From Bacteroidota bacterium (GTDB taxonomy: Bacteria; Bacteroidota; Bacteroidia; Bacteroidales; UBA4417): DNA of 64,000 nt. A program made the translations under genes and the position numbers. The stretch spans positions 65,274 through 129,273 of the forward strand of contig JAKLFM010000002.1 of NCBI GenBank assembly GCA_022711175.1, in the 5' to 3' direction. The notes below the pieces were generated by a model, which was not told where the DNA came from, did no database searches, and worked only from the letters and a program-made list of their open reading frames with translations. Numbering within the stretch: position 1 is the stretch's first letter; every line of letters starts with the position of its first letter. Below are positions 1-64,000 of this stretch, in pieces.

Positions 1-1
1 A

Positions 2-3000
2 GTAATTTCGCTGTTTATTGTGCTTTTGGGTGTTATCGGTTTCCTGTTTCTCGGAGTGCGCGAATATCCGAGTGTTGATCCGCCGGTTGTTTCGGTTAGT
101 ACTTCATACACAGGGGCTAATGCCGATGTAATTGAATCGCAGATAACCGAGCCTTTGGAAGAATCGATCAACGGTGTTGCAGGCATCCGTTCACTTACCT
201 CATCAAGCAGCGATGGCCGGAGTAATATCACTGTTGAATTTCAGCTTGGCGTAGATATGGAAGCTGCCGCCAATGATGTACGCGACCGGGTATCACGTGT
301 TTTGCGAAGCCTGCCTGCCGATATTGATCCGCCGGTGGTAGCCAAATCCGATGCCGATGCCAACCCCATCCTGATATATACGGTGCAAAGCGATGCACGT
401 GATTTGATGGGGCTTTCAGAAGTTGCCAACAACCTTTTCAAAGAAAGGCTGCAGACAGTTACGGGAGTGAGCGAGATAAGAATTTACGGCGAAAAAAAGT
501 ATTCCATCAAATTGTTGATTGACCCTGCGAAGCTGGCAGCCTATCATCTTGCTCCTTCTGATATCCGCACTGCCGTGAACCGTGAAAATGTTGAGCTACC
601 CACAGGCAGAATAGAAGGCAACAATGCCGAGCTTACCATTCGCACCCAGGGAAGGCTTTCAACCCCTGAGCAACTCAATAGTTTGATAATCAAGGAGGAA
701 AATGGTGCGGTGATAAGGTTTTGCGATGTTGGTGAAGCAAAGCTGCTGCCCGAAAACGAACGGTCGATTATGCGCGGTAACAATGGCATTCCCATGGTTG
801 GAATTGCTATAACACCCCAACCCGGCGCCAACCAGATTGAAATTGCCGACGACGTTTATAAGAAGCTCGAACAAATCAAGCTCGATTTGCCATCGGATAT
901 TAAAGTAGGGCTGATGATGGATACCACACAAACGATCAGAAAAGCCATCACCGAAGTGGAAGAAACGATTGTTATCGCATTTCTGCTGGTACTGCTCGTG
1001 ATTTTCCTCTTTCTCCGGAGTACCCGTACTACGCTAATTCCAATTATTGCCATTCCCATTTCGCTGGTCAGCGGCTTTTTCATCATGTATATAGCCGGCT
1101 TTTCAATCAACATACTCACATTGCTTGCTATTGTGCTGGCTACCGGGCTTGTGGTTGACGATGCCATTGTTGTACTCGAAAATATCTGGCACAAAATTGA
1201 ATCAGGAATGGACCCGGTTGAAGCAGGTCACAAAGGCTCAAAAGAGATCATTTTTGCCATTATATCAACCACAATCACACTGGCGGCAGTATTTCTGCCT
1301 ATCATTTTCCTGCAGGGCGTTACCGGCAGGTTGTTTCGCGAATTTGCCGTGGTTGTGGCAGGAACGGTTATCGTTTCGGCGCTGGTATCGCTCACGCTTA
1401 CGCCAATGATGAGTTCGCGCTTACTTCACAAGGTTGAGAAGCATAATAAATTGTATAGTGTAAGCGAAAAATTTTTAGAAAACCTCACAAGCTGGTATAA
1501 CCGAACACTCACCTGGTTCATCGGGCGAAGATATTGGGCACTTGTAATAATAGTTCTGGCGCTTGGAATGATCTTTTTCTTTAGCATGAGAATTCCTTCG
1601 GAACTCGCGCCAATGGAGGATAAAAGCCGTTTGGCAATACAGGCCACTGCTCCTGAGGGAACTACATTTGAAAAAATGGACGAATACATGCAACAACTAA
1701 TGTCAGTTGTTGATACGCTGCCTGAGAAGTCGGCTATGATGGTGCTTACTTCGCCGGGGTTTGGAGGGGCATCCACCAATAATGGTTTTTTACGTATTTC
1801 GCTCGTGCCTCCGGCTGAAAGAGACCGGACGCAACAACAAATTGCCGATAACCTTTCGGGAATCACCAGAAAATTCAACTTTGCAAGGGCTTTTGTAAAC
1901 CAGGAACAAACCATTGGCAGCGGCCGCGGTGGCGGAATGCCTGTTCAGTTTGTGATTCAGGCTCCAAACTTCGAAAAGCTTAAACAGGCGGCACCGCTGT
2001 TTGTTGAAAGAGCCCAGGCCAGCCCGATGTTTCAGAACGTTGACCTGAACCTTAAATTCAATAAACCGGAATTGTCAGTCGAGATTGACAGGGATCGTGC
2101 CCGTGCACTTGGTGTAAATGTGAGAGATATTGCCGAAACATTGCAGCTATTGTTCAGCGGACAGCGTTACGACTATTTCATCAGAAACTCAAAGCAGTAC
2201 CAGATTATTGGCCAGGCCAAACGCGAAAACCGCAATAAACCACCCGACCTGGGTTCGGTATTCGTCAGGAACAATGCCGGCGAACTGATTCAACTCGATA
2301 ACCTTATCAGGACGAAAGAGCAAAGCAACCCACCCCAGCTTTACCGCTACAATCGTTACGTTTCGGCTACCGTTTCGGCCTTGCCTGCCAAAGGTGTAAC
2401 CCTGGGACAAGGCATTGATGAAATGAAACGAATAGCCCGGGAGACACTTGACCCCACGTTTTCAACCGACCTTGCCGGAGTTTCGAAAGATTATGCTGAC
2501 AGCACCGGGAATATTGTTTATGCCATGATTCTCGCACTTATCTTTATTTACCTGATACTTGCAGCCCAGTTCGAGAGTTACCGCGACCCGCTTACCATCA
2601 TGTTTACGGTGCCGCTGGCCATCGCAGGGGCGCTGTTTTCATTGTTCCTGTTCGGGCAAACGCTGAATATCTTCAGCGAAATTGGTGCGATCGTGCTTAT
2701 TGGAATTGTAACGAAAAACGGGATTCTCATTGTGGAATTTGCAAACCAGCGCAAAGCGGCAGGTTTATCGTTGCACGAAGCCGTTATTGATGCCGCCACC
2801 AGGCGACTGAGGCCTATACTCATGACAAGCCTTGCCACGGCTCTTGGTGCGCTGCCAATTGCACTGGCATTAGGGGCTTCGTCGCAAAGCCGTATTCCCA
2901 TGGGTATCACCATCATCGGCGGGCTGATCTTTTCTCTGGTACTAACACTGTTTGTTATCCCGGCACTCTACACATATCTTTCGCGGAAGCCAAAAAATGT

Positions 3001-3034
3001 TGAAATTAATCCTGCCGAAATTCATGAAATATAG
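2..3034 (+). CDS. RND efflux transporter, HAE1 family (5' end outside window)
   Basis: Inner-membrane proton-driven exporter of the AcrB/HAE1 type, the pump of a tripartite drug or amphiphile efflux system. The reading frame is open to the window edge, so roughly 15-20 N-terminal residues (start of TM1) are missing; the GTG at 20 is an internal codon, not the real start. Two large periplasmic loops alternate with two blocks of membrane helices. The TM4 proton-relay Asp pair is at 1157-1162 (VVDDAIVVLEN) and the TM10 Lys at 2714-2716 (TKNGILIVEF), both intact. The stop overlaps the start of the TolC-like gene by 11 bases, indicating translational coupling. The periplasmic adaptor protein is expected just upstream of the window. 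Substrate cannot be read from sequence. Confidence 0.93.
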   Translation, partial: VISLFIVLLGVIGFLFLGVREYPSVDPPVVSVSTSYTGANADVIESQITEPLEESINGVAGIRSLTSSSSDGRSNITVEFQLGVDMEAAANDVRDRVSRVLRSLPADIDPPVVAKSDADANPILIYTVQSDARDLMGLSEVANNLFKERLQTVTGVSEIRIYGEKKYSIKLLIDPAKLAAYHLAPSDIRTAVNRENVELPTGRIEGNNAELTIRTQGRLSTPEQLNSLIIKEENGAVIRFCDVGEAKLLPENERSIMRGNNGIPMVGIAITPQPGANQIEIADDVYKKLEQIKLDLPSDIKVGLMMDTTQTIRKAITEVEETIVIAFLLVLLVIFLFLRSTRTTLIPIIAIPISLVSGFFIMYIAGFSINILTLLAIVLATGLVVDDAIVVLENIWHKIESGMDPVEAGHKGSKEIIFAIISTTITLAAVFLPIIFLQGVTGRLFREFAVVVAGTVIVSALVSLTLTPMMSSRLLHKVEKHNKLYSVSEKFLENLTSWYNRTLTWFIGRRYWALVIIVLALGMIFFFSMRIPSELAPMEDKSRLAIQATAPEGTTFEKMDEYMQQLMSVVDTLPEKSAMMVLTSPGFGGASTNNGFLRISLVPPAERDRTQQQIADNLSGITRKFNFARAFVNQEQTIGSGRGGGMPVQFVIQAPNFEKLKQAAPLFVERAQASPMFQNVDLNLKFNKPELSVEIDRDRARALGVNVRDIAETLQLLFSGQRYDYFIRNSKQYQIIGQAKRENRNKPPDLGSVFVRNNAGELIQLDNLIRTKEQSNPPQLYRYNRYVSATVSALPAKGVTLGQGIDEMKRIARETLDPTFSTDLAGVSKDYADSTGNIVYAMILALIFIYLILAAQFESYRDPLTIMFTVPLAIAGALFSLFLFGQTLNIFSEIGAIVLIGIVTKNGILIVEFANQRKAAGLSLHEAVIDAATRRLRPILMTSLATALGALPIALALGASSQSRIPMGITIIGGLIFSLVLTLFVIPALYTYLSRKPKNVEINPAEIHEI

Positions 3035-4340
3035 AATTCTGCTTCTCTTGTTTCTGACAGCAACTGCCGGCTTTGCGCAGGAAGTGCTTACCCTGAAATC
3101 GGCAGTAGAAACTGCGCTGAAGAACAACTTTTCGATTATACTGCAAGACAACAATGCTGAAATATTAAGAAATAACAACACTGCAGGAAATGCCGGCATG
3201 CTGCCGTCGGTAGGCCTTACTGCCACCCAGAATAATACGGTTTATACCACACACCAGGAAGCTTTCAGCGGTGCCGTGAAAGATTTGGCAAATGCCATGA
3301 ATACCTCGCTCAACACCGGTATGCAGCTCAACTGGACACTCTTCGACGGTATGAATATGTTTGTGAATAAAAAAACGCTCGATATAATGCAGCAAATGGG
3401 CGAAAATCAGTCGAGGCTGGTTGTGGAGGATGTTGTTACCCAAATTGCATTGATGTATTATGCGGTCATTCAGTTAGAGAATGTTGTTGACGTCAGCCGG
3501 AATGCCGTGTTACTTTCGCAGCAGCGGAAAAAGATAGCACAGGCACAGATTGACATCGGATCAGGCTCCATGCTGCAATTACTTCAGTCCACCATTGATC
3601 TGAATGCCGATAGTGCTCAGCTTTTGCTTCAACAGGCACAGCTCCGGAATGCGATGACAGATTTGAATTACCTGATGGCTCGGGATGCGGCAACTACATT
3701 CGGGATATACGACTCCATCAGGTTGATGCAGCTTGAATCGTATGACGAAATTGTTACAAAAGCATTGACACAAAACACCGGTCTGTTGGCGGCAAGGATG
3801 GATCAGCAATTGTCAGAACTCAATGTAAAGGGAGCACAATCAGCGAGGTATCCAAAACTAAATCTGCTGTCAGGCTACAACTTCATCCTGCAAAAGTCTC
3901 AAACAGGATTTGCACAATTTAACCGAAGTTACGGGCCTTATTTCGGATTTACTGCCTCCGTTAATCTTTTCAACGGCTCGAATACCAACCGCGAAATACG
4001 AAATGCCAGAATATTGCTTAATAACAGCGAAATTTCCGTTCAGCAAACATCCCTCGAAGTACGCTCGGCCATATTCAAACTCTACAATTCCTATAAAGCA
4101 GCCCTTGATCTGGTAAAACTCGAAACAACAAACATTGAGGCGGCAATACATAATGTTGACCTGGCTTTTGTGAAGTACAAGATTGGAACCATAACGGATA
4201 TTGAGTTCAGGGAAATGCAGCAGAAACTGCTAGATGCCCAGTATTTACTCTTGCAATCGCAATTCGATGCCAAAAAAGCGGAAATCGAACTGCTTCAGCT
4301 CAGCGGAAACTTAACGAATCTCTATAACCCGATAAAATAG
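3024..4340 (+). CDS. TolC-like outer membrane efflux protein
   Basis: Outer-membrane channel partner of the preceding RND pump (OEP/TolC family). I start it at the ATG at 3024, which gives a clean signal peptide (MKYRILLLLFLTATAGFAQ) and 438 residues, the usual length; an upstream in-frame start at 2997 would only add a non-signal extension lying inside the pump gene. The start lies inside the last codons of the pump gene. The body shows the tandem layout of OEP proteins: long amphipathic heptad-rich helices (for example the QAQIDIGSGS and FVKYKIGTITDIEF regions) alternating with short beta segments (GYNF..., FTASVNLFNG). It probably forms one operon with the pump and the esterase that follows. 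Confidence 0.9.
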   Translation: MKYRILLLLFLTATAGFAQEVLTLKSAVETALKNNFSIILQDNNAEILRNNNTAGNAGMLPSVGLTATQNNTVYTTHQEAFSGAVKDLANAMNTSLNTGMQLNWTLFDGMNMFVNKKTLDIMQQMGENQSRLVVEDVVTQIALMYYAVIQLENVVDVSRNAVLLSQQRKKIAQAQIDIGSGSMLQLLQSTIDLNADSAQLLLQQAQLRNAMTDLNYLMARDAATTFGIYDSIRLMQLESYDEIVTKALTQNTGLLAARMDQQLSELNVKGAQSARYPKLNLLSGYNFILQKSQTGFAQFNRSYGPYFGFTASVNLFNGSNTNREIRNARILLNNSEISVQQTSLEVRSAIFKLYNSYKAALDLVKLETTNIEAAIHNVDLAFVKYKIGTITDIEFREMQQKLLDAQYLLLQSQFDAKKAEIELLQLSGNLTNLYNPIK

Positions 4341-4356
4341 TATAACAACCTACAAA

Positions 4357-5241
4357 ATGAAACGAATTATTCTCACCCTGATCATCCTGGCAATCACCAT
4401 CACAACATTCGCGCAGTTCACTAGAGGAACCGTGAAAGAAAGCCTTTCAATGGACAGCAAAATCCTCGGTAAAAAAGTAAATTATACCATTTACCTTCCT
4501 TTCGATTACGAAACTTCTAACCGCTTATACCCGGTCACTTACCTGCTGCATGGCTACTCCGACAATGATATGGGCTGGATGCAGTTTGGCGAAGCGCATC
4601 TCATAGCTGACGAATGTATTGCAAAGCGCGAAATTCCGCCTATGATCCTCGTAATGCCTGATGGCGGTGTTTCGTTTTACATCAACAACTTTGATAATTC
4701 GGTACGTTATGAGGATTTCTTTATCCAGGAATTCATGCCGTATATCGAAAAAACTTACCGTATAAGGGCTGAGAAACGTTATCGCGGAATTGCCGGCCTG
4801 TCGATGGGAGGTTTTGGTACACTCAATTTTGCTTTGAAATATCCTGAAAAATTTGCCGCCTGCGTTGCCTTTAGCGCTGCGATATTTTCGGAGGAATCGC
4901 TGATGTCCACCGACGAAAAAGGCTGGTCGTGGATTTTGGGATCACTCTACGGGCCATATAAAGAAGGTACTGCCCGATTCACAGAACATTACAGGAAGAA
5001 CAACCCCTTCGACGTTACTACTGCAAAAGGCAAAGATGCATACAGAGATTTGCGTATCATGATCGATTGCGGTGACGATGATTTCCTCACCGACGATAAC
5101 TGCCGTTTGCATATTCACCTTAACAAACTGGGTGTCAGGCATGAGTTCCGCATGCGCGATGGCGCCCATACCTGGGTGTACTGGCGCGATAACCTCCCCG
5201 AAGGACTGAAATTTATTGGACAGAGTTTCCACCAGTTTTGA
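4357..5241 (+). CDS. Secreted alpha/beta-hydrolase esterase (esterase D / PF00756 type)
   Basis: A 294-residue serine esterase of the putative-esterase family that includes S-formylglutathione hydrolases, feruloyl esterases and mycolyltransferases. An N-terminal signal peptide (about residues 1-19, ending FAQ) places it in the periplasm or outside. Nucleophile elbow GLSMGG gives Ser149; Asp241 or 242 (CGDDDF) and His271 (DGAHTW) complete the likely triad; the oxyanion strand LLHGYSDND is at 63-71. It lies 16 bases after the TolC-like gene, so is likely co-transcribed with the efflux genes, although no functional link is evident. The substrate is unknown: acetyl or feruloyl esters on carbohydrates are the common guess for this family. 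Confidence 0.85.
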   Translation: MKRIILTLIILAITITTFAQFTRGTVKESLSMDSKILGKKVNYTIYLPFDYETSNRLYPVTYLLHGYSDNDMGWMQFGEAHLIADECIAKREIPPMILVMPDGGVSFYINNFDNSVRYEDFFIQEFMPYIEKTYRIRAEKRYRGIAGLSMGGFGTLNFALKYPEKFAACVAFSAAIFSEESLMSTDEKGWSWILGSLYGPYKEGTARFTEHYRKNNPFDVTTAKGKDAYRDLRIMIDCGDDDFLTDDNCRLHIHLNKLGVRHEFRMRDGAHTWVYWRDNLPEGLKFIGQSFHQF

Positions 5242-5270
5242 GTCTTTACCTTCAAAATACAGTTTAGGAT

Positions 5271-5825
5271 ATGGAACCCAACAGATGTCCCTGGCCGTCG
5301 GACGACCACCTTATGATTGAATACCACGATACCGAATGGGGCGTTCCATTGCACGACGATCGTAAGTTGTTCGAATTCATGGTGCTGGATGCATTCCAGG
5401 CCGGGCTTAGCTGGCGAACGGTGCTGCACAAGCGGGAGAGCTTCAGGAAAGCGTTCGACAATTTTGTTCCTGAGAAAATTGCACAGTATTCAGAAGAAAA
5501 AATCGCTTCGCTGCTGAACGACCCGGGAATTATCCGCAACAAAGCCAAAGTGCGGGGAACCATAAAAAATGCCCGGGCCTTTCTTGAGGTTCAGAAGGAA
5601 TTCGGCTCATTCGACAAATTTATCTGGCAGTTTACAGGGGGTAAAACCATTGATAACCGGATAACGTCGCTAAGCCGGATTCCGGTTTCCTCTACTGAAT
5701 CGGACGCCATGAGCCGCGAACTCAGGAAAAGGGGGTTCACATTTGCGGGTACTACCATTTGTTATGCTTTTATGCAAGCCGCCGGTATGGTGAACGATCA
5801 TCTTACGGATTGCTTCAGGCATTAA
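5271..5825 (+). CDS. tag: DNA-3-methyladenine glycosylase I
   Basis: Base-excision repair enzyme that removes 3-methyladenine from alkylated DNA in the cytoplasm. At 184 residues it has the normal length of the Tag family. The N-terminal RCPWP and YHDTEWG motifs and the FQAGLSWRTVL segment are family hallmarks. The structural zinc site is complete: Cys6, His19, His177 and Cys181. It starts 29 bases after the esterase gene and shares its orientation. No regulatory site of its own was seen, so it may be transcribed from upstream. Confidence 0.95.
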   Translation: MEPNRCPWPSDDHLMIEYHDTEWGVPLHDDRKLFEFMVLDAFQAGLSWRTVLHKRESFRKAFDNFVPEKIAQYSEEKIASLLNDPGIIRNKAKVRGTIKNARAFLEVQKEFGSFDKFIWQFTGGKTIDNRITSLSRIPVSSTESDAMSRELRKRGFTFAGTTICYAFMQAAGMVNDHLTDCFRH

Positions 5826-5865
5826 TGAAGTTTTAATTCATTGCAGATCATGAATTTATTATAGC

Positions 5866-6507
5866 ATGAAAGGCTGTCTTAAACCACTATTGGTTCTTAT
5901 TGCCGTTGTCGCAGTATTTTTGCTTGTGCTCATTCTTCTTTACAAAGGTGCAATGCGGCCATGTTATGATGATTACAGATCATCAATTACCGGTGTGGAG
6001 GTAAGCGAAGGTTCGGCAGGTGACCTTGCATTGTCAGGTTCCGATTCAATTCAGATGAATTCTGTTGAACCCATTGTATTGAAAATGAGGATTTTGGTGA
6101 AAGATACGCTTGTATCATCCCGTAGGTCAGGAAAAGGTTTTCTTTTGTTTTTACCTGGTGTAAATGCGGCCGTTGACCCGGGCAGGATTTTCAGCTACAG
6201 TTTTCCCGATCCTTTGAGTGAGCTGAAGATATACGGGTGTACCGGAACCGATTCGATTGATGTGAGTGAAAGTTTCAACCTTGTTCGCGACCCGGTATGT
6301 TATCCGCAGAACGATTCGGTGTTTTCGTGCCAAAACAATGCAGCAGCCGACTTTATCATGAGAAATATGAAGGAGCAATCTGCATATTGCCGCAGCTTTG
6401 TAATTTTTCATAACATGAATGCTCTTTCGCATTTCGGGCGATTCAGTATTGCGATCAAACTTACATCAGGCATGGAATTCAGCTGCGAATGGAAGAATCC
6501 AGATTGA
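5866..6507 (+). CDS. Hypothetical membrane-anchored protein
   Basis: I do not recognise this 213-residue protein. Residues about 5-27 form one hydrophobic helix (PLLVLIAVVAVFLLVLILLY) preceded by a short basic N-terminus, so it is probably a type II membrane protein or has an uncleaved signal, with the rest in the periplasm. The outside part is rich in Ser, Asp and beta-prone residues and holds scattered cysteines (near residues 32, 125, 145, 155, 174 and 209) that could form disulfides. It sits 40 bases after tag and before ygiQ, and neither neighbour suggests a role. Confidence 0.7.
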   Translation: MKGCLKPLLVLIAVVAVFLLVLILLYKGAMRPCYDDYRSSITGVEVSEGSAGDLALSGSDSIQMNSVEPIVLKMRILVKDTLVSSRRSGKGFLLFLPGVNAAVDPGRIFSYSFPDPLSELKIYGCTGTDSIDVSESFNLVRDPVCYPQNDSVFSCQNNAAADFIMRNMKEQSAYCRSFVIFHNMNALSHFGRFSIAIKLTSGMEFSCEWKNPD

Positions 6508-6574
6508 GTTGATTTGTTGCTTCCATCACATTTTAAGAGCAATGCACAGGCCTGATACAGAAATGCATTTAGCC

Positions 6575-6582
6575 TATCTTTG
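6575..6582 (+). promoter_or_regulatory. Bacteroidota -7 box upstream of ygiQ
   Basis: TATCTTTG matches TAnnTTTG exactly and lies 26 bases before the TTG start of the ygiQ-type gene. No clear TTTG is seen at the expected -33 position. Confidence 0.55.
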
Positions 6583-6608
6583 CATTTCAACCGCAGTAGC
6601 TAAATATC

Positions 6609-8474
6609 TTGAGCGATTATCCTATAACGGCCTGGCTGCCTATTACCCGCGACGAAATGCTGAAACGCGGTTGGGAAGAGGTGGATGTGGTCATCATTTC
6701 GGGTGATGCCTATGTTGATCATCCGGCATTTGGCAGCGCATTGATTGCCAGGGTGATAGAAGCAGCAGGGTACAGGGTCGCCATTGTTCCTCAGCCCAAC
6801 TGGCGCGACGACCTCAGGGATTTCAGGAAATTCGGGAAACCGCGCCTCTGCTTCGCAGTATCGGCAGGCAATATGGATTCGATGGTGAACCACTATACCG
6901 CCAACAAGCGCCTGCGCAGCGACGATGCTTACACTCCCGGCGGTGAAGCCGGTTTCAGGCCTGATTATGCCACCGTGGTTTACACCAGAGCACTGAAAAA
7001 ACTGTATCCTGATGTGCCCGTAATCATCGGCGGCATCGAAGCATCCATGCGCCGGCTGACACATTACGATTACTGGAGCGACAGCCTGAAACCTTCGATT
7101 CTCATCGACAGCGGAGCCGATCTGCTGGTTTACGGTATGGCCGAGAAAGCCATTGTTGAAGTGCTTAAAAGGCTTGACATTCAGAAAGATATTTCCTGGC
7201 TTACCGATGTGCCACAAACAGCATTTGTTGTTGATGAAGCGGCCACAACGGCGATGGCATCACAAATGCCATCGATACTATTGCCATCGTTTGCGCATTG
7301 CCTGAAGGATAAATCGGCTTTTGCACGCGCATTCCGTGATATTGAGGTCGAATCGAACAAAATGACGGCCAAAAGGCTCATTCAGGGTAGCGGTGATAAA
7401 GCTGTTGTTGTCAATCCTCCTTTCGCCACGATGTCAACAGCCGAAGTGGATGCAGCCTACGATTTACCATACACACGGCTGCCACATCCGAAGTACAACA
7501 AGCGGGGAGCAGTTCCGGCTTATGAAATGATCCGCCATTCAGTGAATATACATCGCGGGTGCTTTGGCGGATGTTCGTTCTGCACCCTGGCAATGCACCA
7601 GGGGAAATTTATTGCCAGCCGTTCCGAAAAGTCAATCCTTGCCGAAGTTGCATCCATAACCCGGATGCCCGATTTTAAAGGCCACATCACCGACCTGGGG
7701 GCGCCATCAGCCAATATGTACAGGATGCAGGGCTTCGACCTGAAGGTTTGTGCAAAATGTACACGGCCATCGTGCATCTTCCCAAAAATCTGCCTTAATC
7801 TGAATACAGACCATAAACCTCTTACTGATATATACAGGAAAGCTGCCGCGGTAAAAGGAGTGAAAAAGGTTACGATTGGCAGCGGAGTAAGGTATGATAT
7901 GCTGGCAGGCCGGTCAAAGGAAGATGATAAGCGTTTTGGACTCCTTGAATATACCAGGCAACTGGTAAAGTATAATGTGTCGGGGCGCTTAAAAGTTGCT
8001 CCGGAGCACACAAGCGATGCTGTGCTGAAAATCATGCGTAAGCCATCGTTCAGGTTGTTTCACGATTTCAGGAAGTTATTTAATGACATCAGCAAGTCGG
8101 AAGGACTGAATCAGCAATTGATCCCTTATTTCATTTCGAGCCATCCCGGGAGCCGGCTGCAGGATATGGCAAACCTGGCACTCGAAACAAAAGAAATGGG
8201 TTTCAGGCTTGAGCAGGTGCAGGATTTTACGCCAACACCCATGACGTTGTCGAGCGTGATTTATTGGACCGGTATTCACCCTTTCACGGGCGAAAACGTG
8301 TATTCGCCGCGTACAAAACAGGAGAAACTTGACCAGCGGCAGTTTTTCTTCTGGTACAAACCTGAATTCAGGGATTCGATCCGAAAGTCGCTTGCCAAAG
8401 CCGGAGAAAACGGCTTAGCCGACAAACTCATCGGTACAAGAGGAATAAGTGTTTCGAAAAGCAGAATAAAGTAA
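6609..8474 (+). CDS. ygiQ: YgiQ-family radical SAM protein (UPF0313)
   Basis: A 621-residue radical SAM protein of the YgiQ family, whose reaction is not established. The order is an N-terminal B12-binding-like Rossmann region (ISGDAYVDHPAFG, then VVIISGD and GGIEASMRR), then the radical SAM core with CxxxCxxC in RGCFGGCSFC around position 7560, then an unusual second cysteine group (CAKC..SC..C) around 7750-7790. The start is the TTG at 6609: an in-frame TAG at 6597-6599 excludes anything upstream, and the resulting N-terminus MSDYPITAWLP fits the family. The TAnnTTTG box at 6575 supports transcription from here. The gene ends 13 bases from the convergent universal stress gene. Confidence 0.9.
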   Translation: MSDYPITAWLPITRDEMLKRGWEEVDVVIISGDAYVDHPAFGSALIARVIEAAGYRVAIVPQPNWRDDLRDFRKFGKPRLCFAVSAGNMDSMVNHYTANKRLRSDDAYTPGGEAGFRPDYATVVYTRALKKLYPDVPVIIGGIEASMRRLTHYDYWSDSLKPSILIDSGADLLVYGMAEKAIVEVLKRLDIQKDISWLTDVPQTAFVVDEAATTAMASQMPSILLPSFAHCLKDKSAFARAFRDIEVESNKMTAKRLIQGSGDKAVVVNPPFATMSTAEVDAAYDLPYTRLPHPKYNKRGAVPAYEMIRHSVNIHRGCFGGCSFCTLAMHQGKFIASRSEKSILAEVASITRMPDFKGHITDLGAPSANMYRMQGFDLKVCAKCTRPSCIFPKICLNLNTDHKPLTDIYRKAAAVKGVKKVTIGSGVRYDMLAGRSKEDDKRFGLLEYTRQLVKYNVSGRLKVAPEHTSDAVLKIMRKPSFRLFHDFRKLFNDISKSEGLNQQLIPYFISSHPGSRLQDMANLALETKEMGFRLEQVQDFTPTPMTLSSVIYWTGIHPFTGENVYSPRTKQEKLDQRQFFFWYKPEFRDSIRKSLAKAGENGLADKLIGTRGISVSKSRIK

Positions 8475-8486
8475 TTGGTTGCTCAG

Positions 8487-8924
8487 TTATTTCTGAGGTA
8501 CAATCAGCACCGGGCAGGGTGCATGTTTCACAACGCTCGTGCTCACACTGCCGATGAAGGCCCTGTAAAGAAAGCCATGATTATGTGCCCCTGCAATAAT
8601 CAGGTCTGATTTTAATTCGAGTGCTTTTTCAACAATTGTTTCAGGAACCGATCCTTGCAATAATTGCCAGGTTGCTTCTATTCCTTTGCTTTGCAGATGT
8701 GCTGCCATTGCCTGCAGGTCTGTCTGTTGCTGCAGGGTTTCTTCGAGATGTTGCTCAGGAGGCGGGAGTTGCGGCCCTATTTCGTTGCCAATGAAAGCTG
8801 CAACAGGAGTTTCGACGTGGATGATATGTACTCGCCCTCCAAAAGCCAAAGCCTGAGATGCGGCATGCTCCAGAACGCATGTGGCAAGATCGGAAAAATC
8901 AACGGCTGCTAAAATCTGTTTCAT
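8487..8924 (-). CDS. Universal stress protein, UspA family
   Basis: A single-domain cytoplasmic Usp protein of 145 residues. The fold reads from MKQILAAVDFSD (strand 1 with the Asp that contacts nucleotide) to the C-terminal GSVSTSVVKHAPCPVLIV. The ATP-binding motif G-x2-G-x9-G-S is slightly off: GAHNHGFLYRAFIGS has Asn in place of the second Gly, so ATP binding is likely but not assured. An in-frame start at 8948 would overlap the promoter box; I use the ATG at 8924, which begins the domain exactly and leaves a leader of about 15-20 bases. It is monocistronic and convergent with ygiQ. Confidence 0.9.
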   Translation of the reverse strand: MKQILAAVDFSDLATCVLEHAASQALAFGGRVHIIHVETPVAAFIGNEIGPQLPPPEQHLEETLQQQTDLQAMAAHLQSKGIEATWQLLQGSVPETIVEKALELKSDLIIAGAHNHGFLYRAFIGSVSTSVVKHAPCPVLIVPQK

Positions 8925-8945
8925 CACCAATGAAAATTTATGAAA

Positions 8946-8976
8946 CAAATATAATGAATTAATTCTGAAATAGCAA
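8946..8976 (-). promoter_or_regulatory. Bacteroidota promoter of the universal stress gene
   Basis: On the minus strand TATATTTG lies at 8953-8946 with TTG at 8976-8974, spacing 20 bases, a good match to TTG-N19-21-TAnnTTTG. It places the transcript start just upstream of the ATG at 8924 and rules out the longer reading frame. Confidence 0.7.
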
Positions 8977-9066
8977 GCGTTTCTTTTATTACCAGATTCA
9001 TCCTGAAAAGCGGGAACAGAATCGAATCACAATTACTTTCTGGCCAACAGATTGTTTATTAGCCAA

Positions 9067-10278
9067 TTACTTAATGATAATCCGCTTTACCTCAATTGCT
9101 GACGAAGTAAATATTTTCAGGAAATACATCCCCGCTTTGCATGCGCCAAGGTCAAGCAACTCGCTGCCGGGCAAGGTATTAAACGATCCGCTTCTGATTT
9201 TTTCACCGGTGGCAGTGATCAACTCATAACGTGCAGTTTTAGCTTCGGGCAACCGCGATTCAACACGCAGAAGTCCCGATGTGGGGTTGGGTGATATGCT
9301 GAAGACTTTTCCACCGGTATGTTCTTTCACGCTGTTGCTCGTGTGACATACAATCGGGTAAATGGCATTGGTGAGTATAAGTTCTATTGGATTTTTATAC
9401 AGGCTGTCGTATGGAGCCCATTCGTTATTCGATTGCAGCACCCAGCCCGAGTTTGGATTAATGGCGGCGGTTTTGGTAGTCCATACTACGAGGGTGTCGC
9501 CGGTATTCTCAGGCAGGTAAATACCCAAAAAGAAGGGACCTGAAACCGGTAAAGGTTCAGTAAAGTTAACCTGAGTGGGCTGAAAGGCTGCAACATCCTG
9601 AACAATGTCAGCGAACGGAATCGTAGCCGACCCGAGCATCTCGCCAGGTTGTTGTTTAATGCTGTCATACGCCCATGCTTTCACCATGAGCGATTCATTC
9701 ACGAGAGAGGAATGCTTTGTATACGCAAATTCAAAAATTGCGCCCCTGATGGCAAGATCATTGGACGAATTGTCAAAATAGTCGGCAATGGCTTTGTCGC
9801 CGAAAAGGTTATTACCCGATACATAGCCCTGAGGTATATTGTTTTTGAGCAGCGAGTAATAGGTAAGGGGCTCAGGAAGAGGGTAATGCAGGGTGTCGCA
9901 GCCTGTATAATTCGGAGTTACGGTGATATAATCTTTCTTTTCAAGGGCATAAATCTGAATGCCATCCGAAATGGTGAGTTTAACGGTATAGATGCCGTTT
10001 GATGTATAGGTGTGAATAGGATTCTGAACCGAATCGGTTCCGCCGTCGCCAAAGCTCCAAAGCCAGGAGGTCGGGTTGCCAGTTGACTGGTCGGTAAAAT
10101 GAACAGTAAGCGGCGCCACTCCCGTTGTAACATCGCAGGTAAAGTTGGCTTCGAGGCTTCTCGCGGGGATGTTGGTTATGGTTTTTACCGCAACCACGTT
10201 GACATCGCGCGAAATTTGCTGGGCAAATGCCCCGGTAACAATAAATGCGAAAAGAATCGAAAGGTAAAGTCTTTTCAT
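9067..10278 (-). CDS. Secreted PKD-domain protein with type IX sorting domain
   Basis: A 403-residue exported protein. A signal peptide (MKRLYLSILFAFIVTGAFAQ) is followed by a PKD domain (about residues 45-125: FTCDVTTGVAPLTVHFTDQS, then WSFGDGGTDSVQNP, the classic WxFGDG signature). A middle region of about 180 residues (TLHYPLPEPLTYY to IELILTNAIY) is unassigned. The last 75 residues (ISPNPTSGLLRVES ... MYFLKIFTS ... KRIIIK) are a type A T9SS C-terminal sorting domain. The protein should cross the outer membrane through the Por system and become anchored or released. The GTG three codons upstream gives no benefit, so I start at the ATG at 10278. It lies 66 bases after the barrel/anti-sigma gene and may belong to its transcription unit. 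Confidence 0.88.
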   Translation of the reverse strand: MKRLYLSILFAFIVTGAFAQQISRDVNVVAVKTITNIPARSLEANFTCDVTTGVAPLTVHFTDQSTGNPTSWLWSFGDGGTDSVQNPIHTYTSNGIYTVKLTISDGIQIYALEKKDYITVTPNYTGCDTLHYPLPEPLTYYSLLKNNIPQGYVSGNNLFGDKAIADYFDNSSNDLAIRGAIFEFAYTKHSSLVNESLMVKAWAYDSIKQQPGEMLGSATIPFADIVQDVAAFQPTQVNFTEPLPVSGPFFLGIYLPENTGDTLVVWTTKTAAINPNSGWVLQSNNEWAPYDSLYKNPIELILTNAIYPIVCHTSNSVKEHTGGKVFSISPNPTSGLLRVESRLPEAKTARYELITATGEKIRSGSFNTLPGSELLDLGACKAGMYFLKIFTSSAIEVKRIIIK

Positions 10279-10344
10279 GATGAACACGGTTTTGAGATAA
10301 GGAACACAAATAACCGGTTGACGATCGGCTGATTTTTTACTGAA

Positions 10345-11661
10345 TTACAGATCAAATTTCATGCCAGTTCTGAATCCCAGGCTAAAAGGATCGGGCGTAT
10401 TGCCTGATTCTTTGAAAATGGACTGAAAGTAGTATCTTGCCTGGGGTTGCAGGGTTAAACTGAAACGTTTTAGCAACCTGTAATCAAATTCAATGCCCGA
10501 TACCAGGCTCATACTCATGCGGTTATAACCTGGAGCCTCAATATCAATGGAGTTTACCGTTGCATTATAGCTGTTTTTCATGGCATCAACAGTCGCGTCG
10601 CGGAGGCTTGCATTGTTAATTCTTACTGCCATACCTGCTCCTGCATTGATCCAGGTTGTTAACTTACGGGTAGTGAAGAGTTTATGTCCGGCTCCAATAT
10701 CCCACGATACAAATCCATGTTTTTCAGTGCCCTCAAACTGCGAAACCGACTCATATACCGCTCCTGTTGTGTCGTTCGAATTTCCCATGCCGTCAAGGTG
10801 TTGCGAAAATTTCACGGTATAATCATAGCTTTCGGAATTGTAGGCCATGCCAAAGCTGCTGTTAAAACGGAAATTGTTGCGGTCGAGACTTGCGGTGAGC
10901 CCTACCTGGTGAAAAAGGATGGAGTTATAGCCATTATTCATCGACTCAGGTATGTAAGCCAGCGCCAGTGCGACTTTTGAACGGTTCTGAACCGGGAGTG
11001 AATTATTTTCGGGATTGAGGTTATCAATGTTTGAGTGTATAACTACAAGATCAGCGTTTCCTGGAGTAACCGGTTGCTTTGCGGCTGATATTTGTCGCAG
11101 GGGTGATATGTAGTTGATTTTTATCGCTTGATGAATAGCCAACTCGGCTATAGATGTTCTTGTGATTGGAGCTGCATTTATACTTGATAATCTCAGCTTA
11201 TCCTCTGACTTCTGATGAACGTCTGTGGCTTTTTGCTGAGTTTCGCTAATAGCGACAACAGGTACCTGGCTTGACTTTGCCTCAACAGGAATATTTTTTC
11301 TCGATCCGGTAGCATCAGGATTCACATGAGCTTTGGTAATTGTAGTGCTTTTATCTCCGGTTTCAGGAATTGTGCCGAACGGTATTTTGATTATGGCAAA
11401 AATTGCCAATGAAGCGGCTGTGGCTATTCCCAGCCAGGCAAGCACCAACCTGTATTTCCGTTGTGCAAGCCGTTTTTCGATGCTTTCCCATATACCTGCT
11501 GGCGCCTTGTGAACAGGGAGGCCTGCAATCGCCTTTCGGTAGGTGCCGGCAGACTGCTCATCCAGCTTTGTGCCAATACGGTCCCATAGGTCGGTATCGG
11601 GCCTGTGTACCGGCAGCTTGTCATAAGCTTTGTTTCGCGCTATGTTATTCTCTTCGTTCAT
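10345..11661 (-). CDS. Putative anti-sigma / outer-membrane-barrel hybrid protein
   Basis: A 438-residue protein coded directly after an ECF sigma factor; its start shares one base with the sigma stop (TAATG). Residues 1-68 are hydrophilic and contain two copies of a short repeat, LPVHRPDTDLWDRI (16-29) and LPVHKAPAGIWESI (48-61), typical of proteins paired with Bacteroidota sigma factors. Residues 70-92 are one transmembrane helix. Residues 93-225 are a polar Ser/Thr/Lys/Gln-rich linker. Residues 226-438 look like an outer-membrane beta-barrel: alternating strands (FRFNSSFGMAYN, GFVSWDIGAG, TTWINAGAGMAVRIN, SLTLQPQARYYF) ending in GFRTGMKFDL. Inference: a cytoplasmic sigma-binding head, an inner-membrane anchor and a barrel that may reach the outer membrane. 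The anti-sigma role rests on context and the repeat, not on a recognised zinc-finger motif. Confidence 0.72.
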   Translation of the reverse strand: MNEENNIARNKAYDKLPVHRPDTDLWDRIGTKLDEQSAGTYRKAIAGLPVHKAPAGIWESIEKRLAQRKYRLVLAWLGIATAASLAIFAIIKIPFGTIPETGDKSTTITKAHVNPDATGSRKNIPVEAKSSQVPVVAISETQQKATDVHQKSEDKLRLSSINAAPITRTSIAELAIHQAIKINYISPLRQISAAKQPVTPGNADLVVIHSNIDNLNPENNSLPVQNRSKVALALAYIPESMNNGYNSILFHQVGLTASLDRNNFRFNSSFGMAYNSESYDYTVKFSQHLDGMGNSNDTTGAVYESVSQFEGTEKHGFVSWDIGAGHKLFTTRKLTTWINAGAGMAVRINNASLRDATVDAMKNSYNATVNSIDIEAPGYNRMSMSLVSGIEFDYRLLKRFSLTLQPQARYYFQSIFKESGNTPDPFSLGFRTGMKFDL

Positions 11662-12218
11662 TATCCCGCAAAAGCCGATATACGGCGTTTTAACAAGTTT
11701 TTAGCATGGTGAAGTTGTGATTTCGAGGTTCCTTCGGCAATACCGAGCAACTGAGCTGTTTCGGCATGGCTGTATCCTTCTACTTCGGTGAGCAGAAACA
11801 CGGTCCTGTAACCGTCGGGCAGCGAAAGAATCGCTTTTTCGAGGTATTCGCCACTCATGGATTCAGGTATATGCACCGAAATATCATCGCCGATATCAGT
11901 AAGGGCAGTGAGTTCGAGCGACCGCTTTTTGCGGAGCACCCGTAGCGATGTCCTGACAACAATGGTTTTAATCCAGGCGCCAAGCGTACTCTCCATCCTG
12001 AATTGGTTAATGTCGCGAAAAACCTGGATAAAGGCATCCTGCAGAGCATCATGGGCATCGTCGCGGCTGTTTAATATGCGAAAGGCAGTGCTAAACATGG
12101 CATCGCAATACCTGTTGTACAGTTCGTGCTGGGCATAGCGCTCATTACGCGAACATCCCTGAATGATGTCACGCTCACTTGATGCTTTCCGGTGATTTTG
12201 TTGCGTAAGTGGCTGCAA
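11661..12218 (-). CDS. ECF-type RNA polymerase sigma factor
   Basis: A 185-residue sigma-70 family factor with only regions 2 and 4. Region 2 is seen in HELYNRYCDAMFSTAFRIL and DDAHDALQDAFIQVFRDI (core binding and -10 recognition), region 4 in LPDGYRTVFLLTEVEGYSH followed by the helix-turn-helix AETAQLLGIAEGTSKSQLHHA. The first available start is a TTG at 12218, and the next Met is already inside region 2, so a TTG start is likely. The 1-base overlap with the downstream membrane gene fits a sigma/anti-sigma pair made in a fixed ratio. A TAnnTTTG box lies about 60 bases upstream. Confidence 0.92.
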   Translation of the reverse strand: MQPLTQQNHRKASSERDIIQGCSRNERYAQHELYNRYCDAMFSTAFRILNSRDDAHDALQDAFIQVFRDINQFRMESTLGAWIKTIVVRTSLRVLRKKRSLELTALTDIGDDISVHIPESMSGEYLEKAILSLPDGYRTVFLLTEVEGYSHAETAQLLGIAEGTSKSQLHHAKNLLKRRISAFAG

Positions 12219-12276
12219 GAACTGTTTGTTTTTCTGAGGTTTGCGAAAGATTCTTCGTTCCGGAGGTTTCCTCTTG

Positions 12277-12284
12277 CAAAATTA
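12277..12284 (-). promoter_or_regulatory. Bacteroidota -7 box for the sigma operon
   Basis: TAATTTTG on the minus strand matches TAnnTTTG and lies 59 bases before the TTG start of the ECF sigma gene. It overlaps the last bases between the serpin stop and the operon. No -33 partner is evident, so an alternative sigma factor could also act here. Confidence 0.45.
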
Positions 12285-12286
12285 CA

Positions 12287-13528
12287 TTACAAGGCCGGGT
12301 TCATTACCGTTCCGATAAAAAGTATTGTTCCGGTTGATTTTTCAGTGATCAGGTAAACGAACGGATGATCGGCAATGAAACTTACAGGCTGGGGATCAAT
12401 GCCGATGGTAGTTACGGCAACGCCTACCGAAGTTACTGCCGCGGCTTCGGTACCTTCTTCGTTGGTTTCGATGTAGGTTTTTTGCTTCACTTCCGAAATA
12501 TACAATCCGCCCTCGCTGTTGATTCGTGTGAAATCGGCAAAGTCGGGGGCAAAGGCAATGCCCATTCCAAGCCCGGCAAGTATGGGGATCATATTTTTTT
12601 CTTCATACTCATACTTAAATTTCGGAATCTGCAACTGTACATCGGTTTCGACAAAACCCTGTTTCCAGCTCTGCCAGTTTTCCTGCGTTAGCAAAGCAAT
12701 TACATCAGCTAATGAAGTTCCCGCATCGGGCAGCAGGATGTTCATATTGTAATTTCCCTGGTTGTAAGGAAGTTCAACAGCCTGAAAAACAGAGCCTTTG
12801 AAATACTGTAAGTTGGCCCGTTGCAACATGCTTTCTACCTGCACCTGGCTGTTGTCGGCAAGGTAAAAAGTCTTTGGTGCTGTCTTTTCTTTTTCGAACT
12901 GGTAACGCCACTGTCCTTTAAAGTACACGGCATTGATAAGGTACATCACCATGTCAGGGCCTATTTGATCAACAATTTTGGGGATAAGGTCATTGGTGTT
13001 GTCCGAAACCCAGTTGTTAATAGTAGTTACCGATGATGGATCATTAAAATCGAGTGGTGTGACCGATGCATTGAAGTAGGTTTGATTGGTTGCTTTGAAT
13101 GCCTCAATAACGCTGAAAGTGTTCCGGGACCAGATGGAATTGGCGATTGAAAGATCGACTTTCGGGTCGAGCGTCGAAAAAGTTTCGAGGATGTATTTAT
13201 ATGATTCGTTGATTTCCTGGTCAGTGAGCCCGTTGAAACCAAGTGTTGTGGTCATGGAATCGAGCGTTGCGTTTGCTGCTCCGTTGCGCGTCATGCCAAG
13301 AGCCATGCTTATGCTTAAAGGCGAGAGCATCATGTTTTTACCGGTTCCCGAAATTTCTGCTGCTTTCCTGAAAAGGTTAAAACCAAACGCATTGCTTTGA
13401 TCTACAAGCTGTTGCTGTTTCGTGGTGAGGGGAACATTTTTTATATCGCCCGCTTTGGTTTCCTCTTTTTTGCAGGAAGCTAAACCAAGAGTCAGGGCAA
13501 GGAGAAACAAAAAAAGAGTCGTTTTCAT
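12287..13528 (-). CDS. Lipoprotein serpin (serine protease inhibitor)
   Basis: A 413-residue member of the serpin superfamily. A lipoprotein signal (MKTTLFLFLLALTLGLASC, acylated Cys19) anchors it in the envelope. The reactive-centre hinge EEGTEAAAVT (about residues 357-366) has the small-residue pattern of inhibitory serpins that trap proteases by loop insertion. Counting from the hinge, P4-P1 read V-A-V-T, followed by T-I-G, so the target is likely an elastase-like or small-residue-specific protease rather than trypsin-like. The C-terminal signature HPFVYLITEKSTGTILFIG is complete. The ATG at 13528 gives the proper signal peptide; the TTG at 13543 only adds five residues. A hairpin occupies the leader. 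It is followed by the sigma operon. Confidence 0.93.
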   Translation of the reverse strand: MKTTLFLFLLALTLGLASCKKEETKAGDIKNVPLTTKQQQLVDQSNAFGFNLFRKAAEISGTGKNMMLSPLSISMALGMTRNGAANATLDSMTTTLGFNGLTDQEINESYKYILETFSTLDPKVDLSIANSIWSRNTFSVIEAFKATNQTYFNASVTPLDFNDPSSVTTINNWVSDNTNDLIPKIVDQIGPDMVMYLINAVYFKGQWRYQFEKEKTAPKTFYLADNSQVQVESMLQRANLQYFKGSVFQAVELPYNQGNYNMNILLPDAGTSLADVIALLTQENWQSWKQGFVETDVQLQIPKFKYEYEEKNMIPILAGLGMGIAFAPDFADFTRINSEGGLYISEVKQKTYIETNEEGTEAAAVTSVGVAVTTIGIDPQPVSFIADHPFVYLITEKSTGTILFIGTVMNPAL

Positions 13529-13544
13529 AAAAATGAATTTCAAT

Positions 13545-13567
13545 AAAGGGCGATAAACTCGCCCTTT
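13545..13567 (-). promoter_or_regulatory. Leader hairpin before the serpin gene
   Basis: A perfect 9-base-pair stem, AAAGGGCGA / TCGCCCTTT, with a 5-base loop lies 17-39 bases before the serpin ATG. On the minus strand it is followed by a mixed AT stretch rather than a strong T-run, so it could be a weak terminator, an attenuator or an mRNA-stabilising 5' structure. Confidence 0.5.
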
Positions 13568-13581
13568 GGTTGTATTGAAGG

Positions 13582-13609
13582 AAAAAAAGTCAAACCCTTT
13601 TGTAGGGTT
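13582..13609 (-). terminator. Rho-independent terminator after the outer-membrane protein gene
   Basis: On the minus strand a 6-bp stem (AACCCT-loop-AGGGTT, 13593-13609) is followed within a few bases by seven Ts (13588-13582). It begins 14 bases after the stop at 13623, the standard position for intrinsic termination. Confidence 0.65.
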
Positions 13610-13622
13610 ATTTCGCTATGTT

Positions 13623-15101
13623 TCAGAACAAACTGTATGTGAGGCGTGAGTTCAGATATAGGTTCCAGCCATTGGTTTTGGTATGGTTGATCATAACGTT
13701 CGCATTTTCTGTCCAGTTATATGAATAGTACATTCTGCCGCTGAATTCGAGCCTGAGTTGCGGGCTGAAGTAGAAATATGCGCTCACATCGGGCCCGAGG
13801 GAAAGATTCAGCGAAGGATTCATATCTTTTTCGTCACCGGCATAGGGTTTATCGGTGCCTTTGCCATAATAGTAATCATAGGTGCTAATTCCGGCTTTCA
13901 GCCATGTGCGGCTGTCAGGATAGTAACCCAGGCCGTAGGATGCGGATAAGGTTCCCCTTTGCTGGTTCGACTTCCATACCCGGGGTCCAACAGGATCAGG
14001 AAGAAGTATTTTATCTTTTATCAGGTTTTGTTCGATGCCGTAACCGGCAGAAGCACTGATAGTTGACTGCCACTTCAACGAAAGGGGCTTTTCGCTGATA
14101 AATCCTGCTTCAAGTCCGATATAGCCAACCGAGGTGTTGTCCCATGATTTGCTGTTTAATTCGGGTGCAAGTTTCAGGTCAGTCTTGTTTAAAGAATGGT
14201 TAAACTGGAGTTCCGGTAAAATGCCTCCATATAACCTGAATCCCGAATTTCTCCGGATATTGCCCGAGTTGACCCATTCGTCGTTAAGAATTGCGAAGTA
14301 AACGGCGTCCGATTCTCCTTTCAGGCCGGTAGCCTGCAGGACCGAGTCGAGCGTAACCAATTCAGCTATTCTCCGCTGGCGGCTGTCGAAGAATCGTTTA
14401 TTCTTGATTTTTGTAATACCGGCGGCAAGTTTCAGGATATCATCGCTCCCGGTTTCACGCGATAGCCTCCCTGATTGCTGCAGCCCATCTAGAATATATA
14501 GTGCATGCCGGGCATCGGTAACGTCGTCTATTCGTCCATATCCATGAAATATGGGAACCGATGCAGTGATATAGGGATTCCAGAGCTTTGTTGAATTATC
14601 TGAAACAAGTGTATCGTATTGATAATCTTTATCTGTGTATTTTGTGGTCTGGGTTACCAACCGCACAACCGGGTCAATTTCAAGAAACCTGAGGTTGCTG
14701 AAGTAAAAGCGATTTGTACCGTCGTAGTATAATTTCACTGAGTTACCGCCCTGTGTATGTGAATCCTTGTTGACGGCATTCGGATCATTTTTGTTTGCAC
14801 TGATCCCGGCATACAGCAGCAAACTTGTGCTTCCCTGGTATTTATCGCTGTTTGAGTAACTGTAGTATTTCGGAGTGATGCTGGTGCTGAAATAGTTTAC
14901 GATGTTCTTCTGTGTAAGGACGTCATCCAGGTGTGTTGTTTGTCTGATGGCGTAACCTGAGAGGTCGTAGTATAAGTCGAGTGATTTATAGGAGTAAGCC
15001 GGAGGCGTGTACGACGAAAGCTTAAAGCCGTCATGTTGAGATTTGGCTGTATGAGCCATGACAATAACCAGCATGCTACATAGTATGATCTTGATTTTCA
15101 T
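13623..15101 (-). CDS. Unknown outer-membrane beta-barrel-like protein
   Basis: A 492-residue protein I cannot assign to a named family. A signal peptide (MKIKIILCSMLVIVMAHTAKSQ) is followed by a long run of alternating polar/aromatic strands: SLDLYYDLSGY, STSLLLYAGISA, YITASVPIF, FRLYGGILPELQFN, GTLSASYGLGYYP, WLKAGISTYDYYYG, SAYFYFSPQLRLEFSGRMYYSYN and a terminal YLNSRLTYSLF with C-terminal Phe, the usual outer-membrane insertion signal. Around residues 195-265 a helical segment (DARHALYILDGLQQSGRL, LAAGITKIKNKRFFDSRQRRIAELVTLDSVLQ) interrupts the strands and may be a periplasmic or plug-like insert. The gene has its own terminator and faces a divergent large secreted protein gene. Confidence 0.72.
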   Translation of the reverse strand: MKIKIILCSMLVIVMAHTAKSQHDGFKLSSYTPPAYSYKSLDLYYDLSGYAIRQTTHLDDVLTQKNIVNYFSTSITPKYYSYSNSDKYQGSTSLLLYAGISANKNDPNAVNKDSHTQGGNSVKLYYDGTNRFYFSNLRFLEIDPVVRLVTQTTKYTDKDYQYDTLVSDNSTKLWNPYITASVPIFHGYGRIDDVTDARHALYILDGLQQSGRLSRETGSDDILKLAAGITKIKNKRFFDSRQRRIAELVTLDSVLQATGLKGESDAVYFAILNDEWVNSGNIRRNSGFRLYGGILPELQFNHSLNKTDLKLAPELNSKSWDNTSVGYIGLEAGFISEKPLSLKWQSTISASAGYGIEQNLIKDKILLPDPVGPRVWKSNQQRGTLSASYGLGYYPDSRTWLKAGISTYDYYYGKGTDKPYAGDEKDMNPSLNLSLGPDVSAYFYFSPQLRLEFSGRMYYSYNWTENANVMINHTKTNGWNLYLNSRLTYSLF

Positions 15102-15270
15102 AATGACGGTTGTTTAATTGTTTACGAAGTAAACGATTTTTTAAAGATCAATAGTATTCATAATACAATTGAATTTCGCAACTTTGTTTACGTATTATAA
15201 CCGGCATCGCACAAAGAACGCTGATTTTATGCAAACCATTGATTTCCATAATCTTTAAAAAGAAAAGGAT
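15102..15270. promoter_or_regulatory. Divergent intergenic region with palindrome
   Basis: This 169-base AT-rich gap separates two divergent envelope genes. It contains the palindrome GTTTAC-GAA-GTAAAC at 15120-15134. The half-site TTGTTTACG occurs at 15118-15126 and again at 15184-15192. Near-matches to the -7 box are CAACTTTG at 15179-15186 (plus) and TACTATTG at 15156-15149 (minus), each one base off TAnnTTTG. Inference: an operator for a dimeric repressor acting on one or both promoters; the regulator is not in this window. Confidence 0.4.
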
Positions 15271-18200
15271 ATGAATTACCTTCTCCGACTCTTTACCATG
15301 ATACTGCTTACGGTTTCAGTTTCTGTGGCCGGGACTGAATCAGTCTTCGGACAGCAAAAGGCTGCTTTAGATAAGACAAAAGAATCTGTTTCAAAAACAG
15401 ATAAAAAAGAAAAAGGTGCCAAAACCGATGCAAAATCAGATACCCTGAAATCATCAAACTTTGGTGGAATGAAATGGCGTTCCATCGGGCCGGCCTTTAC
15501 CAGCGGACGTATTGCCGATTTTGCCGTGAACCCGGCCAGGAAAAGCGAATGGTTTGTGGCTGTAGCTTCGGGCCATGTATGGAAAACGGTAAACAACGGT
15601 ACAACCTTTGAACCTGTTTTCGATAATTACGGTGCCTATTCGATTGGTTGTGTGGTAATTGACCCTAACAATTCCAATGTAGTGTGGATCGGTACAGGCG
15701 AAAATAACCACCAGCGGGCGCTTGGATATGGCAATGGTGTTTACAAAAGTGTTGACGGCGGCGCCTCGTTTCAGAACATGGGACTGAAAGAGTCGCGGCA
15801 AATAGGCAAAATACTTGTTGATCCGCTCAACTCCGATGTGGTATATGTAGCCGCCGAGGGTTCGGTGTGGGGGCCGGGAGGCGATCGTGGGCTTTACAAA
15901 ACCACGGATGGCGGTAAAACCTGGAAGAAAATACTCGAAGTAAGCGAAAATACCGGCGTTAACAATGTTATCATGGATCCGCGCGATCCCAATGTGCTGT
16001 ATGCTTCGAGCGAACAGCGGCGGCGACATGTTTTTACAAAGATTGGTGGTGGCCCCGAAACGGCTATTTATAAATCGGTTAATGGCGGCGAAACGTGGGA
16101 CAAACTCACCAACGGGCTTCCGGGAGCCGATATGGGCGGAATCGGTTTGGCCATTTCACCGGTTAATCCTGACATTATTTATGCCATCATCGAAGCTGCC
16201 GACGATGCTTCAGGCTTTTACAAATCGGCAAACCGCGGCGCTTCGTGGCAGAAGATGAGCAACCATACAGCCCAGGGCCAGTACTATAACGAAATATACT
16301 GCGATCCGAAAAACCAGGAAAAGGTGTACAGCGTTGAAACCGTATCGCAGGTCACCGAAGATGGCGGCAAAACCTGGAAGTCAATAGGCAATAACAAACG
16401 TCACGTCGACGACCATGCTTTATGGATTGACCCTGAAGACACGCGCCATTTTCTGATTGGCGGCGATGGAGGCATCTACGAAACATTTGATGGTGGTAAG
16501 GAATATCTTTACAAATCGAACCTCCCGGTTACGCAGTTCTACAGGGTGCAGGTTGATAATTCGGAGCCCTTTTATTATGTTTATGGCGGCACGCAGGACA
16601 ACAACAGCATGGGTGGGCCATCGCGCAGCATCAACGATGGAGTTATCAGCGACGAGTGGTTTGTTACTAACGGTGGCGATGGATTTTGGTCGCAAATTGA
16701 CCCGGTTGATCCGAACATCGTATATGCCGAATCGCAGTATGGCGGTATGGTGCGATACGACCGCAAAAGCCAGGAAGCCGTTGATATCAGGCCCGAACCC
16801 CGCAAAGGCGAAAACTCCTATAAATGGAACTGGAACACACCATTGCTACTTAGCCATCATTCACATACAAGGCTGTATTGTGCTGCCAACAAGGTTTTTC
16901 GTAGCGATGACCGGGGCAATACCTGGCAGGTGATCAGCGATGACCTTACAGCGGGCATTAATCGCAACACATGGCCTGTTATGGGAAAATACTGGCCAAG
17001 CAGTGCTGTAGCCAAGGACATCAGCACTTCGCTCTATGGCACAATTGTTTCTTTCGAAGAATCGCCGCTGAACGAAAATCTCCTGTTTGCCGGCACCGAC
17101 GATGGCCTCATCAGGGTTACCGAAAATGCCGGGCAAAGCTGGTCGAAGGTGGCATCGTTTCCCGATGTACCCGAAAACACTTATGTAAGTGACATAATGG
17201 CCTCAAAATTTGATGAAAATGTCGTGTTTGCATCGTTCGATAATATTCTGCGGGATGATTTCAAACCATATATTTACAAGAGCACTGACAAAGGCAAAAC
17301 CTGGACTTCCATCTCGGGAAACCTGCCTAAAAACGGTACCGTTCATACCATTCAGCAGGATTTCGTGAACCCCGACCTGCTTTTTGCGGGTACTGAATTT
17401 GGCTGTTTTTTTACAATTGACGGCGGCAAGGTCTGGGTTCAGCTCAAATCGGGTTTGCCGGATGTTGCCGTGCGTGATATGACCATACAGCAACGTGAAA
17501 ACGACCTGGTGATTGCAACATTTGGCCGCGGCTTTTACATTCTCGACGATTTTACGCCTTTGAGAACTTTTAATAAGGAAATACTTGACAAGCAGGGATA
17601 TATATTCCCTGTGAAAGATGCCCTCATGTACCTGCAGTCGGGTGTGAAAGATTCACAGGGTTCAACTTATTTCGTTGCAAAGAATCCTGAATTCGGCGCC
17701 GTGTTTACCTATTATGTGAACGATGTTCCAAAATCATTGACTGATGAACGTAAAGAAAAAGAAAAAGAACTGTTCAAAGAAGGCAAACCTATCCCGATGC
17801 CTTCTGATTCGCTGCTGAGGGCCGAGAACAATGAAATCGCACCTTATCTGACCTTTACCGTTAAAGACGAATCGGGTAATGTTGTCCGCACCCTGCGCAA
17901 AAGTCCTTCAAAAGGATTGCAGCGTATAAACTGGGATTTACGATACCAGTCAGTACACAGCGCCCGGGGTGGCGACAAATTCGATCCGCTGTCTGGCACC
18001 TGGGGCAATGTGCTCGCAATGCCCGGCAAATATACAGTGACGCTGGATCTGACCGCCAAAGGCGAAACGAAACAGATAGCCGGGCCGGTGGAATTTGTCT
18101 GCAAAACACTCAACAACACATCATTGCCTGCTGCCGACAGGGCTGCTGTTGTTGAATTTCACAAAAAAGTTGCCGACATCACACGCATCATGAGCGGTAC

Positions 18201-18618
18201 CGAGGATTATGCCCGTGGCCTATTCGACAGGTGCAACAACATTGCCCAGTCAATCAACGGCACGCCTGGCGCTCCCGCCGGTTTACTCGACAGAGCCTTG
18301 GATATTGCTGACCAGCTCGATATCATCCTCAATACCAAGTTGAACCGGAAATCGAATGTGCCAAGTGATGAGGAAAATCCTCCGGCACCGGTTCCACTCA
18401 ACAACCGGCTAGGTAAAATCACCTGGGCCGCATGGGGAAGCACCGGCGCTCCTACGCAAACACAGCAGGATGCATACAATATTTTAATGGAAGATTTTCC
18501 TCCCGTTTACGAACAGATAAAGAAAATTGGCCAGGTTGATATTCCCGCGCTGGAGGCTGAACTTCAGAAACTTGGCTCTCCTGTAATTCCGGGTATGTTG
18601 CCCGAACTTAAGAAATGA
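15271..18618 (+). CDS. Large secreted BNR / sortilin-like beta-propeller protein
   Basis: A 1115-residue exported protein of the VPS10/sortilin-like BNR-repeat group, often annotated as glycosyl hydrolase without direct proof. The N-terminus has a signal peptide (ending VFGQ near residue 28) and a short Lys/Asp/Ser-rich linker. Residues about 60-760 carry at least nine Asp-box repeats of the form S-x-D-x-G-x-T-W, for example SVDGGASF, TTDGGKTW, SVNGGETW, TEDGGKTW, SDDRGNTW, TENAGQSW, STDKGKTW and TIDGGKVW, indicating one or two large propellers. The C-terminal 350 residues include a beta-sandwich-like part (YLTFTVKDESGNVVRTLRKS ... GKYTVTLDLTAKGE) and a helical tail. No T9SS sorting domain is present, so it is probably periplasmic. 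A strong terminator follows. Confidence 0.83.
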   Translation: MNYLLRLFTMILLTVSVSVAGTESVFGQQKAALDKTKESVSKTDKKEKGAKTDAKSDTLKSSNFGGMKWRSIGPAFTSGRIADFAVNPARKSEWFVAVASGHVWKTVNNGTTFEPVFDNYGAYSIGCVVIDPNNSNVVWIGTGENNHQRALGYGNGVYKSVDGGASFQNMGLKESRQIGKILVDPLNSDVVYVAAEGSVWGPGGDRGLYKTTDGGKTWKKILEVSENTGVNNVIMDPRDPNVLYASSEQRRRHVFTKIGGGPETAIYKSVNGGETWDKLTNGLPGADMGGIGLAISPVNPDIIYAIIEAADDASGFYKSANRGASWQKMSNHTAQGQYYNEIYCDPKNQEKVYSVETVSQVTEDGGKTWKSIGNNKRHVDDHALWIDPEDTRHFLIGGDGGIYETFDGGKEYLYKSNLPVTQFYRVQVDNSEPFYYVYGGTQDNNSMGGPSRSINDGVISDEWFVTNGGDGFWSQIDPVDPNIVYAESQYGGMVRYDRKSQEAVDIRPEPRKGENSYKWNWNTPLLLSHHSHTRLYCAANKVFRSDDRGNTWQVISDDLTAGINRNTWPVMGKYWPSSAVAKDISTSLYGTIVSFEESPLNENLLFAGTDDGLIRVTENAGQSWSKVASFPDVPENTYVSDIMASKFDENVVFASFDNILRDDFKPYIYKSTDKGKTWTSISGNLPKNGTVHTIQQDFVNPDLLFAGTEFGCFFTIDGGKVWVQLKSGLPDVAVRDMTIQQRENDLVIATFGRGFYILDDFTPLRTFNKEILDKQGYIFPVKDALMYLQSGVKDSQGSTYFVAKNPEFGAVFTYYVNDVPKSLTDERKEKEKELFKEGKPIPMPSDSLLRAENNEIAPYLTFTVKDESGNVVRTLRKSPSKGLQRINWDLRYQSVHSARGGDKFDPLSGTWGNVLAMPGKYTVTLDLTAKGETKQIAGPVEFVCKTLNNTSLPAADRAAVVEFHKKVADITRIMSGTEDYARGLFDRCNNIAQSINGTPGAPAGLLDRALDIADQLDIILNTKLNRKSNVPSDEENPPAPVPLNNRLGKITWAAWGSTGAPTQTQQDAYNILMEDFPPVYEQIKKIGQVDIPALEAELQKLGSPVIPGMLPELKK

Positions 18619-18629
18619 CGATAATGGTT

Positions 18630-18663
18630 CAATAATCGGCTGCCGAAGGGCAGCCGATTATTG
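18630..18663 (+). terminator. Rho-independent terminator after the BNR protein gene
   Basis: A perfect 15-bp inverted repeat, arms CAATAATCGGCTGCC (18630-18644) and its complement (18649-18663), with a 4-base loop. It starts 12 bases after the stop and is followed by the T-rich stretch TCTTATGACTT. It could also work in reverse, but no gene converges on it. Confidence 0.8.
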
Positions 18664-18694
18664 TCTTATGACTTCACTTATCGTCAATCCTTTT

Positions 18695-18702
18695 TACCTT
18701 TG
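18695..18702 (+). promoter_or_regulatory. Bacteroidota -7 box for yicC-gmk-nadD
   Basis: TACCTTTG matches TAnnTTTG exactly and lies 20 bases before the ATG of yicC, just after the preceding terminator. Confidence 0.6.
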
Positions 18703-18722
18703 TTAGTGATAAAAACAGTCCG

Positions 18723-19610
18723 ATGATCAAATCAATGACAGCATACGGTAAAGCCGTGGCTGAAATAGGCGGAAAAACCGTTTCGGTCGAGATCAGGTCG
18801 CTCAACAGCCGCCAACTCGATATCAACACCCGCATGCCTGTGATGTTTCGCGAAAAGGAACTCGAAATCAGGAGTGAAATTGGCAAAGTGCTCGAACGCG
18901 GTAAAATTGATCTTGTGATAACCAGCGAAGGCGAGGATGAGAATGCTTCGGTTTCAGTAAACCGGGCACTTGCCCGCGAGTACTTCCGCGAAATGAGCGC
19001 ACTGGCGCACGAGTTTAATCAAACCGTTAGTGCTGAATTTATTTCAACCATATTTCGCCTTCCCGATGTATTGCATACTGATACAAAATCTCTCGGCGAT
19101 TCCGAATGGAATTCGCTGAAAGGTGCATTAGACCAGGCACTTCAACTTGCCGACGAATTCCGGCAAAGCGAAGGGAAATTGCTTGGCAGTGATATGAAAA
19201 TGCGCATTGGCCTCATCACAAGCTTCCTTGAGCAGGTTCTGCCATACGAACATAACCGTATTGCAAATCTGCGACAGCGATTTGAGCGTAACCAGGAAGA
19301 GTTTGTAAACAATCATTCAACGCTCGATAAGTTTGACCCAAACCGCTTCGAGCAGGAAATCTTCTGGTACCTCGAAAAACTTGACATAACAGAAGAAAAG
19401 CTCAGGCTTAAAAAGCATTGTGACTATTTTGTAGAAGTGCTTAATTCGAACGAGAGCAATGGTCGCAAGTTAGGTTTCGTAACACAGGAAATAGGGCGTG
19501 AGATAAATACCCTGGGATCAAAAGCCAATGATGCCGATATACAGAAGCTTGTGGTGCAGATGAAAGACGAACTCGAAAAAATAAAAGAGCAACTGGCTAA
19601 TGTTCTTTAA
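18723..19610 (+). CDS. yicC: YicC/YloC family endoribonuclease
   Basis: A 295-residue protein with both halves of the family: the N-terminal YicC-like domain beginning MIKSMTAYGKA...VEIRSLNSRQLDI and the C-terminal DUF1732 domain (RLKKHCDYFVEVLN, then GRKLGFVTQEIGREINTLGSKAND), both highly conserved. Family members are cytoplasmic ring-shaped RNases reported to act on RNA in stress. The gene is first of a yicC-gmk-nadD run, an order common in Bacteroidota, with gaps of 27 and about 40 bases. Confidence 0.93.
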   Translation: MIKSMTAYGKAVAEIGGKTVSVEIRSLNSRQLDINTRMPVMFREKELEIRSEIGKVLERGKIDLVITSEGEDENASVSVNRALAREYFREMSALAHEFNQTVSAEFISTIFRLPDVLHTDTKSLGDSEWNSLKGALDQALQLADEFRQSEGKLLGSDMKMRIGLITSFLEQVLPYEHNRIANLRQRFERNQEEFVNNHSTLDKFDPNRFEQEIFWYLEKLDITEEKLRLKKHCDYFVEVLNSNESNGRKLGFVTQEIGREINTLGSKANDADIQKLVVQMKDELEKIKEQLANVL

Positions 19611-19637
19611 TTAAGAAACATATAATCAGCACATTAT

Positions 19638-20231
19638 ATGAAAGGCAGGGTTCACCGCAACGATAAAATCATCATTGTGTCGGCTCCTTCGGGAGCCGGA
19701 AAAAGTACGGTGGTTAAACACCTGCTGGCTGCCGGATTGGGCCTTGAGTTCTCCATTTCAGCTACCAGCCGTAAGATGCGTGAAGGGGAAGTAAATGGCA
19801 GGGAATATTATTTTATTTCGGCTGATGAATTTCGTGATAAAATTAAGGAGGGAGAACTGCTCGAGTGGCAGGAAGTTTACCAGGGCAGCTATTACGGCAC
19901 ACTCAATTCGGAAGTGCAGCGCATACATGATAACGGCAATATCCCCATTTTTGACCTTGACGTTGTCGGAGGTTTAAACGTCAAGAAAATATACGGAAAC
20001 AAAGCCCTTGCGCTGTTTATTAAGCCACCGTCCATTGAAGTGCTTGAACAACGGCTGCGTTCGCGAAAAAGTGACTCCGAGGAGAACCTTCGTAAAAGAC
20101 TGGACAAAGCCGCCTGGGAACTTGAATTTGCTCCCCGTTTCGATAAAGTCCTGGTGAACGGAGTCCTTGAAGTCGCCTTAAAGAATGCCGAAGAGGTTGT
20201 GAAAGAGTTCCTGAATAACAAGGGAAAATAA
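19638..20231 (+). CDS. gmk: Guanylate kinase
   Basis: Cytoplasmic kinase that converts GMP and ATP to GDP and ADP. At 197 residues it has the standard length. The P-loop is SAPSGAGKST (residues 15-24); the GMP-binding region is seen as SATSRKMREGEVNGREYYF and the lid as LRSRKSDSEENLRKRL. Essential for guanine nucleotide supply. It lies 27 bases after yicC, as in many bacteria, and is followed by nadD. Confidence 0.97.
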   Translation: MKGRVHRNDKIIIVSAPSGAGKSTVVKHLLAAGLGLEFSISATSRKMREGEVNGREYYFISADEFRDKIKEGELLEWQEVYQGSYYGTLNSEVQRIHDNGNIPIFDLDVVGGLNVKKIYGNKALALFIKPPSIEVLEQRLRSRKSDSEENLRKRLDKAAWELEFAPRFDKVLVNGVLEVALKNAEEVVKEFLNNKGK

Positions 20232-20272
20232 GTTTCTTCAATATACAGTAAGTCAGGAGATTGATACATAGT

Positions 20273-20860
20273 ATGACCGAAATAAGGAAAACCGGATTAC
20301 TTTTTGGCTCGTTTAACCCGATTCATCTCGGTCACCTGATGATTGCGAATTATATGTACGAATTTTCTGACCTTGAAGAACTCTGGTTTGTTGTTTCGCC
20401 GCATAATCCACTGAAAGAGAGAGCATCACTGCTTCCCGACCATCACCGCCTCGAAATGGTCAATCTGGCAATTGGCGCCGACAACAGGTTCCGTTCGTGC
20501 GATATCGAGTTCAAGCTTCCGAAACCCTCTTATACCATCGACACACTTACCTACCTGCATGAAAAATACCCGGGACGCGAGTTTATCCTCATATCGGGCA
20601 CTGATATTTTCCCCACATTTCACAAATGGAAAAACTGGGAGATGTTGCTTGAATTCTACAAATTTTATGTTTACCCGCGCCCCGGTACACAGGAGCATGA
20701 ACTGACAAAACATCCGTCAGTAAAGGTTTTTGATGCTCCCATGGTCGAAATTTCATCGTCATTTATCCGCGAGGCCATCAGGCAGGGGCATAATGTTTCG
20801 CACTTTGTGCCCGAAAAAGTTTGGAATTACATCGCCGAAATGCACTTCTATAAAAGCTGA
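20273..20860 (+). CDS. nadD: Nicotinate-nucleotide adenylyltransferase
   Basis: Transfers AMP from ATP to nicotinate mononucleotide in NAD synthesis. A protein of 195 residues with the nucleotidyltransferase signature GSFNPIHLGHL near the N-terminus and the second motif ISSSFIREAIRQG near the C-terminus (ISSTxIR type). I start at the ATG at 20273, because AGGAG at 20255-20259 is well placed for it; the TTG at 20261 is only one base from that site. It is the last gene of the yicC-gmk-nadD unit and ends 7 bases from a convergent hydrolase gene. Confidence 0.95.
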   Translation: MTEIRKTGLLFGSFNPIHLGHLMIANYMYEFSDLEELWFVVSPHNPLKERASLLPDHHRLEMVNLAIGADNRFRSCDIEFKLPKPSYTIDTLTYLHEKYPGREFILISGTDIFPTFHKWKNWEMLLEFYKFYVYPRPGTQEHELTKHPSVKVFDAPMVEISSSFIREAIRQGHNVSHFVPEKVWNYIAEMHFYKS

Positions 20861-20867
20861 AGTGCTG

Positions 20868-21665
20868 TTACTCGTAACATTTCATGGCAAAATGTGTAAG
20901 CACCTGCAAGGTTTGCCGTGGTGCTTCAATAAATCCCATGTGCCCCACATCATCGAGCAGCAGTACTTCGGAATGCGCAGGTATTAAAGCCTGCGCAAGA
21001 ACAACGTTGTACGATAACCGGGTATCCTGCTTGCCGATGATGAACAACACCGGTTTTTCGGTGGTAAAGAGATATGGTAAGCTCCCGGTGCGGTCGCGCA
21101 TGCCCGCAATTGTTGCAGTGATTGCATTGGCTGTCATTACTGAGGCCCGTCGTTGCAACACCGAGATTTGCTCCCTGTAGTTTGCAACATATTTCTGATC
21201 GAAGAGGTCGGGGATAAACTGGTTAAGGAACCCTGCATGGTCGCGATTCACAATGTTAATGCTTCGGCGGCGGTTTTCCTTAGCCTCATCAGTATCGGGT
21301 GCAGCGTGCGAATGAAAAAACGCCAGTCCTTTCACCATCGCAGGGTATTTCATGGCAAATTCTCCCGCAACATAACCGCCAAGGCTGTGCCCGGCAATCA
21401 CCACTTCGGTGATTCCGAGATGTTTTAAAACTGACGCTATAACTTCGGCCATGAGGCTCATCGTGTGAATTTCAGAAATCACTTCGCTGCCTCCATGGCC
21501 AGGCAAATCGACAGTGATTACCGTGAACCTGTCAGAAAGCTGTGAGGCAAAATCGTCCCAGATATCCATGGTTTCGAGGAAACCATGCAGCAGAACAATA
21601 GCCGGGCCTTTTCCGGTCATAGCATAGTTAATCGTATGATTCTGAAAATCAATTCTTCTGTTCAT
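20868..21665 (-). CDS. Alpha/beta-fold hydrolase
   Basis: A 265-residue cytoplasmic hydrolase without signal peptide. The fold markers are LLHGFLETMDIWDDF (oxyanion region, residues 25-39), the nucleophile elbow AGHSLGGY with Ser94, and the terminal VGHMGFIEAP that supplies the His; the acid is probably the Asp in IGKQDTRLSY. This resembles the MhpC/pimeloyl-ester/epoxide hydrolase group, too broad for a substrate call. It follows the frameshifted aminopeptidase P gene at a 27-base gap and is likely co-transcribed with it. Confidence 0.85.
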   Translation of the reverse strand: MNRRIDFQNHTINYAMTGKGPAIVLLHGFLETMDIWDDFASQLSDRFTVITVDLPGHGGSEVISEIHTMSLMAEVIASVLKHLGITEVVIAGHSLGGYVAGEFAMKYPAMVKGLAFFHSHAAPDTDEAKENRRRSINIVNRDHAGFLNQFIPDLFDQKYVANYREQISVLQRRASVMTANAITATIAGMRDRTGSLPYLFTTEKPVLFIIGKQDTRLSYNVVLAQALIPAHSEVLLLDDVGHMGFIEAPRQTLQVLTHFAMKCYE

Positions 21666-21692
21666 CGTTTAAATCTGAATATCGCAATGATT

Positions 21693-22934
21693 CTATGCCA
21701 GGCCATCTCGCATGGTTTCTTCAACCTCGGCAATTGTTTTGGGAATAGGCTTGCCAAGGATGCGGCATCCATCATTGGTTACCAATATGTCGTCTTCAAT
21801 CCTTATACCACCGAAGTACCTGTATTCATCTACTTTCTTGTAATTAATAAACTGTGGGAACATATCGGCAGCTTTCCATTGGTCAATGAGCTCAGGGATA
21901 AAGTAAATGCCTGGTTCATTGGTTATTACAAAACCAGGTTGCAGCCGTCGGCCCATGCGAAGGTACGCGGTACCAAACTGTTTTGCAGGCTGAATTTCCT
22001 TGTCATAGCCCACGTTGATTTGTCCCAGGCCTTCCATATCATGAACATCCATTCCCAGCATATGTCCCAGGCCATGAGGGAAGAAAAGTGCATGGGCGCC
22101 TGCGGCAACAGCTTCCTTAACATCGCCATGCATGAGCCCCAGGTCTTTAAGTCCCGAAGCTATGGTTTCGGCGGCTTTCATGTGGCAGTCGAAGTATAGT
22201 GTACCCGGTTTTGTAACTTCAATGGAGCGCAGGTTTGCATTGAGCACAATCTGGTAGATTTCGGCCTGGCGTTGCGAAAATTTCCCACCAACAGGCACTG
22301 TTCGGGTGATATCGCTGGCATATAGCATAGGCGTTTCCGAACCGGCGTCCATCACCATCATCCTGCCTTCTTCAAGGTAGTTTTCGTGATGATGGTTATG
22401 CAGTATCTGTCCGTTGATGCTCAGGATAATGGGGAATGATACCGGCCTGCCGTGCGAAATCGAAATACCTTCCATTAAACCTACGATCTCCTGTTCTTTA
22501 CGTCCGGGGAATGCCATCTTCATACCGGCGGTAAACATCATGTAAGCAACATCAACCGCTTTTTCAATTTCGGCAATCTCGAGTTCATCTTTAACTGAAC
22601 GCAGGTTAACAATGCCCCGAATGAGTTCCATGGATGCGTAATCCTTTACTCTGCAAGGTTTTAAACCGATGAGTTTACTGAGTTGCAATTGAGTTTCGGC
22701 GCGGTAGTGCGGTGCAAAATGTATGGTGCGCTTCCTTTGAATGGCGTTTTTTATGAATTCGTCGAGTTCACTCAGCGGGGCCGAGTTCTTTATTCCGGCT
22801 TTCAGCTTGTTCGGCAATGGTAGGTTGAGGTCCCATCCAGATAATGTCCTCAATATCAACATCGTTACCAAAAATATAGTCAACATTGTTGTCAATGTCC
22901 ACCACACCGGCCAGGTTTGGATGGTGGAGGCCAA
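21693..22934 (-). CDS. Aminopeptidase P-like protein, C-terminal catalytic part (frameshifted)
   Basis: This frame holds the catalytic pita-bread (M24) domain of an Xaa-Pro aminopeptidase. Metal ligands are intact: DAG and DITRTVP (two Asp), the His in FFPHGLGHMLGMDVHDM, and Glu in TNEPGIYF and IRIEDDILV. Only the part from about 22800 downward is homologous; the first 45 codons of this open frame (22934 to about 22800) are the wrong frame for the protein. The missing N-terminal domain is encoded in the adjacent frame at 22768-23088. Rejoined at GAAAGCC near 22800 the product would be about 464 residues, normal for the family. As written the gene is broken; a base-calling error in a short A run is equally possible. 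An intact paralogue lies at 23634-24926. Confidence 0.75.
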   Translation of the reverse strand: MASTIQTWPVWWTLTTMLTIFLVTMLILRTLSGWDLNLPLPNKLKAGIKNSAPLSELDEFIKNAIQRKRTIHFAPHYRAETQLQLSKLIGLKPCRVKDYASMELIRGIVNLRSVKDELEIAEIEKAVDVAYMMFTAGMKMAFPGRKEQEIVGLMEGISISHGRPVSFPIILSINGQILHNHHHENYLEEGRMMVMDAGSETPMLYASDITRTVPVGGKFSQRQAEIYQIVLNANLRSIEVTKPGTLYFDCHMKAAETIASGLKDLGLMHGDVKEAVAAGAHALFFPHGLGHMLGMDVHDMEGLGQINVGYDKEIQPAKQFGTAYLRMGRRLQPGFVITNEPGIYFIPELIDQWKAADMFPQFINYKKVDEYRYFGGIRIEDDILVTNDGCRILGKPIPKTIAEVEETMRDGLA

Positions 22935-23088
22935 AGAAATACGAAAAGTTGCTGTCCTGCCTGAATGTGTAAGTATTATCAGGGTAATTCATTGAGGACT
23001 CGGTATTTCCGGGAAACAGAACTATCCCGCTCTGGATTTGATGGCGCAATGCATTACGCCTGCTGGAATAAACTTCGGGTGAAAACAT
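22768..23088 (-). CDS. Aminopeptidase P-like protein, N-terminal domain fragment (frameshifted)
   Basis: This 106-residue frame encodes the AMP_N (creatinase-like N-terminal) domain of the same aminopeptidase: MFSPEVYSSRRNALRHQI, then IVLFPGNTESSMNYPDNTY and FRQDSNFSYFFGLHHPN, the typical SNFxYLTG-like segment. It then runs out of frame into SRNKELGPAE and stops at 22768. About 96 residues, down to 22801, are genuine. The start has its own TAnnTTTG box 42 bases upstream. Without the catalytic domain the fragment should be inactive. Confidence 0.75.
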   Translation of the reverse strand: MFSPEVYSSRRNALRHQIQSGIVLFPGNTESSMNYPDNTYTFRQDSNFSYFFGLHHPNLAGVVDIDNNVDYIFGNDVDIEDIIWMGPQPTIAEQAESRNKELGPAE

Positions 23089-23129
23089 ATTAGGTTTGGT
23101 ATTATTGTTGTTATTACATGGATGCCTTA

Positions 23130-23137
23130 CAAAGGTA
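23130..23137 (-). promoter_or_regulatory. Bacteroidota -7 box for the frameshifted aminopeptidase gene
   Basis: TACCTTTG on the minus strand, 42 bases before the ATG at 23088. It sits back to back with the promoter of the TPR gene on the plus strand. No -33 partner is visible. Confidence 0.5.
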
Positions 23138-23163
23138 AAGAATCGGACGGTATTGTTGTCCGT

Positions 23164-23196
23164 TTTGCAATAATCATCAAAATGTTTGTAAATTTG
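23164..23196 (+). promoter_or_regulatory. Bacteroidota promoter of the small TPR gene
   Basis: TTTG at 23164-23167, a 21-base spacer, then TAAATTTG at 23189-23196. Both boxes and the spacing fit the Bacteroidota consensus, and the ATG at 23218 follows 22 bases later. This is one of the clearest promoters in the window and supports the shorter start. Confidence 0.75.
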
Positions 23197-23217
23197 ATAA
23201 CCTTTAACAATCCAACA

Positions 23218-23550
23218 ATGAAAAATCTTTTCGGTATCATTTTATTATCGCTGGCTTTCAGTTTTGCCGGCATGGCACAAAACACTGAAAATCAAACTGC
23301 CCAGGACTGGAACAAACAAGGGCTCGATCATTTCAAGAAATTTGAATACAAGGTAGCCTATGAATGCTTTTCAAAGGCCATTGAAATGAAGGCTGATTAT
23401 GCCGAAGCCTACTATAATCGCGGAATGACCTGGTTCCAGCTGCCGGCAGGTTCATATTCGTGCAATGATGGCTGCACCGATCTTAAGAAAGCCAAAGAGC
23501 TTGGCTTTAAAATGAAAAAGGACGACCTTTCAAAGAACGGCTGCGAATAA
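23218..23550 (+). CDS. Small exported TPR-repeat protein
   Basis: A 110-residue protein with a signal peptide (MKNLFGIILLSLAFSFAGMAQ) and about two tetratricopeptide-like helix pairs: DWNKQGLDHFKKFEYKVAYECFSKAIEM and ADYAEAYYNRGMTWFQL. The tail SYSCNDGCTDLKKAKELGF with Cys residues resembles the CxDxKKAxxLG ending of small Bacteroidota TPR proteins. I place the start at 23218; the longer open frame from 23122 would contain its own promoter and lacks a signal peptide. Probably periplasmic; the partner is unknown. It lies between the two aminopeptidase P genes. Confidence 0.78.
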   Translation: MKNLFGIILLSLAFSFAGMAQNTENQTAQDWNKQGLDHFKKFEYKVAYECFSKAIEMKADYAEAYYNRGMTWFQLPAGSYSCNDGCTDLKKAKELGFKMKKDDLSKNGCE

Positions 23551-23578
23551 ATTACCGGCTCATAGTATTTAAAGTAAA

Positions 23579-23607
23579 AAGCCACCTGCCTGAATCGCGG
23601 GTGGCTT
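23579..23607. terminator. Bidirectional terminator between convergent genes
   Basis: AAGCCACC (23579-23586) pairs with GGTGGCTT (23600-23607) over a 13-base loop. It is flanked by A-rich sequence on the left and T-rich sequence on the right, so it can end transcripts from both the TPR gene and the convergent aminopeptidase gene. Confidence 0.7.
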
Positions 23608-23633
23608 ATTAATTTTGCGCAAACGATTGTATT

Positions 23634-24926
23634 TCAATGTTGTGATTGCATTAATGTTTCAATTTCGTCAGGTTCAATGGGAATATTTTCCATCAGGTTA
23701 ACCGGTTTATCGGCAACCATCACATCATTTTCTAGCCTTATGCCTATGCCTTCTTCCGGAATGTAAATCCCCGGTTCACAGGTCATAACAGCCCCATATT
23801 CGAATGGCTGCTGTTTTGAGCCAACATCGTGAACATCCAATCCGAGAAAATGGCCGCTTCCGTGCATGTAATACTTGAAAAAGGCCGGGTTGGCCGGATC
23901 CTGGTTTTTGATGTCATCATTGGTTATGAGTCCCAGGCCAACCAGTTCCTGTTCGATCAGGGAGCAGATGGCTTTGTGCCAGTTATCGTTGGTGTTGCCG
24001 GGGGTCAGCATGGCCATCCCTGCTTTCAGAACGCGCAAAACTGCGTCGTAAACCTGCCTCTGCCGCGGGGAGAATTTTCCGTTTACCGGTATGGTACGCG
24101 TCATATCGGCACAATACAACCCATACTCTGCGCCTACATCCATGAGTAAAAGGTCGCCGTCGTTGCATGATAGGTCGTTGGTAACATAGTGCAGTATGCA
24201 GGCATTTTTGCCCGATGCAATGATCGGGTTATAAGCATGGCCGTTGCAGCCCTGCCTGATAAATTCATGCGTGTATTCAGCCTCAACTTCATACTCCATC
24301 ACGCCGGGTTTTACAAAATTGAGTACCCGCCTGAACGCTACTCCGGTGATGTCGCATGCCTTTTTAATCTGCTCTATTTCAGAGGTTTGTTTGGCAGTAC
24401 GCAGCGAAGTGATCAATGGAGCAAGCCTTTCGTATGAATGCACGGGGAAATCGCGGCGCATTTTTTCAGCAAAACGCAAATCGCGGTAAGGCACTTCAGT
24501 GAAGAATTTAATGTACTCGTTCTGGTTAAGGTAAACCGTTTGAACCTGGCTCATCATTTCCTTCAGGGTAAACTCGAAATCATCAGTCCATTTCACGGTC
24601 TTTATTCCGGAAAGGTTTCTGGCTTCATCGAGCGTGTACTTGTGGCCGTTCCAGGTAACCATCAGTTCACTGGTTTTAACGGTGAACAGCACCTCGCGCA
24701 TATTTTCGAGCGGGTGGCCGGGGCATAAAACGAGTATGCATTTTTCCTGGTCGAGGCCGGTAAGATAGAACAGATCGCTATTCTGGCGATAGCCGAAGGT
24801 TTGGTCGCCCGAACGCGGCATTTCGTCATTGGCATTTACAATAGCCAGCGAGCCGGGTTTCATTTTTTCAATCAGCCTTTTACGGTTATTTATATAAGTT
24901 TCAGGAGAAATGGGTTTGTATCGCAT
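23634..24926 (-). CDS. pepP: Xaa-Pro aminopeptidase (aminopeptidase P)
   Basis: A 430-residue intact M24B metallopeptidase that removes N-terminal residues preceding proline; predicted cytoplasmic. The N-terminal AMP_N domain (INNRKRLIEKM ... FGYRQNSDLFYLTGLDQ) is followed by the catalytic domain with ligands in MDVGAEYGLYCADMTRTIP (two Asp), HGSGHFLGLDVHDVG (His), CEPGIYIPEEGIG (Glu) and RLENDVMV (Glu). It resembles the frameshifted gene at 21693-23088 closely enough to be a paralogue and could supply the same activity. No TAnnTTTG box is seen upstream. Confidence 0.95.
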   Translation of the reverse strand: MRYKPISPETYINNRKRLIEKMKPGSLAIVNANDEMPRSGDQTFGYRQNSDLFYLTGLDQEKCILVLCPGHPLENMREVLFTVKTSELMVTWNGHKYTLDEARNLSGIKTVKWTDDFEFTLKEMMSQVQTVYLNQNEYIKFFTEVPYRDLRFAEKMRRDFPVHSYERLAPLITSLRTAKQTSEIEQIKKACDITGVAFRRVLNFVKPGVMEYEVEAEYTHEFIRQGCNGHAYNPIIASGKNACILHYVTNDLSCNDGDLLLMDVGAEYGLYCADMTRTIPVNGKFSPRQRQVYDAVLRVLKAGMAMLTPGNTNDNWHKAICSLIEQELVGLGLITNDDIKNQDPANPAFFKYYMHGSGHFLGLDVHDVGSKQQPFEYGAVMTCEPGIYIPEEGIGIRLENDVMVADKPVNLMENIPIEPDEIETLMQSQH

Positions 24927-24967
24927 TGATTTATAAGTTTATTGGAAGTATTTTGAATTTTGATTTC

Positions 24968-25002
24968 TTGCGGTAGTTTATTTTAAATTGTTCCTATATT
25001 TG
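24968..25002 (+). promoter_or_regulatory. Candidate promoter of sdhCAB
   Basis: TATATTTG at 24995-25002 matches the -7 box; TTG at 24968-24970 is 24 bases upstream, slightly longer than ideal. It leaves a leader of about 70 bases before sdhC. Confidence 0.5.
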
Positions 25003-25079
25003 TTCTATCCTCAATGGTCAAAAGTAAGGAATTCCGGCATCATAATCCTGAATCCGGGCTTCAATTAATCACATGAATT

Positions 25080-25745
25080 ATGAGAAAACCAGCACTTTTT
25101 TATTCTTCCATCACCAAAAAGGTCATCATGGCTCTTGCAGGGCTGTTTTTAATTGTTTTCCTGGTGCTGCATCTGGCTATCAACCTGTTGCTATTAAAAA
25201 GCGACGGAGGCGTTGCATATATGAAAGCGGTTGGATTTATGACCAGCAACCCGTTGATAAAAATCATGGAAATATTCCTTTTCGGTGGATTTCTCATCCA
25301 CATTCTAATCGGTATTATTATCCAGATTTACAATTGGATGGCCCGTCCAAAGCGTTACAGGGTGGAAGGATTCTCGCATACCTCCTTTTTCTCCAAGTAC
25401 ATGATTCATACGGGTGCCATCATATTGGTTTTCCTCACGATACACTTTGTTAATTTCTATTTTAAAAAGCTTGGATGGGTGGCTCCCCCCGAAGGGGTTG
25501 AACGTGAAGATTTTTACCAGATGGCGCTGTTGCTCTTTTCCAGCAAATTTTATTCTGTATTGTATATTATCCTGATGGTTTTCCTGGGCTTCCACCTGAA
25601 CCACGCCTTCCAGTCAGCATTTCAAACCCTCGGGTTAAACCACAGCAAATACACACCATTTGTAAAAGGATTGGGTACAGCCTATTCTATTGTTGTACCA
25701 TTAGGATTTGCACTCATCCCTTTAATTATCCTCATTTCAAAATGA
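25080..25745 (+). CDS. sdhC: Succinate dehydrogenase/fumarate reductase cytochrome b subunit
   Basis: Membrane anchor of respiratory complex II, 221 residues with five hydrophobic helices (for example MALAGLFLIVFLVLHLAINL, EIFLFGGFLIHILIGIIIQ, HTGAIILVFLTIHFVNFYF, FYSVLYIILMVFLGFHLNHAFQ and IVVPLGFALIPLIILIS). His residues in helices 1, 2, 3 and 4 (LHLA, IHIL, IHFV, FHLNHAFQ) are the likely ligands of two haems b, as in the single-subunit type found in Bacteroidota and related to fumarate reductases. It should pass electrons to or from menaquinone. First gene of sdhCAB; no sdhD is present or expected. Confidence 0.93.
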   Translation: MRKPALFYSSITKKVIMALAGLFLIVFLVLHLAINLLLLKSDGGVAYMKAVGFMTSNPLIKIMEIFLFGGFLIHILIGIIIQIYNWMARPKRYRVEGFSHTSFFSKYMIHTGAIILVFLTIHFVNFYFKKLGWVAPPEGVEREDFYQMALLLFSSKFYSVLYIILMVFLGFHLNHAFQSAFQTLGLNHSKYTPFVKGLGTAYSIVVPLGFALIPLIILISK

Positions 25746-25797
25746 CCTTGATTAAAGTTGATAATGAATCAGTTAATTGATAACAGCACTCACTGAT

Positions 25798-27738
25798 ATG
25801 GCAACTCTCAATTCAAAAATACCTGCCGGGCCGCTTGAAAAAAAGTGGAGCAATTATAAAGATCATATAAACCTTGTAAATCCCGCCAATAAACGAAAAC
25901 TCGACATCATTGTTGTGGGAACCGGGCTAGCAGGAGCCTCGGCAGCCGCTTCGCTTGGTGCAATGGGATTCAAAGTGAAGGCTTTCTGTTATCAGGACAG
26001 CCCCCGCCGGGCGCACAGTATTGCCGCACAGGGAGGTATTAATGCGGCAAAAAATTACCAGAACGACGGCGACAGCGTGTACAGGCTTTTTTATGATACC
26101 ATCAAAGGCGGCGACTACCGAGCCCGCGAAGCCAATGTCTACAGGCTGGCGGAAGTAAGTGGTGCCATTATTGACCAGAGTGTTGCCAATGGCGTTCCGT
26201 TTGCCCGGGAATACGGCGGATTGCTCGACAACCGTTCATTTGGTGGAGCACAGGTATCACGAACTTTTTATGCCCGTGGTCAAACGGGTCAGCAATTGCT
26301 GCTGGGTGCCTATAGCGCCATGAGCCGCCAGGTAAACAAAGGCAATGTCACCCTCTTTCCGCGCGAGGAAATGCTTGATATAGTTATAGTTGATGGCCGC
26401 GCCCGGGGCATTGTTACACGCAACCTGGTTACAGGAGAAATAAACCGCCATTCTGCTCATGCAGTTGTATTGGCTACCGGCGGTTACGGCAACGTTTTCT
26501 ACCTTTCGACCAACGCCATGGGCAGCAATGCCACCGCCATATGGAAAGCCTATAAACGCGGCGCCTTTTTCGGCAATCCCTGTATGACGCAGATACACCC
26601 GACTTGTATTCCCGTGCATGGCGACTACCAGAGCAAACTTACGCTCATGAGCGAAAGCCTTCGCAATGATGGCCGCATATGGGTGCCAAAAAAGAAAGAA
26701 GATGCCGAAGCGCTTCGTCACGGGAAATTGAAACCTGTTGATATTGCTGAAGCCGACCGTGATTATTACCTCGAACGACGTTACCCGGCTTTCGGTAACC
26801 TGGTACCCCGCGACGTAGCTTCGCGGGCTGCCAAAGAACGCTGCGATGCCGGTTTTGGAGTTGGTGAAACAGGCCTGGCGGTCTTCCTCGATTTTGCCGA
26901 TTCAATAAAACGATTGGGGAAAAGCACTATAGAGGAACGTTATGGGAACCTTTTCCAGATGTATCAGAAGATTGTGGACGAAGATCCCTACACAACTCCA
27001 ATGATGATATATCCGGCTGTGCATTATACCATGGGCGGCCTTTGGGTTGACTACGAGTTGCAATCTACCATAACAGGGCTGTTTGTAGGTGGCGAAGCCA
27101 ACTTCAGCGATCATGGTGCCAACAGGCTGGGAGCTTCGGCACTTATGCAGGGACTTGCCGACGGTTATTTTGTGCTACCTTACACCCTGCAAAACTACCT
27201 GGCCGATCAAATCAATGTTCCGCGGTTTAGTACCGATCTTCCTGAATTTGCCGATACCGAGAAGCAGGTTCGAGAGCATCTCGATAAACTCATGAAAATA
27301 CAGGGACAGCACTCAGTGGACTATTTCCATAAAAAGCTCGGGAAAATTATGTGGGAAAACGTCGGGATGGGCCGCAACAGGGAAGGACTGCAAAAAGCTA
27401 TTTTGCTGATTCGCGAACTCCGTGATGAATTCTGGAAGGATGTTAGGGTTACCGGCGAACTGGATGAAATGAACGCCGAACTTGAAAAAGCTGCGCGTGT
27501 AGCTGATTTCCTCGAACTTGGAGAACTCATGGCTCTCGACGCCCTCAAACGAGAGGAATCGTGCGGCGGCCATTTCCGTGAAGAGTATCAAACGCCCGAA
27601 GGCGAAGCCTTGCGCAACGATGCCGACTTTATGTATGTTGCTGCCTGGGAATACACCGGCCCTGGCAAGGAACCCATTCTCAATAAAGAGCCTCTTGTTT
27701 ACGAGGCAATTGAAGTTAAACAACGAAACTACAAGTAG
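25798..27738 (+). CDS. sdhA: Succinate dehydrogenase/fumarate reductase flavoprotein subunit
   Basis: Catalytic subunit of complex II, 646 residues, interconverting succinate and fumarate. The FAD dinucleotide fold is [11 protein letters not shown] (residues 40-50). The His of [15 protein letters not shown] (residue 73) is the expected covalent FAD attachment site. The catalytic and substrate region is in [18 protein letters not shown] and [10 protein letters not shown], and the C-terminal FAD contact is [14 protein letters not shown]. The start is the ATG at 25798; an in-frame TTG at 25777 is less likely. The gap after sdhC is about 50 bases, and to sdhB 69 bases. Confidence 0.96.
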
Positions 27739-27807
27739 CATTGAATATTCTAGCTGAGCCTGAAGTCATCAGCAACAAGAGATGGTTTAATTGCAAAAAT
27801 TACCGAC

Positions 27808-28584
27808 ATGAATTTTACATTAAAAATCTGGAGACAAAAAAATGCCCGTTCAAAAGGCAGGTTTGTTACCTATAAAATATCGGATATTTCTCCGAACTGT
27901 TCTTTCCTTGAGATGCTCGATCAACTGAACGAGCAACTTGTTGCCAAAAATGAAGAACCGGTTGCATTCGATCACGATTGCAGGGAAGGCATTTGCGGTA
28001 CCTGCAGTTTGTATGTGAACGGCCATCCCCACGGCCCTGATGCTGCTGTCACAACCTGCCAGTTGCATATGCGCAAGTTTAAAGATGGCGATACCATTAT
28101 AATCGAACCCTGGCGAGCCCGTCCGTTCCCGGTAATCAAAGATCTCATTGTTGACCGCTCAGCCTTTGATGAAATCATACAGGCAGGTGGATTTATCTCG
28201 GTAAACACCGGCGGTATTCCCGATGCTAATGCCATTCTTATTTCCAAATCAGATGCCGATTATTCGATGGATGCTGCAGCCTGCATTGGATGCGGAGCTT
28301 GTGTGGCAGCCTGTAAAAATGCTTCGGCAATGCTGTTTGTATCGGCTAAAGTTTCGCATCTTGCATTGTTGCCTCAGGGTAAAATTGAAGCTGCTGCACG
28401 TGTTCAGGCTATGGTGAAGAAAATGGACGATCTTGGCTTCGGAAACTGCACCAACACCGGCGCATGTGAAGCCGAATGTCCTAAACAGATTTCAATAACA
28501 AATATTGCCCGTATGAATCGCGAATTCCTTACAGCCAAAGTATGTACTCAGAAGAAAAGAGTAATGGCCGGCGGTGGAATCTGA
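27808..28584 (+). CDS. sdhB: Succinate dehydrogenase/fumarate reductase iron-sulfur subunit
   Basis: Electron-transfer subunit of complex II, 258 residues. The [2Fe-2S] ligands are Cys58, Cys63 and Cys66 (CREGICGTC) with Cys84. The C-terminal ferredoxin-like domain has [11 protein letters not shown] for the [4Fe-4S] cluster and [13 protein letters not shown] for the [3Fe-4S] cluster. It links the flavoprotein to the haem-bearing SdhC. It ends the operon and is followed by a clear terminator. Confidence 0.96.
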
Positions 28585-28607
28585 TTGTGCACGGCTAATG
28601 AACCAAA

Positions 28608-28640
28608 GGCTTCTCCTGCATTGTGAGAAGCCATTTTTAT
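28608..28640 (+). terminator. Rho-independent terminator after sdhB
   Basis: GGCTTCTC (28608-28615) pairs with GAGAAGCC (28625-28632) over a 9-base loop and is followed by ATTTTTAT. It lies 23 bases after the sdhB stop and separates sdhCAB from the holB cluster. Confidence 0.8.
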
Positions 28641-28676
28641 ACATAAAGGATCGAACAGAAGGAGAAGCATTGTCGA

Positions 28677-29900
28677 ATGAAATTCAGTGAAATCATAGGG
28701 CAGGAAAATGTAAAGAAGCGACTGTTAAAATCGGTGGCCGAAAACCGCGTGAGCCATGCCCAGCTTTTTCTTGGCCCCGAAGGATCAGGGAAACTGGCAA
28801 TGGCTATTGCCTATGCCCAGTATATCAATTGCCGGCAGCGCACCGAAACCGATTCATGCGGTACATGCCCTTCGTGCGTTAAATACAGCAAACTTATCCA
28901 TCCCGACCTGTACTTCCTTTATCCCATCAACAAAACCAGGGAAGTTGATAAAGAACCCCTCAGCATTGATTTTCTGCCCCAATGGCGCGAATTCCTTGCT
29001 GGGAATTATTATTATGTGAGCCTGCAGGATTGGTATGATAAGATAGGCATTGAAAAGAAGCAGGGAATCATCAATGCCGACGATGCCAATTATGTAATCA
29101 AAGCGCTCAACCTGAAATCGTATGAAGCTGAATACAAGATTGTTATTATTTGGATGGTTGAAAAGCTGTTTCATGCAGTAGCTCCAAAACTGTTGAAAAG
29201 CATCGAGGAACCGGCCGAAAAAACGCTATTCCTGCTCATTTCCGAAAACCCTGATACCATTCCGCAGACTATTCTATCTCGCACTCAGCTTGTGAAATTC
29301 GGGCGAACCAGTGATGATGCCGTTGCCGGTTTTCTTGTTCAAAATTTGGCCGTTCCCGAATCTATAGCTTCCTCCATCGCCATGGTAGCTGATGGCAATG
29401 CCAAGGAGGCCATTGATATGGCAAGGCTCGAAGCCGAAAAGATCAGCGCTTTGCAGCAACCGGGAATTGCAACTGTTTCCGATCCCGACCGTGAACGATT
29501 TGAGCTTTTCAGGGAGTGGATGCGCCGGTGCTGGGTCATAACCGACAAGAACATTGTCCTGAAGGAATACAACCTGCTGTTGGATTTGGTATCGTCAATT
29601 GTATCGGACGGCAGCCGCGAAAAACAAAAAGATTTCCTTGCGTACGGACTCAAACTGCTGCGCTCGTGCCTGCACCATAACCTGGGAAACAAACAACTGG
29701 TGAAACATTCAACCTATGAGACAGAGTTTATCGCCAATTTTTCGCGGTACATACATATCCGGAATATCGCTGAATTTGATGAAGAATTCAATAAAGCAAT
29801 ATTTCATATTGAACGGAATGTAGCAGGCAACCTTATATTCACCGACCTCTCGCACACCATAGCAAGGCTGCTGAAAATTGCCCCACCGCAACAACGCTAA
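28677..29900 (+). CDS. holB: DNA polymerase III subunit delta' (clamp-loader)
   Basis: A 407-residue AAA+ protein of the clamp-loader delta' type. It begins with MKFSEIIGQENVKKRL. The Walker A region GPEGSGKL is at 33-40, and a zinc-binding cysteine group is at Cys52, Cys61, Cys64 and Cys67. The segment LSRTQLVKF corresponds to the family SRC motif, with Thr in place of Cys. The protein would load the sliding clamp in replication. In Bacteroidota this gene is commonly followed by a PSP1-domain gene and gldH, exactly as here, which strengthens the call. Confidence 0.9.
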   Translation: MKFSEIIGQENVKKRLLKSVAENRVSHAQLFLGPEGSGKLAMAIAYAQYINCRQRTETDSCGTCPSCVKYSKLIHPDLYFLYPINKTREVDKEPLSIDFLPQWREFLAGNYYYVSLQDWYDKIGIEKKQGIINADDANYVIKALNLKSYEAEYKIVIIWMVEKLFHAVAPKLLKSIEEPAEKTLFLLISENPDTIPQTILSRTQLVKFGRTSDDAVAGFLVQNLAVPESIASSIAMVADGNAKEAIDMARLEAEKISALQQPGIATVSDPDRERFELFREWMRRCWVITDKNIVLKEYNLLLDLVSSIVSDGSREKQKDFLAYGLKLLRSCLHHNLGNKQLVKHSTYETEFIANFSRYIHIRNIAEFDEEFNKAIFHIERNVAGNLIFTDLSHTIARLLKIAPPQQR

Positions 29901-29906
29901 AAACAT

Positions 29907-29914
29907 TACCTTTG
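29907..29914 (+). promoter_or_regulatory. Bacteroidota -7 box upstream of the PSP1 gene
   Basis: TACCTTTG matches TAnnTTTG, directly after the holB stop. It is 110 bases before the PSP1 gene start, so the leader would be long. A TTG at 29878-29880 is 26 bases upstream, further than ideal. Confidence 0.45.
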
Positions 29915-30023
29915 CCTTTAAAAATCACTTCAACGACCGGTTAATCACATGCCGGCGCAAAATATACCTGACCGTGTTGCGTTTATTCTTTATCGCCCGG
30001 CAGCCCTTGATTGACAATGATTT

Positions 30024-31145
30024 ATGGACGAAAAGCAAGTTAACGATATATTCAGTAATACCATTCAGGCACGCGGATGTTGCATGGCCGGTGAACCAGG
30101 AAAGGAAAACGAACCTGTATTCAGGCATGGGTGCTCAAAACTCGACGTTCATAACTGGCTGAAAGATATTCCATTACCTCCCGATTTCAGAAAATTTGAC
30201 TGCATTGAAGTCAGGTTTAAAAACAACCGCAAAGATTTTTACCGGTTACAACCAGGCGTTGAAGTACATGATGGCGACATTGTGGCTGTTGAAGCTTCGC
30301 CGGGTCACGATATTGGGGTGGTAACCCTTACCGGCGAGTTGGTTCGCATGCAAATGCGGCGCAAAAATGTAAATCCCGCAAAGGAAGACTTACGAAAAGT
30401 ATATCGCCGTGCAAGGCAGGCCGACATTGAAAAATGGATGGGCGCCGTAAACAGGGAAGATGCAGCCATTTTCAAATGCCGGAAAATAGCAGCAGGGCTG
30501 GGGCTCAAAATGAAAGTGAACGACGTTGAATACCAGGGCGATGATACAAAGGCCATCTTCTATTATACTGCCGATGACCGTGTTGATTTCAGGGAGCTGA
30601 TAAAAGTGCTGGCCGAAGAATTCAGAATCAGGATTGAAATGCGCCAGATAGGCGTAAGGCAGGAAGCAAGCAGGCTGGGAGGGCTGGGAACCTGTGGCCG
30701 CGAACTTTGCTGTTCAACATGGCTTACAGGCTTTCACTCCGTTGCTACCTCAGCAGCAAGAGTGCAGCAACTTTCGCATAATCCGCAGAAACTTGCCGGC
30801 CAGTGCGGTAAACTGAAATGCTGCCTCAATTACGAATATGAAGCCTATATCGACGCTCTCAAAGATTTTCCGGATACCGCTGTGGCGCTAAAAACCAAGG
30901 ATGGCGATGCCAACGTTATGAAGATTGATGTCTTTGGCAGAATCATCTGGTATGCCTACAAAACCAACGACAGCGACCTTTATGCGCTGCCGGTTGAACA
31001 AGTTAAAAAAATCCAGCAGTTGAATAAACAGGGTAAAGCAATCGAAAAACTCGAAGATTATGCCCGTAAGCAGGAAAAGAAATCCGAACTGGACCTTGTT
31101 GTAGGACAGGATGACCTCACGCGTTTTGACAAAGACCGGTTTTAA
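30024..31145 (+). CDS. PSP1-domain protein (RicT/YaaT family)
   Basis: A 373-residue cytoplasmic protein with the PSP1 C-terminal domain. Conserved Cys pairs typical of the RicT group are present: GTCGRELCCSTWL and GQCGKLKCCLNYE, plus GCC near residue 19. In Bacillus the homologue RicT belongs to a complex with Fe-S clusters that affects RNA maturation and development; whether this holds in Bacteroidota is unknown. The Lys/Asp-rich tail after residue 330 is low complexity. The gene is followed by gldH at 13 bases. Confidence 0.88.
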   Translation: MDEKQVNDIFSNTIQARGCCMAGEPGKENEPVFRHGCSKLDVHNWLKDIPLPPDFRKFDCIEVRFKNNRKDFYRLQPGVEVHDGDIVAVEASPGHDIGVVTLTGELVRMQMRRKNVNPAKEDLRKVYRRARQADIEKWMGAVNREDAAIFKCRKIAAGLGLKMKVNDVEYQGDDTKAIFYYTADDRVDFRELIKVLAEEFRIRIEMRQIGVRQEASRLGGLGTCGRELCCSTWLTGFHSVATSAARVQQLSHNPQKLAGQCGKLKCCLNYEYEAYIDALKDFPDTAVALKTKDGDANVMKIDVFGRIIWYAYKTNDSDLYALPVEQVKKIQQLNKQGKAIEKLEDYARKQEKKSELDLVVGQDDLTRFDKDRF

Positions 31146-31158
31146 ACGGCAATGAGCT

Positions 31159-31671
31159 ATGCTTTATTCCAAAAATAAGATAATCAGAACTTTAGGAAAA
31201 ACCGGATTTATCCAGACTCTGACCTTGGCTGTCATAATCACATTCCTGTTCAGCTGCAGCAGCAATTTGGTATTCAGGGAAAATAAACATATTGCCGGCG
31301 AAGGATGGCAACCCACTGACAGTGTGACTTTTTCGTTTACAGTAAGTGATACGTTGCAACCCGTTGATCTCTTCTTTAACATCCGTAACACAACTGCGTA
31401 CTCCTTTCAGAATCTGTATTTCTTTATCACAACCGTCTATCCGGGTGGTGACTTTTCGCGCGATACCGCTGAATGTATTTTAGCAGCGCCCGATGGCAAA
31501 TGGCTGGGAAAAGGCAGTGGACACACCCGTGATTCGAAATTCCTTTTCAGGAAAGCTGTAAGATTCGCCAAGCCGGGAAATTACAAACTCATCGTAAACC
31601 AGGCTATGCGCGACGACTTGCTCAAAGGCATCAGCGATGTCGGTTTGATCATCGAAAAACCAAACAACTAA
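31159..31671 (+). CDS. gldH: Gliding motility lipoprotein GldH
   Basis: A 170-residue lipoprotein with lipobox LFSC (Cys33) after a hydrophobic stretch. The remainder fits GldH: an Asp/Thr-rich beta domain with FNIRNTTAYSFQNLYFFI, DTAECILAAPDGKWLGKGSGH and GNYKLIVNQAMRDDLLKGISDVGL. GldH is needed for gliding in Flavobacterium and is linked to the type IX secretion machinery. It is flanked by the RicT-like and PBP1a genes, an arrangement conserved in Bacteroidota. The T9SS-sorted PKD protein elsewhere in the window fits a working T9SS. Confidence 0.88.
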   Translation: MLYSKNKIIRTLGKTGFIQTLTLAVIITFLFSCSSNLVFRENKHIAGEGWQPTDSVTFSFTVSDTLQPVDLFFNIRNTTAYSFQNLYFFITTVYPGGDFSRDTAECILAAPDGKWLGKGSGHTRDSKFLFRKAVRFAKPGNYKLIVNQAMRDDLLKGISDVGLIIEKPNN

Positions 31672-31713
31672 CTCAGGTAGTTCAACATAATGGTATTCAA
31701 TAACATCTGAAAC

Positions 31714-34047
31714 TTGAAACGGAAACTTTCCAAAAATGCTTCTCTCGACGAGTGGATTAAAAGATTCTGGATTGCTTTTGCAGCAAGTATTCTTTTTTTA
31801 GCACTGTTTTTTACCGCGTTGTCGCTCGGATGGCTTGGTTTTATGCCTTCATTCGAAGAACTAGAGGCTCCCCAGAATTACCTGGCTACAGAAGTTATCT
31901 CGGCCGACCAGAAACAGCTAGGAACTTTTTATGTCGAGAACCGCCTCAATGTCCATTATTCCGACCTCTCACCAGCAGTTGTAAAGGCATTAATTGCCAC
32001 CGAAGATGCCAGGTTCAACAAACATTCGGGAATTGACGGCAAAGCGTTGCTGCGCGTTTTTTACGGTATGATTACCCGTACCGACCAGGGCGGCGGAAGT
32101 ACGATTACCCAGCAATTAGCAAAAAACCTCTTTCCCAGGCGATATCACAGCACAATTATTGGCACCACTTTTTCAAAACTCAGGGAATGGATTACTGCTA
32201 TCAAACTCGAAAGGCACTATTCAAAAGAGGAGATTGCAGCATTGTATCTTAATACTGTCGATTTCGGAAGCCAGGCGTTCGGAATAAAGTCGGCTGCGCT
32301 TACCTACTTTGGAAAAATGCCGGCGGAACTCAATGTGCAGGAATCGGCACTGCTGATCGGAATTCTGAAAGCACCTTCGTACTTTCATCCGGTTCGGAAT
32401 AAAGAAAGAGCCTTGCGCCGCCGCGAAGTGGTTCTGCATCAGATGCTTAAATACGATTATTTAACAAGGCGGGAGTACGATTCACTCAAAGTGATGCCTC
32501 TTGATATGTCGCATTACAGGCTTCGCGATCACAATTCAGGCTCGGCAACCTACCTGCGCGAATACCTTAGGATAACGCTCGCAGCTGAAAAGCCGCAAAA
32601 AGGTGATTATGAGGATATTGCCGATTATATTGCCGACTCGCTGCGGTGGCAAAAAGATCCATCGTACGGATGGATCAATAAAAACAATAAGCCCGATGGA
32701 GGGAAATACAATCTATACAAAGACGGGCTCCGTATCTATACAACCATTGATTCGCGCATGCAGCAGTATGCCGAAGCTGCCGTTTCAAAACATCTTTCTA
32801 CTGATCTGCAGCCTGCTTTTTTCAAGCACTGGAAGGGGAACTCACATGCTCCGTTCGATTTGAATGACCAGAATGAGATCAAAAAACTGCTGATGGCTTC
32901 GCGCAAACGATCCGACAGGTACCGCAGCATGAAGAGAGGAGGATTTCCACCCGATTCCATCGAAGCCGCTTTCCGCACCCCAATCCCGATGAGGATATTT
33001 AGCTGGAAAGGTGAAATTGATACTGTCATGAGCCCTGATGATTCGATTAAGTACCACAAGTGGTTCCTGCAAGCCGGCCTCATGTCGATGGAACCGCAGA
33101 CAGGTTACGTGCGCGCCTACGTTGGGGGCATCAATTACAGGTTTTTCAAGTACGATCATGTGATGATGGGGCGCAGGCAGGTAGGATCAACCTTTAAACC
33201 GTTTGTTTATACGGTAGCCATGCAAAATGGCGATTCGCCATGCACCCGCGTTGCCAATGTGCAATATACCATTGACTCGGGTGACGGTAAAATTTGGGCT
33301 CCAAAAAACTCAAGCCATTATAAAGAGGGACAAATGGTTACGCTTAAAGAAGCGCTTGCCAATTCAATTAACTGGATATCAGCCTATCTCATTAAACGAT
33401 ATTCACCTGCTTCAGTAGTGAAACTGGCACGAAAAATGGGTATTATAAGCCCTTTGCCGGCGGTGCCTTCCATTTGTCTGGGAACACCTGATATCACCCT
33501 TGCCGAAATGACCGGCGCAATGAATACATTTGCCAATGCAGGGATTTACATTCAGCCGCTGCTCATTACCCGTATCGAAGATAAGCACGGAAACGTGATT
33601 GCCCAGTTTGCGCCATTGCAGGAAGAAGCCATGAGCGAAGAAACCGCCTACCTGATGCTCGTATTAATGAAAGGCGTTGTTGAAAGCGGAACCGGGGCAC
33701 GCCTGAGAGGCACTTACGGTTTTTCAAATCCCATTGCCGGGAAAACCGGCACAACGCAAAGCAACAGCGATGGCTGGTTCATGGGGCTTACACCTGATCT
33801 GGTTACCGGGGTATGGGTTGGTGGCGAGGACCGTTCAATCAGGTTCAGGAATACATCGCTGGGGCAGGGCGCCAATATGGCTTTGCCAATCTGGGCGCAT
33901 TACATGAAAGCGGTTTATGGCGATCCGGACTTGCAATTATCGCGTAGCGATTTCGAAAAACCTGATGCCCCGCTCTCCGTGGAAATAAATTGTTCGGCAG
34001 CGGTTCCCGCTAACGAAAACATTGAATCGGATTGGGATAAGTACTAA
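31714..34047 (+). CDS. Class A penicillin-binding protein (PBP1a)
   Basis: A bifunctional peptidoglycan synthase of 777 residues. A cytoplasmic N-terminus and one membrane helix (about 18-40) are followed by the GT51 glycosyltransferase domain with catalytic Glu97 (ATEDARF) and GGGSTITQQLAKNLF. The transpeptidase domain has the active-site Ser492 (GSTFKPF, SxxK) and KTG at 677-679 (GKTGTTQSNS). The start must be the TTG at 31714: an in-frame TGA lies at 31708-31710 and the next Met would lose the membrane anchor. It is last in the holB-ricT-gldH-PBP cluster. Confidence 0.95.
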   Translation: MKRKLSKNASLDEWIKRFWIAFAASILFLALFFTALSLGWLGFMPSFEELEAPQNYLATEVISADQKQLGTFYVENRLNVHYSDLSPAVVKALIATEDARFNKHSGIDGKALLRVFYGMITRTDQGGGSTITQQLAKNLFPRRYHSTIIGTTFSKLREWITAIKLERHYSKEEIAALYLNTVDFGSQAFGIKSAALTYFGKMPAELNVQESALLIGILKAPSYFHPVRNKERALRRREVVLHQMLKYDYLTRREYDSLKVMPLDMSHYRLRDHNSGSATYLREYLRITLAAEKPQKGDYEDIADYIADSLRWQKDPSYGWINKNNKPDGGKYNLYKDGLRIYTTIDSRMQQYAEAAVSKHLSTDLQPAFFKHWKGNSHAPFDLNDQNEIKKLLMASRKRSDRYRSMKRGGFPPDSIEAAFRTPIPMRIFSWKGEIDTVMSPDDSIKYHKWFLQAGLMSMEPQTGYVRAYVGGINYRFFKYDHVMMGRRQVGSTFKPFVYTVAMQNGDSPCTRVANVQYTIDSGDGKIWAPKNSSHYKEGQMVTLKEALANSINWISAYLIKRYSPASVVKLARKMGIISPLPAVPSICLGTPDITLAEMTGAMNTFANAGIYIQPLLITRIEDKHGNVIAQFAPLQEEAMSEETAYLMLVLMKGVVESGTGARLRGTYGFSNPIAGKTGTTQSNSDGWFMGLTPDLVTGVWVGGEDRSIRFRNTSLGQGANMALPIWAHYMKAVYGDPDLQLSRSDFEKPDAPLSVEINCSAAVPANENIESDWDKY

Positions 34048-34120
34048 GAGATGCTGCTTTTAAGGCAAGTGTGCCAATAGCTGCGAATATACTATTGTTG
34101 AATACTCAACTTTTGAATAA

Positions 34121-35602
34121 ATGAGCGAAAAGACCGAAAAAATAATCGCCACATCACTTATATCAGTACTTCTCGTCCTTTTCAGTGTACTTGCCATTCT
34201 TTCGACTACAATTTTTGAAGGTGCCGATAACATAGCGCATTACAACCTCGCACATTATGCATTTAAGCATCCTGAGTTGTTTCTCTATCACTGGGGCAAA
34301 CCACTTTTTACCATCCTGAGTTCACCTTTTGCACAGTTTGGTTTTACGGGCATCAAACTTTTCAATGTAGTAGCCGGTATTGCAACTGCCTATTTTGCAT
34401 ATCGTTACCTTAGAAGCCAGAAAATTGAATTGCCCTTTGTTGTAATGCCGTTCGTAGTTTTTGTGCCCATGTATTTCATGATGATGCAAACCGGCCTTAC
34501 CGAAGTACTGTGCAGCCTTATTTTTGTCGCAGCTGCCTTTTGCTTTGCTGACAAGCGTTATTTACTATCGGCAATAATCATTTCGTTTGTGCCTATTGCC
34601 AGGACCGAAACGCTTATTACACTGCCCATTTTTGCTATGGCACTTATCTGGTTCAGGCAATATAAGGCCATACCTTTTCTTGCTGCCGGCTTCGTATTTT
34701 TTAGTGTAATCGGCTGGTTTCAGTACCATGATATACTGTGGCTGATAAACCAAAACCCATATAAAGGGACCGGCGATCTTTACGGGAAAGGCGAATTGTT
34801 TCATTTTATAAAAGAAATGCCTTACGCATACGGTTGGCCGCTTATCATACTCACATTGTTAGGCACCCTTGGAATTGTCTTTTGGTTTTTCCGGCGCAAA
34901 GCCAGGTTAAAAGAACCCGCAACAGCCGACATGTTTATGTTGCTGATGCCTGCGCTGGTCATACTAGCGGCACATTCGTATGTATGGTGGAAAGGAACAG
35001 GTAATTCAGCGGGCTTGACAAGGGTGCTCACATCGGTAATGCCACTGGCCTCTGTTATCGCCTTTAAAGGATTGAATGAAATCACTTCGCTTATTCCGGT
35101 CAGATGGGTCAGGTGGTTGTTATTTGCTGTTGCACTGTATTTTATTGTGAAGCTGCCGTTTGAACGGTTTCCACAGCCGCAAAAACTTCATACCTCCGAC
35201 CTTATGATGAGCAAGGCTGCCGATTGGATCAAATCGCAGGGCTATAGCGACAGGAGCATCTATTATTATGATCCCGAGGTGGCATTTTTTAATAACCTCG
35301 ACCCATGGAGTTATGAAAAAGGGCGGCAAATTATCCGCGATAACAACGTGAATGAGAATATGTTCGAAGAAGGATCACTGATCATATGGGATTCACACTT
35401 TGGCCAGCACGAAGGGCGCACCCCGGTGCAAAACCTGCTCGATAAGCAAAAGTTCAGGCTGGTAAATATATTGCTTCCAAAACCGGCTTTCACCGTGTAT
35501 GGTCACGAATACAGTATTTACATTTTCATGAAGGATAAAGCCAATGCGCCTCACGATAATTATAAAATTGAAGAAGAATTGCGAAAAGGGACAGGGAATT
35601 AA
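34121..35602 (+). CDS. Polytopic membrane protein, GT-C glycosyltransferase-like
   Basis: A 493-residue integral membrane protein with about ten helices. Features that suggest a lipid-linked sugar transferase of the GT-C fold are an acidic residue in the first outer loop (EGADNIAHYNLAHYAF), a luminal Trp/His motif (YHWGKPL), Arg-Thr-Glu (ARTETL) after helix 5 and a C-terminal soluble domain of about 120 residues with VRWVRWLLF then DLMMSKAADWIKSQGYSD and YDPEVAFFNN. I cannot name a family with confidence. It is the first of a plus-strand run of glycan genes. Confidence 0.72.
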   Translation: MSEKTEKIIATSLISVLLVLFSVLAILSTTIFEGADNIAHYNLAHYAFKHPELFLYHWGKPLFTILSSPFAQFGFTGIKLFNVVAGIATAYFAYRYLRSQKIELPFVVMPFVVFVPMYFMMMQTGLTEVLCSLIFVAAAFCFADKRYLLSAIIISFVPIARTETLITLPIFAMALIWFRQYKAIPFLAAGFVFFSVIGWFQYHDILWLINQNPYKGTGDLYGKGELFHFIKEMPYAYGWPLIILTLLGTLGIVFWFFRRKARLKEPATADMFMLLMPALVILAAHSYVWWKGTGNSAGLTRVLTSVMPLASVIAFKGLNEITSLIPVRWVRWLLFAVALYFIVKLPFERFPQPQKLHTSDLMMSKAADWIKSQGYSDRSIYYYDPEVAFFNNLDPWSYEKGRQIIRDNNVNENMFEEGSLIIWDSHFGQHEGRTPVQNLLDKQKFRLVNILLPKPAFTVYGHEYSIYIFMKDKANAPHDNYKIEEELRKGTGN

Positions 35603-35629
35603 TCATTTCTTCATGGGCACTGACATACA

Positions 35630-37279
35630 ATGAATAACGCTGAAAACCATAAGGAAACAGAGAAATTAAAAGGCAAAAGCAGGTTATCGCTATTAACTTT
35701 TTGGATCATCATGATTCTGGTAATAAGCGCCAATTTCAAATACCGTCATTGGGAAAATCCGAACCGCATATTTTATGTTGATGTACTGCATTATTACGCC
35801 TACCTGCCGGCTGCCTTCATCCACCATGACCTGAGCCTCGAATTTCTACGAGCCGAAAAAACTCCCGAAAACAAGTATTTCTGGCCACGCAATATACCTG
35901 GCAATAAACTGCTCATCCTCACTACCATGGGGATGTCGTACCTTTACGCGCCGTTTTTCCTGGCAGTACATTACCCTTTGAAATGGATGGGCTTTCGGGC
36001 AATGGGATTTTCTCCGCCATATAAGATCGCCTTGATAATCAGCAGCATTCTCTGGTTTTCGCTGGGTTTGTACTTTTTGCGAAAGCTGCTGCTCAGATAC
36101 TTTACTGACGCCACCGTTGCCATCACTCTGATAGCCACAGTGCTGGCAACCAACTTGTTCTATTATGTAACAGATGAACCGGCAATGTCGCACGCATACA
36201 GTTTTGCCTTGTTCTCGCTGTTCATCTGGTTTACTCATTCCTGGTACCAGCAGCTTAAAATGAAATTTGCTCTGGCATTGGGTGTGCTGGCAGGAGTTAT
36301 CTCACTTATAAGGCCTACCAATGCTGTTATCGTTCTTGTGTTTCTGTTTTGGGGAATTGATTCATTCAAAAGTCTCAAAGAGCGTCTGATACTGTTCGCC
36401 AGGCGATACCTGCACATGGTGATTATTGTAATTACAGCAGTGCTTATGTGGCTCCCGCAGATGCTCTACTGGAAATATATTACAGGCGAGTACCTGGTGT
36501 TCAGCTATGGTGAAAAGGGAAAGTTTTTCTTTGATAATCCGCAGCTATTCAGGGTATTGCTTGGTTTTAGAAAAGGATGGCTGATTTATACGCCCGTAAT
36601 GATTTTGGCTGTTCTGGGACTGTTTCCGCTATGGAAAAACTATCGAAAACAATTTTGGGCTGTGATTATTTTCATAGTCGCCAATATCTGGATCGTATCA
36701 TCGTGGTGGCTGTGGTGGTACGGAGGCAGTTTCGGAATGAGGGCACTCATTGAATCGTATGCGGTGATGGCTTTTCCTATGGCTGCGTTTATTGGTTGGC
36801 TGAACGATAAAAGAGGCGCTTTCACAAAAGTGTTCTCCTTACTGTTTATTGCACTATTCGTTTGTCATAATTTTTTCCAGATTGCGCAATACCATACCGG
36901 CGCTTTGGATGCCATCAGGCAAACACGCGAGTCATATTTTTCAACATTTCTTAAATTAAAGCCCAATGCCCGGCAGCAAAAATTGCTCGTATATCCTGAT
37001 TACGACAAGGCCTCTCTTGGTATTTATCCGAGACCAACCTTTTCCGATTCACTTTACACAGGTCTGTTAAGCCGCGAAAGGGCTATAGCCAAAATTGAAG
37101 GAGAAATCCGTTCGGGAACTGAATCCATGAAAATGATGCAGCAAAAGGCTACCGACCGGAACATCAGCATTGATTCTGCCATTAATCTCGACGCTGTTTA
37201 TCTCTACAACCTGAAAGTTGAAAAGGGAGAGATACCGCTTAATCAAAAGAAAATTAAGATATTTGACTGGTGGTATTAA
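35630..37279 (+). CDS. Polytopic membrane protein, GT-C glycosyltransferase-like
   Basis: A 549-residue multi-helix membrane protein. The first external loop contains the acidic residue FYVDVLHYYAYLPAAF expected of GT-C enzymes. Characteristic segments GFRKGWLIYTPVM and SSWWLWWYGGSFGMRALIESY also occur in the minus-strand gene at 44200-46071, so the two are paralogues. A C-terminal soluble tail follows the last helix. It starts 27 bases after the previous gene and ends 42 bases before a GT2 gene, indicating one operon. Confidence 0.75.
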   Translation: MNNAENHKETEKLKGKSRLSLLTFWIIMILVISANFKYRHWENPNRIFYVDVLHYYAYLPAAFIHHDLSLEFLRAEKTPENKYFWPRNIPGNKLLILTTMGMSYLYAPFFLAVHYPLKWMGFRAMGFSPPYKIALIISSILWFSLGLYFLRKLLLRYFTDATVAITLIATVLATNLFYYVTDEPAMSHAYSFALFSLFIWFTHSWYQQLKMKFALALGVLAGVISLIRPTNAVIVLVFLFWGIDSFKSLKERLILFARRYLHMVIIVITAVLMWLPQMLYWKYITGEYLVFSYGEKGKFFFDNPQLFRVLLGFRKGWLIYTPVMILAVLGLFPLWKNYRKQFWAVIIFIVANIWIVSSWWLWWYGGSFGMRALIESYAVMAFPMAAFIGWLNDKRGAFTKVFSLLFIALFVCHNFFQIAQYHTGALDAIRQTRESYFSTFLKLKPNARQQKLLVYPDYDKASLGIYPRPTFSDSLYTGLLSRERAIAKIEGEIRSGTESMKMMQQKATDRNISIDSAINLDAVYLYNLKVEKGEIPLNQKKIKIFDWWY

Positions 37280-37321
37280 ACCCGGTATTCGCTTTAAAGT
37301 TGATGACTAACAAATTGCAGG

Positions 37322-38188
37322 ATGTCCCGAACCAAAACATACTCTATAATTATTCCCGCGTTTAACGAGGAAACTGCCATTGGCGACCTGCTCACTCGCA
37401 TGCAGACCCTGGGAATTTTAGAAGCGTATGAAGTTATTGTTGTTGACGACGGCTCAACCGACCGGACACGGGAAATTGCCGGAAATTTCAACGTGCGTCT
37501 CCTCAGGCACGAAGTGAACAAAGGCTATGGAGCATCGCTCAAGACAGGGATAAGAAATGCCTCTGGCGACAAAGTGATGATGCTCGATAGCGACGGACAG
37601 CACGACCCTGCCAGCATCGAAGAAATGGTGAAACTTCTCGATGAATACGACATGGCAATCGGTGAGCGGACTGCGGATTCGTATCAGGTGAAGAACCGCC
37701 GCGGAGGCAAAAAAATTATCCGAAAAGTTGGCGAATTCCTGGTTGAGCAAAAACTCCCCGATTTCAACTCGGGATTCAGGGGTTTTGATAAAAAGCTCAT
37801 CATGCCGATGCTGCACCTTATGCCGAACGGATTCTCGTTCTCCACGACCAGTACGCTCGCATTCCTCAAAGAAGGCTACTCCATCGGCAGGTTTCCCATA
37901 AAAGTAAATAACCGGCAGGGCAGGGCCAGCAGTGTGAAATTCTTTAAGGATGGTACCAAAACATTGCTGCTGCTGTTTCGTATCATCATGCTTTTCAATC
38001 CGTTAAAAGTATTCTTTCCGGCAAGTGCCATCATTACGCTATTAGGAAGCATATGGGGGATACATGGCTATTTTGTTTTTGGCCGGTTTTCAAACAGCGC
38101 TATCATACTGATAACTCTCGGTATGTTCCTTTTCTTTTTCGGTCTGCTCGCCGACCAGATCTCCCTGTTAAACCGAAAAAAAGATTGA
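37322..38188 (+). CDS. Glycosyltransferase family 2, polyprenyl-phosphate sugar synthase-like
   Basis: A 288-residue GT2 enzyme. The GT-A domain has IIIPAFNEETAIG, the donor-binding VVDDGSTDRT and the metal-binding DSDGQHD, with the family-typical NSGFRGFDKKL. Two C-terminal helices (about 225-250 and 258-280) anchor it in the membrane. This layout is that of dolichol-phosphate mannose or undecaprenyl-phosphate glucose synthases, which supply lipid-linked sugar to GT-C transferases. The last codons overlap the start of the methyltransferase gene (TTGA). Confidence 0.88.
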   Translation: MSRTKTYSIIIPAFNEETAIGDLLTRMQTLGILEAYEVIVVDDGSTDRTREIAGNFNVRLLRHEVNKGYGASLKTGIRNASGDKVMMLDSDGQHDPASIEEMVKLLDEYDMAIGERTADSYQVKNRRGGKKIIRKVGEFLVEQKLPDFNSGFRGFDKKLIMPMLHLMPNGFSFSTTSTLAFLKEGYSIGRFPIKVNNRQGRASSVKFFKDGTKTLLLLFRIIMLFNPLKVFFPASAIITLLGSIWGIHGYFVFGRFSNSAIILITLGMFLFFFGLLADQISLLNRKKD

Positions 38189-38916
38189 CGGATTTCGCGA
38201 AATACCAGGCCGGTTGGTCAGATAGTGACGTGGAGTCTCATTGGGACAGCGTTGCCGATGTGTATGTTGCTGAAAATAATAAAGTTAAGCATACACACGA
38301 TCAGCGGTTTGTGTACAGTTTGCCTCAACTAGACTTATATTGCGGGGCTAAGGTCCTCAATATCAGCAGCCGCGATGGTGAAGCTGCAACATACATCCAA
38401 AAGCTGGAACCATCTGTAGAAGTTTTAAATGCGGAGATTTCACAAAAACTTATGGATGTTGCCGCTCAACTGAACCCGGCGATTAACCAGGTTAAGATCG
38501 GGACTTACTCGCGCCTGCCTTTTGAAAATGAGCAATTCGATCGTATTTTGTCACTCGAAACGCTTGAACATGCGGCCAACCCTGTTGAATTTCTTAGCGA
38601 ACTTCACCGCGTATCAATTCCCGATGCCAGGCTTGTACTGAGTTGCCCGCCGGCTACCAGCGAAATCCCTTACCGCATTTACACTGCTCTGTTTGGTGGC
38701 CATGGCGAAGGGCCACATAAATTTCCGTCATCAAAAACGGTAAAATCATGGCTCAAACTCACCGGCTGGAAACTCATAGAGCATAAAGGAACCGTTTTAA
38801 TGCCCGTAGGCCCGCGATGGTTCAAAAACATGTTCGAGAATCTTATTGACAGCGCCCAGGGTACTTTTATCTCCGAATTGGGAATACGACAATTTTATGT
38901 CTGTACAAAGTATTGA
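38185..38916 (+). CDS. SAM-dependent class I methyltransferase
   Basis: A 243-residue soluble methyltransferase. The SAM-binding motif I is degenerate (AKVLNISSRDGEAATYIQ); motif IV is FDRILSLETLEHAANPVEFLSELHRV and the post-motif strand is ARLVLSCPP. The TTG at 38185 overlaps the TGA of the GT2 gene by two bases, a typical coupling arrangement. Starting further upstream (ATG at 38053) would place 44 unrelated residues in the GT2 coding region. The target is unknown; methylation of the sugar or lipid carrier made by the neighbours is a reasonable inference. Confidence 0.8.
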   Translation: MTDFAKYQAGWSDSDVESHWDSVADVYVAENNKVKHTHDQRFVYSLPQLDLYCGAKVLNISSRDGEAATYIQKLEPSVEVLNAEISQKLMDVAAQLNPAINQVKIGTYSRLPFENEQFDRILSLETLEHAANPVEFLSELHRVSIPDARLVLSCPPATSEIPYRIYTALFGGHGEGPHKFPSSKTVKSWLKLTGWKLIEHKGTVLMPVGPRWFKNMFENLIDSAQGTFISELGIRQFYVCTKY

Positions 38917-40222
38917 CAATCTGCAACATGTAATTGATCACGACCTGTGCAACCGCTGCGGTACCTGTGTGGGATTGTCGGGTGGCAGCATTGTGTTTGG
39001 TGATAAAACGGGAGATTACCTTCCGGGAGTTATTGCTGATATTTCCCCTGATTTGGCTGATCGTATCTGGAATGCTTGTCCGGGTAAGAATTTTGATTTC
39101 CCCGGTTACAGGAAGTTACATTTTTCCGAAGCTCCTCATTTTCATCTATATACAGGTGCGTATCAGAACATCTTTATCGGATATGCAAATGATGAGAATG
39201 TGCGGCGGAATTCGGCAAGTGGCGGAATTCTTACAGCCATTTTACTATGGCTGCTTAAAAACAGGTTGATCGACGGGGCCGTTGTTACCAGAATGTCGAA
39301 AAAAGAGCCCTGGCTTGCCGAAACGTTCATCGCGACAACACCTGAAGGAATCATAGAAGCCGCGCAGAGCAAATACATCATCACTTCAGTGAATGAAATT
39401 CTTCCTCAAATGGAGGCATTCGAAGGCAAACTGGCTTATGTCGGGTTGCCGGGGCAGGTGCAGGGCATACGGAAACTTCAGGCTGCAAATGACCCGTCAG
39501 TCAGGAATATCGAGTATATTTTCGGCCCTTTTTACGGCAATACGCTTCATTTTTCATCCATAAAAAGTTTCCTGCGTTCGCACGGTGAAAGAAATTTCAA
39601 AGACATTGCCAGCCTGCATTTTCGTTATGGCGAATGGCCTGGCAACATGCGTATCGAAATGAAAAACGGCCGGGTAATACAATTACCAAAATTCCATGCC
39701 AATTATCTTATTCCTTTTCACATCCTGAAAAACAGCCTGTTATGTACCGACCTCAGCAATGAGTTTACCGATATTTCGGGTGGCGATGCCTGGGCTCCGG
39801 TTTATGAGGAGCGCGGCAAAGGTTTCTCGATGGTAATAGCCCGAAGTGTGAAAGGAAAGGAAATCCTGGCGAAAATGGCAGCCGACAACGTCATTAGTTT
39901 GCAGGAGATTGATGAAAATGAGGCAATTACCATGCATTCGCATGGATATGATCTAAAGAAGAGAGGTTCGTTTATACGCATGAAATTCAGGAGTTTGGTT
40001 GGATTACCCAATCCTGATTACGGCTATGAACTGAAGGACTTCCCCTTCGGCCGTTATCTTATGGAATTGGTGGTCACTTCTCTGTTTATGTTCCTTGGAA
40101 CACCAATAGCCCGTTGGGTAGTCGAGAGAATTCCGCCGTCATTTATTGGCCGTATCTTTGAGAAATCGCGTACAGTGTGGAAAAGGTCCACTTATAAAAT
40201 TAAACGCAGCAACCTGACCTGA
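38897..40222 (+). CDS. FrhB-like coenzyme F420 hydrogenase/dehydrogenase beta-subunit family protein
   Basis: A 441-residue flavin/Fe-S oxidoreductase-like protein. The N-terminus has one cluster motif, Cys18-x2-Cys21-x2-Cys24, with Cys61 in CPG, fitting a [4Fe-4S] cluster. This is followed by the FrhB N and C domains (FIGYANDENVRRNSASGGILTA and LAYVGLPGQVQGIRKL ... DISGGDAW). The C-terminal 80 residues contain a hydrophobic stretch (MELVVTSLFMFLG) and a basic tail, suggesting membrane attachment. FrhB relatives reduce diverse substrates with flavin; F420 use is not implied here. The start overlaps the methyltransferase end and the stop shares one base with the next ATG (TGATG). Confidence 0.82.
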   Translation: MSVQSIDNLQHVIDHDLCNRCGTCVGLSGGSIVFGDKTGDYLPGVIADISPDLADRIWNACPGKNFDFPGYRKLHFSEAPHFHLYTGAYQNIFIGYANDENVRRNSASGGILTAILLWLLKNRLIDGAVVTRMSKKEPWLAETFIATTPEGIIEAAQSKYIITSVNEILPQMEAFEGKLAYVGLPGQVQGIRKLQAANDPSVRNIEYIFGPFYGNTLHFSSIKSFLRSHGERNFKDIASLHFRYGEWPGNMRIEMKNGRVIQLPKFHANYLIPFHILKNSLLCTDLSNEFTDISGGDAWAPVYEERGKGFSMVIARSVKGKEILAKMAADNVISLQEIDENEAITMHSHGYDLKKRGSFIRMKFRSLVGLPNPDYGYELKDFPFGRYLMELVVTSLFMFLGTPIARWVVERIPPSFIGRIFEKSRTVWKRSTYKIKRSNLT

Positions 40223-41235
40223 TGAGCCGGAAAGCACTTTCGTGGATTATAAAAATTGCCGGAACCATTATCATACTGGTTTTCCTTTTTTCGCGCATAC
40301 ATTTCAGCGTGGGTGATTTTCAGAAAGTGATTTCATCTCTTAACCTATGGTATTTCCTTTTATCGCTGGGTGGTGTCATTATCATCCTGGCCGTGAAAAG
40401 TTACCGGTGGAAAATTCTGTTGTCAGGAGAAGGTATTGATTATCATCCATTTAAAGCTTTTACAGCATATCTTGCTTCTTTTACAATAGGTATTGTCACA
40501 CCGGGAAGAATAGGTGAAATTGCCCGCTTGTATTATGTGCGCGAGGATTCTCCCGTTGATTTTTATTCAGCATTTAAAACCGTTGTTTCTGACCGGGTTT
40601 TCGATCTCACCACACTTTTACTGCTTGGTACTGCAGGGTTTCTCTATTATTTTGAATTTCCGGTAATTCTTCCCGGTTATGTTTACCTGATCATCGTGCT
40701 TGGTGCTTTTATTATTCTTTATTTCCTGTTCTGGCTCATTATCAACAGGTTATTAAAGATGCCTTTCTTCAGCAGATTTTCGGTTCTTGGCTTTATTCGC
40801 GATGCATGGAGGTTGGTAATTAACCGTCGTTCAATCGTTTGCTGGATTATAACAGTGCTCGCTTACCTGGTGTATTTTACCACTGCCGGATGGGTTTTCA
40901 GGGCATTGCATATCGACATCTCATTTATTGATGTAGCGTTCATACTTTGCATCATGAGCCTGGCGACCATTATCCCGATTTCAATTGCGGGTTTCGGAAC
41001 ACGGGAGGCTACGCTGGTGTTGCTGCTGGCACGTTATGGTTTGTCTGCCGAGACAGCGATTTCCTTCTCATTGCTGCAGTTTACCGCCTTCTTCCTCTGG
41101 GGAGCCATAGTTGGTATGGTTGCTTGGATTTTGAAGCCTGTTTCGCTCAAACTGGTGAAAGAAGATTCGTTAAGAATATGGAAACTGGTGACAGGCAGCC
41201 ATCAAACTTCGGGCAACAATCGGGCTGCAGAATGA
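40222..41235 (+). CDS. AglD/UPF0104-like multi-spanning membrane protein
   Basis: A 337-residue protein with about eight helices of the lysylphosphatidylglycerol synthase transmembrane / AglD (UPF0104, PF03706) family. Family marks are KSYRWKILLSGEGI, GIVTPGRIGEIARLYYV and SDRVFDLTTLLLLG in the first half, and IPISIAGFGTREATLVLLL in the second. Some family members take part in lipid-linked saccharide steps, others in lipid flipping. It is coupled to the FrhB-like gene by a 1-base overlap, which supports a shared pathway. Confidence 0.82.
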   Translation: MSRKALSWIIKIAGTIIILVFLFSRIHFSVGDFQKVISSLNLWYFLLSLGGVIIILAVKSYRWKILLSGEGIDYHPFKAFTAYLASFTIGIVTPGRIGEIARLYYVREDSPVDFYSAFKTVVSDRVFDLTTLLLLGTAGFLYYFEFPVILPGYVYLIIVLGAFIILYFLFWLIINRLLKMPFFSRFSVLGFIRDAWRLVINRRSIVCWIITVLAYLVYFTTAGWVFRALHIDISFIDVAFILCIMSLATIIPISIAGFGTREATLVLLLARYGLSAETAISFSLLQFTAFFLWGAIVGMVAWILKPVSLKLVKEDSLRIWKLVTGSHQTSGNNRAAE

Positions 41236-41304
41236 TTTTTCGGTTCACCGCTTTTTTCTGATCTTTGCAATGCAAATAGCTGACAACGTGATATCACCCT
41301 GTCG

Positions 41305-43389
41305 ATGTTTCAGTTATATAACATTACATCCGAAAAGATGAAAAAGAATCCGGTAACGCTGGCCTTGATTATATTGCCGGCAATATTCCTGGTCTTCGGG
41401 CTCACATTTCACCGTACATGGTTCAGCGGCGATCCTGAATATGCTTACCTCCTCAATGGCATTAACATCGCCAACCTGAAGTCTGTCGGGCATACCGATA
41501 ATCCCGGCACGCCGGTACAGGTGTATAGTGCCGTTGTTCTGCGCTGTGCACATTTTCTCGATTTTTCAGAAAAAGCCGAACTGCAAAAAGCGGTTCTGGC
41601 TAATCCGGATAGCTATGTTGAACTCGAACGGAAAATTTCTATCATCATCAATGCCATTATGATGCTGATCCTGGGCATAGTTTCCTTTCTCTTCCTGAAA
41701 AATATCTGGTTCAGCCTTATATTGCAAGCCACGCCATTTCTGTCATCGAACCTTATCGAACACGCCTTTACAAAGGTTTCTCCCGAGCCGGTACTGATTT
41801 TCACTGTCGCTGTTTTCATAATAGCTATGCTAGCTTATTATCGCAGCAAGGACCGGAACAATCGTAGGTATCCCTGGATTTTTGCAGCCATAGCAGGATT
41901 CGGCCTTGCAACTAAAGCAACTTTCCTTCCTCTTGTCATCATTCCATTTATACTACTCGAAGGCTGGAAACGAAAATTCACATACCTGCTGGCGATCATA
42001 CCTGCATTTGTAATTTTCACTGCGCCCGCCATACCCGAGTATCCGCACATGGCCAAATGGTTTCTCGGACTCTCAACGCATACTGGCACCTATGGGCAGG
42101 GGAACGCCGGAATCATTGATCCACTGAAGTATATTGCCGATCTTGGAGCCATTATTGTCAACAATGCAGCGTTGGCGATCCTGCTTTTTTGCGGGATTCT
42201 GGTTGTGTTTTTCAGCTTCCTGCATGGAGAATTCAGGAAGAAAATAGAAGAGCATATTGAACTGAAATTTATTATCGCCATTCTGGTAGCCCAGCTGCTT
42301 GGTATTCTGATGGTTGCCAAACATTATCACGCCAATCACTATCTTATACCAGAAATCAGCCTGATTGGTATTCTCGTCGTTTTCAGTTTGTTGTACTTCA
42401 AAGAGATATTCCGCGATCGAAATGCGAGATGGGCAAAATCGGTGCCCGGTGTTGTTTTTGGTGTGTTGCTGGCAGGTTCGTTGCTTAATATTCCATACCT
42501 GCAGGCTGCCGATCATGGATATGTTATCACAAACGAGGAATACAGTGCTGTAATGCAGCGTATTGATAAGGAATACCCCGGTTATTTGAAGACATATTAT
42601 TATCCTGTTTCCATCAATCCTTTTTCGGCGCTTCGTTGGGGAAGTGTATATTCGCGGCAATACAATCTGCCGGCTCTGTTATCGCTTTACCCGAAAGGAA
42701 TATTTTACGACACACGTATCAATGCATTCCAGCTTTGGGAAGGTGAAATTCCGGCTGATGAACTGGTTCGAAATTACGGAGGGAAAATACTACTGATCGG
42801 TGGGCCAATGTCTCCTGAGGAAAAACAAAAGGTGCTTGCAGGTGGCCTGTCTCTGAAGACGTTATATTTCGGACGAACTCAGGCCATATATGAAGTTGAT
42901 ACGGTAAATTCAGCGCTTTTTCAAGGGATTGTGTCTTCAAAACCGCTTTGGACCTACGAATGTAATGCCGATACACTTACCCCGGATAAAACGTTTTTTG
43001 TTGAGAATGGAAGGACGTGGAAAAACTCCTGGAACGAATCGGCTGATGCCGCCCGGTCAGGAACATGGTCGGTAAAGCTTACAGGTGAAAATATTTATGC
43101 CATGGAGCATATGATCGATAGTGTGGCTCCGGGTCAGCAGTACAGGATTTCGGCCTGGCGAAAAGGCGGAAATAATAAAGCTTTTGTTGTAGCCTGTTCA
43201 CCCGAAAAAGGGGGATTTTACAAACAATCGGCCAACTACCTCAGCATTGATGAAAAAGGTTGGGAACAGGTTGTGCTGAACCTGACCATTCCCGTCGATT
43301 TTAAAGGAAATAAGCTCAAACTTTACCTGTGGAACGACAGTGGCAATACTGTATATTACGACGACTTCACAGTTGCAAGAACCAAGTAA
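41305..43389 (+). CDS. GT-C-like membrane protein with C-terminal beta-sandwich module
   Basis: A 694-residue protein. The N-terminal 430 residues hold about eleven helices, with the GT-C-like acidic first loop GDPEYAYLLNGINIA and the outer-loop segment TDNPGTPVQVYSA. A soluble middle part with a Rossmann-like look (GGKILLIGGPMSPEEKQ) follows. The last 140 residues (SGTWSVKLTGEN ... GWEQVVLNLTIPVDFKGN ... YYDDFTVART) look like a carbohydrate-binding jelly-roll. An alternative ATG lies at 41338. A weak -7-like GATCTTTG is at 41260. It is probably transcribed with the following GT2 gene. Confidence 0.75.
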   Translation: MFQLYNITSEKMKKNPVTLALIILPAIFLVFGLTFHRTWFSGDPEYAYLLNGINIANLKSVGHTDNPGTPVQVYSAVVLRCAHFLDFSEKAELQKAVLANPDSYVELERKISIIINAIMMLILGIVSFLFLKNIWFSLILQATPFLSSNLIEHAFTKVSPEPVLIFTVAVFIIAMLAYYRSKDRNNRRYPWIFAAIAGFGLATKATFLPLVIIPFILLEGWKRKFTYLLAIIPAFVIFTAPAIPEYPHMAKWFLGLSTHTGTYGQGNAGIIDPLKYIADLGAIIVNNAALAILLFCGILVVFFSFLHGEFRKKIEEHIELKFIIAILVAQLLGILMVAKHYHANHYLIPEISLIGILVVFSLLYFKEIFRDRNARWAKSVPGVVFGVLLAGSLLNIPYLQAADHGYVITNEEYSAVMQRIDKEYPGYLKTYYYPVSINPFSALRWGSVYSRQYNLPALLSLYPKGIFYDTRINAFQLWEGEIPADELVRNYGGKILLIGGPMSPEEKQKVLAGGLSLKTLYFGRTQAIYEVDTVNSALFQGIVSSKPLWTYECNADTLTPDKTFFVENGRTWKNSWNESADAARSGTWSVKLTGENIYAMEHMIDSVAPGQQYRISAWRKGGNNKAFVVACSPEKGGFYKQSANYLSIDEKGWEQVVLNLTIPVDFKGNKLKLYLWNDSGNTVYYDDFTVARTK

Positions 43390-43429
43390 GCATGCATGCA
43401 ATGCTTAAAACAGAGAGAAAAAAGCTAAT

Positions 43430-44188
43430 ATGATTCAGGGAAAGAAGATCATCATCGTACTTCCGGCCTACAATGCCGAGCAAACGCTTGAACAAACCTA
43501 TAACGAGATTCCTTTTGATATTGTTGACGAAGTTGTTCTGGTTGATGACCAGAGCCGTGATAATACAATTGAAAAAGCCCGCGAAATCGGTATTAAACAT
43601 ATCATCGTGCATGAGAAGAACAAAGGTTATGGCGGTAACCAAAAGTCATGCTACGATAAAGCGATCGAACTTGGTGGTGAGATCGTCATCATGCTGCACC
43701 CCGATTATCAGTACACCCCAAGGCTCATTCATTCAATGGCTTACCTGATTGCCGATGGCGTTTACCCCGTTGTGCTTGGTTCACGCATATTAGGTAATGG
43801 AGCACTCAAAGGTGGTATGCCGCTGGTAAAATATGTTGCAAACCGCGGCCTCACGCTTATTCAAAACCTGCTGATCGGGCAGAAATTATCCGAGTACCAC
43901 ACGGGTTACCGTGCCTTTTCGCGCGAGGTGCTGCTTGCGATTGATTATCACGCCAACAGCGACGATTTTGTTTTCGATAACCAGATGCTTTCGCAGATAT
44001 TTTATGCCGGTTTCGAAGTTGCGGAGATCACTTGCCCAACCAAGTATTTCGATGATGCTTCGTCGATAAATCTGCGGCGAAGCACCATATACGCATTTGG
44101 CGTGATGGGAACGTCGCTTCTGCATCTTTTCAATAAGATGGGAATTGTTAAGTCGGAAAGATACAGATTGAAAAAATCTATGAACTGA
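43430..44188 (+). CDS. Glycosyltransferase family 2
   Basis: A 252-residue soluble GT2 of the dolichyl-phosphate mannose synthase-like group. Motifs: IIIVLPAYNAEQTLEQTY, the donor-binding VVLVDDQSRDNT, the metal-binding MLHPDYQY (Asp in a HPD rather than DxD context) and HTGYRAFSREVL. Unlike the GT2 gene at 37322 it lacks C-terminal helices, so it is cytoplasmic or peripheral. It ends 11 bases from the convergent minus-strand GT-C gene. Confidence 0.87.
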   Translation: MIQGKKIIIVLPAYNAEQTLEQTYNEIPFDIVDEVVLVDDQSRDNTIEKAREIGIKHIIVHEKNKGYGGNQKSCYDKAIELGGEIVIMLHPDYQYTPRLIHSMAYLIADGVYPVVLGSRILGNGALKGGMPLVKYVANRGLTLIQNLLIGQKLSEYHTGYRAFSREVLLAIDYHANSDDFVFDNQMLSQIFYAGFEVAEITCPTKYFDDASSINLRRSTIYAFGVMGTSLLHLFNKMGIVKSERYRLKKSMN

Positions 44189-44199
44189 TTCCCTGTCAA

Positions 44200-46071
44200 T
44201 TATCTGAAAACCTTCGGTTCCCAAACCTCTACTTTTAGATCATCTACCTTAACAGGCTGGTTTCCGCGAAGCCAGAAATATACTTTTAACTTGTCATCTT
44301 TCGACCGGACTTCCGGTGTGAGATAATCAAACTCAATTCTGTTCCATTTCCCTGCTTTCACCGGGTATTTAGCCAGTTCGATGCCTTCGGCTTTGTATTT
44401 GTATGGTTCGCCGTTATGCTCAAAAGTAGCCACCAATGAGGCCGGGCTTATATCAGGTTCAACCTTAGGATAAACCATCGCGCTCACCCGCAGCCATGCA
44501 TGATCAGACCTGGTAATTTGGACGAAAGTTGCCTCGATGGCCGCAGTAAACCGTTTTGCCGAATCGAGTTGCATGGCACAATTGCCCGAGAATGCCTGTT
44601 CCCCGCAATAATTGCCCTTAACAGTGCCCGAAACTTCGTAATCATGAATCGCGTAAACGCGTGAGATATAATTCGAGGTGTTAATAAGTTCCTCATTTTC
44701 TGATCGTTCAACCATTAGCAATCCGTCAGCGCCTTCAGGAATTTCTGTCCTTCCAAAGATCGCCCGATAATAGTCCTTAGTCATCCTTGTAGGATTAATG
44801 ATCCCATGAACCCATTGCCATGTTTGAAAAAGGTTCAGAATCAAAAAGCCACATAACACAATGATTCCGAATGATCTGAAAAACCTATTCCGTTCTAAGT
44901 CTCGGATAAGAAAGCCCAATGGCATGGCCATCAATACATAGGAGGTAAGCATAGCACGCTGGCTGTAGCTTCCACCGGCATACCACCAGCAGGTCCAACT
45001 GCTCGCAACATACAGGTTTACAATAAAGTAAAACAGTACAACATAAAACAGATCTTTCCTGTTACGGTAGAGGCTTATGAAACCCGGAACAACCAGCAAC
45101 ATCAGCGGAGTATAAATGAGCCAGCCTTTGCGGAAACTAAAAAGAAACAACCATGTATGCGGGTTTGCGAAATCGAAACCTTCGCCGGCATTCACATAGC
45201 TGTAAAAAAGGAAGTGGCCGGTTACGGTTTTCCAGTAAATGAGTTGAGGAAGTCCTGTAACCAGGAATACTGCAATCATTGCCAGGACTTGCTTCCAACG
45301 GCTAACGAGCAGCGTGAGTTTTGCTTTAAGCGAAGTAAATGAATAAACGCCCCAAAACACAGGTATGAGCAGGCAAACCATTTCCGACGGCCTCACAAGT
45401 ACAATTATTCCCAGCGACAGCGCCAGCCATATTGCATTGAGATAATCAGGATTTTTATGCCAGTGTATTGTAAACCATGTAATTAATGTACACAGTGTAA
45501 AGGTGAAGTTATGGGTGAGGTAACCATCGAAAGCTGTGAGCTGAAAGTAGTTTGTACCCAGTGCCGTGATGATGAGCAATACAACGGTGAGTCGCTCAGT
45601 GAAATATTCGAGTAATATTTTCCTGAAAAAGTATAGTCCAATGCAGGTGATAGTCAATGCGTTGATTGTCCAGGCATACTGATAGGGCAACGAAAACCCG
45701 TCGGCAGTAAAACCCAATGGTTGAGCAAGCAGGTGAGCAATAAAAAATGCAGGGGCATTGAGCAGTGCCATTCCTGCACTGTATTTGATTACAAACCCGC
45801 CCTCGGGCGATCCCACCAACTGATAGAGTGTAGATGTGGTTTGGTATTGCTCTGCAATATGTTTTACCCAGTCAATGTTATTCAGCCCGATATCATGATA
45901 AATGAATTGTGCCGGCAGATACAGATAATAACCGAACACATCCCACGACAGGATATTCGTCGGCGGATACATCGCCCTGAAAACAATAATCAGAATTGAA
46001 AGAAAAATGAATGTAAGAAACGACGGCGATGCAGTTTTTAGGTCAAATCCGGGTTTGTGTGTTCCTTTCAT
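44200..46071 (-). CDS. GT-C-like membrane protein with C-terminal beta-sandwich module
   Basis: A 623-residue protein with about twelve helices, then a 190-residue extracytoplasmic tail. The first loop has SWDVFGYYLYLPAQFIYHD, matching the acidic loop of the gene at 35630, and the shared segments FRKGWLIYTPLM and SSWTCWWYAGGSYSQRAML confirm paralogy. The tail (VSGTVKGNYCGEQAFSG ... KWNRIEFDYLTPEV ... VKVDDLKVEVW) resembles the tail module of the gene at 41305. It follows murF-alr by 12 bases and may be co-transcribed with it. Function inferred only. Confidence 0.75.
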   Translation of the reverse strand: MKGTHKPGFDLKTASPSFLTFIFLSILIIVFRAMYPPTNILSWDVFGYYLYLPAQFIYHDIGLNNIDWVKHIAEQYQTTSTLYQLVGSPEGGFVIKYSAGMALLNAPAFFIAHLLAQPLGFTADGFSLPYQYAWTINALTITCIGLYFFRKILLEYFTERLTVVLLIITALGTNYFQLTAFDGYLTHNFTFTLCTLITWFTIHWHKNPDYLNAIWLALSLGIIVLVRPSEMVCLLIPVFWGVYSFTSLKAKLTLLVSRWKQVLAMIAVFLVTGLPQLIYWKTVTGHFLFYSYVNAGEGFDFANPHTWLFLFSFRKGWLIYTPLMLLVVPGFISLYRNRKDLFYVVLFYFIVNLYVASSWTCWWYAGGSYSQRAMLTSYVLMAMPLGFLIRDLERNRFFRSFGIIVLCGFLILNLFQTWQWVHGIINPTRMTKDYYRAIFGRTEIPEGADGLLMVERSENEELINTSNYISRVYAIHDYEVSGTVKGNYCGEQAFSGNCAMQLDSAKRFTAAIEATFVQITRSDHAWLRVSAMVYPKVEPDISPASLVATFEHNGEPYKYKAEGIELAKYPVKAGKWNRIEFDYLTPEVRSKDDKLKVYFWLRGNQPVKVDDLKVEVWEPKVFR

Positions 46072-46083
46072 GTTGCTGAAACA

Positions 46084-48576
46084 TCATTCTTCAAAATAAA
46101 TCCTTTTCACCCTTCGCGAAATACCGGTAAGCAATTCGTAGGGTATGGTATCCATGGCTTCGGCCAGGCCGGTAATGGGCATATTCTGGCCAAAAACAAT
46201 CACTTCGTCGCCTTCCTTAACATTGAGGCCGGTAATGTCAATCATACACATGTCCATGCAAACATTCCCGATAATTGGCACAACAGTACTGTTTACCATG
46301 AGGTTGCCTTTACCGTTTCCCAGCCTGCGGCTGAGCCCGTCAGCGTAGCCAATGGGAATTATGCCGATAACGGTTTCTTTTTCGGCTGTCCATTTGCGGT
46401 TGTATCCCACCGTATCGTGTGCCGGAACTGTTTTAATCTGCGAAACCACTGTTTTGAGTGTACTCACATTCATCAGGTTAGCTTGTTCTGATGCGAGAGG
46501 AGCTATTCCGTATAGCCCAATGCCGAGCCTCACCATATCAAACTGGGCATTTGGGAACCGTGTGATAGCCGCTGTGTTGGCAATATGTCGCTGTATCGGA
46601 TAATCAAATGCTTCGCAAATCCGGTTGCTTGTTTCGGTAAAGAGATCAACCTGGTAAGCAGTGAAGTCATCAAGGCCGGGATCGTCGCTGCCGGCGAGAT
46701 GCGAAAAAACGGAACGTACTTTCAAATATGGATTTTCCGACAGGTTCTCAATGAGGTCGGCAGTTTCCGATGGATCGAAACCAAGCCGGTGCATTCCCGT
46801 ATCAATTTTTATGTGGATGCCGACCGGGTTTGGCGCCGGATTATGCTGCCTGATCGCATTGTTGAGCATATTCAGCATCCTGAAGCTGTATATCTCAGGT
46901 TCGAGGTTGTATTTAAACATCGAATCAAAACCCTGCTCGTCAGGATTCATCACCATGACCGGTAAGGTGATTCCGGCTTTTCGAAGTTCTACGCCTTCGT
47001 CGGCGTATGCCACCGTGAGGTAATCAACCTGGTGAAACTGAAGCATATTGGCAATTTCATAACTGCCGCTGCCGTATGAGAATGCTTTGACCATGGCCAT
47101 AAGTTTCACTCCGGGCTTCACTTTCGACCTGTAATAGTTGAGGTTGTGAACAAGCGCATTGAGATTTATCTCGAGCACTGTTTCGTGTGTTTTTTGCTGA
47201 AGCTGGTCAATGATGCGTTCGAACTGAAAGATGCGGGCTCCTTTTACCAGTATGCATTCGTTTGAAAATGAGGAGAATGAAAATGAATTCAGGAATTCGT
47301 CGGTGTCCCTGAAAAACAGTTTTTTCATTCCGAAACTCGAAGGTTGCCTGCTGATGGCCTTACCAATGCCGATAACCTGGTCAACATGCTTTGCAGCAAG
47401 TAATTCGCCAATTTCGTTGTACAGGTATGCATCGCTCTGCCCGCTCTGAAGTATATCGGAAAGAATGACCGTTTTTTGCTGATGTTGTTTTTGCTGATTC
47501 AGGAAATCGAGGGCTATCACAAGCGAATCAATGTCGCTGCTGTAACTGTCGTTGATAATCGTGCAATTGTTGATTCCTTCTTTCATTTCGAGGCGCATCG
47601 CTACAGGTTGAAGCGCTTTCATCCTGTTGGAAATCACCTCGTTACCATATCCAAGGTAAAGCATTGCAGCCCAGCAATGTATGGCGTTTTCAACCGAAGC
47701 TTCGTCGGTGAAGGGAATTGTAATGCTAATTTCAGCGTTCTTGTAATGAGCAATTATGATTGTACTGTGCGGCAAATGATTGCACGTTTTTATCGCAAGA
47801 TCAGCAGTATCGCGCCGGCTCCAGGTAAATGCATTGATTTTTCGCAACAGCCCCGTTTTCACGATGCCTTCCTGCAGCTCTTTCTGATCGATGCAATAAA
47901 TCAGGGTTTCAACCCTGGTGAAGAGATTGAGTTTTTCACCGACTTTCTGCAGGCGGTTAATAAAATTCTCGTCGTGCGCATGTCCGATGTTTGTGAAAAT
48001 TCCAAGTGTGGGCTGAATAACGGCTTGCAGGTGATCCATTTCATCAGGCTCCGAAATGCCTGCTTCAAAAATGGCCATTTCATGGTTTTCGTTCATCAGC
48101 CAAACCGACAGCGGCACGCCGATTTGCGAATTAAAACTCTTCGGACTTCTTAGAATGTTTTTATCTTCCGACAGCAGTTGGTAAAGCCAGTCTTTAACAA
48201 TGGTTTTGCCATTGCTCCCCGTTATTCCGATAACAGGAATATCAAATTGCCTGCGATGCTCTGCTGTCAGTGCTTGCAGCGAACGCAGGCTGTTTTTGAC
48301 AATGATTATATTGGCATCGGAAAGTGCCTGAATATCAACAGGTTTGCTTTGAACTACGAAATTTCGGACGCCACGGTTATACAGTTCCTCGATATATTTA
48401 TGCCCGTCATTGCGCTTTGTCGCTATGGCAAAAAACAGCGTTCCTTCCGGAATTATTAATTTGCGACTGTCAATAAGCAAATCCCTGATCAGGGCATTGC
48501 CATCCGGAGCACTCAGGATGGTACCCTTGATAATCAGTGCTATATCATTGAATGTATATTGATTTCGAGCAATCAT
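46084..48576 (-). CDS. Bifunctional MurF ligase / alanine racemase
   Basis: An 830-residue fusion of two cell-wall enzymes, an arrangement known in Bacteroidota. The MurF part (about 1-455) adds D-Ala-D-Ala to the UDP-MurNAc-tripeptide, with ATP-binding GITGSNGKT at 117-125. The alanine racemase part (about 465-830) has the PLP Lys in MVKAFSYGSG, the catalytic Tyr in VGYNRKW, and the C-terminal signature GNVCMDMCMIDIT. The racemase makes the D-Ala used by the ligase route, so the fusion is biochemically coherent. It is transcribed after pdxA, whose product makes the PLP cofactor of the racemase half. Confidence 0.95.
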   Translation of the reverse strand: MIARNQYTFNDIALIIKGTILSAPDGNALIRDLLIDSRKLIIPEGTLFFAIATKRNDGHKYIEELYNRGVRNFVVQSKPVDIQALSDANIIIVKNSLRSLQALTAEHRRQFDIPVIGITGSNGKTIVKDWLYQLLSEDKNILRSPKSFNSQIGVPLSVWLMNENHEMAIFEAGISEPDEMDHLQAVIQPTLGIFTNIGHAHDENFINRLQKVGEKLNLFTRVETLIYCIDQKELQEGIVKTGLLRKINAFTWSRRDTADLAIKTCNHLPHSTIIIAHYKNAEISITIPFTDEASVENAIHCWAAMLYLGYGNEVISNRMKALQPVAMRLEMKEGINNCTIINDSYSSDIDSLVIALDFLNQQKQHQQKTVILSDILQSGQSDAYLYNEIGELLAAKHVDQVIGIGKAISRQPSSFGMKKLFFRDTDEFLNSFSFSSFSNECILVKGARIFQFERIIDQLQQKTHETVLEINLNALVHNLNYYRSKVKPGVKLMAMVKAFSYGSGSYEIANMLQFHQVDYLTVAYADEGVELRKAGITLPVMVMNPDEQGFDSMFKYNLEPEIYSFRMLNMLNNAIRQHNPAPNPVGIHIKIDTGMHRLGFDPSETADLIENLSENPYLKVRSVFSHLAGSDDPGLDDFTAYQVDLFTETSNRICEAFDYPIQRHIANTAAITRFPNAQFDMVRLGIGLYGIAPLASEQANLMNVSTLKTVVSQIKTVPAHDTVGYNRKWTAEKETVIGIIPIGYADGLSRRLGNGKGNLMVNSTVVPIIGNVCMDMCMIDITGLNVKEGDEVIVFGQNMPITGLAEAMDTIPYELLTGISRRVKRIYFEE

Positions 48577-48647
48577 AAACAGGACATCATTAAATTTGAT
48601 ATGGTTCTTCAGCAGTCGAACCCTCTAATAAATGGTATGGAGAAAGT

Positions 48648-49721
48648 TTAACTCTCCTTCTCAAATTGCGCTATTGGCAAAGGATTCCGGTTGAGTTCGT
48701 CCCACATCCTCCTGTTGTTGAAAATGTCGCATGCAAGATAAATTGCCGCTCTCAACGAATCGGGCGAGGCAATATCCTTACCGGCGATGTCGTAAGCAGT
48801 GCCATGTGCCGGCGAAGTGCGGACAAATGGCAATCCGGCAGTGAAATTTACTCCTTCGCCGGCTGATAAAGTCTTGAAAGGGATCAACCCCTGGTCGTGG
48901 TACATGGCCAGTACAGCATCAAACTCACGGTAATTGTCGGATGCAAAGAATCCATCAGCCGGGAAAGGCCCGAATGCAAGCATGCCTTTCGTATAAACTT
49001 TCTCGATGGCCGGGGTAATCACTGTTTGTTCTTCGTTACCCAGCAGTCCGCCATCACCGGCATGAGGATTTACGCCGAGTACCGCTATTCGTGGCTTTGA
49101 AATGGCGAAATCGCGTTTTAACGATGCTTCCAGCTTTTGTAACTTGCTTACAATGAGGTCGGTAGATATTTTCGGGGTAACTTGCGCTAATGGGATATGA
49201 CCGGTAACAACGCCTATACGTAACTTATTGAAAACCATTAGCATAAGTGGATCGACGGATTCAAGCTTCGCAGCCAGGTACTCGGTGTGCCCTGAAAAGG
49301 GAACTTTGAGGAATTGTGCCACATTGTTTTTATTGACCGGAGCAGTGACCAGCACGTCAATGTGACCTTTTTTAAGGTCTTCAACAGCGGCATCAAGTGC
49401 TTGTATTGACATTTCACCGGCCAGAACCGTGGATGTGCCAAGGTCAATCTTCACCTCATGGTCGTGAAGATTAACGAGGTTTGGACGTTTAGCATTGGCC
49501 TGGTCGGCATGACGGATAATGTTGAAACTGAAATCAGGGATATTGAGGGTTTTCCGGTGATACGACGCAGCTTTTGAAAGACCGTAAACGATGGGTGTGA
49601 AAAGTTCGGTAATGCGTGTGTCGAGGCAGGTTTTTATAATAATCTCGTAAGAAATACTGTTTATATCGCCTTGTGTGATACCAACAACAATGCGGTTTTC
49701 GTTCTCGGGGGTGCGTATCAT
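48648..49721 (-). CDS. pdxA: 4-hydroxythreonine-4-phosphate dehydrogenase
   Basis: NAD-dependent enzyme of pyridoxal phosphate synthesis by the DXP-dependent route; 357 residues, near family length. Motifs: IVVGITQGDINSISYEII at the N-terminus, metal-binding His in SGHTEYLAA, GVNPHAGDGGLLGNEE, and AMYHDQGLIPFK. Cytoplasmic homodimer in the family. The ATG at 49721 follows a TAnnTTTG box by about 20 bases. It heads a minus-strand run with murF-alr. Confidence 0.95.
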   Translation of the reverse strand: MIRTPENENRIVVGITQGDINSISYEIIIKTCLDTRITELFTPIVYGLSKAASYHRKTLNIPDFSFNIIRHADQANAKRPNLVNLHDHEVKIDLGTSTVLAGEMSIQALDAAVEDLKKGHIDVLVTAPVNKNNVAQFLKVPFSGHTEYLAAKLESVDPLMLMVFNKLRIGVVTGHIPLAQVTPKISTDLIVSKLQKLEASLKRDFAISKPRIAVLGVNPHAGDGGLLGNEEQTVITPAIEKVYTKGMLAFGPFPADGFFASDNYREFDAVLAMYHDQGLIPFKTLSAGEGVNFTAGLPFVRTSPAHGTAYDIAGKDIASPDSLRAAIYLACDIFNNRRMWDELNRNPLPIAQFEKES

Positions 49722-49741
49722 GCCGTTAATGTTTGCCAGAG

Positions 49742-49749
49742 CAAATATA
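49742..49749 (-). promoter_or_regulatory. Bacteroidota -7 box for pdxA
   Basis: TATATTTG on the minus strand, 20 bases before the pdxA ATG. No -33 partner is obvious. The upstream gene on the same strand ends at 49833. Confidence 0.55.
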
Positions 49750-49832
49750 CGCTAAAAGGCAAAGAGAAGACAGCAGAAGTAAACGGCTGTGGCAACGGCA
49801 TACAATTATCTATTCATGCGAATGCCGGCTGC

Positions 49833-50843
49833 TTATTTGATCAGTTCAAACCTGATGCTTTCAACACTGTTGATAGCCCTGTCGGAAAAGAAATCGGCGG
49901 CTGGAAATATCCTGAAGGCGCCTCCATCCTGGTTTTGTGGCATCGGAACCATGAGAAACTCTGCCTGGTCGTTACGGTTCATTACTTCGCTATATGTAAA
50001 CGCGCCATGGTAACCGTCTTTCCCGGTGATGATGAACAATCCTTTCTGAAGGTTTTCACGCGTAAGTGGGAAGTGCTGAGCAAGGATTTGTTTCAGCATC
50101 ACCCCTTCGAACGGCGTTGTACTGTGGATTCCCCGTCCGCGTCCGTAAAAAACGGTCGGGAACACGTAACTGGTGTTTTGTTCCGAAAGTTTGTTGATCG
50201 TTTCAACGTATCGGTCGCCATCGGAAACTGTAAAACTTTCGGCAAACATCGGGCTCATTCCTTTCACGATGTTAAATTTTCCTTTGAAAGATTTCACTGT
50301 GATTTTTACAGGGTTGCTGATGTTTCGTTCGGTTAGCAAATCGCTGGCAACCACAAGTTTGTTTTCAATGGGAAGATCCCAGAGTTCCTTGGTTTTGGAA
50401 GGTACAATACGAGCGACTTGTGTGGCAATTAGTATCTCGTGACGGTGTATCGGGTAGTACATTTCACCCCAGCTGAAAACTACTTTTTCGCCTGCCCGGT
50501 TCTCTACTTCAACATACAAATCAATGATAGGAGGGAACTCCGCTTCGTTTTTCTTTTGAAGGATACATGAATTTAAAATATCATACAAGGAATAACCATC
50601 GTACCGGTAAGCGCCGACAAAAGCATCTTTTCCGTTTTTCAGCTGATCTTCCTTCACGATTACTGACCGCATGGGCAGTTTCGAGAAATCAACCATTCCG
50701 GGATTGGCAATTTCGCCGGAAATTTCAATGGATGGTGCTGTGAGTTGGTGGGTTTCGGCATCATCATAGAAATCGTTGGTTTGTCCGAAACCTTTGATAC
50801 TCAGAAAGAGGCAAACTGTTAAAAAGAAAGAGATGTTTTTCAT
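49833..50843 (-). CDS. Periplasmic protein with two sulfite-oxidase-like domains, no molybdenum Cys
   Basis: A 336-residue exported protein (signal peptide MKNISFFLTVCLFLSIKGFGQ). Two halves each recall the molybdopterin-binding fold of the sulfite oxidase superfamily: EISGEIANPGMVDFSKLPMRSV with YDGYSLYDILNSC in the first (about 40-175), and NIVKGMSPMFAESF with STTPFEGVMLKQILAQH and IITGKDGYHGAFTYSEV in the second. The Cys that ligates molybdenum in true enzymes is missing in both, so catalysis with Moco is unlikely and a binding role is more plausible. It is the last gene of the TonB operon (21-base gap). Family assignment is by fold resemblance only. Confidence 0.6.
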   Translation of the reverse strand: MKNISFFLTVCLFLSIKGFGQTNDFYDDAETHQLTAPSIEISGEIANPGMVDFSKLPMRSVIVKEDQLKNGKDAFVGAYRYDGYSLYDILNSCILQKKNEAEFPPIIDLYVEVENRAGEKVVFSWGEMYYPIHRHEILIATQVARIVPSKTKELWDLPIENKLVVASDLLTERNISNPVKITVKSFKGKFNIVKGMSPMFAESFTVSDGDRYVETINKLSEQNTSYVFPTVFYGRGRGIHSTTPFEGVMLKQILAQHFPLTRENLQKGLFIITGKDGYHGAFTYSEVMNRNDQAEFLMVPMPQNQDGGAFRIFPAADFFSDRAINSVESIRFELIK

Positions 50844-50864
50844 GGTAAGGTAGTATTTTGATTA

Positions 50865-53219
50865 TCAGAATTTTGCTTGAACTTCCAAAGTAATGAACCG
50901 CCCCGGGCAAACTGCATATTTGCTGTCGTAATATTTGGTGTCGGCTAGGTTTTGAACATTAAGCGCCAGCGTGTAATGGTTTTTAATCTCTTTCCAAAGC
51001 CTGGCATCAATGGTTGTATAAGCCGGATATTGATCGGAGCCTACAATTTCGTCCCAAATATTCTGATCGTTGACGTATTGCGAACCGGTGTATCGTACAG
51101 ATGCAGAAGCATTTACAAATTTACTCCTGAATGTCACTCCCGCATTGGCCATGTGCCTGGGCACATCAGTCAGAAAATTGCCCGAAAGGTCAATGGTATC
51201 GGTTACAGTGAGCTTAGTATAGGAACCTATCACCGAATGTGTGTAGGTGTAATTTGCGAAGGCCGATATTTTTTCGCTCAGGTTGTAACGCAACTCAGTT
51301 TCGGCACCGAATATTTTTACTTTGCTGATGTTCGACCGCAACATGATGGGACGTTCGCCAAAACCCATGTCAATTGTCTGACCATTGGTTATGTAATACT
51401 GAAAGTCCTTTCCCTGCGAGAAATAAACCGATGCCGATAACTGTATCTTGCTAAGTATCAGTACATCGGCACCAGTTTCAATATTCGTAAGGTACTCAGG
51501 GTTCAACGACGGATTGGCGATCTTGAATCCGCCTTTGATGCGGCCCGAACGGCAGAGGTCTTCAAGTGCCGATGCCCTGAACCCTCTCGAAACCTGAGCA
51601 TAAACCCTCGAATCTTCATTCCACTTGTACTGGGCCGAAAACCTTGGGCTTAAAGCCCGCCAAGTCTGAGACTTCATTTCGGGAACCTGGTAACTTTGCA
51701 TGAACTGCGTTTCGGAAGTGGGAGCCTCAATGCGGAACGAACCATCGTAAAAATGGGACACATCGTAGCGCAGGCCTGCAGTCAGCTTGATTTTGTCACC
51801 CGGTAAAACCATTTCATCCTGCGCAAAAACCGCCGAAGTGAGGATTTTGCCTTCGTTATATACTATATCCGTCGAGGTGTAATATTCATCGTAAGCATCA
51901 ACGCTGCCGTTTTTAATATCAAATCCAGCCGTGATCTTGTGAATCCGTCCTGCGCTGAAAGTTGCCGAGTTGATCCAACCCAGGTCGCGGCGCACCGAAA
52001 GCACATTGTACCAGGTATAATCGTCCTTGAGGTATTCGTTTACCTTTTTGTAGTCTTCGGTAAGCATGTAAACTGATGATCGCAGGGTTGTTTTTTTGAC
52101 CCGGCCCTGGTAATTCATGGTAATACCATATGAATCGTGGTCGGTGGCATTTCCGTCGGGTTGATAGACTTTTTCACCTGTGCCGCGGTTGTCGTTATAA
52201 TAGTTTACGCTGGCTTCGAGCCTGTGATTGTTTTTGAAGATTAGTCCGCCTTTTACCATGCTGCCGGCCTCTTTCATATTCGATTTCACGATGTATGGAT
52301 TGGCTGCAATATCTGCTTCTGACTGTGTAATATAGCCATCGCTTTTTTTGGCAAAAAAGTTCGCATTCCAGAATCGTGAAATTCCTGCTTTGTCAGGTTT
52401 TGAAGACTTTCCGGCACTGATCCGTCCGCCCATAGTGTTGAAGGTGCCGTATTCCAGCGAAGCACTTATCGAGAGTTTTTCATCCGGTCGCCGGGTGATA
52501 ATGTTGATGATTCCACCCATTGCATTTCCGCCATAAAGTGCTGACCCTGCACCTTTTATGACTTCGATTTTCTGTACGGCATTCATGTCCACCATGTTCC
52601 AGTCAACGGTGCCGCCATCGGATTTGTTCAGGGGAATTCCATCCATCAGAACCAGCACCCTTGCTTGTTCCTTTCCGCTCAGGCCACGCATTGTGACGGT
52701 AGCTTTTGTGCTGAAAATTCCGAATGGACGGTTATAATTGATACCAGGTGTATATTGAAGAACTTCATCAATATTCTGAACCGGTATGCTTTCCAACTGT
52801 TTAAAAGTCAATAGATTGACCCTTCCTGGAGCGTCAATTACCCTGTTATCGGTCCGGGTGGCGGTAATCACCACCTCGTCCATGTTAAGCAAGGCGGGTG
52901 TGAGGACGATGTCCTTAAATTTGTTCTCACCTTTGTTCAATTTATAACCGAGGCTGACTTTCTCATAAGATATATGGCTGATATACAAGGTGACAGAATC
53001 CTGCTTCAGATTGCATATCCTGAATTCGCCTTTAGCATCAGTGATGGTTGCACCATTGCCTTTCACAGTGACCGAAGCTCCTGAAATGGCAGCCTCACTT
53101 TTGCTGTCGATGATGCGGCCTGAGATACAAGCCTGGCTATAACTTTTGCCTGCCGCTAAAAGCAGCACGAGAACAACCGGCAACCAGAATAATTTAAAAG
53201 CTTCCCGCATCTGTATCAT
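50865..53219 (-). CDS. TonB-dependent outer-membrane receptor
   Basis: A 784-residue receptor of the BtuB/FepA-like class. After the signal peptide (ending KSYSQ near residue 28) comes a carboxypeptidase-regulatory-like domain (ISGRIIDSKSEAAISGASV, about 32-110), a TonB box-like stretch (DEVVITATRT), a plug (PGINYNRPFGIF to GGIINIITRRP) and a 22-strand barrel ending in a C-terminal Phe (LEVQAKF). The start ATG overlaps the stop of the upstream lipoprotein (ATGA), a strong sign of coupling. Import substrate is unknown; the absence of a SusD partner argues against glycan import. Confidence 0.92.
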   Translation of the reverse strand: MIQMREAFKLFWLPVVLVLLLAAGKSYSQACISGRIIDSKSEAAISGASVTVKGNGATITDAKGEFRICNLKQDSVTLYISHISYEKVSLGYKLNKGENKFKDIVLTPALLNMDEVVITATRTDNRVIDAPGRVNLLTFKQLESIPVQNIDEVLQYTPGINYNRPFGIFSTKATVTMRGLSGKEQARVLVLMDGIPLNKSDGGTVDWNMVDMNAVQKIEVIKGAGSALYGGNAMGGIINIITRRPDEKLSISASLEYGTFNTMGGRISAGKSSKPDKAGISRFWNANFFAKKSDGYITQSEADIAANPYIVKSNMKEAGSMVKGGLIFKNNHRLEASVNYYNDNRGTGEKVYQPDGNATDHDSYGITMNYQGRVKKTTLRSSVYMLTEDYKKVNEYLKDDYTWYNVLSVRRDLGWINSATFSAGRIHKITAGFDIKNGSVDAYDEYYTSTDIVYNEGKILTSAVFAQDEMVLPGDKIKLTAGLRYDVSHFYDGSFRIEAPTSETQFMQSYQVPEMKSQTWRALSPRFSAQYKWNEDSRVYAQVSRGFRASALEDLCRSGRIKGGFKIANPSLNPEYLTNIETGADVLILSKIQLSASVYFSQGKDFQYYITNGQTIDMGFGERPIMLRSNISKVKIFGAETELRYNLSEKISAFANYTYTHSVIGSYTKLTVTDTIDLSGNFLTDVPRHMANAGVTFRSKFVNASASVRYTGSQYVNDQNIWDEIVGSDQYPAYTTIDARLWKEIKNHYTLALNVQNLADTKYYDSKYAVCPGRFITLEVQAKF

Positions 53220-54160
53220 TTCTGAATTTTTATTGCCATTTCAACCGTGCCTTCTGCTGATTCATCAGCGCGGATAACCTTGATGAGTCCGTACTTTCCG
53301 GCTTGCGTTTTAAAAGGAACTACCTTGCCTGCATAGCAATATTTACAATTGCCGCTTACTTTAGCTCCCTGGTATGCCGAAACTAACAGGCTGTCGTTTA
53401 CGGCAGCATCAAATTCGCTGGTCGTAATGAGGTTATTATCAACCGAATAATAGTCATACAGGGTAGCATTTTTAGCCGTCCAGTTGAGCAGAATGGGATA
53501 ATAGGCTACAGTAGCGGTGTATCCGGGACAGGTAAATGATGGAGACGGTTTGCCTGAAGTAATGTAGAAATACCCAAGAAAGTCAATTTCTGCTTCGTGG
53601 CCTGCTACCGTGCTTTGGTTGTATGTTAATCCTCCATCCAGGTCGAGAAACTGATCCCGGTTTTGGTTGTTCTGAAAACCAACGGTAACCGACGGATAGT
53701 AACTGATTGGCCCATAAGCAGTTCCTTCGGCTTTGTAAATTGTGAGCGACTGTGAGGCCGTCACACGGTCGGCATTCATAACGGTTACCAGCCAGGTTTC
53801 TGCTTCGGCTGATGATTTGCTGAAGGTGAGGTCGAGGTCAAGCCCTTCCTGTCCGCAGTAAATGCCGCGATCGTACTGCACAACTGTGTCGTTTCCTTCG
53901 ATACGGTCGATACGGATGTATGTAAGAGGTGCGCCGGCACCCGACGCCAGCACTCCGATCCTGATAGTACCTCCCTGGGGTATATCTGCACCGTCAGCTG
54001 TATAAGCCGTTCCTGATTTTAGTAATAGGAATGTTTTTGAAACGCTGTCATCCTTTGTACAGGATGAAAACATCAGGATGAAACTTAGAGAAACAAAAAA
54101 CCACATTCTGACGGGGCAGTAGTGTGGCTTCTTGTTCTTAGGGAAGGATGAAAACTTCAT
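53216..54160 (-). CDS. Lipoprotein of the TonB operon (second paralogue, CxxC)
   Basis: A 314-residue lipoprotein: hydrophobic stretch then SSCTK as lipobox (Cys near residue 34). It shares a layout and sequence with the lipoprotein at 54167: the VTVGFQNNQNRDQFLDL segment, the EAEIDFLGYFYIT segment, TTSEFDAAVNDSLLVSAY and the C-terminal AGKYGLIKVI ... TVEMAIKIQK. Unlike its paralogue it has a GNCKYCYAGK motif with CxxC, perhaps a metal site or disulfide. Starts at 54163 (GTG), 54160 (ATG) and 54106 (ATG, MWFFVSLSF) are possible; 54106 gives a more usual signal peptide. No named family recognised. Confidence 0.7.
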   Translation of the reverse strand: MKFSSFPKNKKPHYCPVRMWFFVSLSFILMFSSCTKDDSVSKTFLLLKSGTAYTADGADIPQGGTIRIGVLASGAGAPLTYIRIDRIEGNDTVVQYDRGIYCGQEGLDLDLTFSKSSAEAETWLVTVMNADRVTASQSLTIYKAEGTAYGPISYYPSVTVGFQNNQNRDQFLDLDGGLTYNQSTVAGHEAEIDFLGYFYITSGKPSPSFTCPGYTATVAYYPILLNWTAKNATLYDYYSVDNNLITTSEFDAAVNDSLLVSAYQGAKVSGNCKYCYAGKVVPFKTQAGKYGLIKVIRADESAEGTVEMAIKIQK

Positions 54161-54166
54161 CACTTG

Positions 54167-55048
54167 CTATTTCTGGATTTTTGCTGCAAATTCGAGTGTC
54201 CCGTCTTCAACTCCGGTAACTTCAACAATCTTCAGCAATCCAAATTTACCTGATTGAAGCTTGATGCAATAAACTTCGCCTGCTGTGAGCAGCTTGGCTT
54301 TCTTGAATTTGTTGTTGGGATCAAAAGCTGCGAGCACCTTGGCATCATTGGTTACGGCATCAAATTCGGCTGCTGTGAGAGCTGTTTTTACAAAATAGGT
54401 CACATTCTTGGTTGTGTAATTTGACGGATCATAATCACCGCCAAAAATCCCTGAAATATTCGATCCCGGTGCCGCGAGTGTCATCAGGTTAACATGGCCG
54501 GATGTGTTTTCGTAGAAGCAAAACAGGTCGATATCGGCCTGGTGATTGAAAGCCTGGTCAATGGTGTACAGCGTAGCCGTGTTATTTGCAAACGATGCAA
54601 ACCCGGGAACCGTTGTATTATTCTGAGCGCCCAGTTTCACCGACGCAAACGAAGCGATTTCGCCAAAAGAGCCCGTGATGGTAACTGAATCGGCAAAAGT
54701 GTTTCCGGCTATGTCAGTCGTCACAAACTTCCAAACCTCTTTGTCGTTGGTGTTTTTCAGGCTGAAAAAGTCGAAGGTAAACTGGGTTGAGTTGATCGTC
54801 GAATCAAGTATTGCCTGGCCATCGAGTAAGATCATGAATTTTACCAGGTTATCGGTGCCGTTGTAGTCGGCAGTAATGCCAAAACGCAAGGTGTCGGCAT
54901 AAGCGGCATTGGCATCGGCTGTAATATATCCCGCAGCATTTGACAGCTTGATTGTGGGGAGTACCGGTTCGTCATCTTTTTTACATGCCGTGGTTAACAT
55001 CAATGCTGATAAGGCTATCAGCGCAATAATCGAGGTAATCTTTTTCAT
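54167..55048 (-). CDS. Lipoprotein of the TonB operon (first paralogue)
   Basis: A 293-residue lipoprotein with signal MKKITSIIALIALSALMLTTAC and lipobox TTAC. The ATG at 55048 is used because the longer open frame to 55195 would include the promoter. The N-terminal half is an Ig-like or beta-sandwich domain (TADANAAYADTLRFGITAD). The C-terminal half (SVKLGAQNNTTVPGFASF, QADIDLFCFYENTSG, LTAAEFDAVTNDAKVLAAF, LQSGKFGLLKIV ... FAAKIQK) matches that of the lipoprotein that follows at a 6-base gap. Both end in KIQK. A surface-exposed substrate-binding role for the TonB receptor is inferred from the operon. Confidence 0.7.
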   Translation of the reverse strand: MKKITSIIALIALSALMLTTACKKDDEPVLPTIKLSNAAGYITADANAAYADTLRFGITADYNGTDNLVKFMILLDGQAILDSTINSTQFTFDFFSLKNTNDKEVWKFVTTDIAGNTFADSVTITGSFGEIASFASVKLGAQNNTTVPGFASFANNTATLYTIDQAFNHQADIDLFCFYENTSGHVNLMTLAAPGSNISGIFGGDYDPSNYTTKNVTYFVKTALTAAEFDAVTNDAKVLAAFDPNNKFKKAKLLTAGEVYCIKLQSGKFGLLKIVEVTGVEDGTLEFAAKIQK

Positions 55049-55214
55049 TTTGATAATTTTTCGATTAGAAAACAAATTCATAACGCCGGCAAAGGTAATA
55101 ATTTGGAAACACCTGCAAACTGCTGAGAAATATTTATTGAATTGCAAGCAATATAAACCTGCATGTTCACACCGATGAGGTTTACACATCAACACTTAAA
55201 CCTTACATATATCA
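55049..55214. other. Intergenic region before the TonB operon
   Basis: 166 bases between the stop of leucyl aminopeptidase and the first lipoprotein. It holds the operon promoter (55090-55119). It also has a 7-bp inverted repeat, TAAACCT 55154-55160 with AGGTTTA 55178-55184, but with a 17-base loop and no T-run, so not a convincing terminator. I see no B12 box or other riboswitch core. Confidence 0.4.
55090..55119 (-). promoter_or_regulatory. Bacteroidota promoter of the TonB operon
   Basis: On the minus strand TTTG at 55119-55116, an 18-base spacer and TACCTTTG at 55097-55090. It gives a leader of about 35-40 bases before the ATG at 55048 and shows that the operon is transcribed separately from leucyl aminopeptidase. 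Confidence 0.7.
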
Positions 55215-56657
55215 TCAGGCCTTGCTGATAAGTTCAGCCATTTTAAACAGCAATCTCACACCTGTAGCTGTGCCGCCGGCAGTTCGGTAGGCTTCTTTTT
55301 TTTCGAGAAATGAAGGCCCGGCAATATCGAGGTGAATCCATGGATAATCGGTAAAATGCTGCAGGAATTTTGCTGCAGTTATGGTCCCGGCATATCGGCC
55401 GCCAACGTTTTTCAGATCGGCAATCTCTGACTTGATGAGTTCTCCGTAATCGTCCCACATGGGGAATTCGGCAATCCGCTCATGTACTGCTGTTCCTGCT
55501 TCGCGGAGCATTTCAAACTGTTTGCCGGCTTTTGCATGCATCCCGGCGATGCCAAAAGTGCCGAGTGCTGCCATGGCGGCGCCTGTAAGCGTTGCCAGGT
55601 CAATCACAAGCATAGGATCATAATTTTTGGCATAGGTAAGCGCATCAGCCAGAATAAGACGGCCTTCGGCGTCGGTATTCATCACTTCTACGGTAGTGCC
55701 GTCCATCATGGAAATAATGTCGCCCGGCGTGGTGGCATTGCCATCAGGGCGGTTATCAGTTGCCGGTACCAGCGCAACAACATGCAACGGCAGTTTCGAT
55801 TTTGCAATGGCAAACAGGGCTGCAGCAACAGCTGCTGCACCGGCCATATCACATTTCATGGTGTCCATCGAAGCGGATGGTTTCAGGCTTAGCCCGCCGG
55901 TATCATAAACAACCCCTTTGCCGACAAAAACCAAAGGCTTTTTATTCACAGGCTTTTCAGGCTTGTATTCCATGATCGTAAATGTGGGAGGGTCAATACT
56001 GCCGCGGTTTACAGCAAGCAGGCCACCCATTCGCAATGCTTCAATGCGGTTTTTGTTCATTACTTCCACTTTAACTCCCGATTCGGCACCGAGTTGTTCA
56101 AACTCCTGTGCCATTTTTTCAGCGTTAAGCGACAGTACAGGTTCATTAACCAGCGAACGGCAGCGATATACAGCGTCACAAAGAAAATTCATCCTTTCAA
56201 CCTGCTCATTTTTAACATGTTTCGAAACAATTCCAATTGCTTTCAACGATGGTTCTTTGGTTGAAGCTTCTTTTACATATTTCAGGAATTTGTAGTTACC
56301 GAGAGCCATTCCTTCAGCAATGGCAAGGGTTTCGGCAGGTTTTGCAGCAATGTCGAGCAGGGTGACTGATTCAATCTTGCTGTCGTTGAGCATTGGCAGA
56401 AAACCGTCGCCGGCTTTCCTAAGCTTTTCAATTTTTCGCGGCGTTGATTTGCCTTTTTCAACCCTTACTACAAAAAGCCAATTATCTAACCTGTTGATGG
56501 TTACAATGTTTTTATCCTTTTCCTTGAGACGTTTTCGCAAAAAGGTTAGTTCGGGACCGGTAAAAAGCTCCCTTGGTATATCATTGATGGTATTGATTAC
56601 TAAGACCAGCGTTTCGCCGGCTGTAGCGCGCTTTATCAGGCTGATGGCAGGTAACAT
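55215..56657 (-). CDS. pepA: Leucyl aminopeptidase (M17 family)
   Basis: A cytosolic di-zinc aminopeptidase of 480 residues. The N-terminal domain is followed by the catalytic domain with the metal and substrate region VGKGVVYDTGGLSLKPSASM, MKCDMAGAAAV and the signature NTDAEGRLILADAL. The ATG at 56657 (MLPAISLIKR) is used; the upstream open frame overlaps the TAnnTTTG box at 56679. The gene is divergent from mqnC with a compact promoter region of about 90 bases between the starts. Confidence 0.94.
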   Translation of the reverse strand: MLPAISLIKRATAGETLVLVINTINDIPRELFTGPELTFLRKRLKEKDKNIVTINRLDNWLFVVRVEKGKSTPRKIEKLRKAGDGFLPMLNDSKIESVTLLDIAAKPAETLAIAEGMALGNYKFLKYVKEASTKEPSLKAIGIVSKHVKNEQVERMNFLCDAVYRCRSLVNEPVLSLNAEKMAQEFEQLGAESGVKVEVMNKNRIEALRMGGLLAVNRGSIDPPTFTIMEYKPEKPVNKKPLVFVGKGVVYDTGGLSLKPSASMDTMKCDMAGAAAVAAALFAIAKSKLPLHVVALVPATDNRPDGNATTPGDIISMMDGTTVEVMNTDAEGRLILADALTYAKNYDPMLVIDLATLTGAAMAALGTFGIAGMHAKAGKQFEMLREAGTAVHERIAEFPMWDDYGELIKSEIADLKNVGGRYAGTITAAKFLQHFTDYPWIHLDIAGPSFLEKKEAYRTAGGTATGVRLLFKMAELISKA

Positions 56658-56678
56658 GGTACATGAATTTGGTGATGT

Positions 56679-56686
56679 CAAAATTA
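56679..56686 (-). promoter_or_regulatory. Bacteroidota -7 box for leucyl aminopeptidase
   Basis: TAATTTTG on the minus strand, 22 bases before the ATG at 56657. It lies 50 bases from the divergent mqnC box. Confidence 0.55.
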
Positions 56687-56735
56687 ACAATCATTGTCCA
56701 GATTGGTTAATTTACATGCACAATCTGTAAAAGAC

Positions 56736-56743
56736 TAATTTTG
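56736..56743 (+). promoter_or_regulatory. Bacteroidota -7 box for mqnC, suggesting a leaderless transcript
   Basis: TAATTTTG ends only five bases before the mqnC ATG at 56749, so the transcript would start at or next to the start codon. A TTTA at 56711-56714 sits 21 bases upstream as a one-mismatch -33 box. Confidence 0.5.
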
Positions 56744-56748
56744 CATTC

Positions 56749-57852
56749 ATGATTAACGATCACTCAGCTTTGCTGTTAAAAGCCATAGATGGCAAATTTC
56801 TTTCGGCTGACGAAGGGCTGGAATTGTATTTAAATGCACCCCTGTCGCAGTTGATGTTTGCTGCCAACGAGGTGAGGAAAAAGCTGCATCCGCATGGCAA
56901 AGTAACCTGGATCATCGACCGGAATGTGAATTACACCAATATTTGTGTTTCGGGGTGTAAGTTTTGTAATTTCTATCGCGGCAAGAATCATCGCGAAGCC
57001 TACGTTACGTCCATCGAGGAATACCGGCAGAAGATAGATGAACTTTTTGCGCTTGGCGGCAATCAGTTATTGCTTCAGGGCGGTATGCATCCTGATTTTG
57101 GATTATCTTTTTACACGGAACTGTTCCAGGCGCTTAAAGGAATGTATCCCGATCTCAAGTTACATGCTTTAGGCCCTCCCGAAGTAGTTCATATTGCGCA
57201 GCTCGAAAGCCTGAGCTATCATGATACGCTGGAGCGGCTTATGGCTGCCGGCCTCGACAGCCTGCCCGGCGCAGGAGCTGAAATCCTCGTTGAAAGGGTA
57301 CGCAGCGAAGTGTCGCGAAATAAATGTACGGCAAATCAGTGGCTCGATGTTATGCGCGAAGCCCATAGACTAGGGCTGACCACCTCGGCTACAATGATGT
57401 TCGGACATATTGAAACGCCCGAAGAGCGCCTGCAACATATGATTGCCGTCAGGGAAGTTCAAGCCGGGAAACCAGATGCTGCAACCGGTTTCATCTCCTT
57501 TATTCCCTGGCCTTTTCAGGATAAAAATACGGTGTTGAGCAAACGTTACAATGTACATAACTCGGTGAGCAGGGAAGAATATATCCGTACCATCGCCATT
57601 AGCCGTCTTATGCTGCCGAATATTCAAAACGTGCAGGCATCATGGCTTACTGTTGGCAAGGAGACGGCTCAGCTTTGCCTTCATGCAGGCGCCAATGATT
57701 TTGGTTCGATAATGATTGAAGAAAACGTGGTTTCCGTTGCCGGGGCTGATTATAAATTTGACAAGGAAGGAATCAGGAAGGCTATTCGTGAAGCCGGGTT
57801 TGAGCCACAGTTCCGCAATCAGCAATTTGAATTTTTACCCTCTCCGGAATGA
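56749..57852 (+). CDS. mqnC: Cyclic dehypoxanthine futalosine synthase (MqnC)
   Basis: Radical SAM enzyme of the futalosine route to menaquinone; 367 residues. The cluster motif CxxxCxxC is Cys66, Cys70 and Cys73 in NICVSGCKFCNFYRG, preceded by IIDRNVNYTN, typical of MqnC rather than MqnE or CofH. Downstream family segments are GGNQLLLQGGMHPD, GAGAEILVERVR, TTSATMMFGH and GFISFIPWPFQ. It shows that the cell makes menaquinone by this pathway, matching the menaquinone-type SdhC. Other mqn genes are not in the window. Start chosen at the first ATG, which follows its promoter box by five bases. Confidence 0.93.
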   Translation: MINDHSALLLKAIDGKFLSADEGLELYLNAPLSQLMFAANEVRKKLHPHGKVTWIIDRNVNYTNICVSGCKFCNFYRGKNHREAYVTSIEEYRQKIDELFALGGNQLLLQGGMHPDFGLSFYTELFQALKGMYPDLKLHALGPPEVVHIAQLESLSYHDTLERLMAAGLDSLPGAGAEILVERVRSEVSRNKCTANQWLDVMREAHRLGLTTSATMMFGHIETPEERLQHMIAVREVQAGKPDAATGFISFIPWPFQDKNTVLSKRYNVHNSVSREEYIRTIAISRLMLPNIQNVQASWLTVGKETAQLCLHAGANDFGSIMIEENVVSVAGADYKFDKEGIRKAIREAGFEPQFRNQQFEFLPSPE

Positions 57853-57870
57853 TCGGGGGAACAGGCAGGC

Positions 57871-59133
57871 TCATAACTCGATAAACTGCCGTATATTGCT
57901 CATTACTATTTCAGTAGCTCCTTTTTTTGAGGCAACATATTTCCGGCATACTGCCGAAGCCTCTGAAAGGCGCGCCGGCTGACTGAGCAGAGGGGCCATT
58001 TTGTCCTTTAGGCTCTGATAATTCTCGATTGGGAATGCCCCATTTAGAAGAACAAGGTCCGAGGCCTCGTTGAATTTATGGTAATTGGGGCCAAAAAACA
58101 CCGGTAATCCGAATGTGGCAGCTTCGAGGATGTTGTGTATGCCCGCCCCAAATCCGCCGCCTATGTATGCAACAGTTCCATACTGGTACAAATGGGGGAG
58201 GATGCCGATGGTATCAATCACCAGTACACGGTACATGGTTACCGATGACGGATTGGCCGCCGAAAGCTTCACCGCCAGCCCGTTGCACCTGGCAAGGATG
58301 GCTGAAATGTGAGCTTCGTCAGTTTGATGAGGCGCTAAGATTATTTTAACATCATGATTTTCAGAGAGGTATTGTATGAGCAGGCTTTCGTCGGCAGGCC
58401 AGGAGCTGCCGGCGATAATAATTTTATTTCCTGAAGCAAAAGCCCTGATTAGCGGAAACTCGCGCGCATTGCCGGCTATAGCTGAGACACGGTCGAACCG
58501 CGTATCGCCGCTGATGATCACATTCCTGATATTGATGAACTCGAGCAACTCACGCGAATTTTCGTTTTGCACAAAAATGGTAGCGAAGCCTGCGAGCAGT
58601 TTCCGCGGCCAATCGCCATACCATTTAAAGAAAACTTGTGTTGTGCGAAAATTTGCCGAAAGCAGAAAAACCGGAACTTGATTTATCCGCAGGTTTTCGA
58701 GGTAATTGAACCAGAATTCGTATTTGATGAAGAATGCCACATCGGGATTCACTGTTCTAACAAATTTGGCCGCCCGCGAAGGAGTATCAAGCGGAAGGTA
58801 GTATATGAAATCAGCGCCGGTGTATGCATTGCGGACTTCGTACCCCGAAGGGCTGAAAAATGTTAAGAAGATGAAATAATCAGGATGTTGCTGCCTGAAA
58901 GCTTCGATCACCGGCCTGCCTTGTTCAAATTCGCCCAACGAGGCGCAATGAAACCATGCTATCTTCCGGTCGCCATGTGTTTTGCGGGCTTCATTAATAG
59001 CAAGCTGTATCCTGTCGAATATACGTTTGCGTCCGTTCACCCACCGCCTTGCTTTGGCATTGAAAGGTGACCCGATACGGATTCCTAATCCGTAAAAATA
59101 AATCCCGATACTGTATATGGCCTGAGCCAGCAT
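57871..59133 (-). CDS. waaA: 3-deoxy-D-manno-octulosonic acid (Kdo) transferase
   Basis: GT30 enzyme that adds Kdo to lipid A on the inner face of the inner membrane, 420 residues. N-terminal hydrophobic anchor, then WFHCASLGEFEQGRPVIE, the LTFFSPSGYE region, FIKYEFWFNYL and FLLSANFR in the first Rossmann domain. The second has IIAGSSWPADE, VLVIDTIGILPHLYQY, AYIGGGFGAGIHNILEAA and VFFGPNYHKF. It shows an LPS-bearing outer membrane. It follows the small barrel gene by 21 bases and converges on mqnC. Confidence 0.95.
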   Translation of the reverse strand: MLAQAIYSIGIYFYGLGIRIGSPFNAKARRWVNGRKRIFDRIQLAINEARKTHGDRKIAWFHCASLGEFEQGRPVIEAFRQQHPDYFIFLTFFSPSGYEVRNAYTGADFIYYLPLDTPSRAAKFVRTVNPDVAFFIKYEFWFNYLENLRINQVPVFLLSANFRTTQVFFKWYGDWPRKLLAGFATIFVQNENSRELLEFINIRNVIISGDTRFDRVSAIAGNAREFPLIRAFASGNKIIIAGSSWPADESLLIQYLSENHDVKIILAPHQTDEAHISAILARCNGLAVKLSAANPSSVTMYRVLVIDTIGILPHLYQYGTVAYIGGGFGAGIHNILEAATFGLPVFFGPNYHKFNEASDLVLLNGAFPIENYQSLKDKMAPLLSQPARLSEASAVCRKYVASKKGATEIVMSNIRQFIEL

Positions 59134-59154
59134 TGTAAAGAGTTGGTATCAAGA

Positions 59155-59922
59155 TTAGTAATAGTAGAATTCCCTGCTTGATTTATTATATAGCGGAAAT
59201 GTCCAACCGAGTTTTATTCCGATAAGCATGTCGAAACGACGTTCTTCCGGACGCTTCATTTCGGCAAAGTAATAAGCCCGTCGTGATTGAGTGAATGCTT
59301 CAATGGCCTCGATTCCTGCAAAGTAATTGATCTTACGGTTATTGCTGAAATGCGTATAACCGATAAATTGGTTCAGGGCAGGCCCGTTGCACATATGATC
59401 GTACCCTTTCTTGTAGTCGCCGGCAACCTGTGGAGCTGCATTATCGCTGTTTTCGATACGTATTTTATGCTGCAAAAATCCAACACCTCCAGTAATCATG
59501 AGTCCGGAATTTGGATTAGAATGACCTACCGGTATGATTTTTCCGGTTCTAAAGCGAAGGTCGTATCCACGCTCCAGGAGGGCTATGTTGGCATACACGC
59601 CGTTCTCATCAATGATATGGCCGTCAGAAGTGGCAATGTTGGCCAAAATGCTCGATTCGTTCTTGATCTTTTCACTGAAAATGAAATTTCCTTCGAGGCC
59701 GAAATACCAGTTGGATTTGGTTTTAAACCCGAATCCGGCGCCAACAGTATTGCTGATCCCGAAACGGTCTTTCATGTCGCCCGCTGGCAAATGCATGCCG
59801 AACGACGCTGAAATCATTGGAAAGCTGATACTTGAATCTTTTACATTCACCTGGCCCACAACGTTCTGTTGTGCGAAGATGCAAAAGCAAAAGAGCAGAA
59901 AAACCGGAAGTTTGAATCGCAT
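59155..59922 (-). CDS. Small outer-membrane beta-barrel-like protein
   Basis: A 255-residue exported protein. The signal peptide is MRFKLPVFLLFCFCIFAQQNVVGQ; alternating strands such as SISFPMISASFGMHLPAGDM, TVGAGFGFKTKSNWYFGLEGNFIFS, SGLMITGGVGFLQHKIRIE and NYFAGIEAIEAF, ending LIGIKLGWTFPLYN, suggest an eight-stranded barrel. I start at 59922, since the TAnnTTTG box at 59947-59954 lies inside the longer frame and leaves the Met at 59937 too close. It is co-oriented with waaA and may help assemble or regulate the outer membrane, but this is only context. Confidence 0.75.
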   Translation of the reverse strand: MRFKLPVFLLFCFCIFAQQNVVGQVNVKDSSISFPMISASFGMHLPAGDMKDRFGISNTVGAGFGFKTKSNWYFGLEGNFIFSEKIKNESSILANIATSDGHIIDENGVYANIALLERGYDLRFRTGKIIPVGHSNPNSGLMITGGVGFLQHKIRIENSDNAAPQVAGDYKKGYDHMCNGPALNQFIGYTHFSNNRKINYFAGIEAIEAFTQSRRAYYFAEMKRPEERRFDMLIGIKLGWTFPLYNKSSREFYYY

Positions 59923-59946
59923 TCGGGAGTTGCACATTAGAAGTGG

Positions 59947-59954
59947 CAAAGGTA
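59947..59954 (-). promoter_or_regulatory. Bacteroidota -7 box for the small barrel gene and waaA
   Basis: TACCTTTG on the minus strand, 24 bases before the ATG at 59922. It excludes the longer start at 59949. Confidence 0.55.
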
Positions 59955-60079
59955 TGAAAAACTTGGTGTGTTATATACTGGTTTATACCATGCCGGCAGT
60001 AAAGCGGCAATTTTGCCCTATCCGGGTTTAACCAATCAAACGGGAATGGCAGCAGTGATTCCCGCCCGGTAATTCTTGT

Positions 60080-60087
60080 TATCTTTG
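60080..60087 (+). promoter_or_regulatory. Bacteroidota -7 box for the nucleotide-sugar genes
   Basis: TATCTTTG matches TAnnTTTG and lies 30 bases before the ATG at 60118. It excludes the in-frame start at 60076. It likely drives the DegT-type aminotransferase gene and those behind it. Confidence 0.6.
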
Positions 60088-60117
60088 TCAGACTTTCACA
60101 AACTAAAATCCAGCTCT

Positions 60118-61248
60118 ATGCGAAACATTGCCATGGTGGACCTCAAAGCCCAGTACGAGAAAATCAAACCCGAGATTGATGCCGCCATTCAGCAGGTGAT
60201 TGACACTACTGCTTTTATCAACGGCCCGGCTGTAAAAGAGTTCCAGGCTGCACTTGAAAAATACCTGGATGTAAAACACGTAATTCCATGCGCCAACGGT
60301 ACCGATGCCCTTCAGATTTCGATGATGGCGCTTGGGCTGAAACCGGGAGACGAGGTCATAGCTCCTTCGTTTACCTTCATCGCCACGGCCGAAGTGATCG
60401 CTTTGTTAGGACTTACCCCGGTGCTGGTTGATGTTGATCCCCATACCTTTAACATTGATCCGGTGGCCATCCGCAAGGCAATCACTCAAAAAACCAAAGC
60501 CATTGTTCCGGTTCACCTGTTCGGGCAATGTGCCGATATGGACGAAATCATGCAGATCGCCGGCGAATATAACCTGTTTGTGATTGAAGATGTTGCGCAG
60601 GCAATCGGTGCCGAATTTCACCTGAGTTCAGGTAAAACAGTTAAAGCCGGAACCATCGGGCATGTAGGTTGCACCTCCTTTTTCCCATCAAAAAATCTTG
60701 GCTGTTATGGCGATGGAGGAGCAATATTCACCAATGATGATAAGATTGCTGCCAAACTGCGATCGGTTGTAAACCATGGCATGACAGTGCGCTATTACCA
60801 TGATGATATCGGTGTAAACAGCCGGCTCGACAGCATACAGGCTGCTATTCTCAAAATCAAGTTAAAGTATCTTGATACCTACGCCGAAGCACGCCGCAAG
60901 GCTGCTGATGCTTACGACGCAGCCTTTTCAGCCAATCCCGGGCTGAAGGTGCCGTCACGTTTCGCTAAATCAACACATGTTTTCCACCAATACACGCTCG
61001 TAACCACTAATTTGGATCGGGGCAAACTGCAGGAGTACCTCGCTGCCAAAAATATACCGGCAATGATCTATTATCCTGTGCCGATTCATCTGCAAAAAGC
61101 CTACCTCGATCCACGTTACAAACCGGGCGATTTCCCGGTAACCGAAGCACTCAGCAAAGCTGTGATTTCGCTGCCCATGCATACCGAACTCGATGAAGAG
61201 CAAATTGCATTCATCACTTCTTCGGTAATCGAGTTTACCAATCAATAA
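60118..61248 (+). CDS. DegT/DnrJ/EryC1 family sugar aminotransferase
   Basis: PLP-dependent aminotransferase of nucleotide sugars, 376 residues. It starts [21 protein letters not shown], with [16 protein letters not shown], the PLP-contact Asp in [14 protein letters not shown] and Lys192 in [15 protein letters not shown]. The sequence is closest in feel to WbpE/WlbC enzymes that make UDP-GlcNAc3NA derivatives, a view supported by the LbH acetyltransferase that follows at 29 bases. Exact sugar not proven. Confidence 0.9.
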
Positions 61249-61277
61249 CAGCAACACCGAAACAAAATACCTTCCGA

Positions 61278-61856
61278 ATGGATAACGAATATTTTGCACA
61301 CCCCACAGCAGTAATTGACGATGGCTGCATCATCGGCAAAGGGGTAAAAATCTGGCACTTTTCGCATATCATGTCAAATTGTGTTATTGGCGACAATTGC
61401 AATATCGGCCAGAATGTTGTTGTATCGCCCGAAGTTGTGCTGGGACGAAATGTTAAAGTGCAGAATAATGTATCAATCTACACCGGTGTGATATGTGAGG
61501 ATGATGTCTTTCTTGGCCCTTCAATGGTTTTTACTAACGTAATTAATCCCCGTAGCGCCGTGAACCGCAAACACGAATATGCGAAAACCAGGGTAAGAAA
61601 AGGAGCGACCATTGGAGCAAATGCCACTATAGTGTGCGGTAACGACATTGGCGAATTTGCTTTTATAGGTGCAGGAGCGGTTGTAACCAAGCCGGTGCCG
61701 CCTTATGCCCTCGTTGTCGGCAACCCGTCGAGGCAAACAGGCTGGATGAGCGAATTCGGCCAAAAACTGCATTTCGACTCAATGGGTATCGCGGTATGTC
61801 CCGAAAGCAAAGTCAGGTATATGCTGCGCGAAGGTAAAGTGACAAAAATCGGATGA
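61278..61856 (+). CDS. Left-handed beta-helix acetyltransferase (WbpD/WlbB-like)
   Basis: A 192-residue hexapeptide-repeat transferase. Repeats such as [34 protein letters not shown] and [28 protein letters not shown] build the beta-helix trimer that binds acetyl-CoA. The [12 protein letters not shown] and [12 protein letters not shown] segments are typical of N-acetyltransferases acting on 3-amino sugars. With the preceding aminotransferase it would complete a UDP-2,3-diacetamido-sugar step for a surface polysaccharide. The dehydrogenase of this pathway is not in the window. Confidence 0.88.
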
Positions 61857-61942
61857 GACGACAGGTGAATAAAAGTTATCAGAAATAAATACGAAAATTC
61901 ATTTCCCGGGAACCGGATCATATTAATTAATACATACTGAAT

Positions 61943-62995
61943 ATGAAAAAAATATTAGTTACCGGAGGTGCAGGATTCATAGGTTCTCACCTGGTAAGGC
62001 TGCTTGTGAAGAAATATCCTGATTACAGGATCATTAATATGGATAAGCTTACTTATGCCGGTAATCTTGCCAACCTTACCGATATTGAGAATTTGCCCAA
62101 TTACGAATTTGTGAAAGGCGATATTGTTGACGAGGATTTTGTGATGATGACTTTCGATGCCTACCGCTTCGACGGCGTGATACACCTTGCCGCCGAAAGC
62201 CACGTCGATCGATCGATTGCAAGTCCCAGGGAGTTTATCATGACCAACATCGTAGGTACGGTTAACCTGCTGAATGCTGCCCGCCACATTTGGAAGGACA
62301 ATGCTGAAGGCAAACGTTTTTATCATATCAGTACTGATGAAGTATATGGATCGCTTCACGATGAAGGTAAATTCCTCGAAACCACTCCTTATGACCCTCG
62401 CAGTCCCTACTCTGCATCTAAAGCAAGCAGCGACCACCTGGTAAGGGCTTATCATCATACTTTCGGATTGCCGGCTGTGATCAGCAACTGTTCAAATAAT
62501 TATGGCCCGTTCCAGTTTCCTGAGAAGCTTATACCGCTGTGCATCAATAATATACGTCATGGCAAGCCTTTGCCTGTGTATGGCGAAGGTACCAATATCC
62601 GCGACTGGCTTTATGTTGAAGACCATGCACGGGCCATCGACCTGATCTTTCACCAGGGTATTGACGGCGAAACATACAATATCGGCGGCAACAACGAGTG
62701 GCGGAATATAGACCTTGTTAAAAAGCTGTGTGAAATTATGGACCGTAAGATGGGACGTCATCCCGGCACTTCCGAGCAACTTATCACTTTCGTGAAAGAC
62801 CGTGCAGGACATGATTTCCGTTACGCCATTGATGCGTCGAAACTTCAAAACAATTTGGGATGGTCGCCAGTTGTTAAGTTCGACGAAGGATTTGAAAAAA
62901 CAGTTGAATGGTACCTCGAGAATCCTGAATGGCTCAACAATGTCACCTCGGGAAATTACCTGAAGTATTATGAAACCATGTACCGTAACAGGTAA
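61943..62995 (+). CDS. rmlB: dTDP-glucose 4,6-dehydratase
   Basis: NAD-dependent short-chain dehydrogenase-type enzyme of dTDP-deoxysugar synthesis, 350 residues. The NAD fold is VTGGAGFIGSHL; DKLTYAGNLANL and the substrate-binding STDEVYGSL (Thr-Asp-Glu triad) follow; the catalytic YxxxK is YSASK; the C-terminal segments SNNYGPFQFPEKLIPL and YGEGTNIRDWLYVEDHARAI are typical of RmlB. It supplies precursors of rhamnose or fucosamine-like sugars. RmlA, C and D are not in view. Confidence 0.94.
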   Translation: MKKILVTGGAGFIGSHLVRLLVKKYPDYRIINMDKLTYAGNLANLTDIENLPNYEFVKGDIVDEDFVMMTFDAYRFDGVIHLAAESHVDRSIASPREFIMTNIVGTVNLLNAARHIWKDNAEGKRFYHISTDEVYGSLHDEGKFLETTPYDPRSPYSASKASSDHLVRAYHHTFGLPAVISNCSNNYGPFQFPEKLIPLCINNIRHGKPLPVYGEGTNIRDWLYVEDHARAIDLIFHQGIDGETYNIGGNNEWRNIDLVKKLCEIMDRKMGRHPGTSEQLITFVKDRAGHDFRYAIDASKLQNNLGWSPVVKFDEGFEKTVEWYLENPEWLNNVTSGNYLKYYETMYRNR

Positions 62996-63041
62996 GTTGC
63001 TATAAAACAATTATTTAAAAACAGTCAATACTAATTTACCG

Positions 63042-64000
63042 TTGAAACAGCATATTCCCCACATGATCCGCGACAGGGCCGCCCGTTATGGTTCACGCGA
63101 AGTGCTTAAAGCAAAAGATATTGCCTCAGGCAATTACAAAGCCATTCAGTGGGATGATATGCTCCGTCAGGTGAACCAGGTTTCAAGGGCATTGCTCTCA
63201 TTGGGATTTGGCTTCGACTCAAAAATCGGAATCTGTTCCGATAACAAACCTCAATGGACGATCGCTGACCTTGGAATTCTGCAGATCAGGGCCATCAATG
63301 TACCTTTCTTTGGAAACGCATCCTCGCAGCAGCTCAGGTATATTATCTCTGAAACCGGCATGCAGCTTATGTTTGTCGGCAACCGCGAGCAAATGGAACG
63401 CGCTCTCCGACTGGCCGACCATGAAGGAACGCTTTCAATGGTTGTTGGGCTCGATTCTGCGCTTACTGATACCTCAAAAAAATTTATTGCCTGGGAGCAA
63501 TTTCTGGCTCTTGGCAACAATGCTGAATATAACGCTGCCATCGAAACGCTGCTTAACCAGGCAACGCCGGGTGATATTGCTACTATTATCTATACATCAG
63601 GAACTACGGGCGCTCCCAAAGGAGTTATGCTCACGCATAACAACTTTATGTATTGCATGAAAATCCATGATGAACGCCTCTTAGTGGGTGAGCAGGATGT
63701 TTCGATGTGTTTTTTGCCGCTCAGCCATGTTTTTGAAAGAGCCTGGACCTACTATATTCTGTATCGCGGAGCCTTAAATGTTTACCTCGAAAACCCGAAA
63801 GCCGTCATTGAAACAATGCCAGAAGTGAAACCTACTGTAATGTGCACTGTTCCAAGGTTTTTCGAAAAGACATATGAAGGCATCAGGCTAGAGGAATCGA
63901 AATGGCCAGCATATAAACGTAAAATATTCGAATGGGCCATCAATACAGGGCGAGAGGTTTCAGATCAGAAGAAGAACAATAAAAGCATCGTGCCTCAACT
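63042..64000 (+). CDS. Long-chain acyl-CoA synthetase / AMP-dependent synthetase (3' end outside window)
   Basis: The frame is open to the window edge, giving about 319 residues of a protein expected near 600. ANL superfamily features: NKPQWTIADLGILQIRAINVP, the P-loop-like IIYTSGTTGAPKGVMLTHNN and the CFLPLSHVFERAWTYYIL segment that marks long-chain fatty-acid ligases. It activates a fatty acid with ATP and CoA. The most likely start is the TTG at 63042; a stop in frame lies at 63003-63005 and the alternative ATG at 63063 would shorten the N-terminus by seven residues. Confidence 0.88.
   Translation, partial: MKQHIPHMIRDRAARYGSREVLKAKDIASGNYKAIQWDDMLRQVNQVSRALLSLGFGFDSKIGICSDNKPQWTIADLGILQIRAINVPFFGNASSQQLRYIISETGMQLMFVGNREQMERALRLADHEGTLSMVVGLDSALTDTSKKFIAWEQFLALGNNAEYNAAIETLLNQATPGDIATIIYTSGTTGAPKGVMLTHNNFMYCMKIHDERLLVGEQDVSMCFLPLSHVFERAWTYYILYRGALNVYLENPKAVIETMPEVKPTVMCTVPRFFEKTYEGIRLEESKWPAYKRKIFEWAINTGREVSDQKKNNKSIVPQ

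Follow-up and report, generated by a model that had tools for sequence, protein, structure and literature searches.

TonB-dependent metal transporters are known for chelates of nickel, cobalt and copper (PMC3400609). The openly available full-text papers that were searched describe none for tungstate or molybdate. According to a review, molybdate is believed to diffuse through porins in the outer membrane (PMC8264917), and an account of tungsten uptake begins at the binding protein WtpA, which in P. furiosus favours tungstate ~650-fold, and leaves the outer membrane unmentioned (PMC10221389). Delivery by ModA to an outer-membrane protein, a different route, is cited for Pseudomonas in PMC11734730. 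The operon described here probably encodes those components of a tungstate/molybdate uptake system that act at the outer membrane and in the periplasm; the system would take up the free or chelated oxyanion, feed WtpABC and be under ModE-type regulation. As far as we have seen, both the substrate and the periplasmic partner of this TonB-dependent system are undescribed.

The window, the whole stretch of 64,000 nucleotides that was analysed, carries four genes that form a single tight operon on its minus strand, from 55048 to 49833. The first, LpA (54167..55048, minus strand), encodes a lipoprotein of 293 amino acids that is homologous to the product of the second, LpB (53216..54163, minus strand), a lipoprotein with an FN3-like N-domain and a HmuY/DUF4466-like C-domain. 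These are followed by the gene for a haem-receptor-like TonB-dependent receptor (TBDR) of 784 amino acids (50865..53219, minus strand) and by that for a periplasmic protein with two sulfite-oxidase (SUOX) folds and a Sec-type signal (49833..50843, minus strand). LpA and LpB are 6 bp apart, counted from the ATG of LpB at 54160 (a GTG at 54163 is the other possible start), LpB and TBDR share a 4-bp ATGA overlap, and 21 bp separate TBDR from the SUOX-like gene; the ORF coordinates thus confirm the packing, gaps and overlap given in the preliminary description. The start codon of LpA is likely the ATG at 55048, which leads to a clean lipobox (LTTAC), rather than position 55097; a longer GTG ORF, extending to 55195, crosses the promoter. 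TBDR is the only one of the four proteins recognized by Pfam and NCBIfam models. An Rfam scan of the entire window at the gathering threshold gave no Moco riboswitch and no other RNA. The window's genome has a third paralog of the lipoproteins (LP), which stands alone (G000:C217) with no linked TBDR and no palindrome of the kind described below.

Searching the genome collection with the SUOX-like protein yielded 41 loci, nearly all from MAGs of Bacteroidales/Lentimicrobium, whose contigs are short. The window and about 17 of the 41 loci share the order LP-LP-TBDR-SUOX, with gaps mostly of 0 to 100 bp, and because this order recurs the operon is a genuine conserved unit. The preliminary description had called for a check of gene order and had named its restriction to this genome as the contrary outcome; the order is kept far beyond it. 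At L033, L034, L035 and L040, WtpA follows SUOX and is itself followed by WtpB and WtpC where the contig extends. The L033 WtpA, at 380 bits, clears its cut-off of 355, and WtpB and WtpC are the best matches but fall under their cut-offs. The arrangements include TBDR-SUOX-WtpA-WtpB (L033), LP-LP-TBDR-SUOX-WtpA-WtpB-WtpC (L040/L171), LP-TBDR-SUOX-WtpABC (L161), ModE-WtpA-TBDR-SUOX-WtpB-WtpC (L158), ModE-TBDR-SUOX (L067), ModE-LP-TBDR-SUOX with WtpABC convergent (L170), and AOR-ModE-WtpA-SUOX (L046). In a broader set of loci drawn from the order, SUOX lies between WtpA and WtpB in L159, L160, L162 and L163, and LP-TBDR-SUOX stands beside Wtp genes in L161, L164, L169 and L170. The window's genome has WtpABC at another place on the same contig (C112, ~33-36 kb) and two AOR-family genes in C185 and C155.

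Two further proteins were seen near these genes. One of ~246 amino acids, with weak similarity to TiaS and to methanogenesis marker 11, is encoded ahead of LP-TBDR clusters of a second type (L011-L016, L073-L075, L168:1426-2205, L192). In several of these loci its gene is preceded by the palindrome, and in L168 the protein sits between WtpA and SUOX. The other, a secreted protein of 277-470 amino acids, adjoins TBDR at many loci that are not from Lentimicrobium (L161:12968-13840, L165, L169, L170, L175, L074, L075); that of L161, the sole one tested, carries a C-terminal sorting domain for type IX secretion (PF18962).

The distribution of these genes across genomes follows that of tungsten and molybdenum genes. 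In the window's family, the 9 of 16 genomes that have the SUOX-like protein are exactly those that have WtpA. WtpA is present in 38 of the 41 SUOX-bearing genomes as compared with 3 of 295 in a class-wide sample, and two of those three are the only genomes of that sample with a full-length double SUOX match. In a sample of 149 genomes spread evenly across the order, mostly one per family, WtpA is found in 32 of 33 genomes with SUOX and in 19 of the 116 without it (Fisher p 3.7e-18). In this sample 33 genomes have a strong LP match (E<=1e-45); all of them have WtpA or AOR (p 2.8e-15), and 32 have AOR. Physical linkage within 8 kb, for which the chance expectation is about 0.1-0.4 per family pair, was found for SUOX and WtpA in 16 of 32 genomes and for LP and ModE in 13 of 37, with about 0.1-0.3 expected for either pair, and for LP-SUOX, SUOX-ModE and LP-WtpA in 14, 11 and 8 genomes, respectively. 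The sole genome of the order sample with a double SUOX in which no WtpA was found (L202, G394:C209) has its SUOX gene next to a ModE-type gene.

The SUOX-like protein has no match among Pfam and NCBIfam models at E<=1, and a PDB sequence search with LP and SUOX profiles gave no match. Its structure model (pLDDT 84.9) matches sulfite oxidase over residues 194-336 (Z 13.3), and SUOX-like chains cover domain 1 too, so the two SUOX-like domains that had been read from the sequence are confirmed by predicted fold. No Cys is conserved among 29 homologs, hence none to ligate Mo, and the protein is therefore not a standard molybdoenzyme; its signal, read by eye, is Sec-type, which disfavours export with a folded cofactor. 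Its assignment as the periplasmic partner of the uptake system is supported, and it is linked more to WtpABC than to TBDR, as some SUOX-WtpABC loci have no TBDR alongside. A plasmid collection held no match to the SUOX-like protein and no close match to TBDR.

Residues 36-184 and 202-333 of the model each match PruR (7rkb with neopterin, Z 10.9, and 7kom, Z 11.2), which raises the alternative that TBDR imports a pterin, or molybdopterin or tungstopterin, for salvage, that its ligand in the periplasm is the SUOX-like protein, in the way that PruR binds reduced pterins, and that metal freed in the periplasm passes to WtpABC. Salvage would account for a SUOX fold beside a tungsten/molybdenum importer, and PruR, likewise periplasmic, also has no Mo-ligating Cys, but by the published description the entire cofactor would not fit into the PruR pocket (PMC13259868). 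Moreover, the downstream partner WtpABC imports the oxyanion and not a pterin, and a similar fold does not establish a ligand. We consider pterin salvage unlikely.

The SUOX-like genes have other neighbors and fusion partners. One group of Bacteroidales has a fusion of the double SUOX with an Asparaginase_2 domain (642 amino acids in L056, PF01112; L049, L051, L052, L054, L056-L059, L062, L068, L069 and L071, with the SUOX gene at ~8001 in most). The fusion genes mostly adjoin a MutS2-like gene and are preceded by the palindrome in L049, L054, L056, L062, L069 and L071. Close to wtpABC in the window's genome (L092:5472-6461), and in L095, there is also an Asparaginase_2-like gene. A NapH-like ferredoxin membrane protein adjoins SUOX in L158 (L158:11126-12526), and cytochrome c assembly-like genes do so in L169:8064-8792 (PF01578, weak); L175:8897-10763 has a neighbor of one of these two kinds. 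Such neighbors hint that some genomes may include a redox step.

Upstream of LpA is a Bacteroidota-type promoter, TTTG-N18-TACCTTTG (55090..55119, minus strand), with TTTG at 55119-55116 and TACCTTTG at 55097-55090. The consensus promoter of the preliminary description fits the Bacteroidota pattern and is supported by its position and by a similar sequence at relatives, but not by the count of the pattern, which at 2 in the window versus 2.34 expected is by itself at chance level. Overlooked in that description was a 24-bp palindromic operator of ModE-type layout, CGTTATGAATTTGTTTTCTAATCG (55062..55085, minus strand), which lies just downstream of the promoter near the likely transcription start. 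Of 16 LP-operon loci, 15 have such a palindrome between the promoter and LpA, directly after the former, and it typically reads CGATATGAA-N6-TTCTAAACG; that of the window fits the layout CGNTAT..A-N6-T..ATANCG, its right half deviating at two positions. The palindrome agrees in length, in spacer and in its outer bases (CGNTAT...N6...ATANCG) with the consensus published for ModE of E. coli, ATCGCTATATANNNNNNTATATAACGAT (PMC2700814). From this likeness we infer that the palindrome may be bound by ModE-type proteins here. One such protein, of 120 amino acids with an HTH domain only, is encoded in C152 of the window's genome, and those of the other loci are likewise ~80-141 amino acids long, HTH only, without molybdate-binding Mop domains (L185:3342-3704 and relatives have this single-domain form) and score below the curated ModE cut-off. 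Next to the ModE-type gene of the window's genome is a gene for a DUF364 protein (putative heavy-metal chelation).

A weight matrix trained solely on LP-operon sites was applied to loci that had been picked by gene content. It rediscovers the palindrome upstream of the ModE-WtpA operons of L117, L122, L136 and L157 and of SUOX-WtpABC in L034/L114. It also places the palindrome before WtpA in G012, in G015 and in the window's genome (score 12.9, weak). The AOR genes of the window's genome (score 26.1) and of other genomes are preceded by it as well. Among distinct genes, with a site score of at least 12 and the training sites contained in the LP count, the palindrome precedes 30 of 65 LP, 14 of 59 SUOX, 6 of 43 ModE, 5 of 49 WtpA and 5 of 7 AOR genes. 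The corresponding values are 0 of 92 for operon-internal TBDR, WtpB and WtpC, 2% for other ORFs, and 0-0.3% for shuffled upstream stretches.

Strong palindromes also stand before aldehyde dehydrogenase genes, of the L-glutamate gamma-semialdehyde dehydrogenase type (L122:2391, L195:8366, L197:2283, L199:6982; that of L197 matches TIGR01236 at 752 bits), and tungsten-free aldehyde oxidation is possibly switched with metal supply. The regulon thus extends beyond metal genes, and LP and AOR genes are seldom linked directly (1 of 40); both points agree with the view that the operon belongs to a tungsten/molybdenum regulon yet imports another nutrient required alongside AOR metabolism. We regard that view as very improbable: SUOX, and in places TBDR, lie inside wtpABC operons, at several loci between wtpA and wtpB.

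LpA and LpB share 28% identity (BLAST E 4.7e-21; 26% in alignment A2) and both end in KIQK. Their description as tandem duplicates holds as to homology and termini, and the low identity makes the duplication old. The CxxC noted in LpB is present as CKYC, but only its first Cys is kept among relatives (SGNCK), along with the Cys of TCPGY; as a functional motif it was dropped. The LpB structure model is confident (pLDDT 88.9) and comprises an FN3-like domain and the C-domain. Its best fold match is the DUF4466 protein 4ei0 (Z 15.7, 209 residues), with an rmsd of 19.6 that suggests a differing domain orientation. The C-domain matches PinO, a haem binder of the HmuY family, with a middling score (Z 9.7, 121 residues, rmsd 3.8). 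No HmuY model of Pfam or NCBIfam matches LpA, LpB or their relatives; a single-domain LP relative in L173 matches DUF4466 (PF14725) at E 0.003, under the cut-off. The preliminary description had asked whether the lipoproteins belong to a characterized family with a known ligand: their folds resemble those of DUF4466 and HmuY, and neither is that of a family with a known tungstate or molybdate ligand. By analogy with HmuY, this resemblance favours their proposed role as likely surface capture proteins. A search of viral_contigs with LpB found zero relatives.

TBDR carries a plug and a barrel (PF07715, E 6.7e-26; PF00593, E 2.3e-47). In haem receptors the FRAP-NPxL loop usually holds a haem-ligating His. 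The loop of the 43 related TBDRs has a DDxCRSG(x)4GFKxANP-type motif, also rendered DDLCRSGRIKGGFKxANP-type, with basic and Cys residues and no conserved His; Asp554 is conserved in 43 of 43, and Cys556 and Lys566 in more than 90%. Uptake of haem or an iron complex in the manner of HmuY-HmuR is extremely unlikely, since the haem-receptor likeness of TBDR (224 bits with TIGR01785, below the 317 cut-off; nearest solved chain PhuR) and the resemblance of the LpB C-domain to PinO are set against the lack of any His conserved at 90% or above in the 43 TBDRs, the lack of His or Met, as a haem-ligating pair, in invariant or near-invariant lipoprotein columns, and linkage, co-occurrence and a palindrome common to wtpA and AOR that point to tungsten/molybdenum genes.

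Gene order, co-occurrence and the common palindrome, all of them computational results, support tungstate/molybdate uptake. The preliminary description had proposed an uptake operon without SusD, which is supported, for a metal, cofactor or peptide; gene context narrows metal or cofactor to tungstate/molybdate and lends nothing to peptide uptake, which was set aside. The assignment of ligand is joint, tungstate and molybdate being indistinguishable here. For the direction of transport, the part played by each protein, and the regulator and how it acts, we propose the following. By their HmuY-like fold, the surface lipoproteins LpA and LpB would capture the oxyanion, bare or bound to a small chelator, perhaps as a W/Mo metallophore or in a pterin-bound form, and TBDR, as is general in its family, would import the metal into the periplasm using TonB energy. 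The double SUOX-fold protein could receive, release or shield the metal, as its gene position between WtpA and WtpB suggests, and WtpABC would carry it into the cytoplasm for AOR-family tungsten enzymes. A single-domain ModE-type regulator on the palindrome at 55062-55085 would repress the operon when metal is plentiful, a sign of regulation that we infer because the operator adjoins the likely start site. The fuller picture, that anaerobic Bacteroidales have a dedicated TonB-dependent outer-membrane tungstate/molybdate transporter with HmuY-like capture lipoproteins, a periplasmic double SUOX-fold binder of tungstate (or tungsten-pterin) and a ModE-type regulon, seems to us reasonably likely.

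Several observations count against tungstate/molybdate uptake. In the window's genome WtpA is not linked to the TBDR operon, and the wtpA palindrome is weak; 19 WtpA genomes of the order sample have no SUOX-like protein; some genomes have SUOX-WtpABC without an adjacent TBDR; and the SUOX gene of G394 is next to ModE with no WtpA found. Many bacteria acquire tungsten and molybdenum without such a system, presumably via porins. If tungstate/molybdate uptake is the correct reading, tungsten and molybdenum join the metals actively imported across the outer membrane, a likely substrate can be named for lipoproteins without a family match and for a DUF4466-like fold, and a non-enzymatic role is suggested for a SUOX fold.

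Known TonB-dependent metal transporters likewise serve trace-metal uptake, with none for tungstate or molybdate in the literature searched. The HmuY-HmuR system of Porphyromonas gingivalis, with PinO, Tfo and Bvu, resembles the operon in pairing a lipoprotein with an adjoining TonB receptor, in receptor subfamily and, with a middling score, in the fold of the C-domain. Unlike it, the operon has an extra FN3-like domain, two paralogous lipoproteins, a SUOX-like partner and a tungsten/molybdenum context, and no conserved His. The DUF4466 protein of Parabacteroides merdae (4ei0) matches the fold of LpB over its whole length, yet the sequence is below the family cut-off; to our knowledge the function of DUF4466 is not known. 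PruR likewise is periplasmic and has a SUOX fold without Mo-ligating Cys, but it has one domain where the SUOX-like protein has two, and is linked to DcpA whereas the SUOX-like protein is linked to WtpA. WtpABC and ModABC under ModE control share operons and genomes with the genes described here, as well as a palindrome with the ModE layout; unlike them, the system of the window has a regulator with an HTH domain only, and adds an outer-membrane receptor, lipoproteins and a SUOX-like protein.
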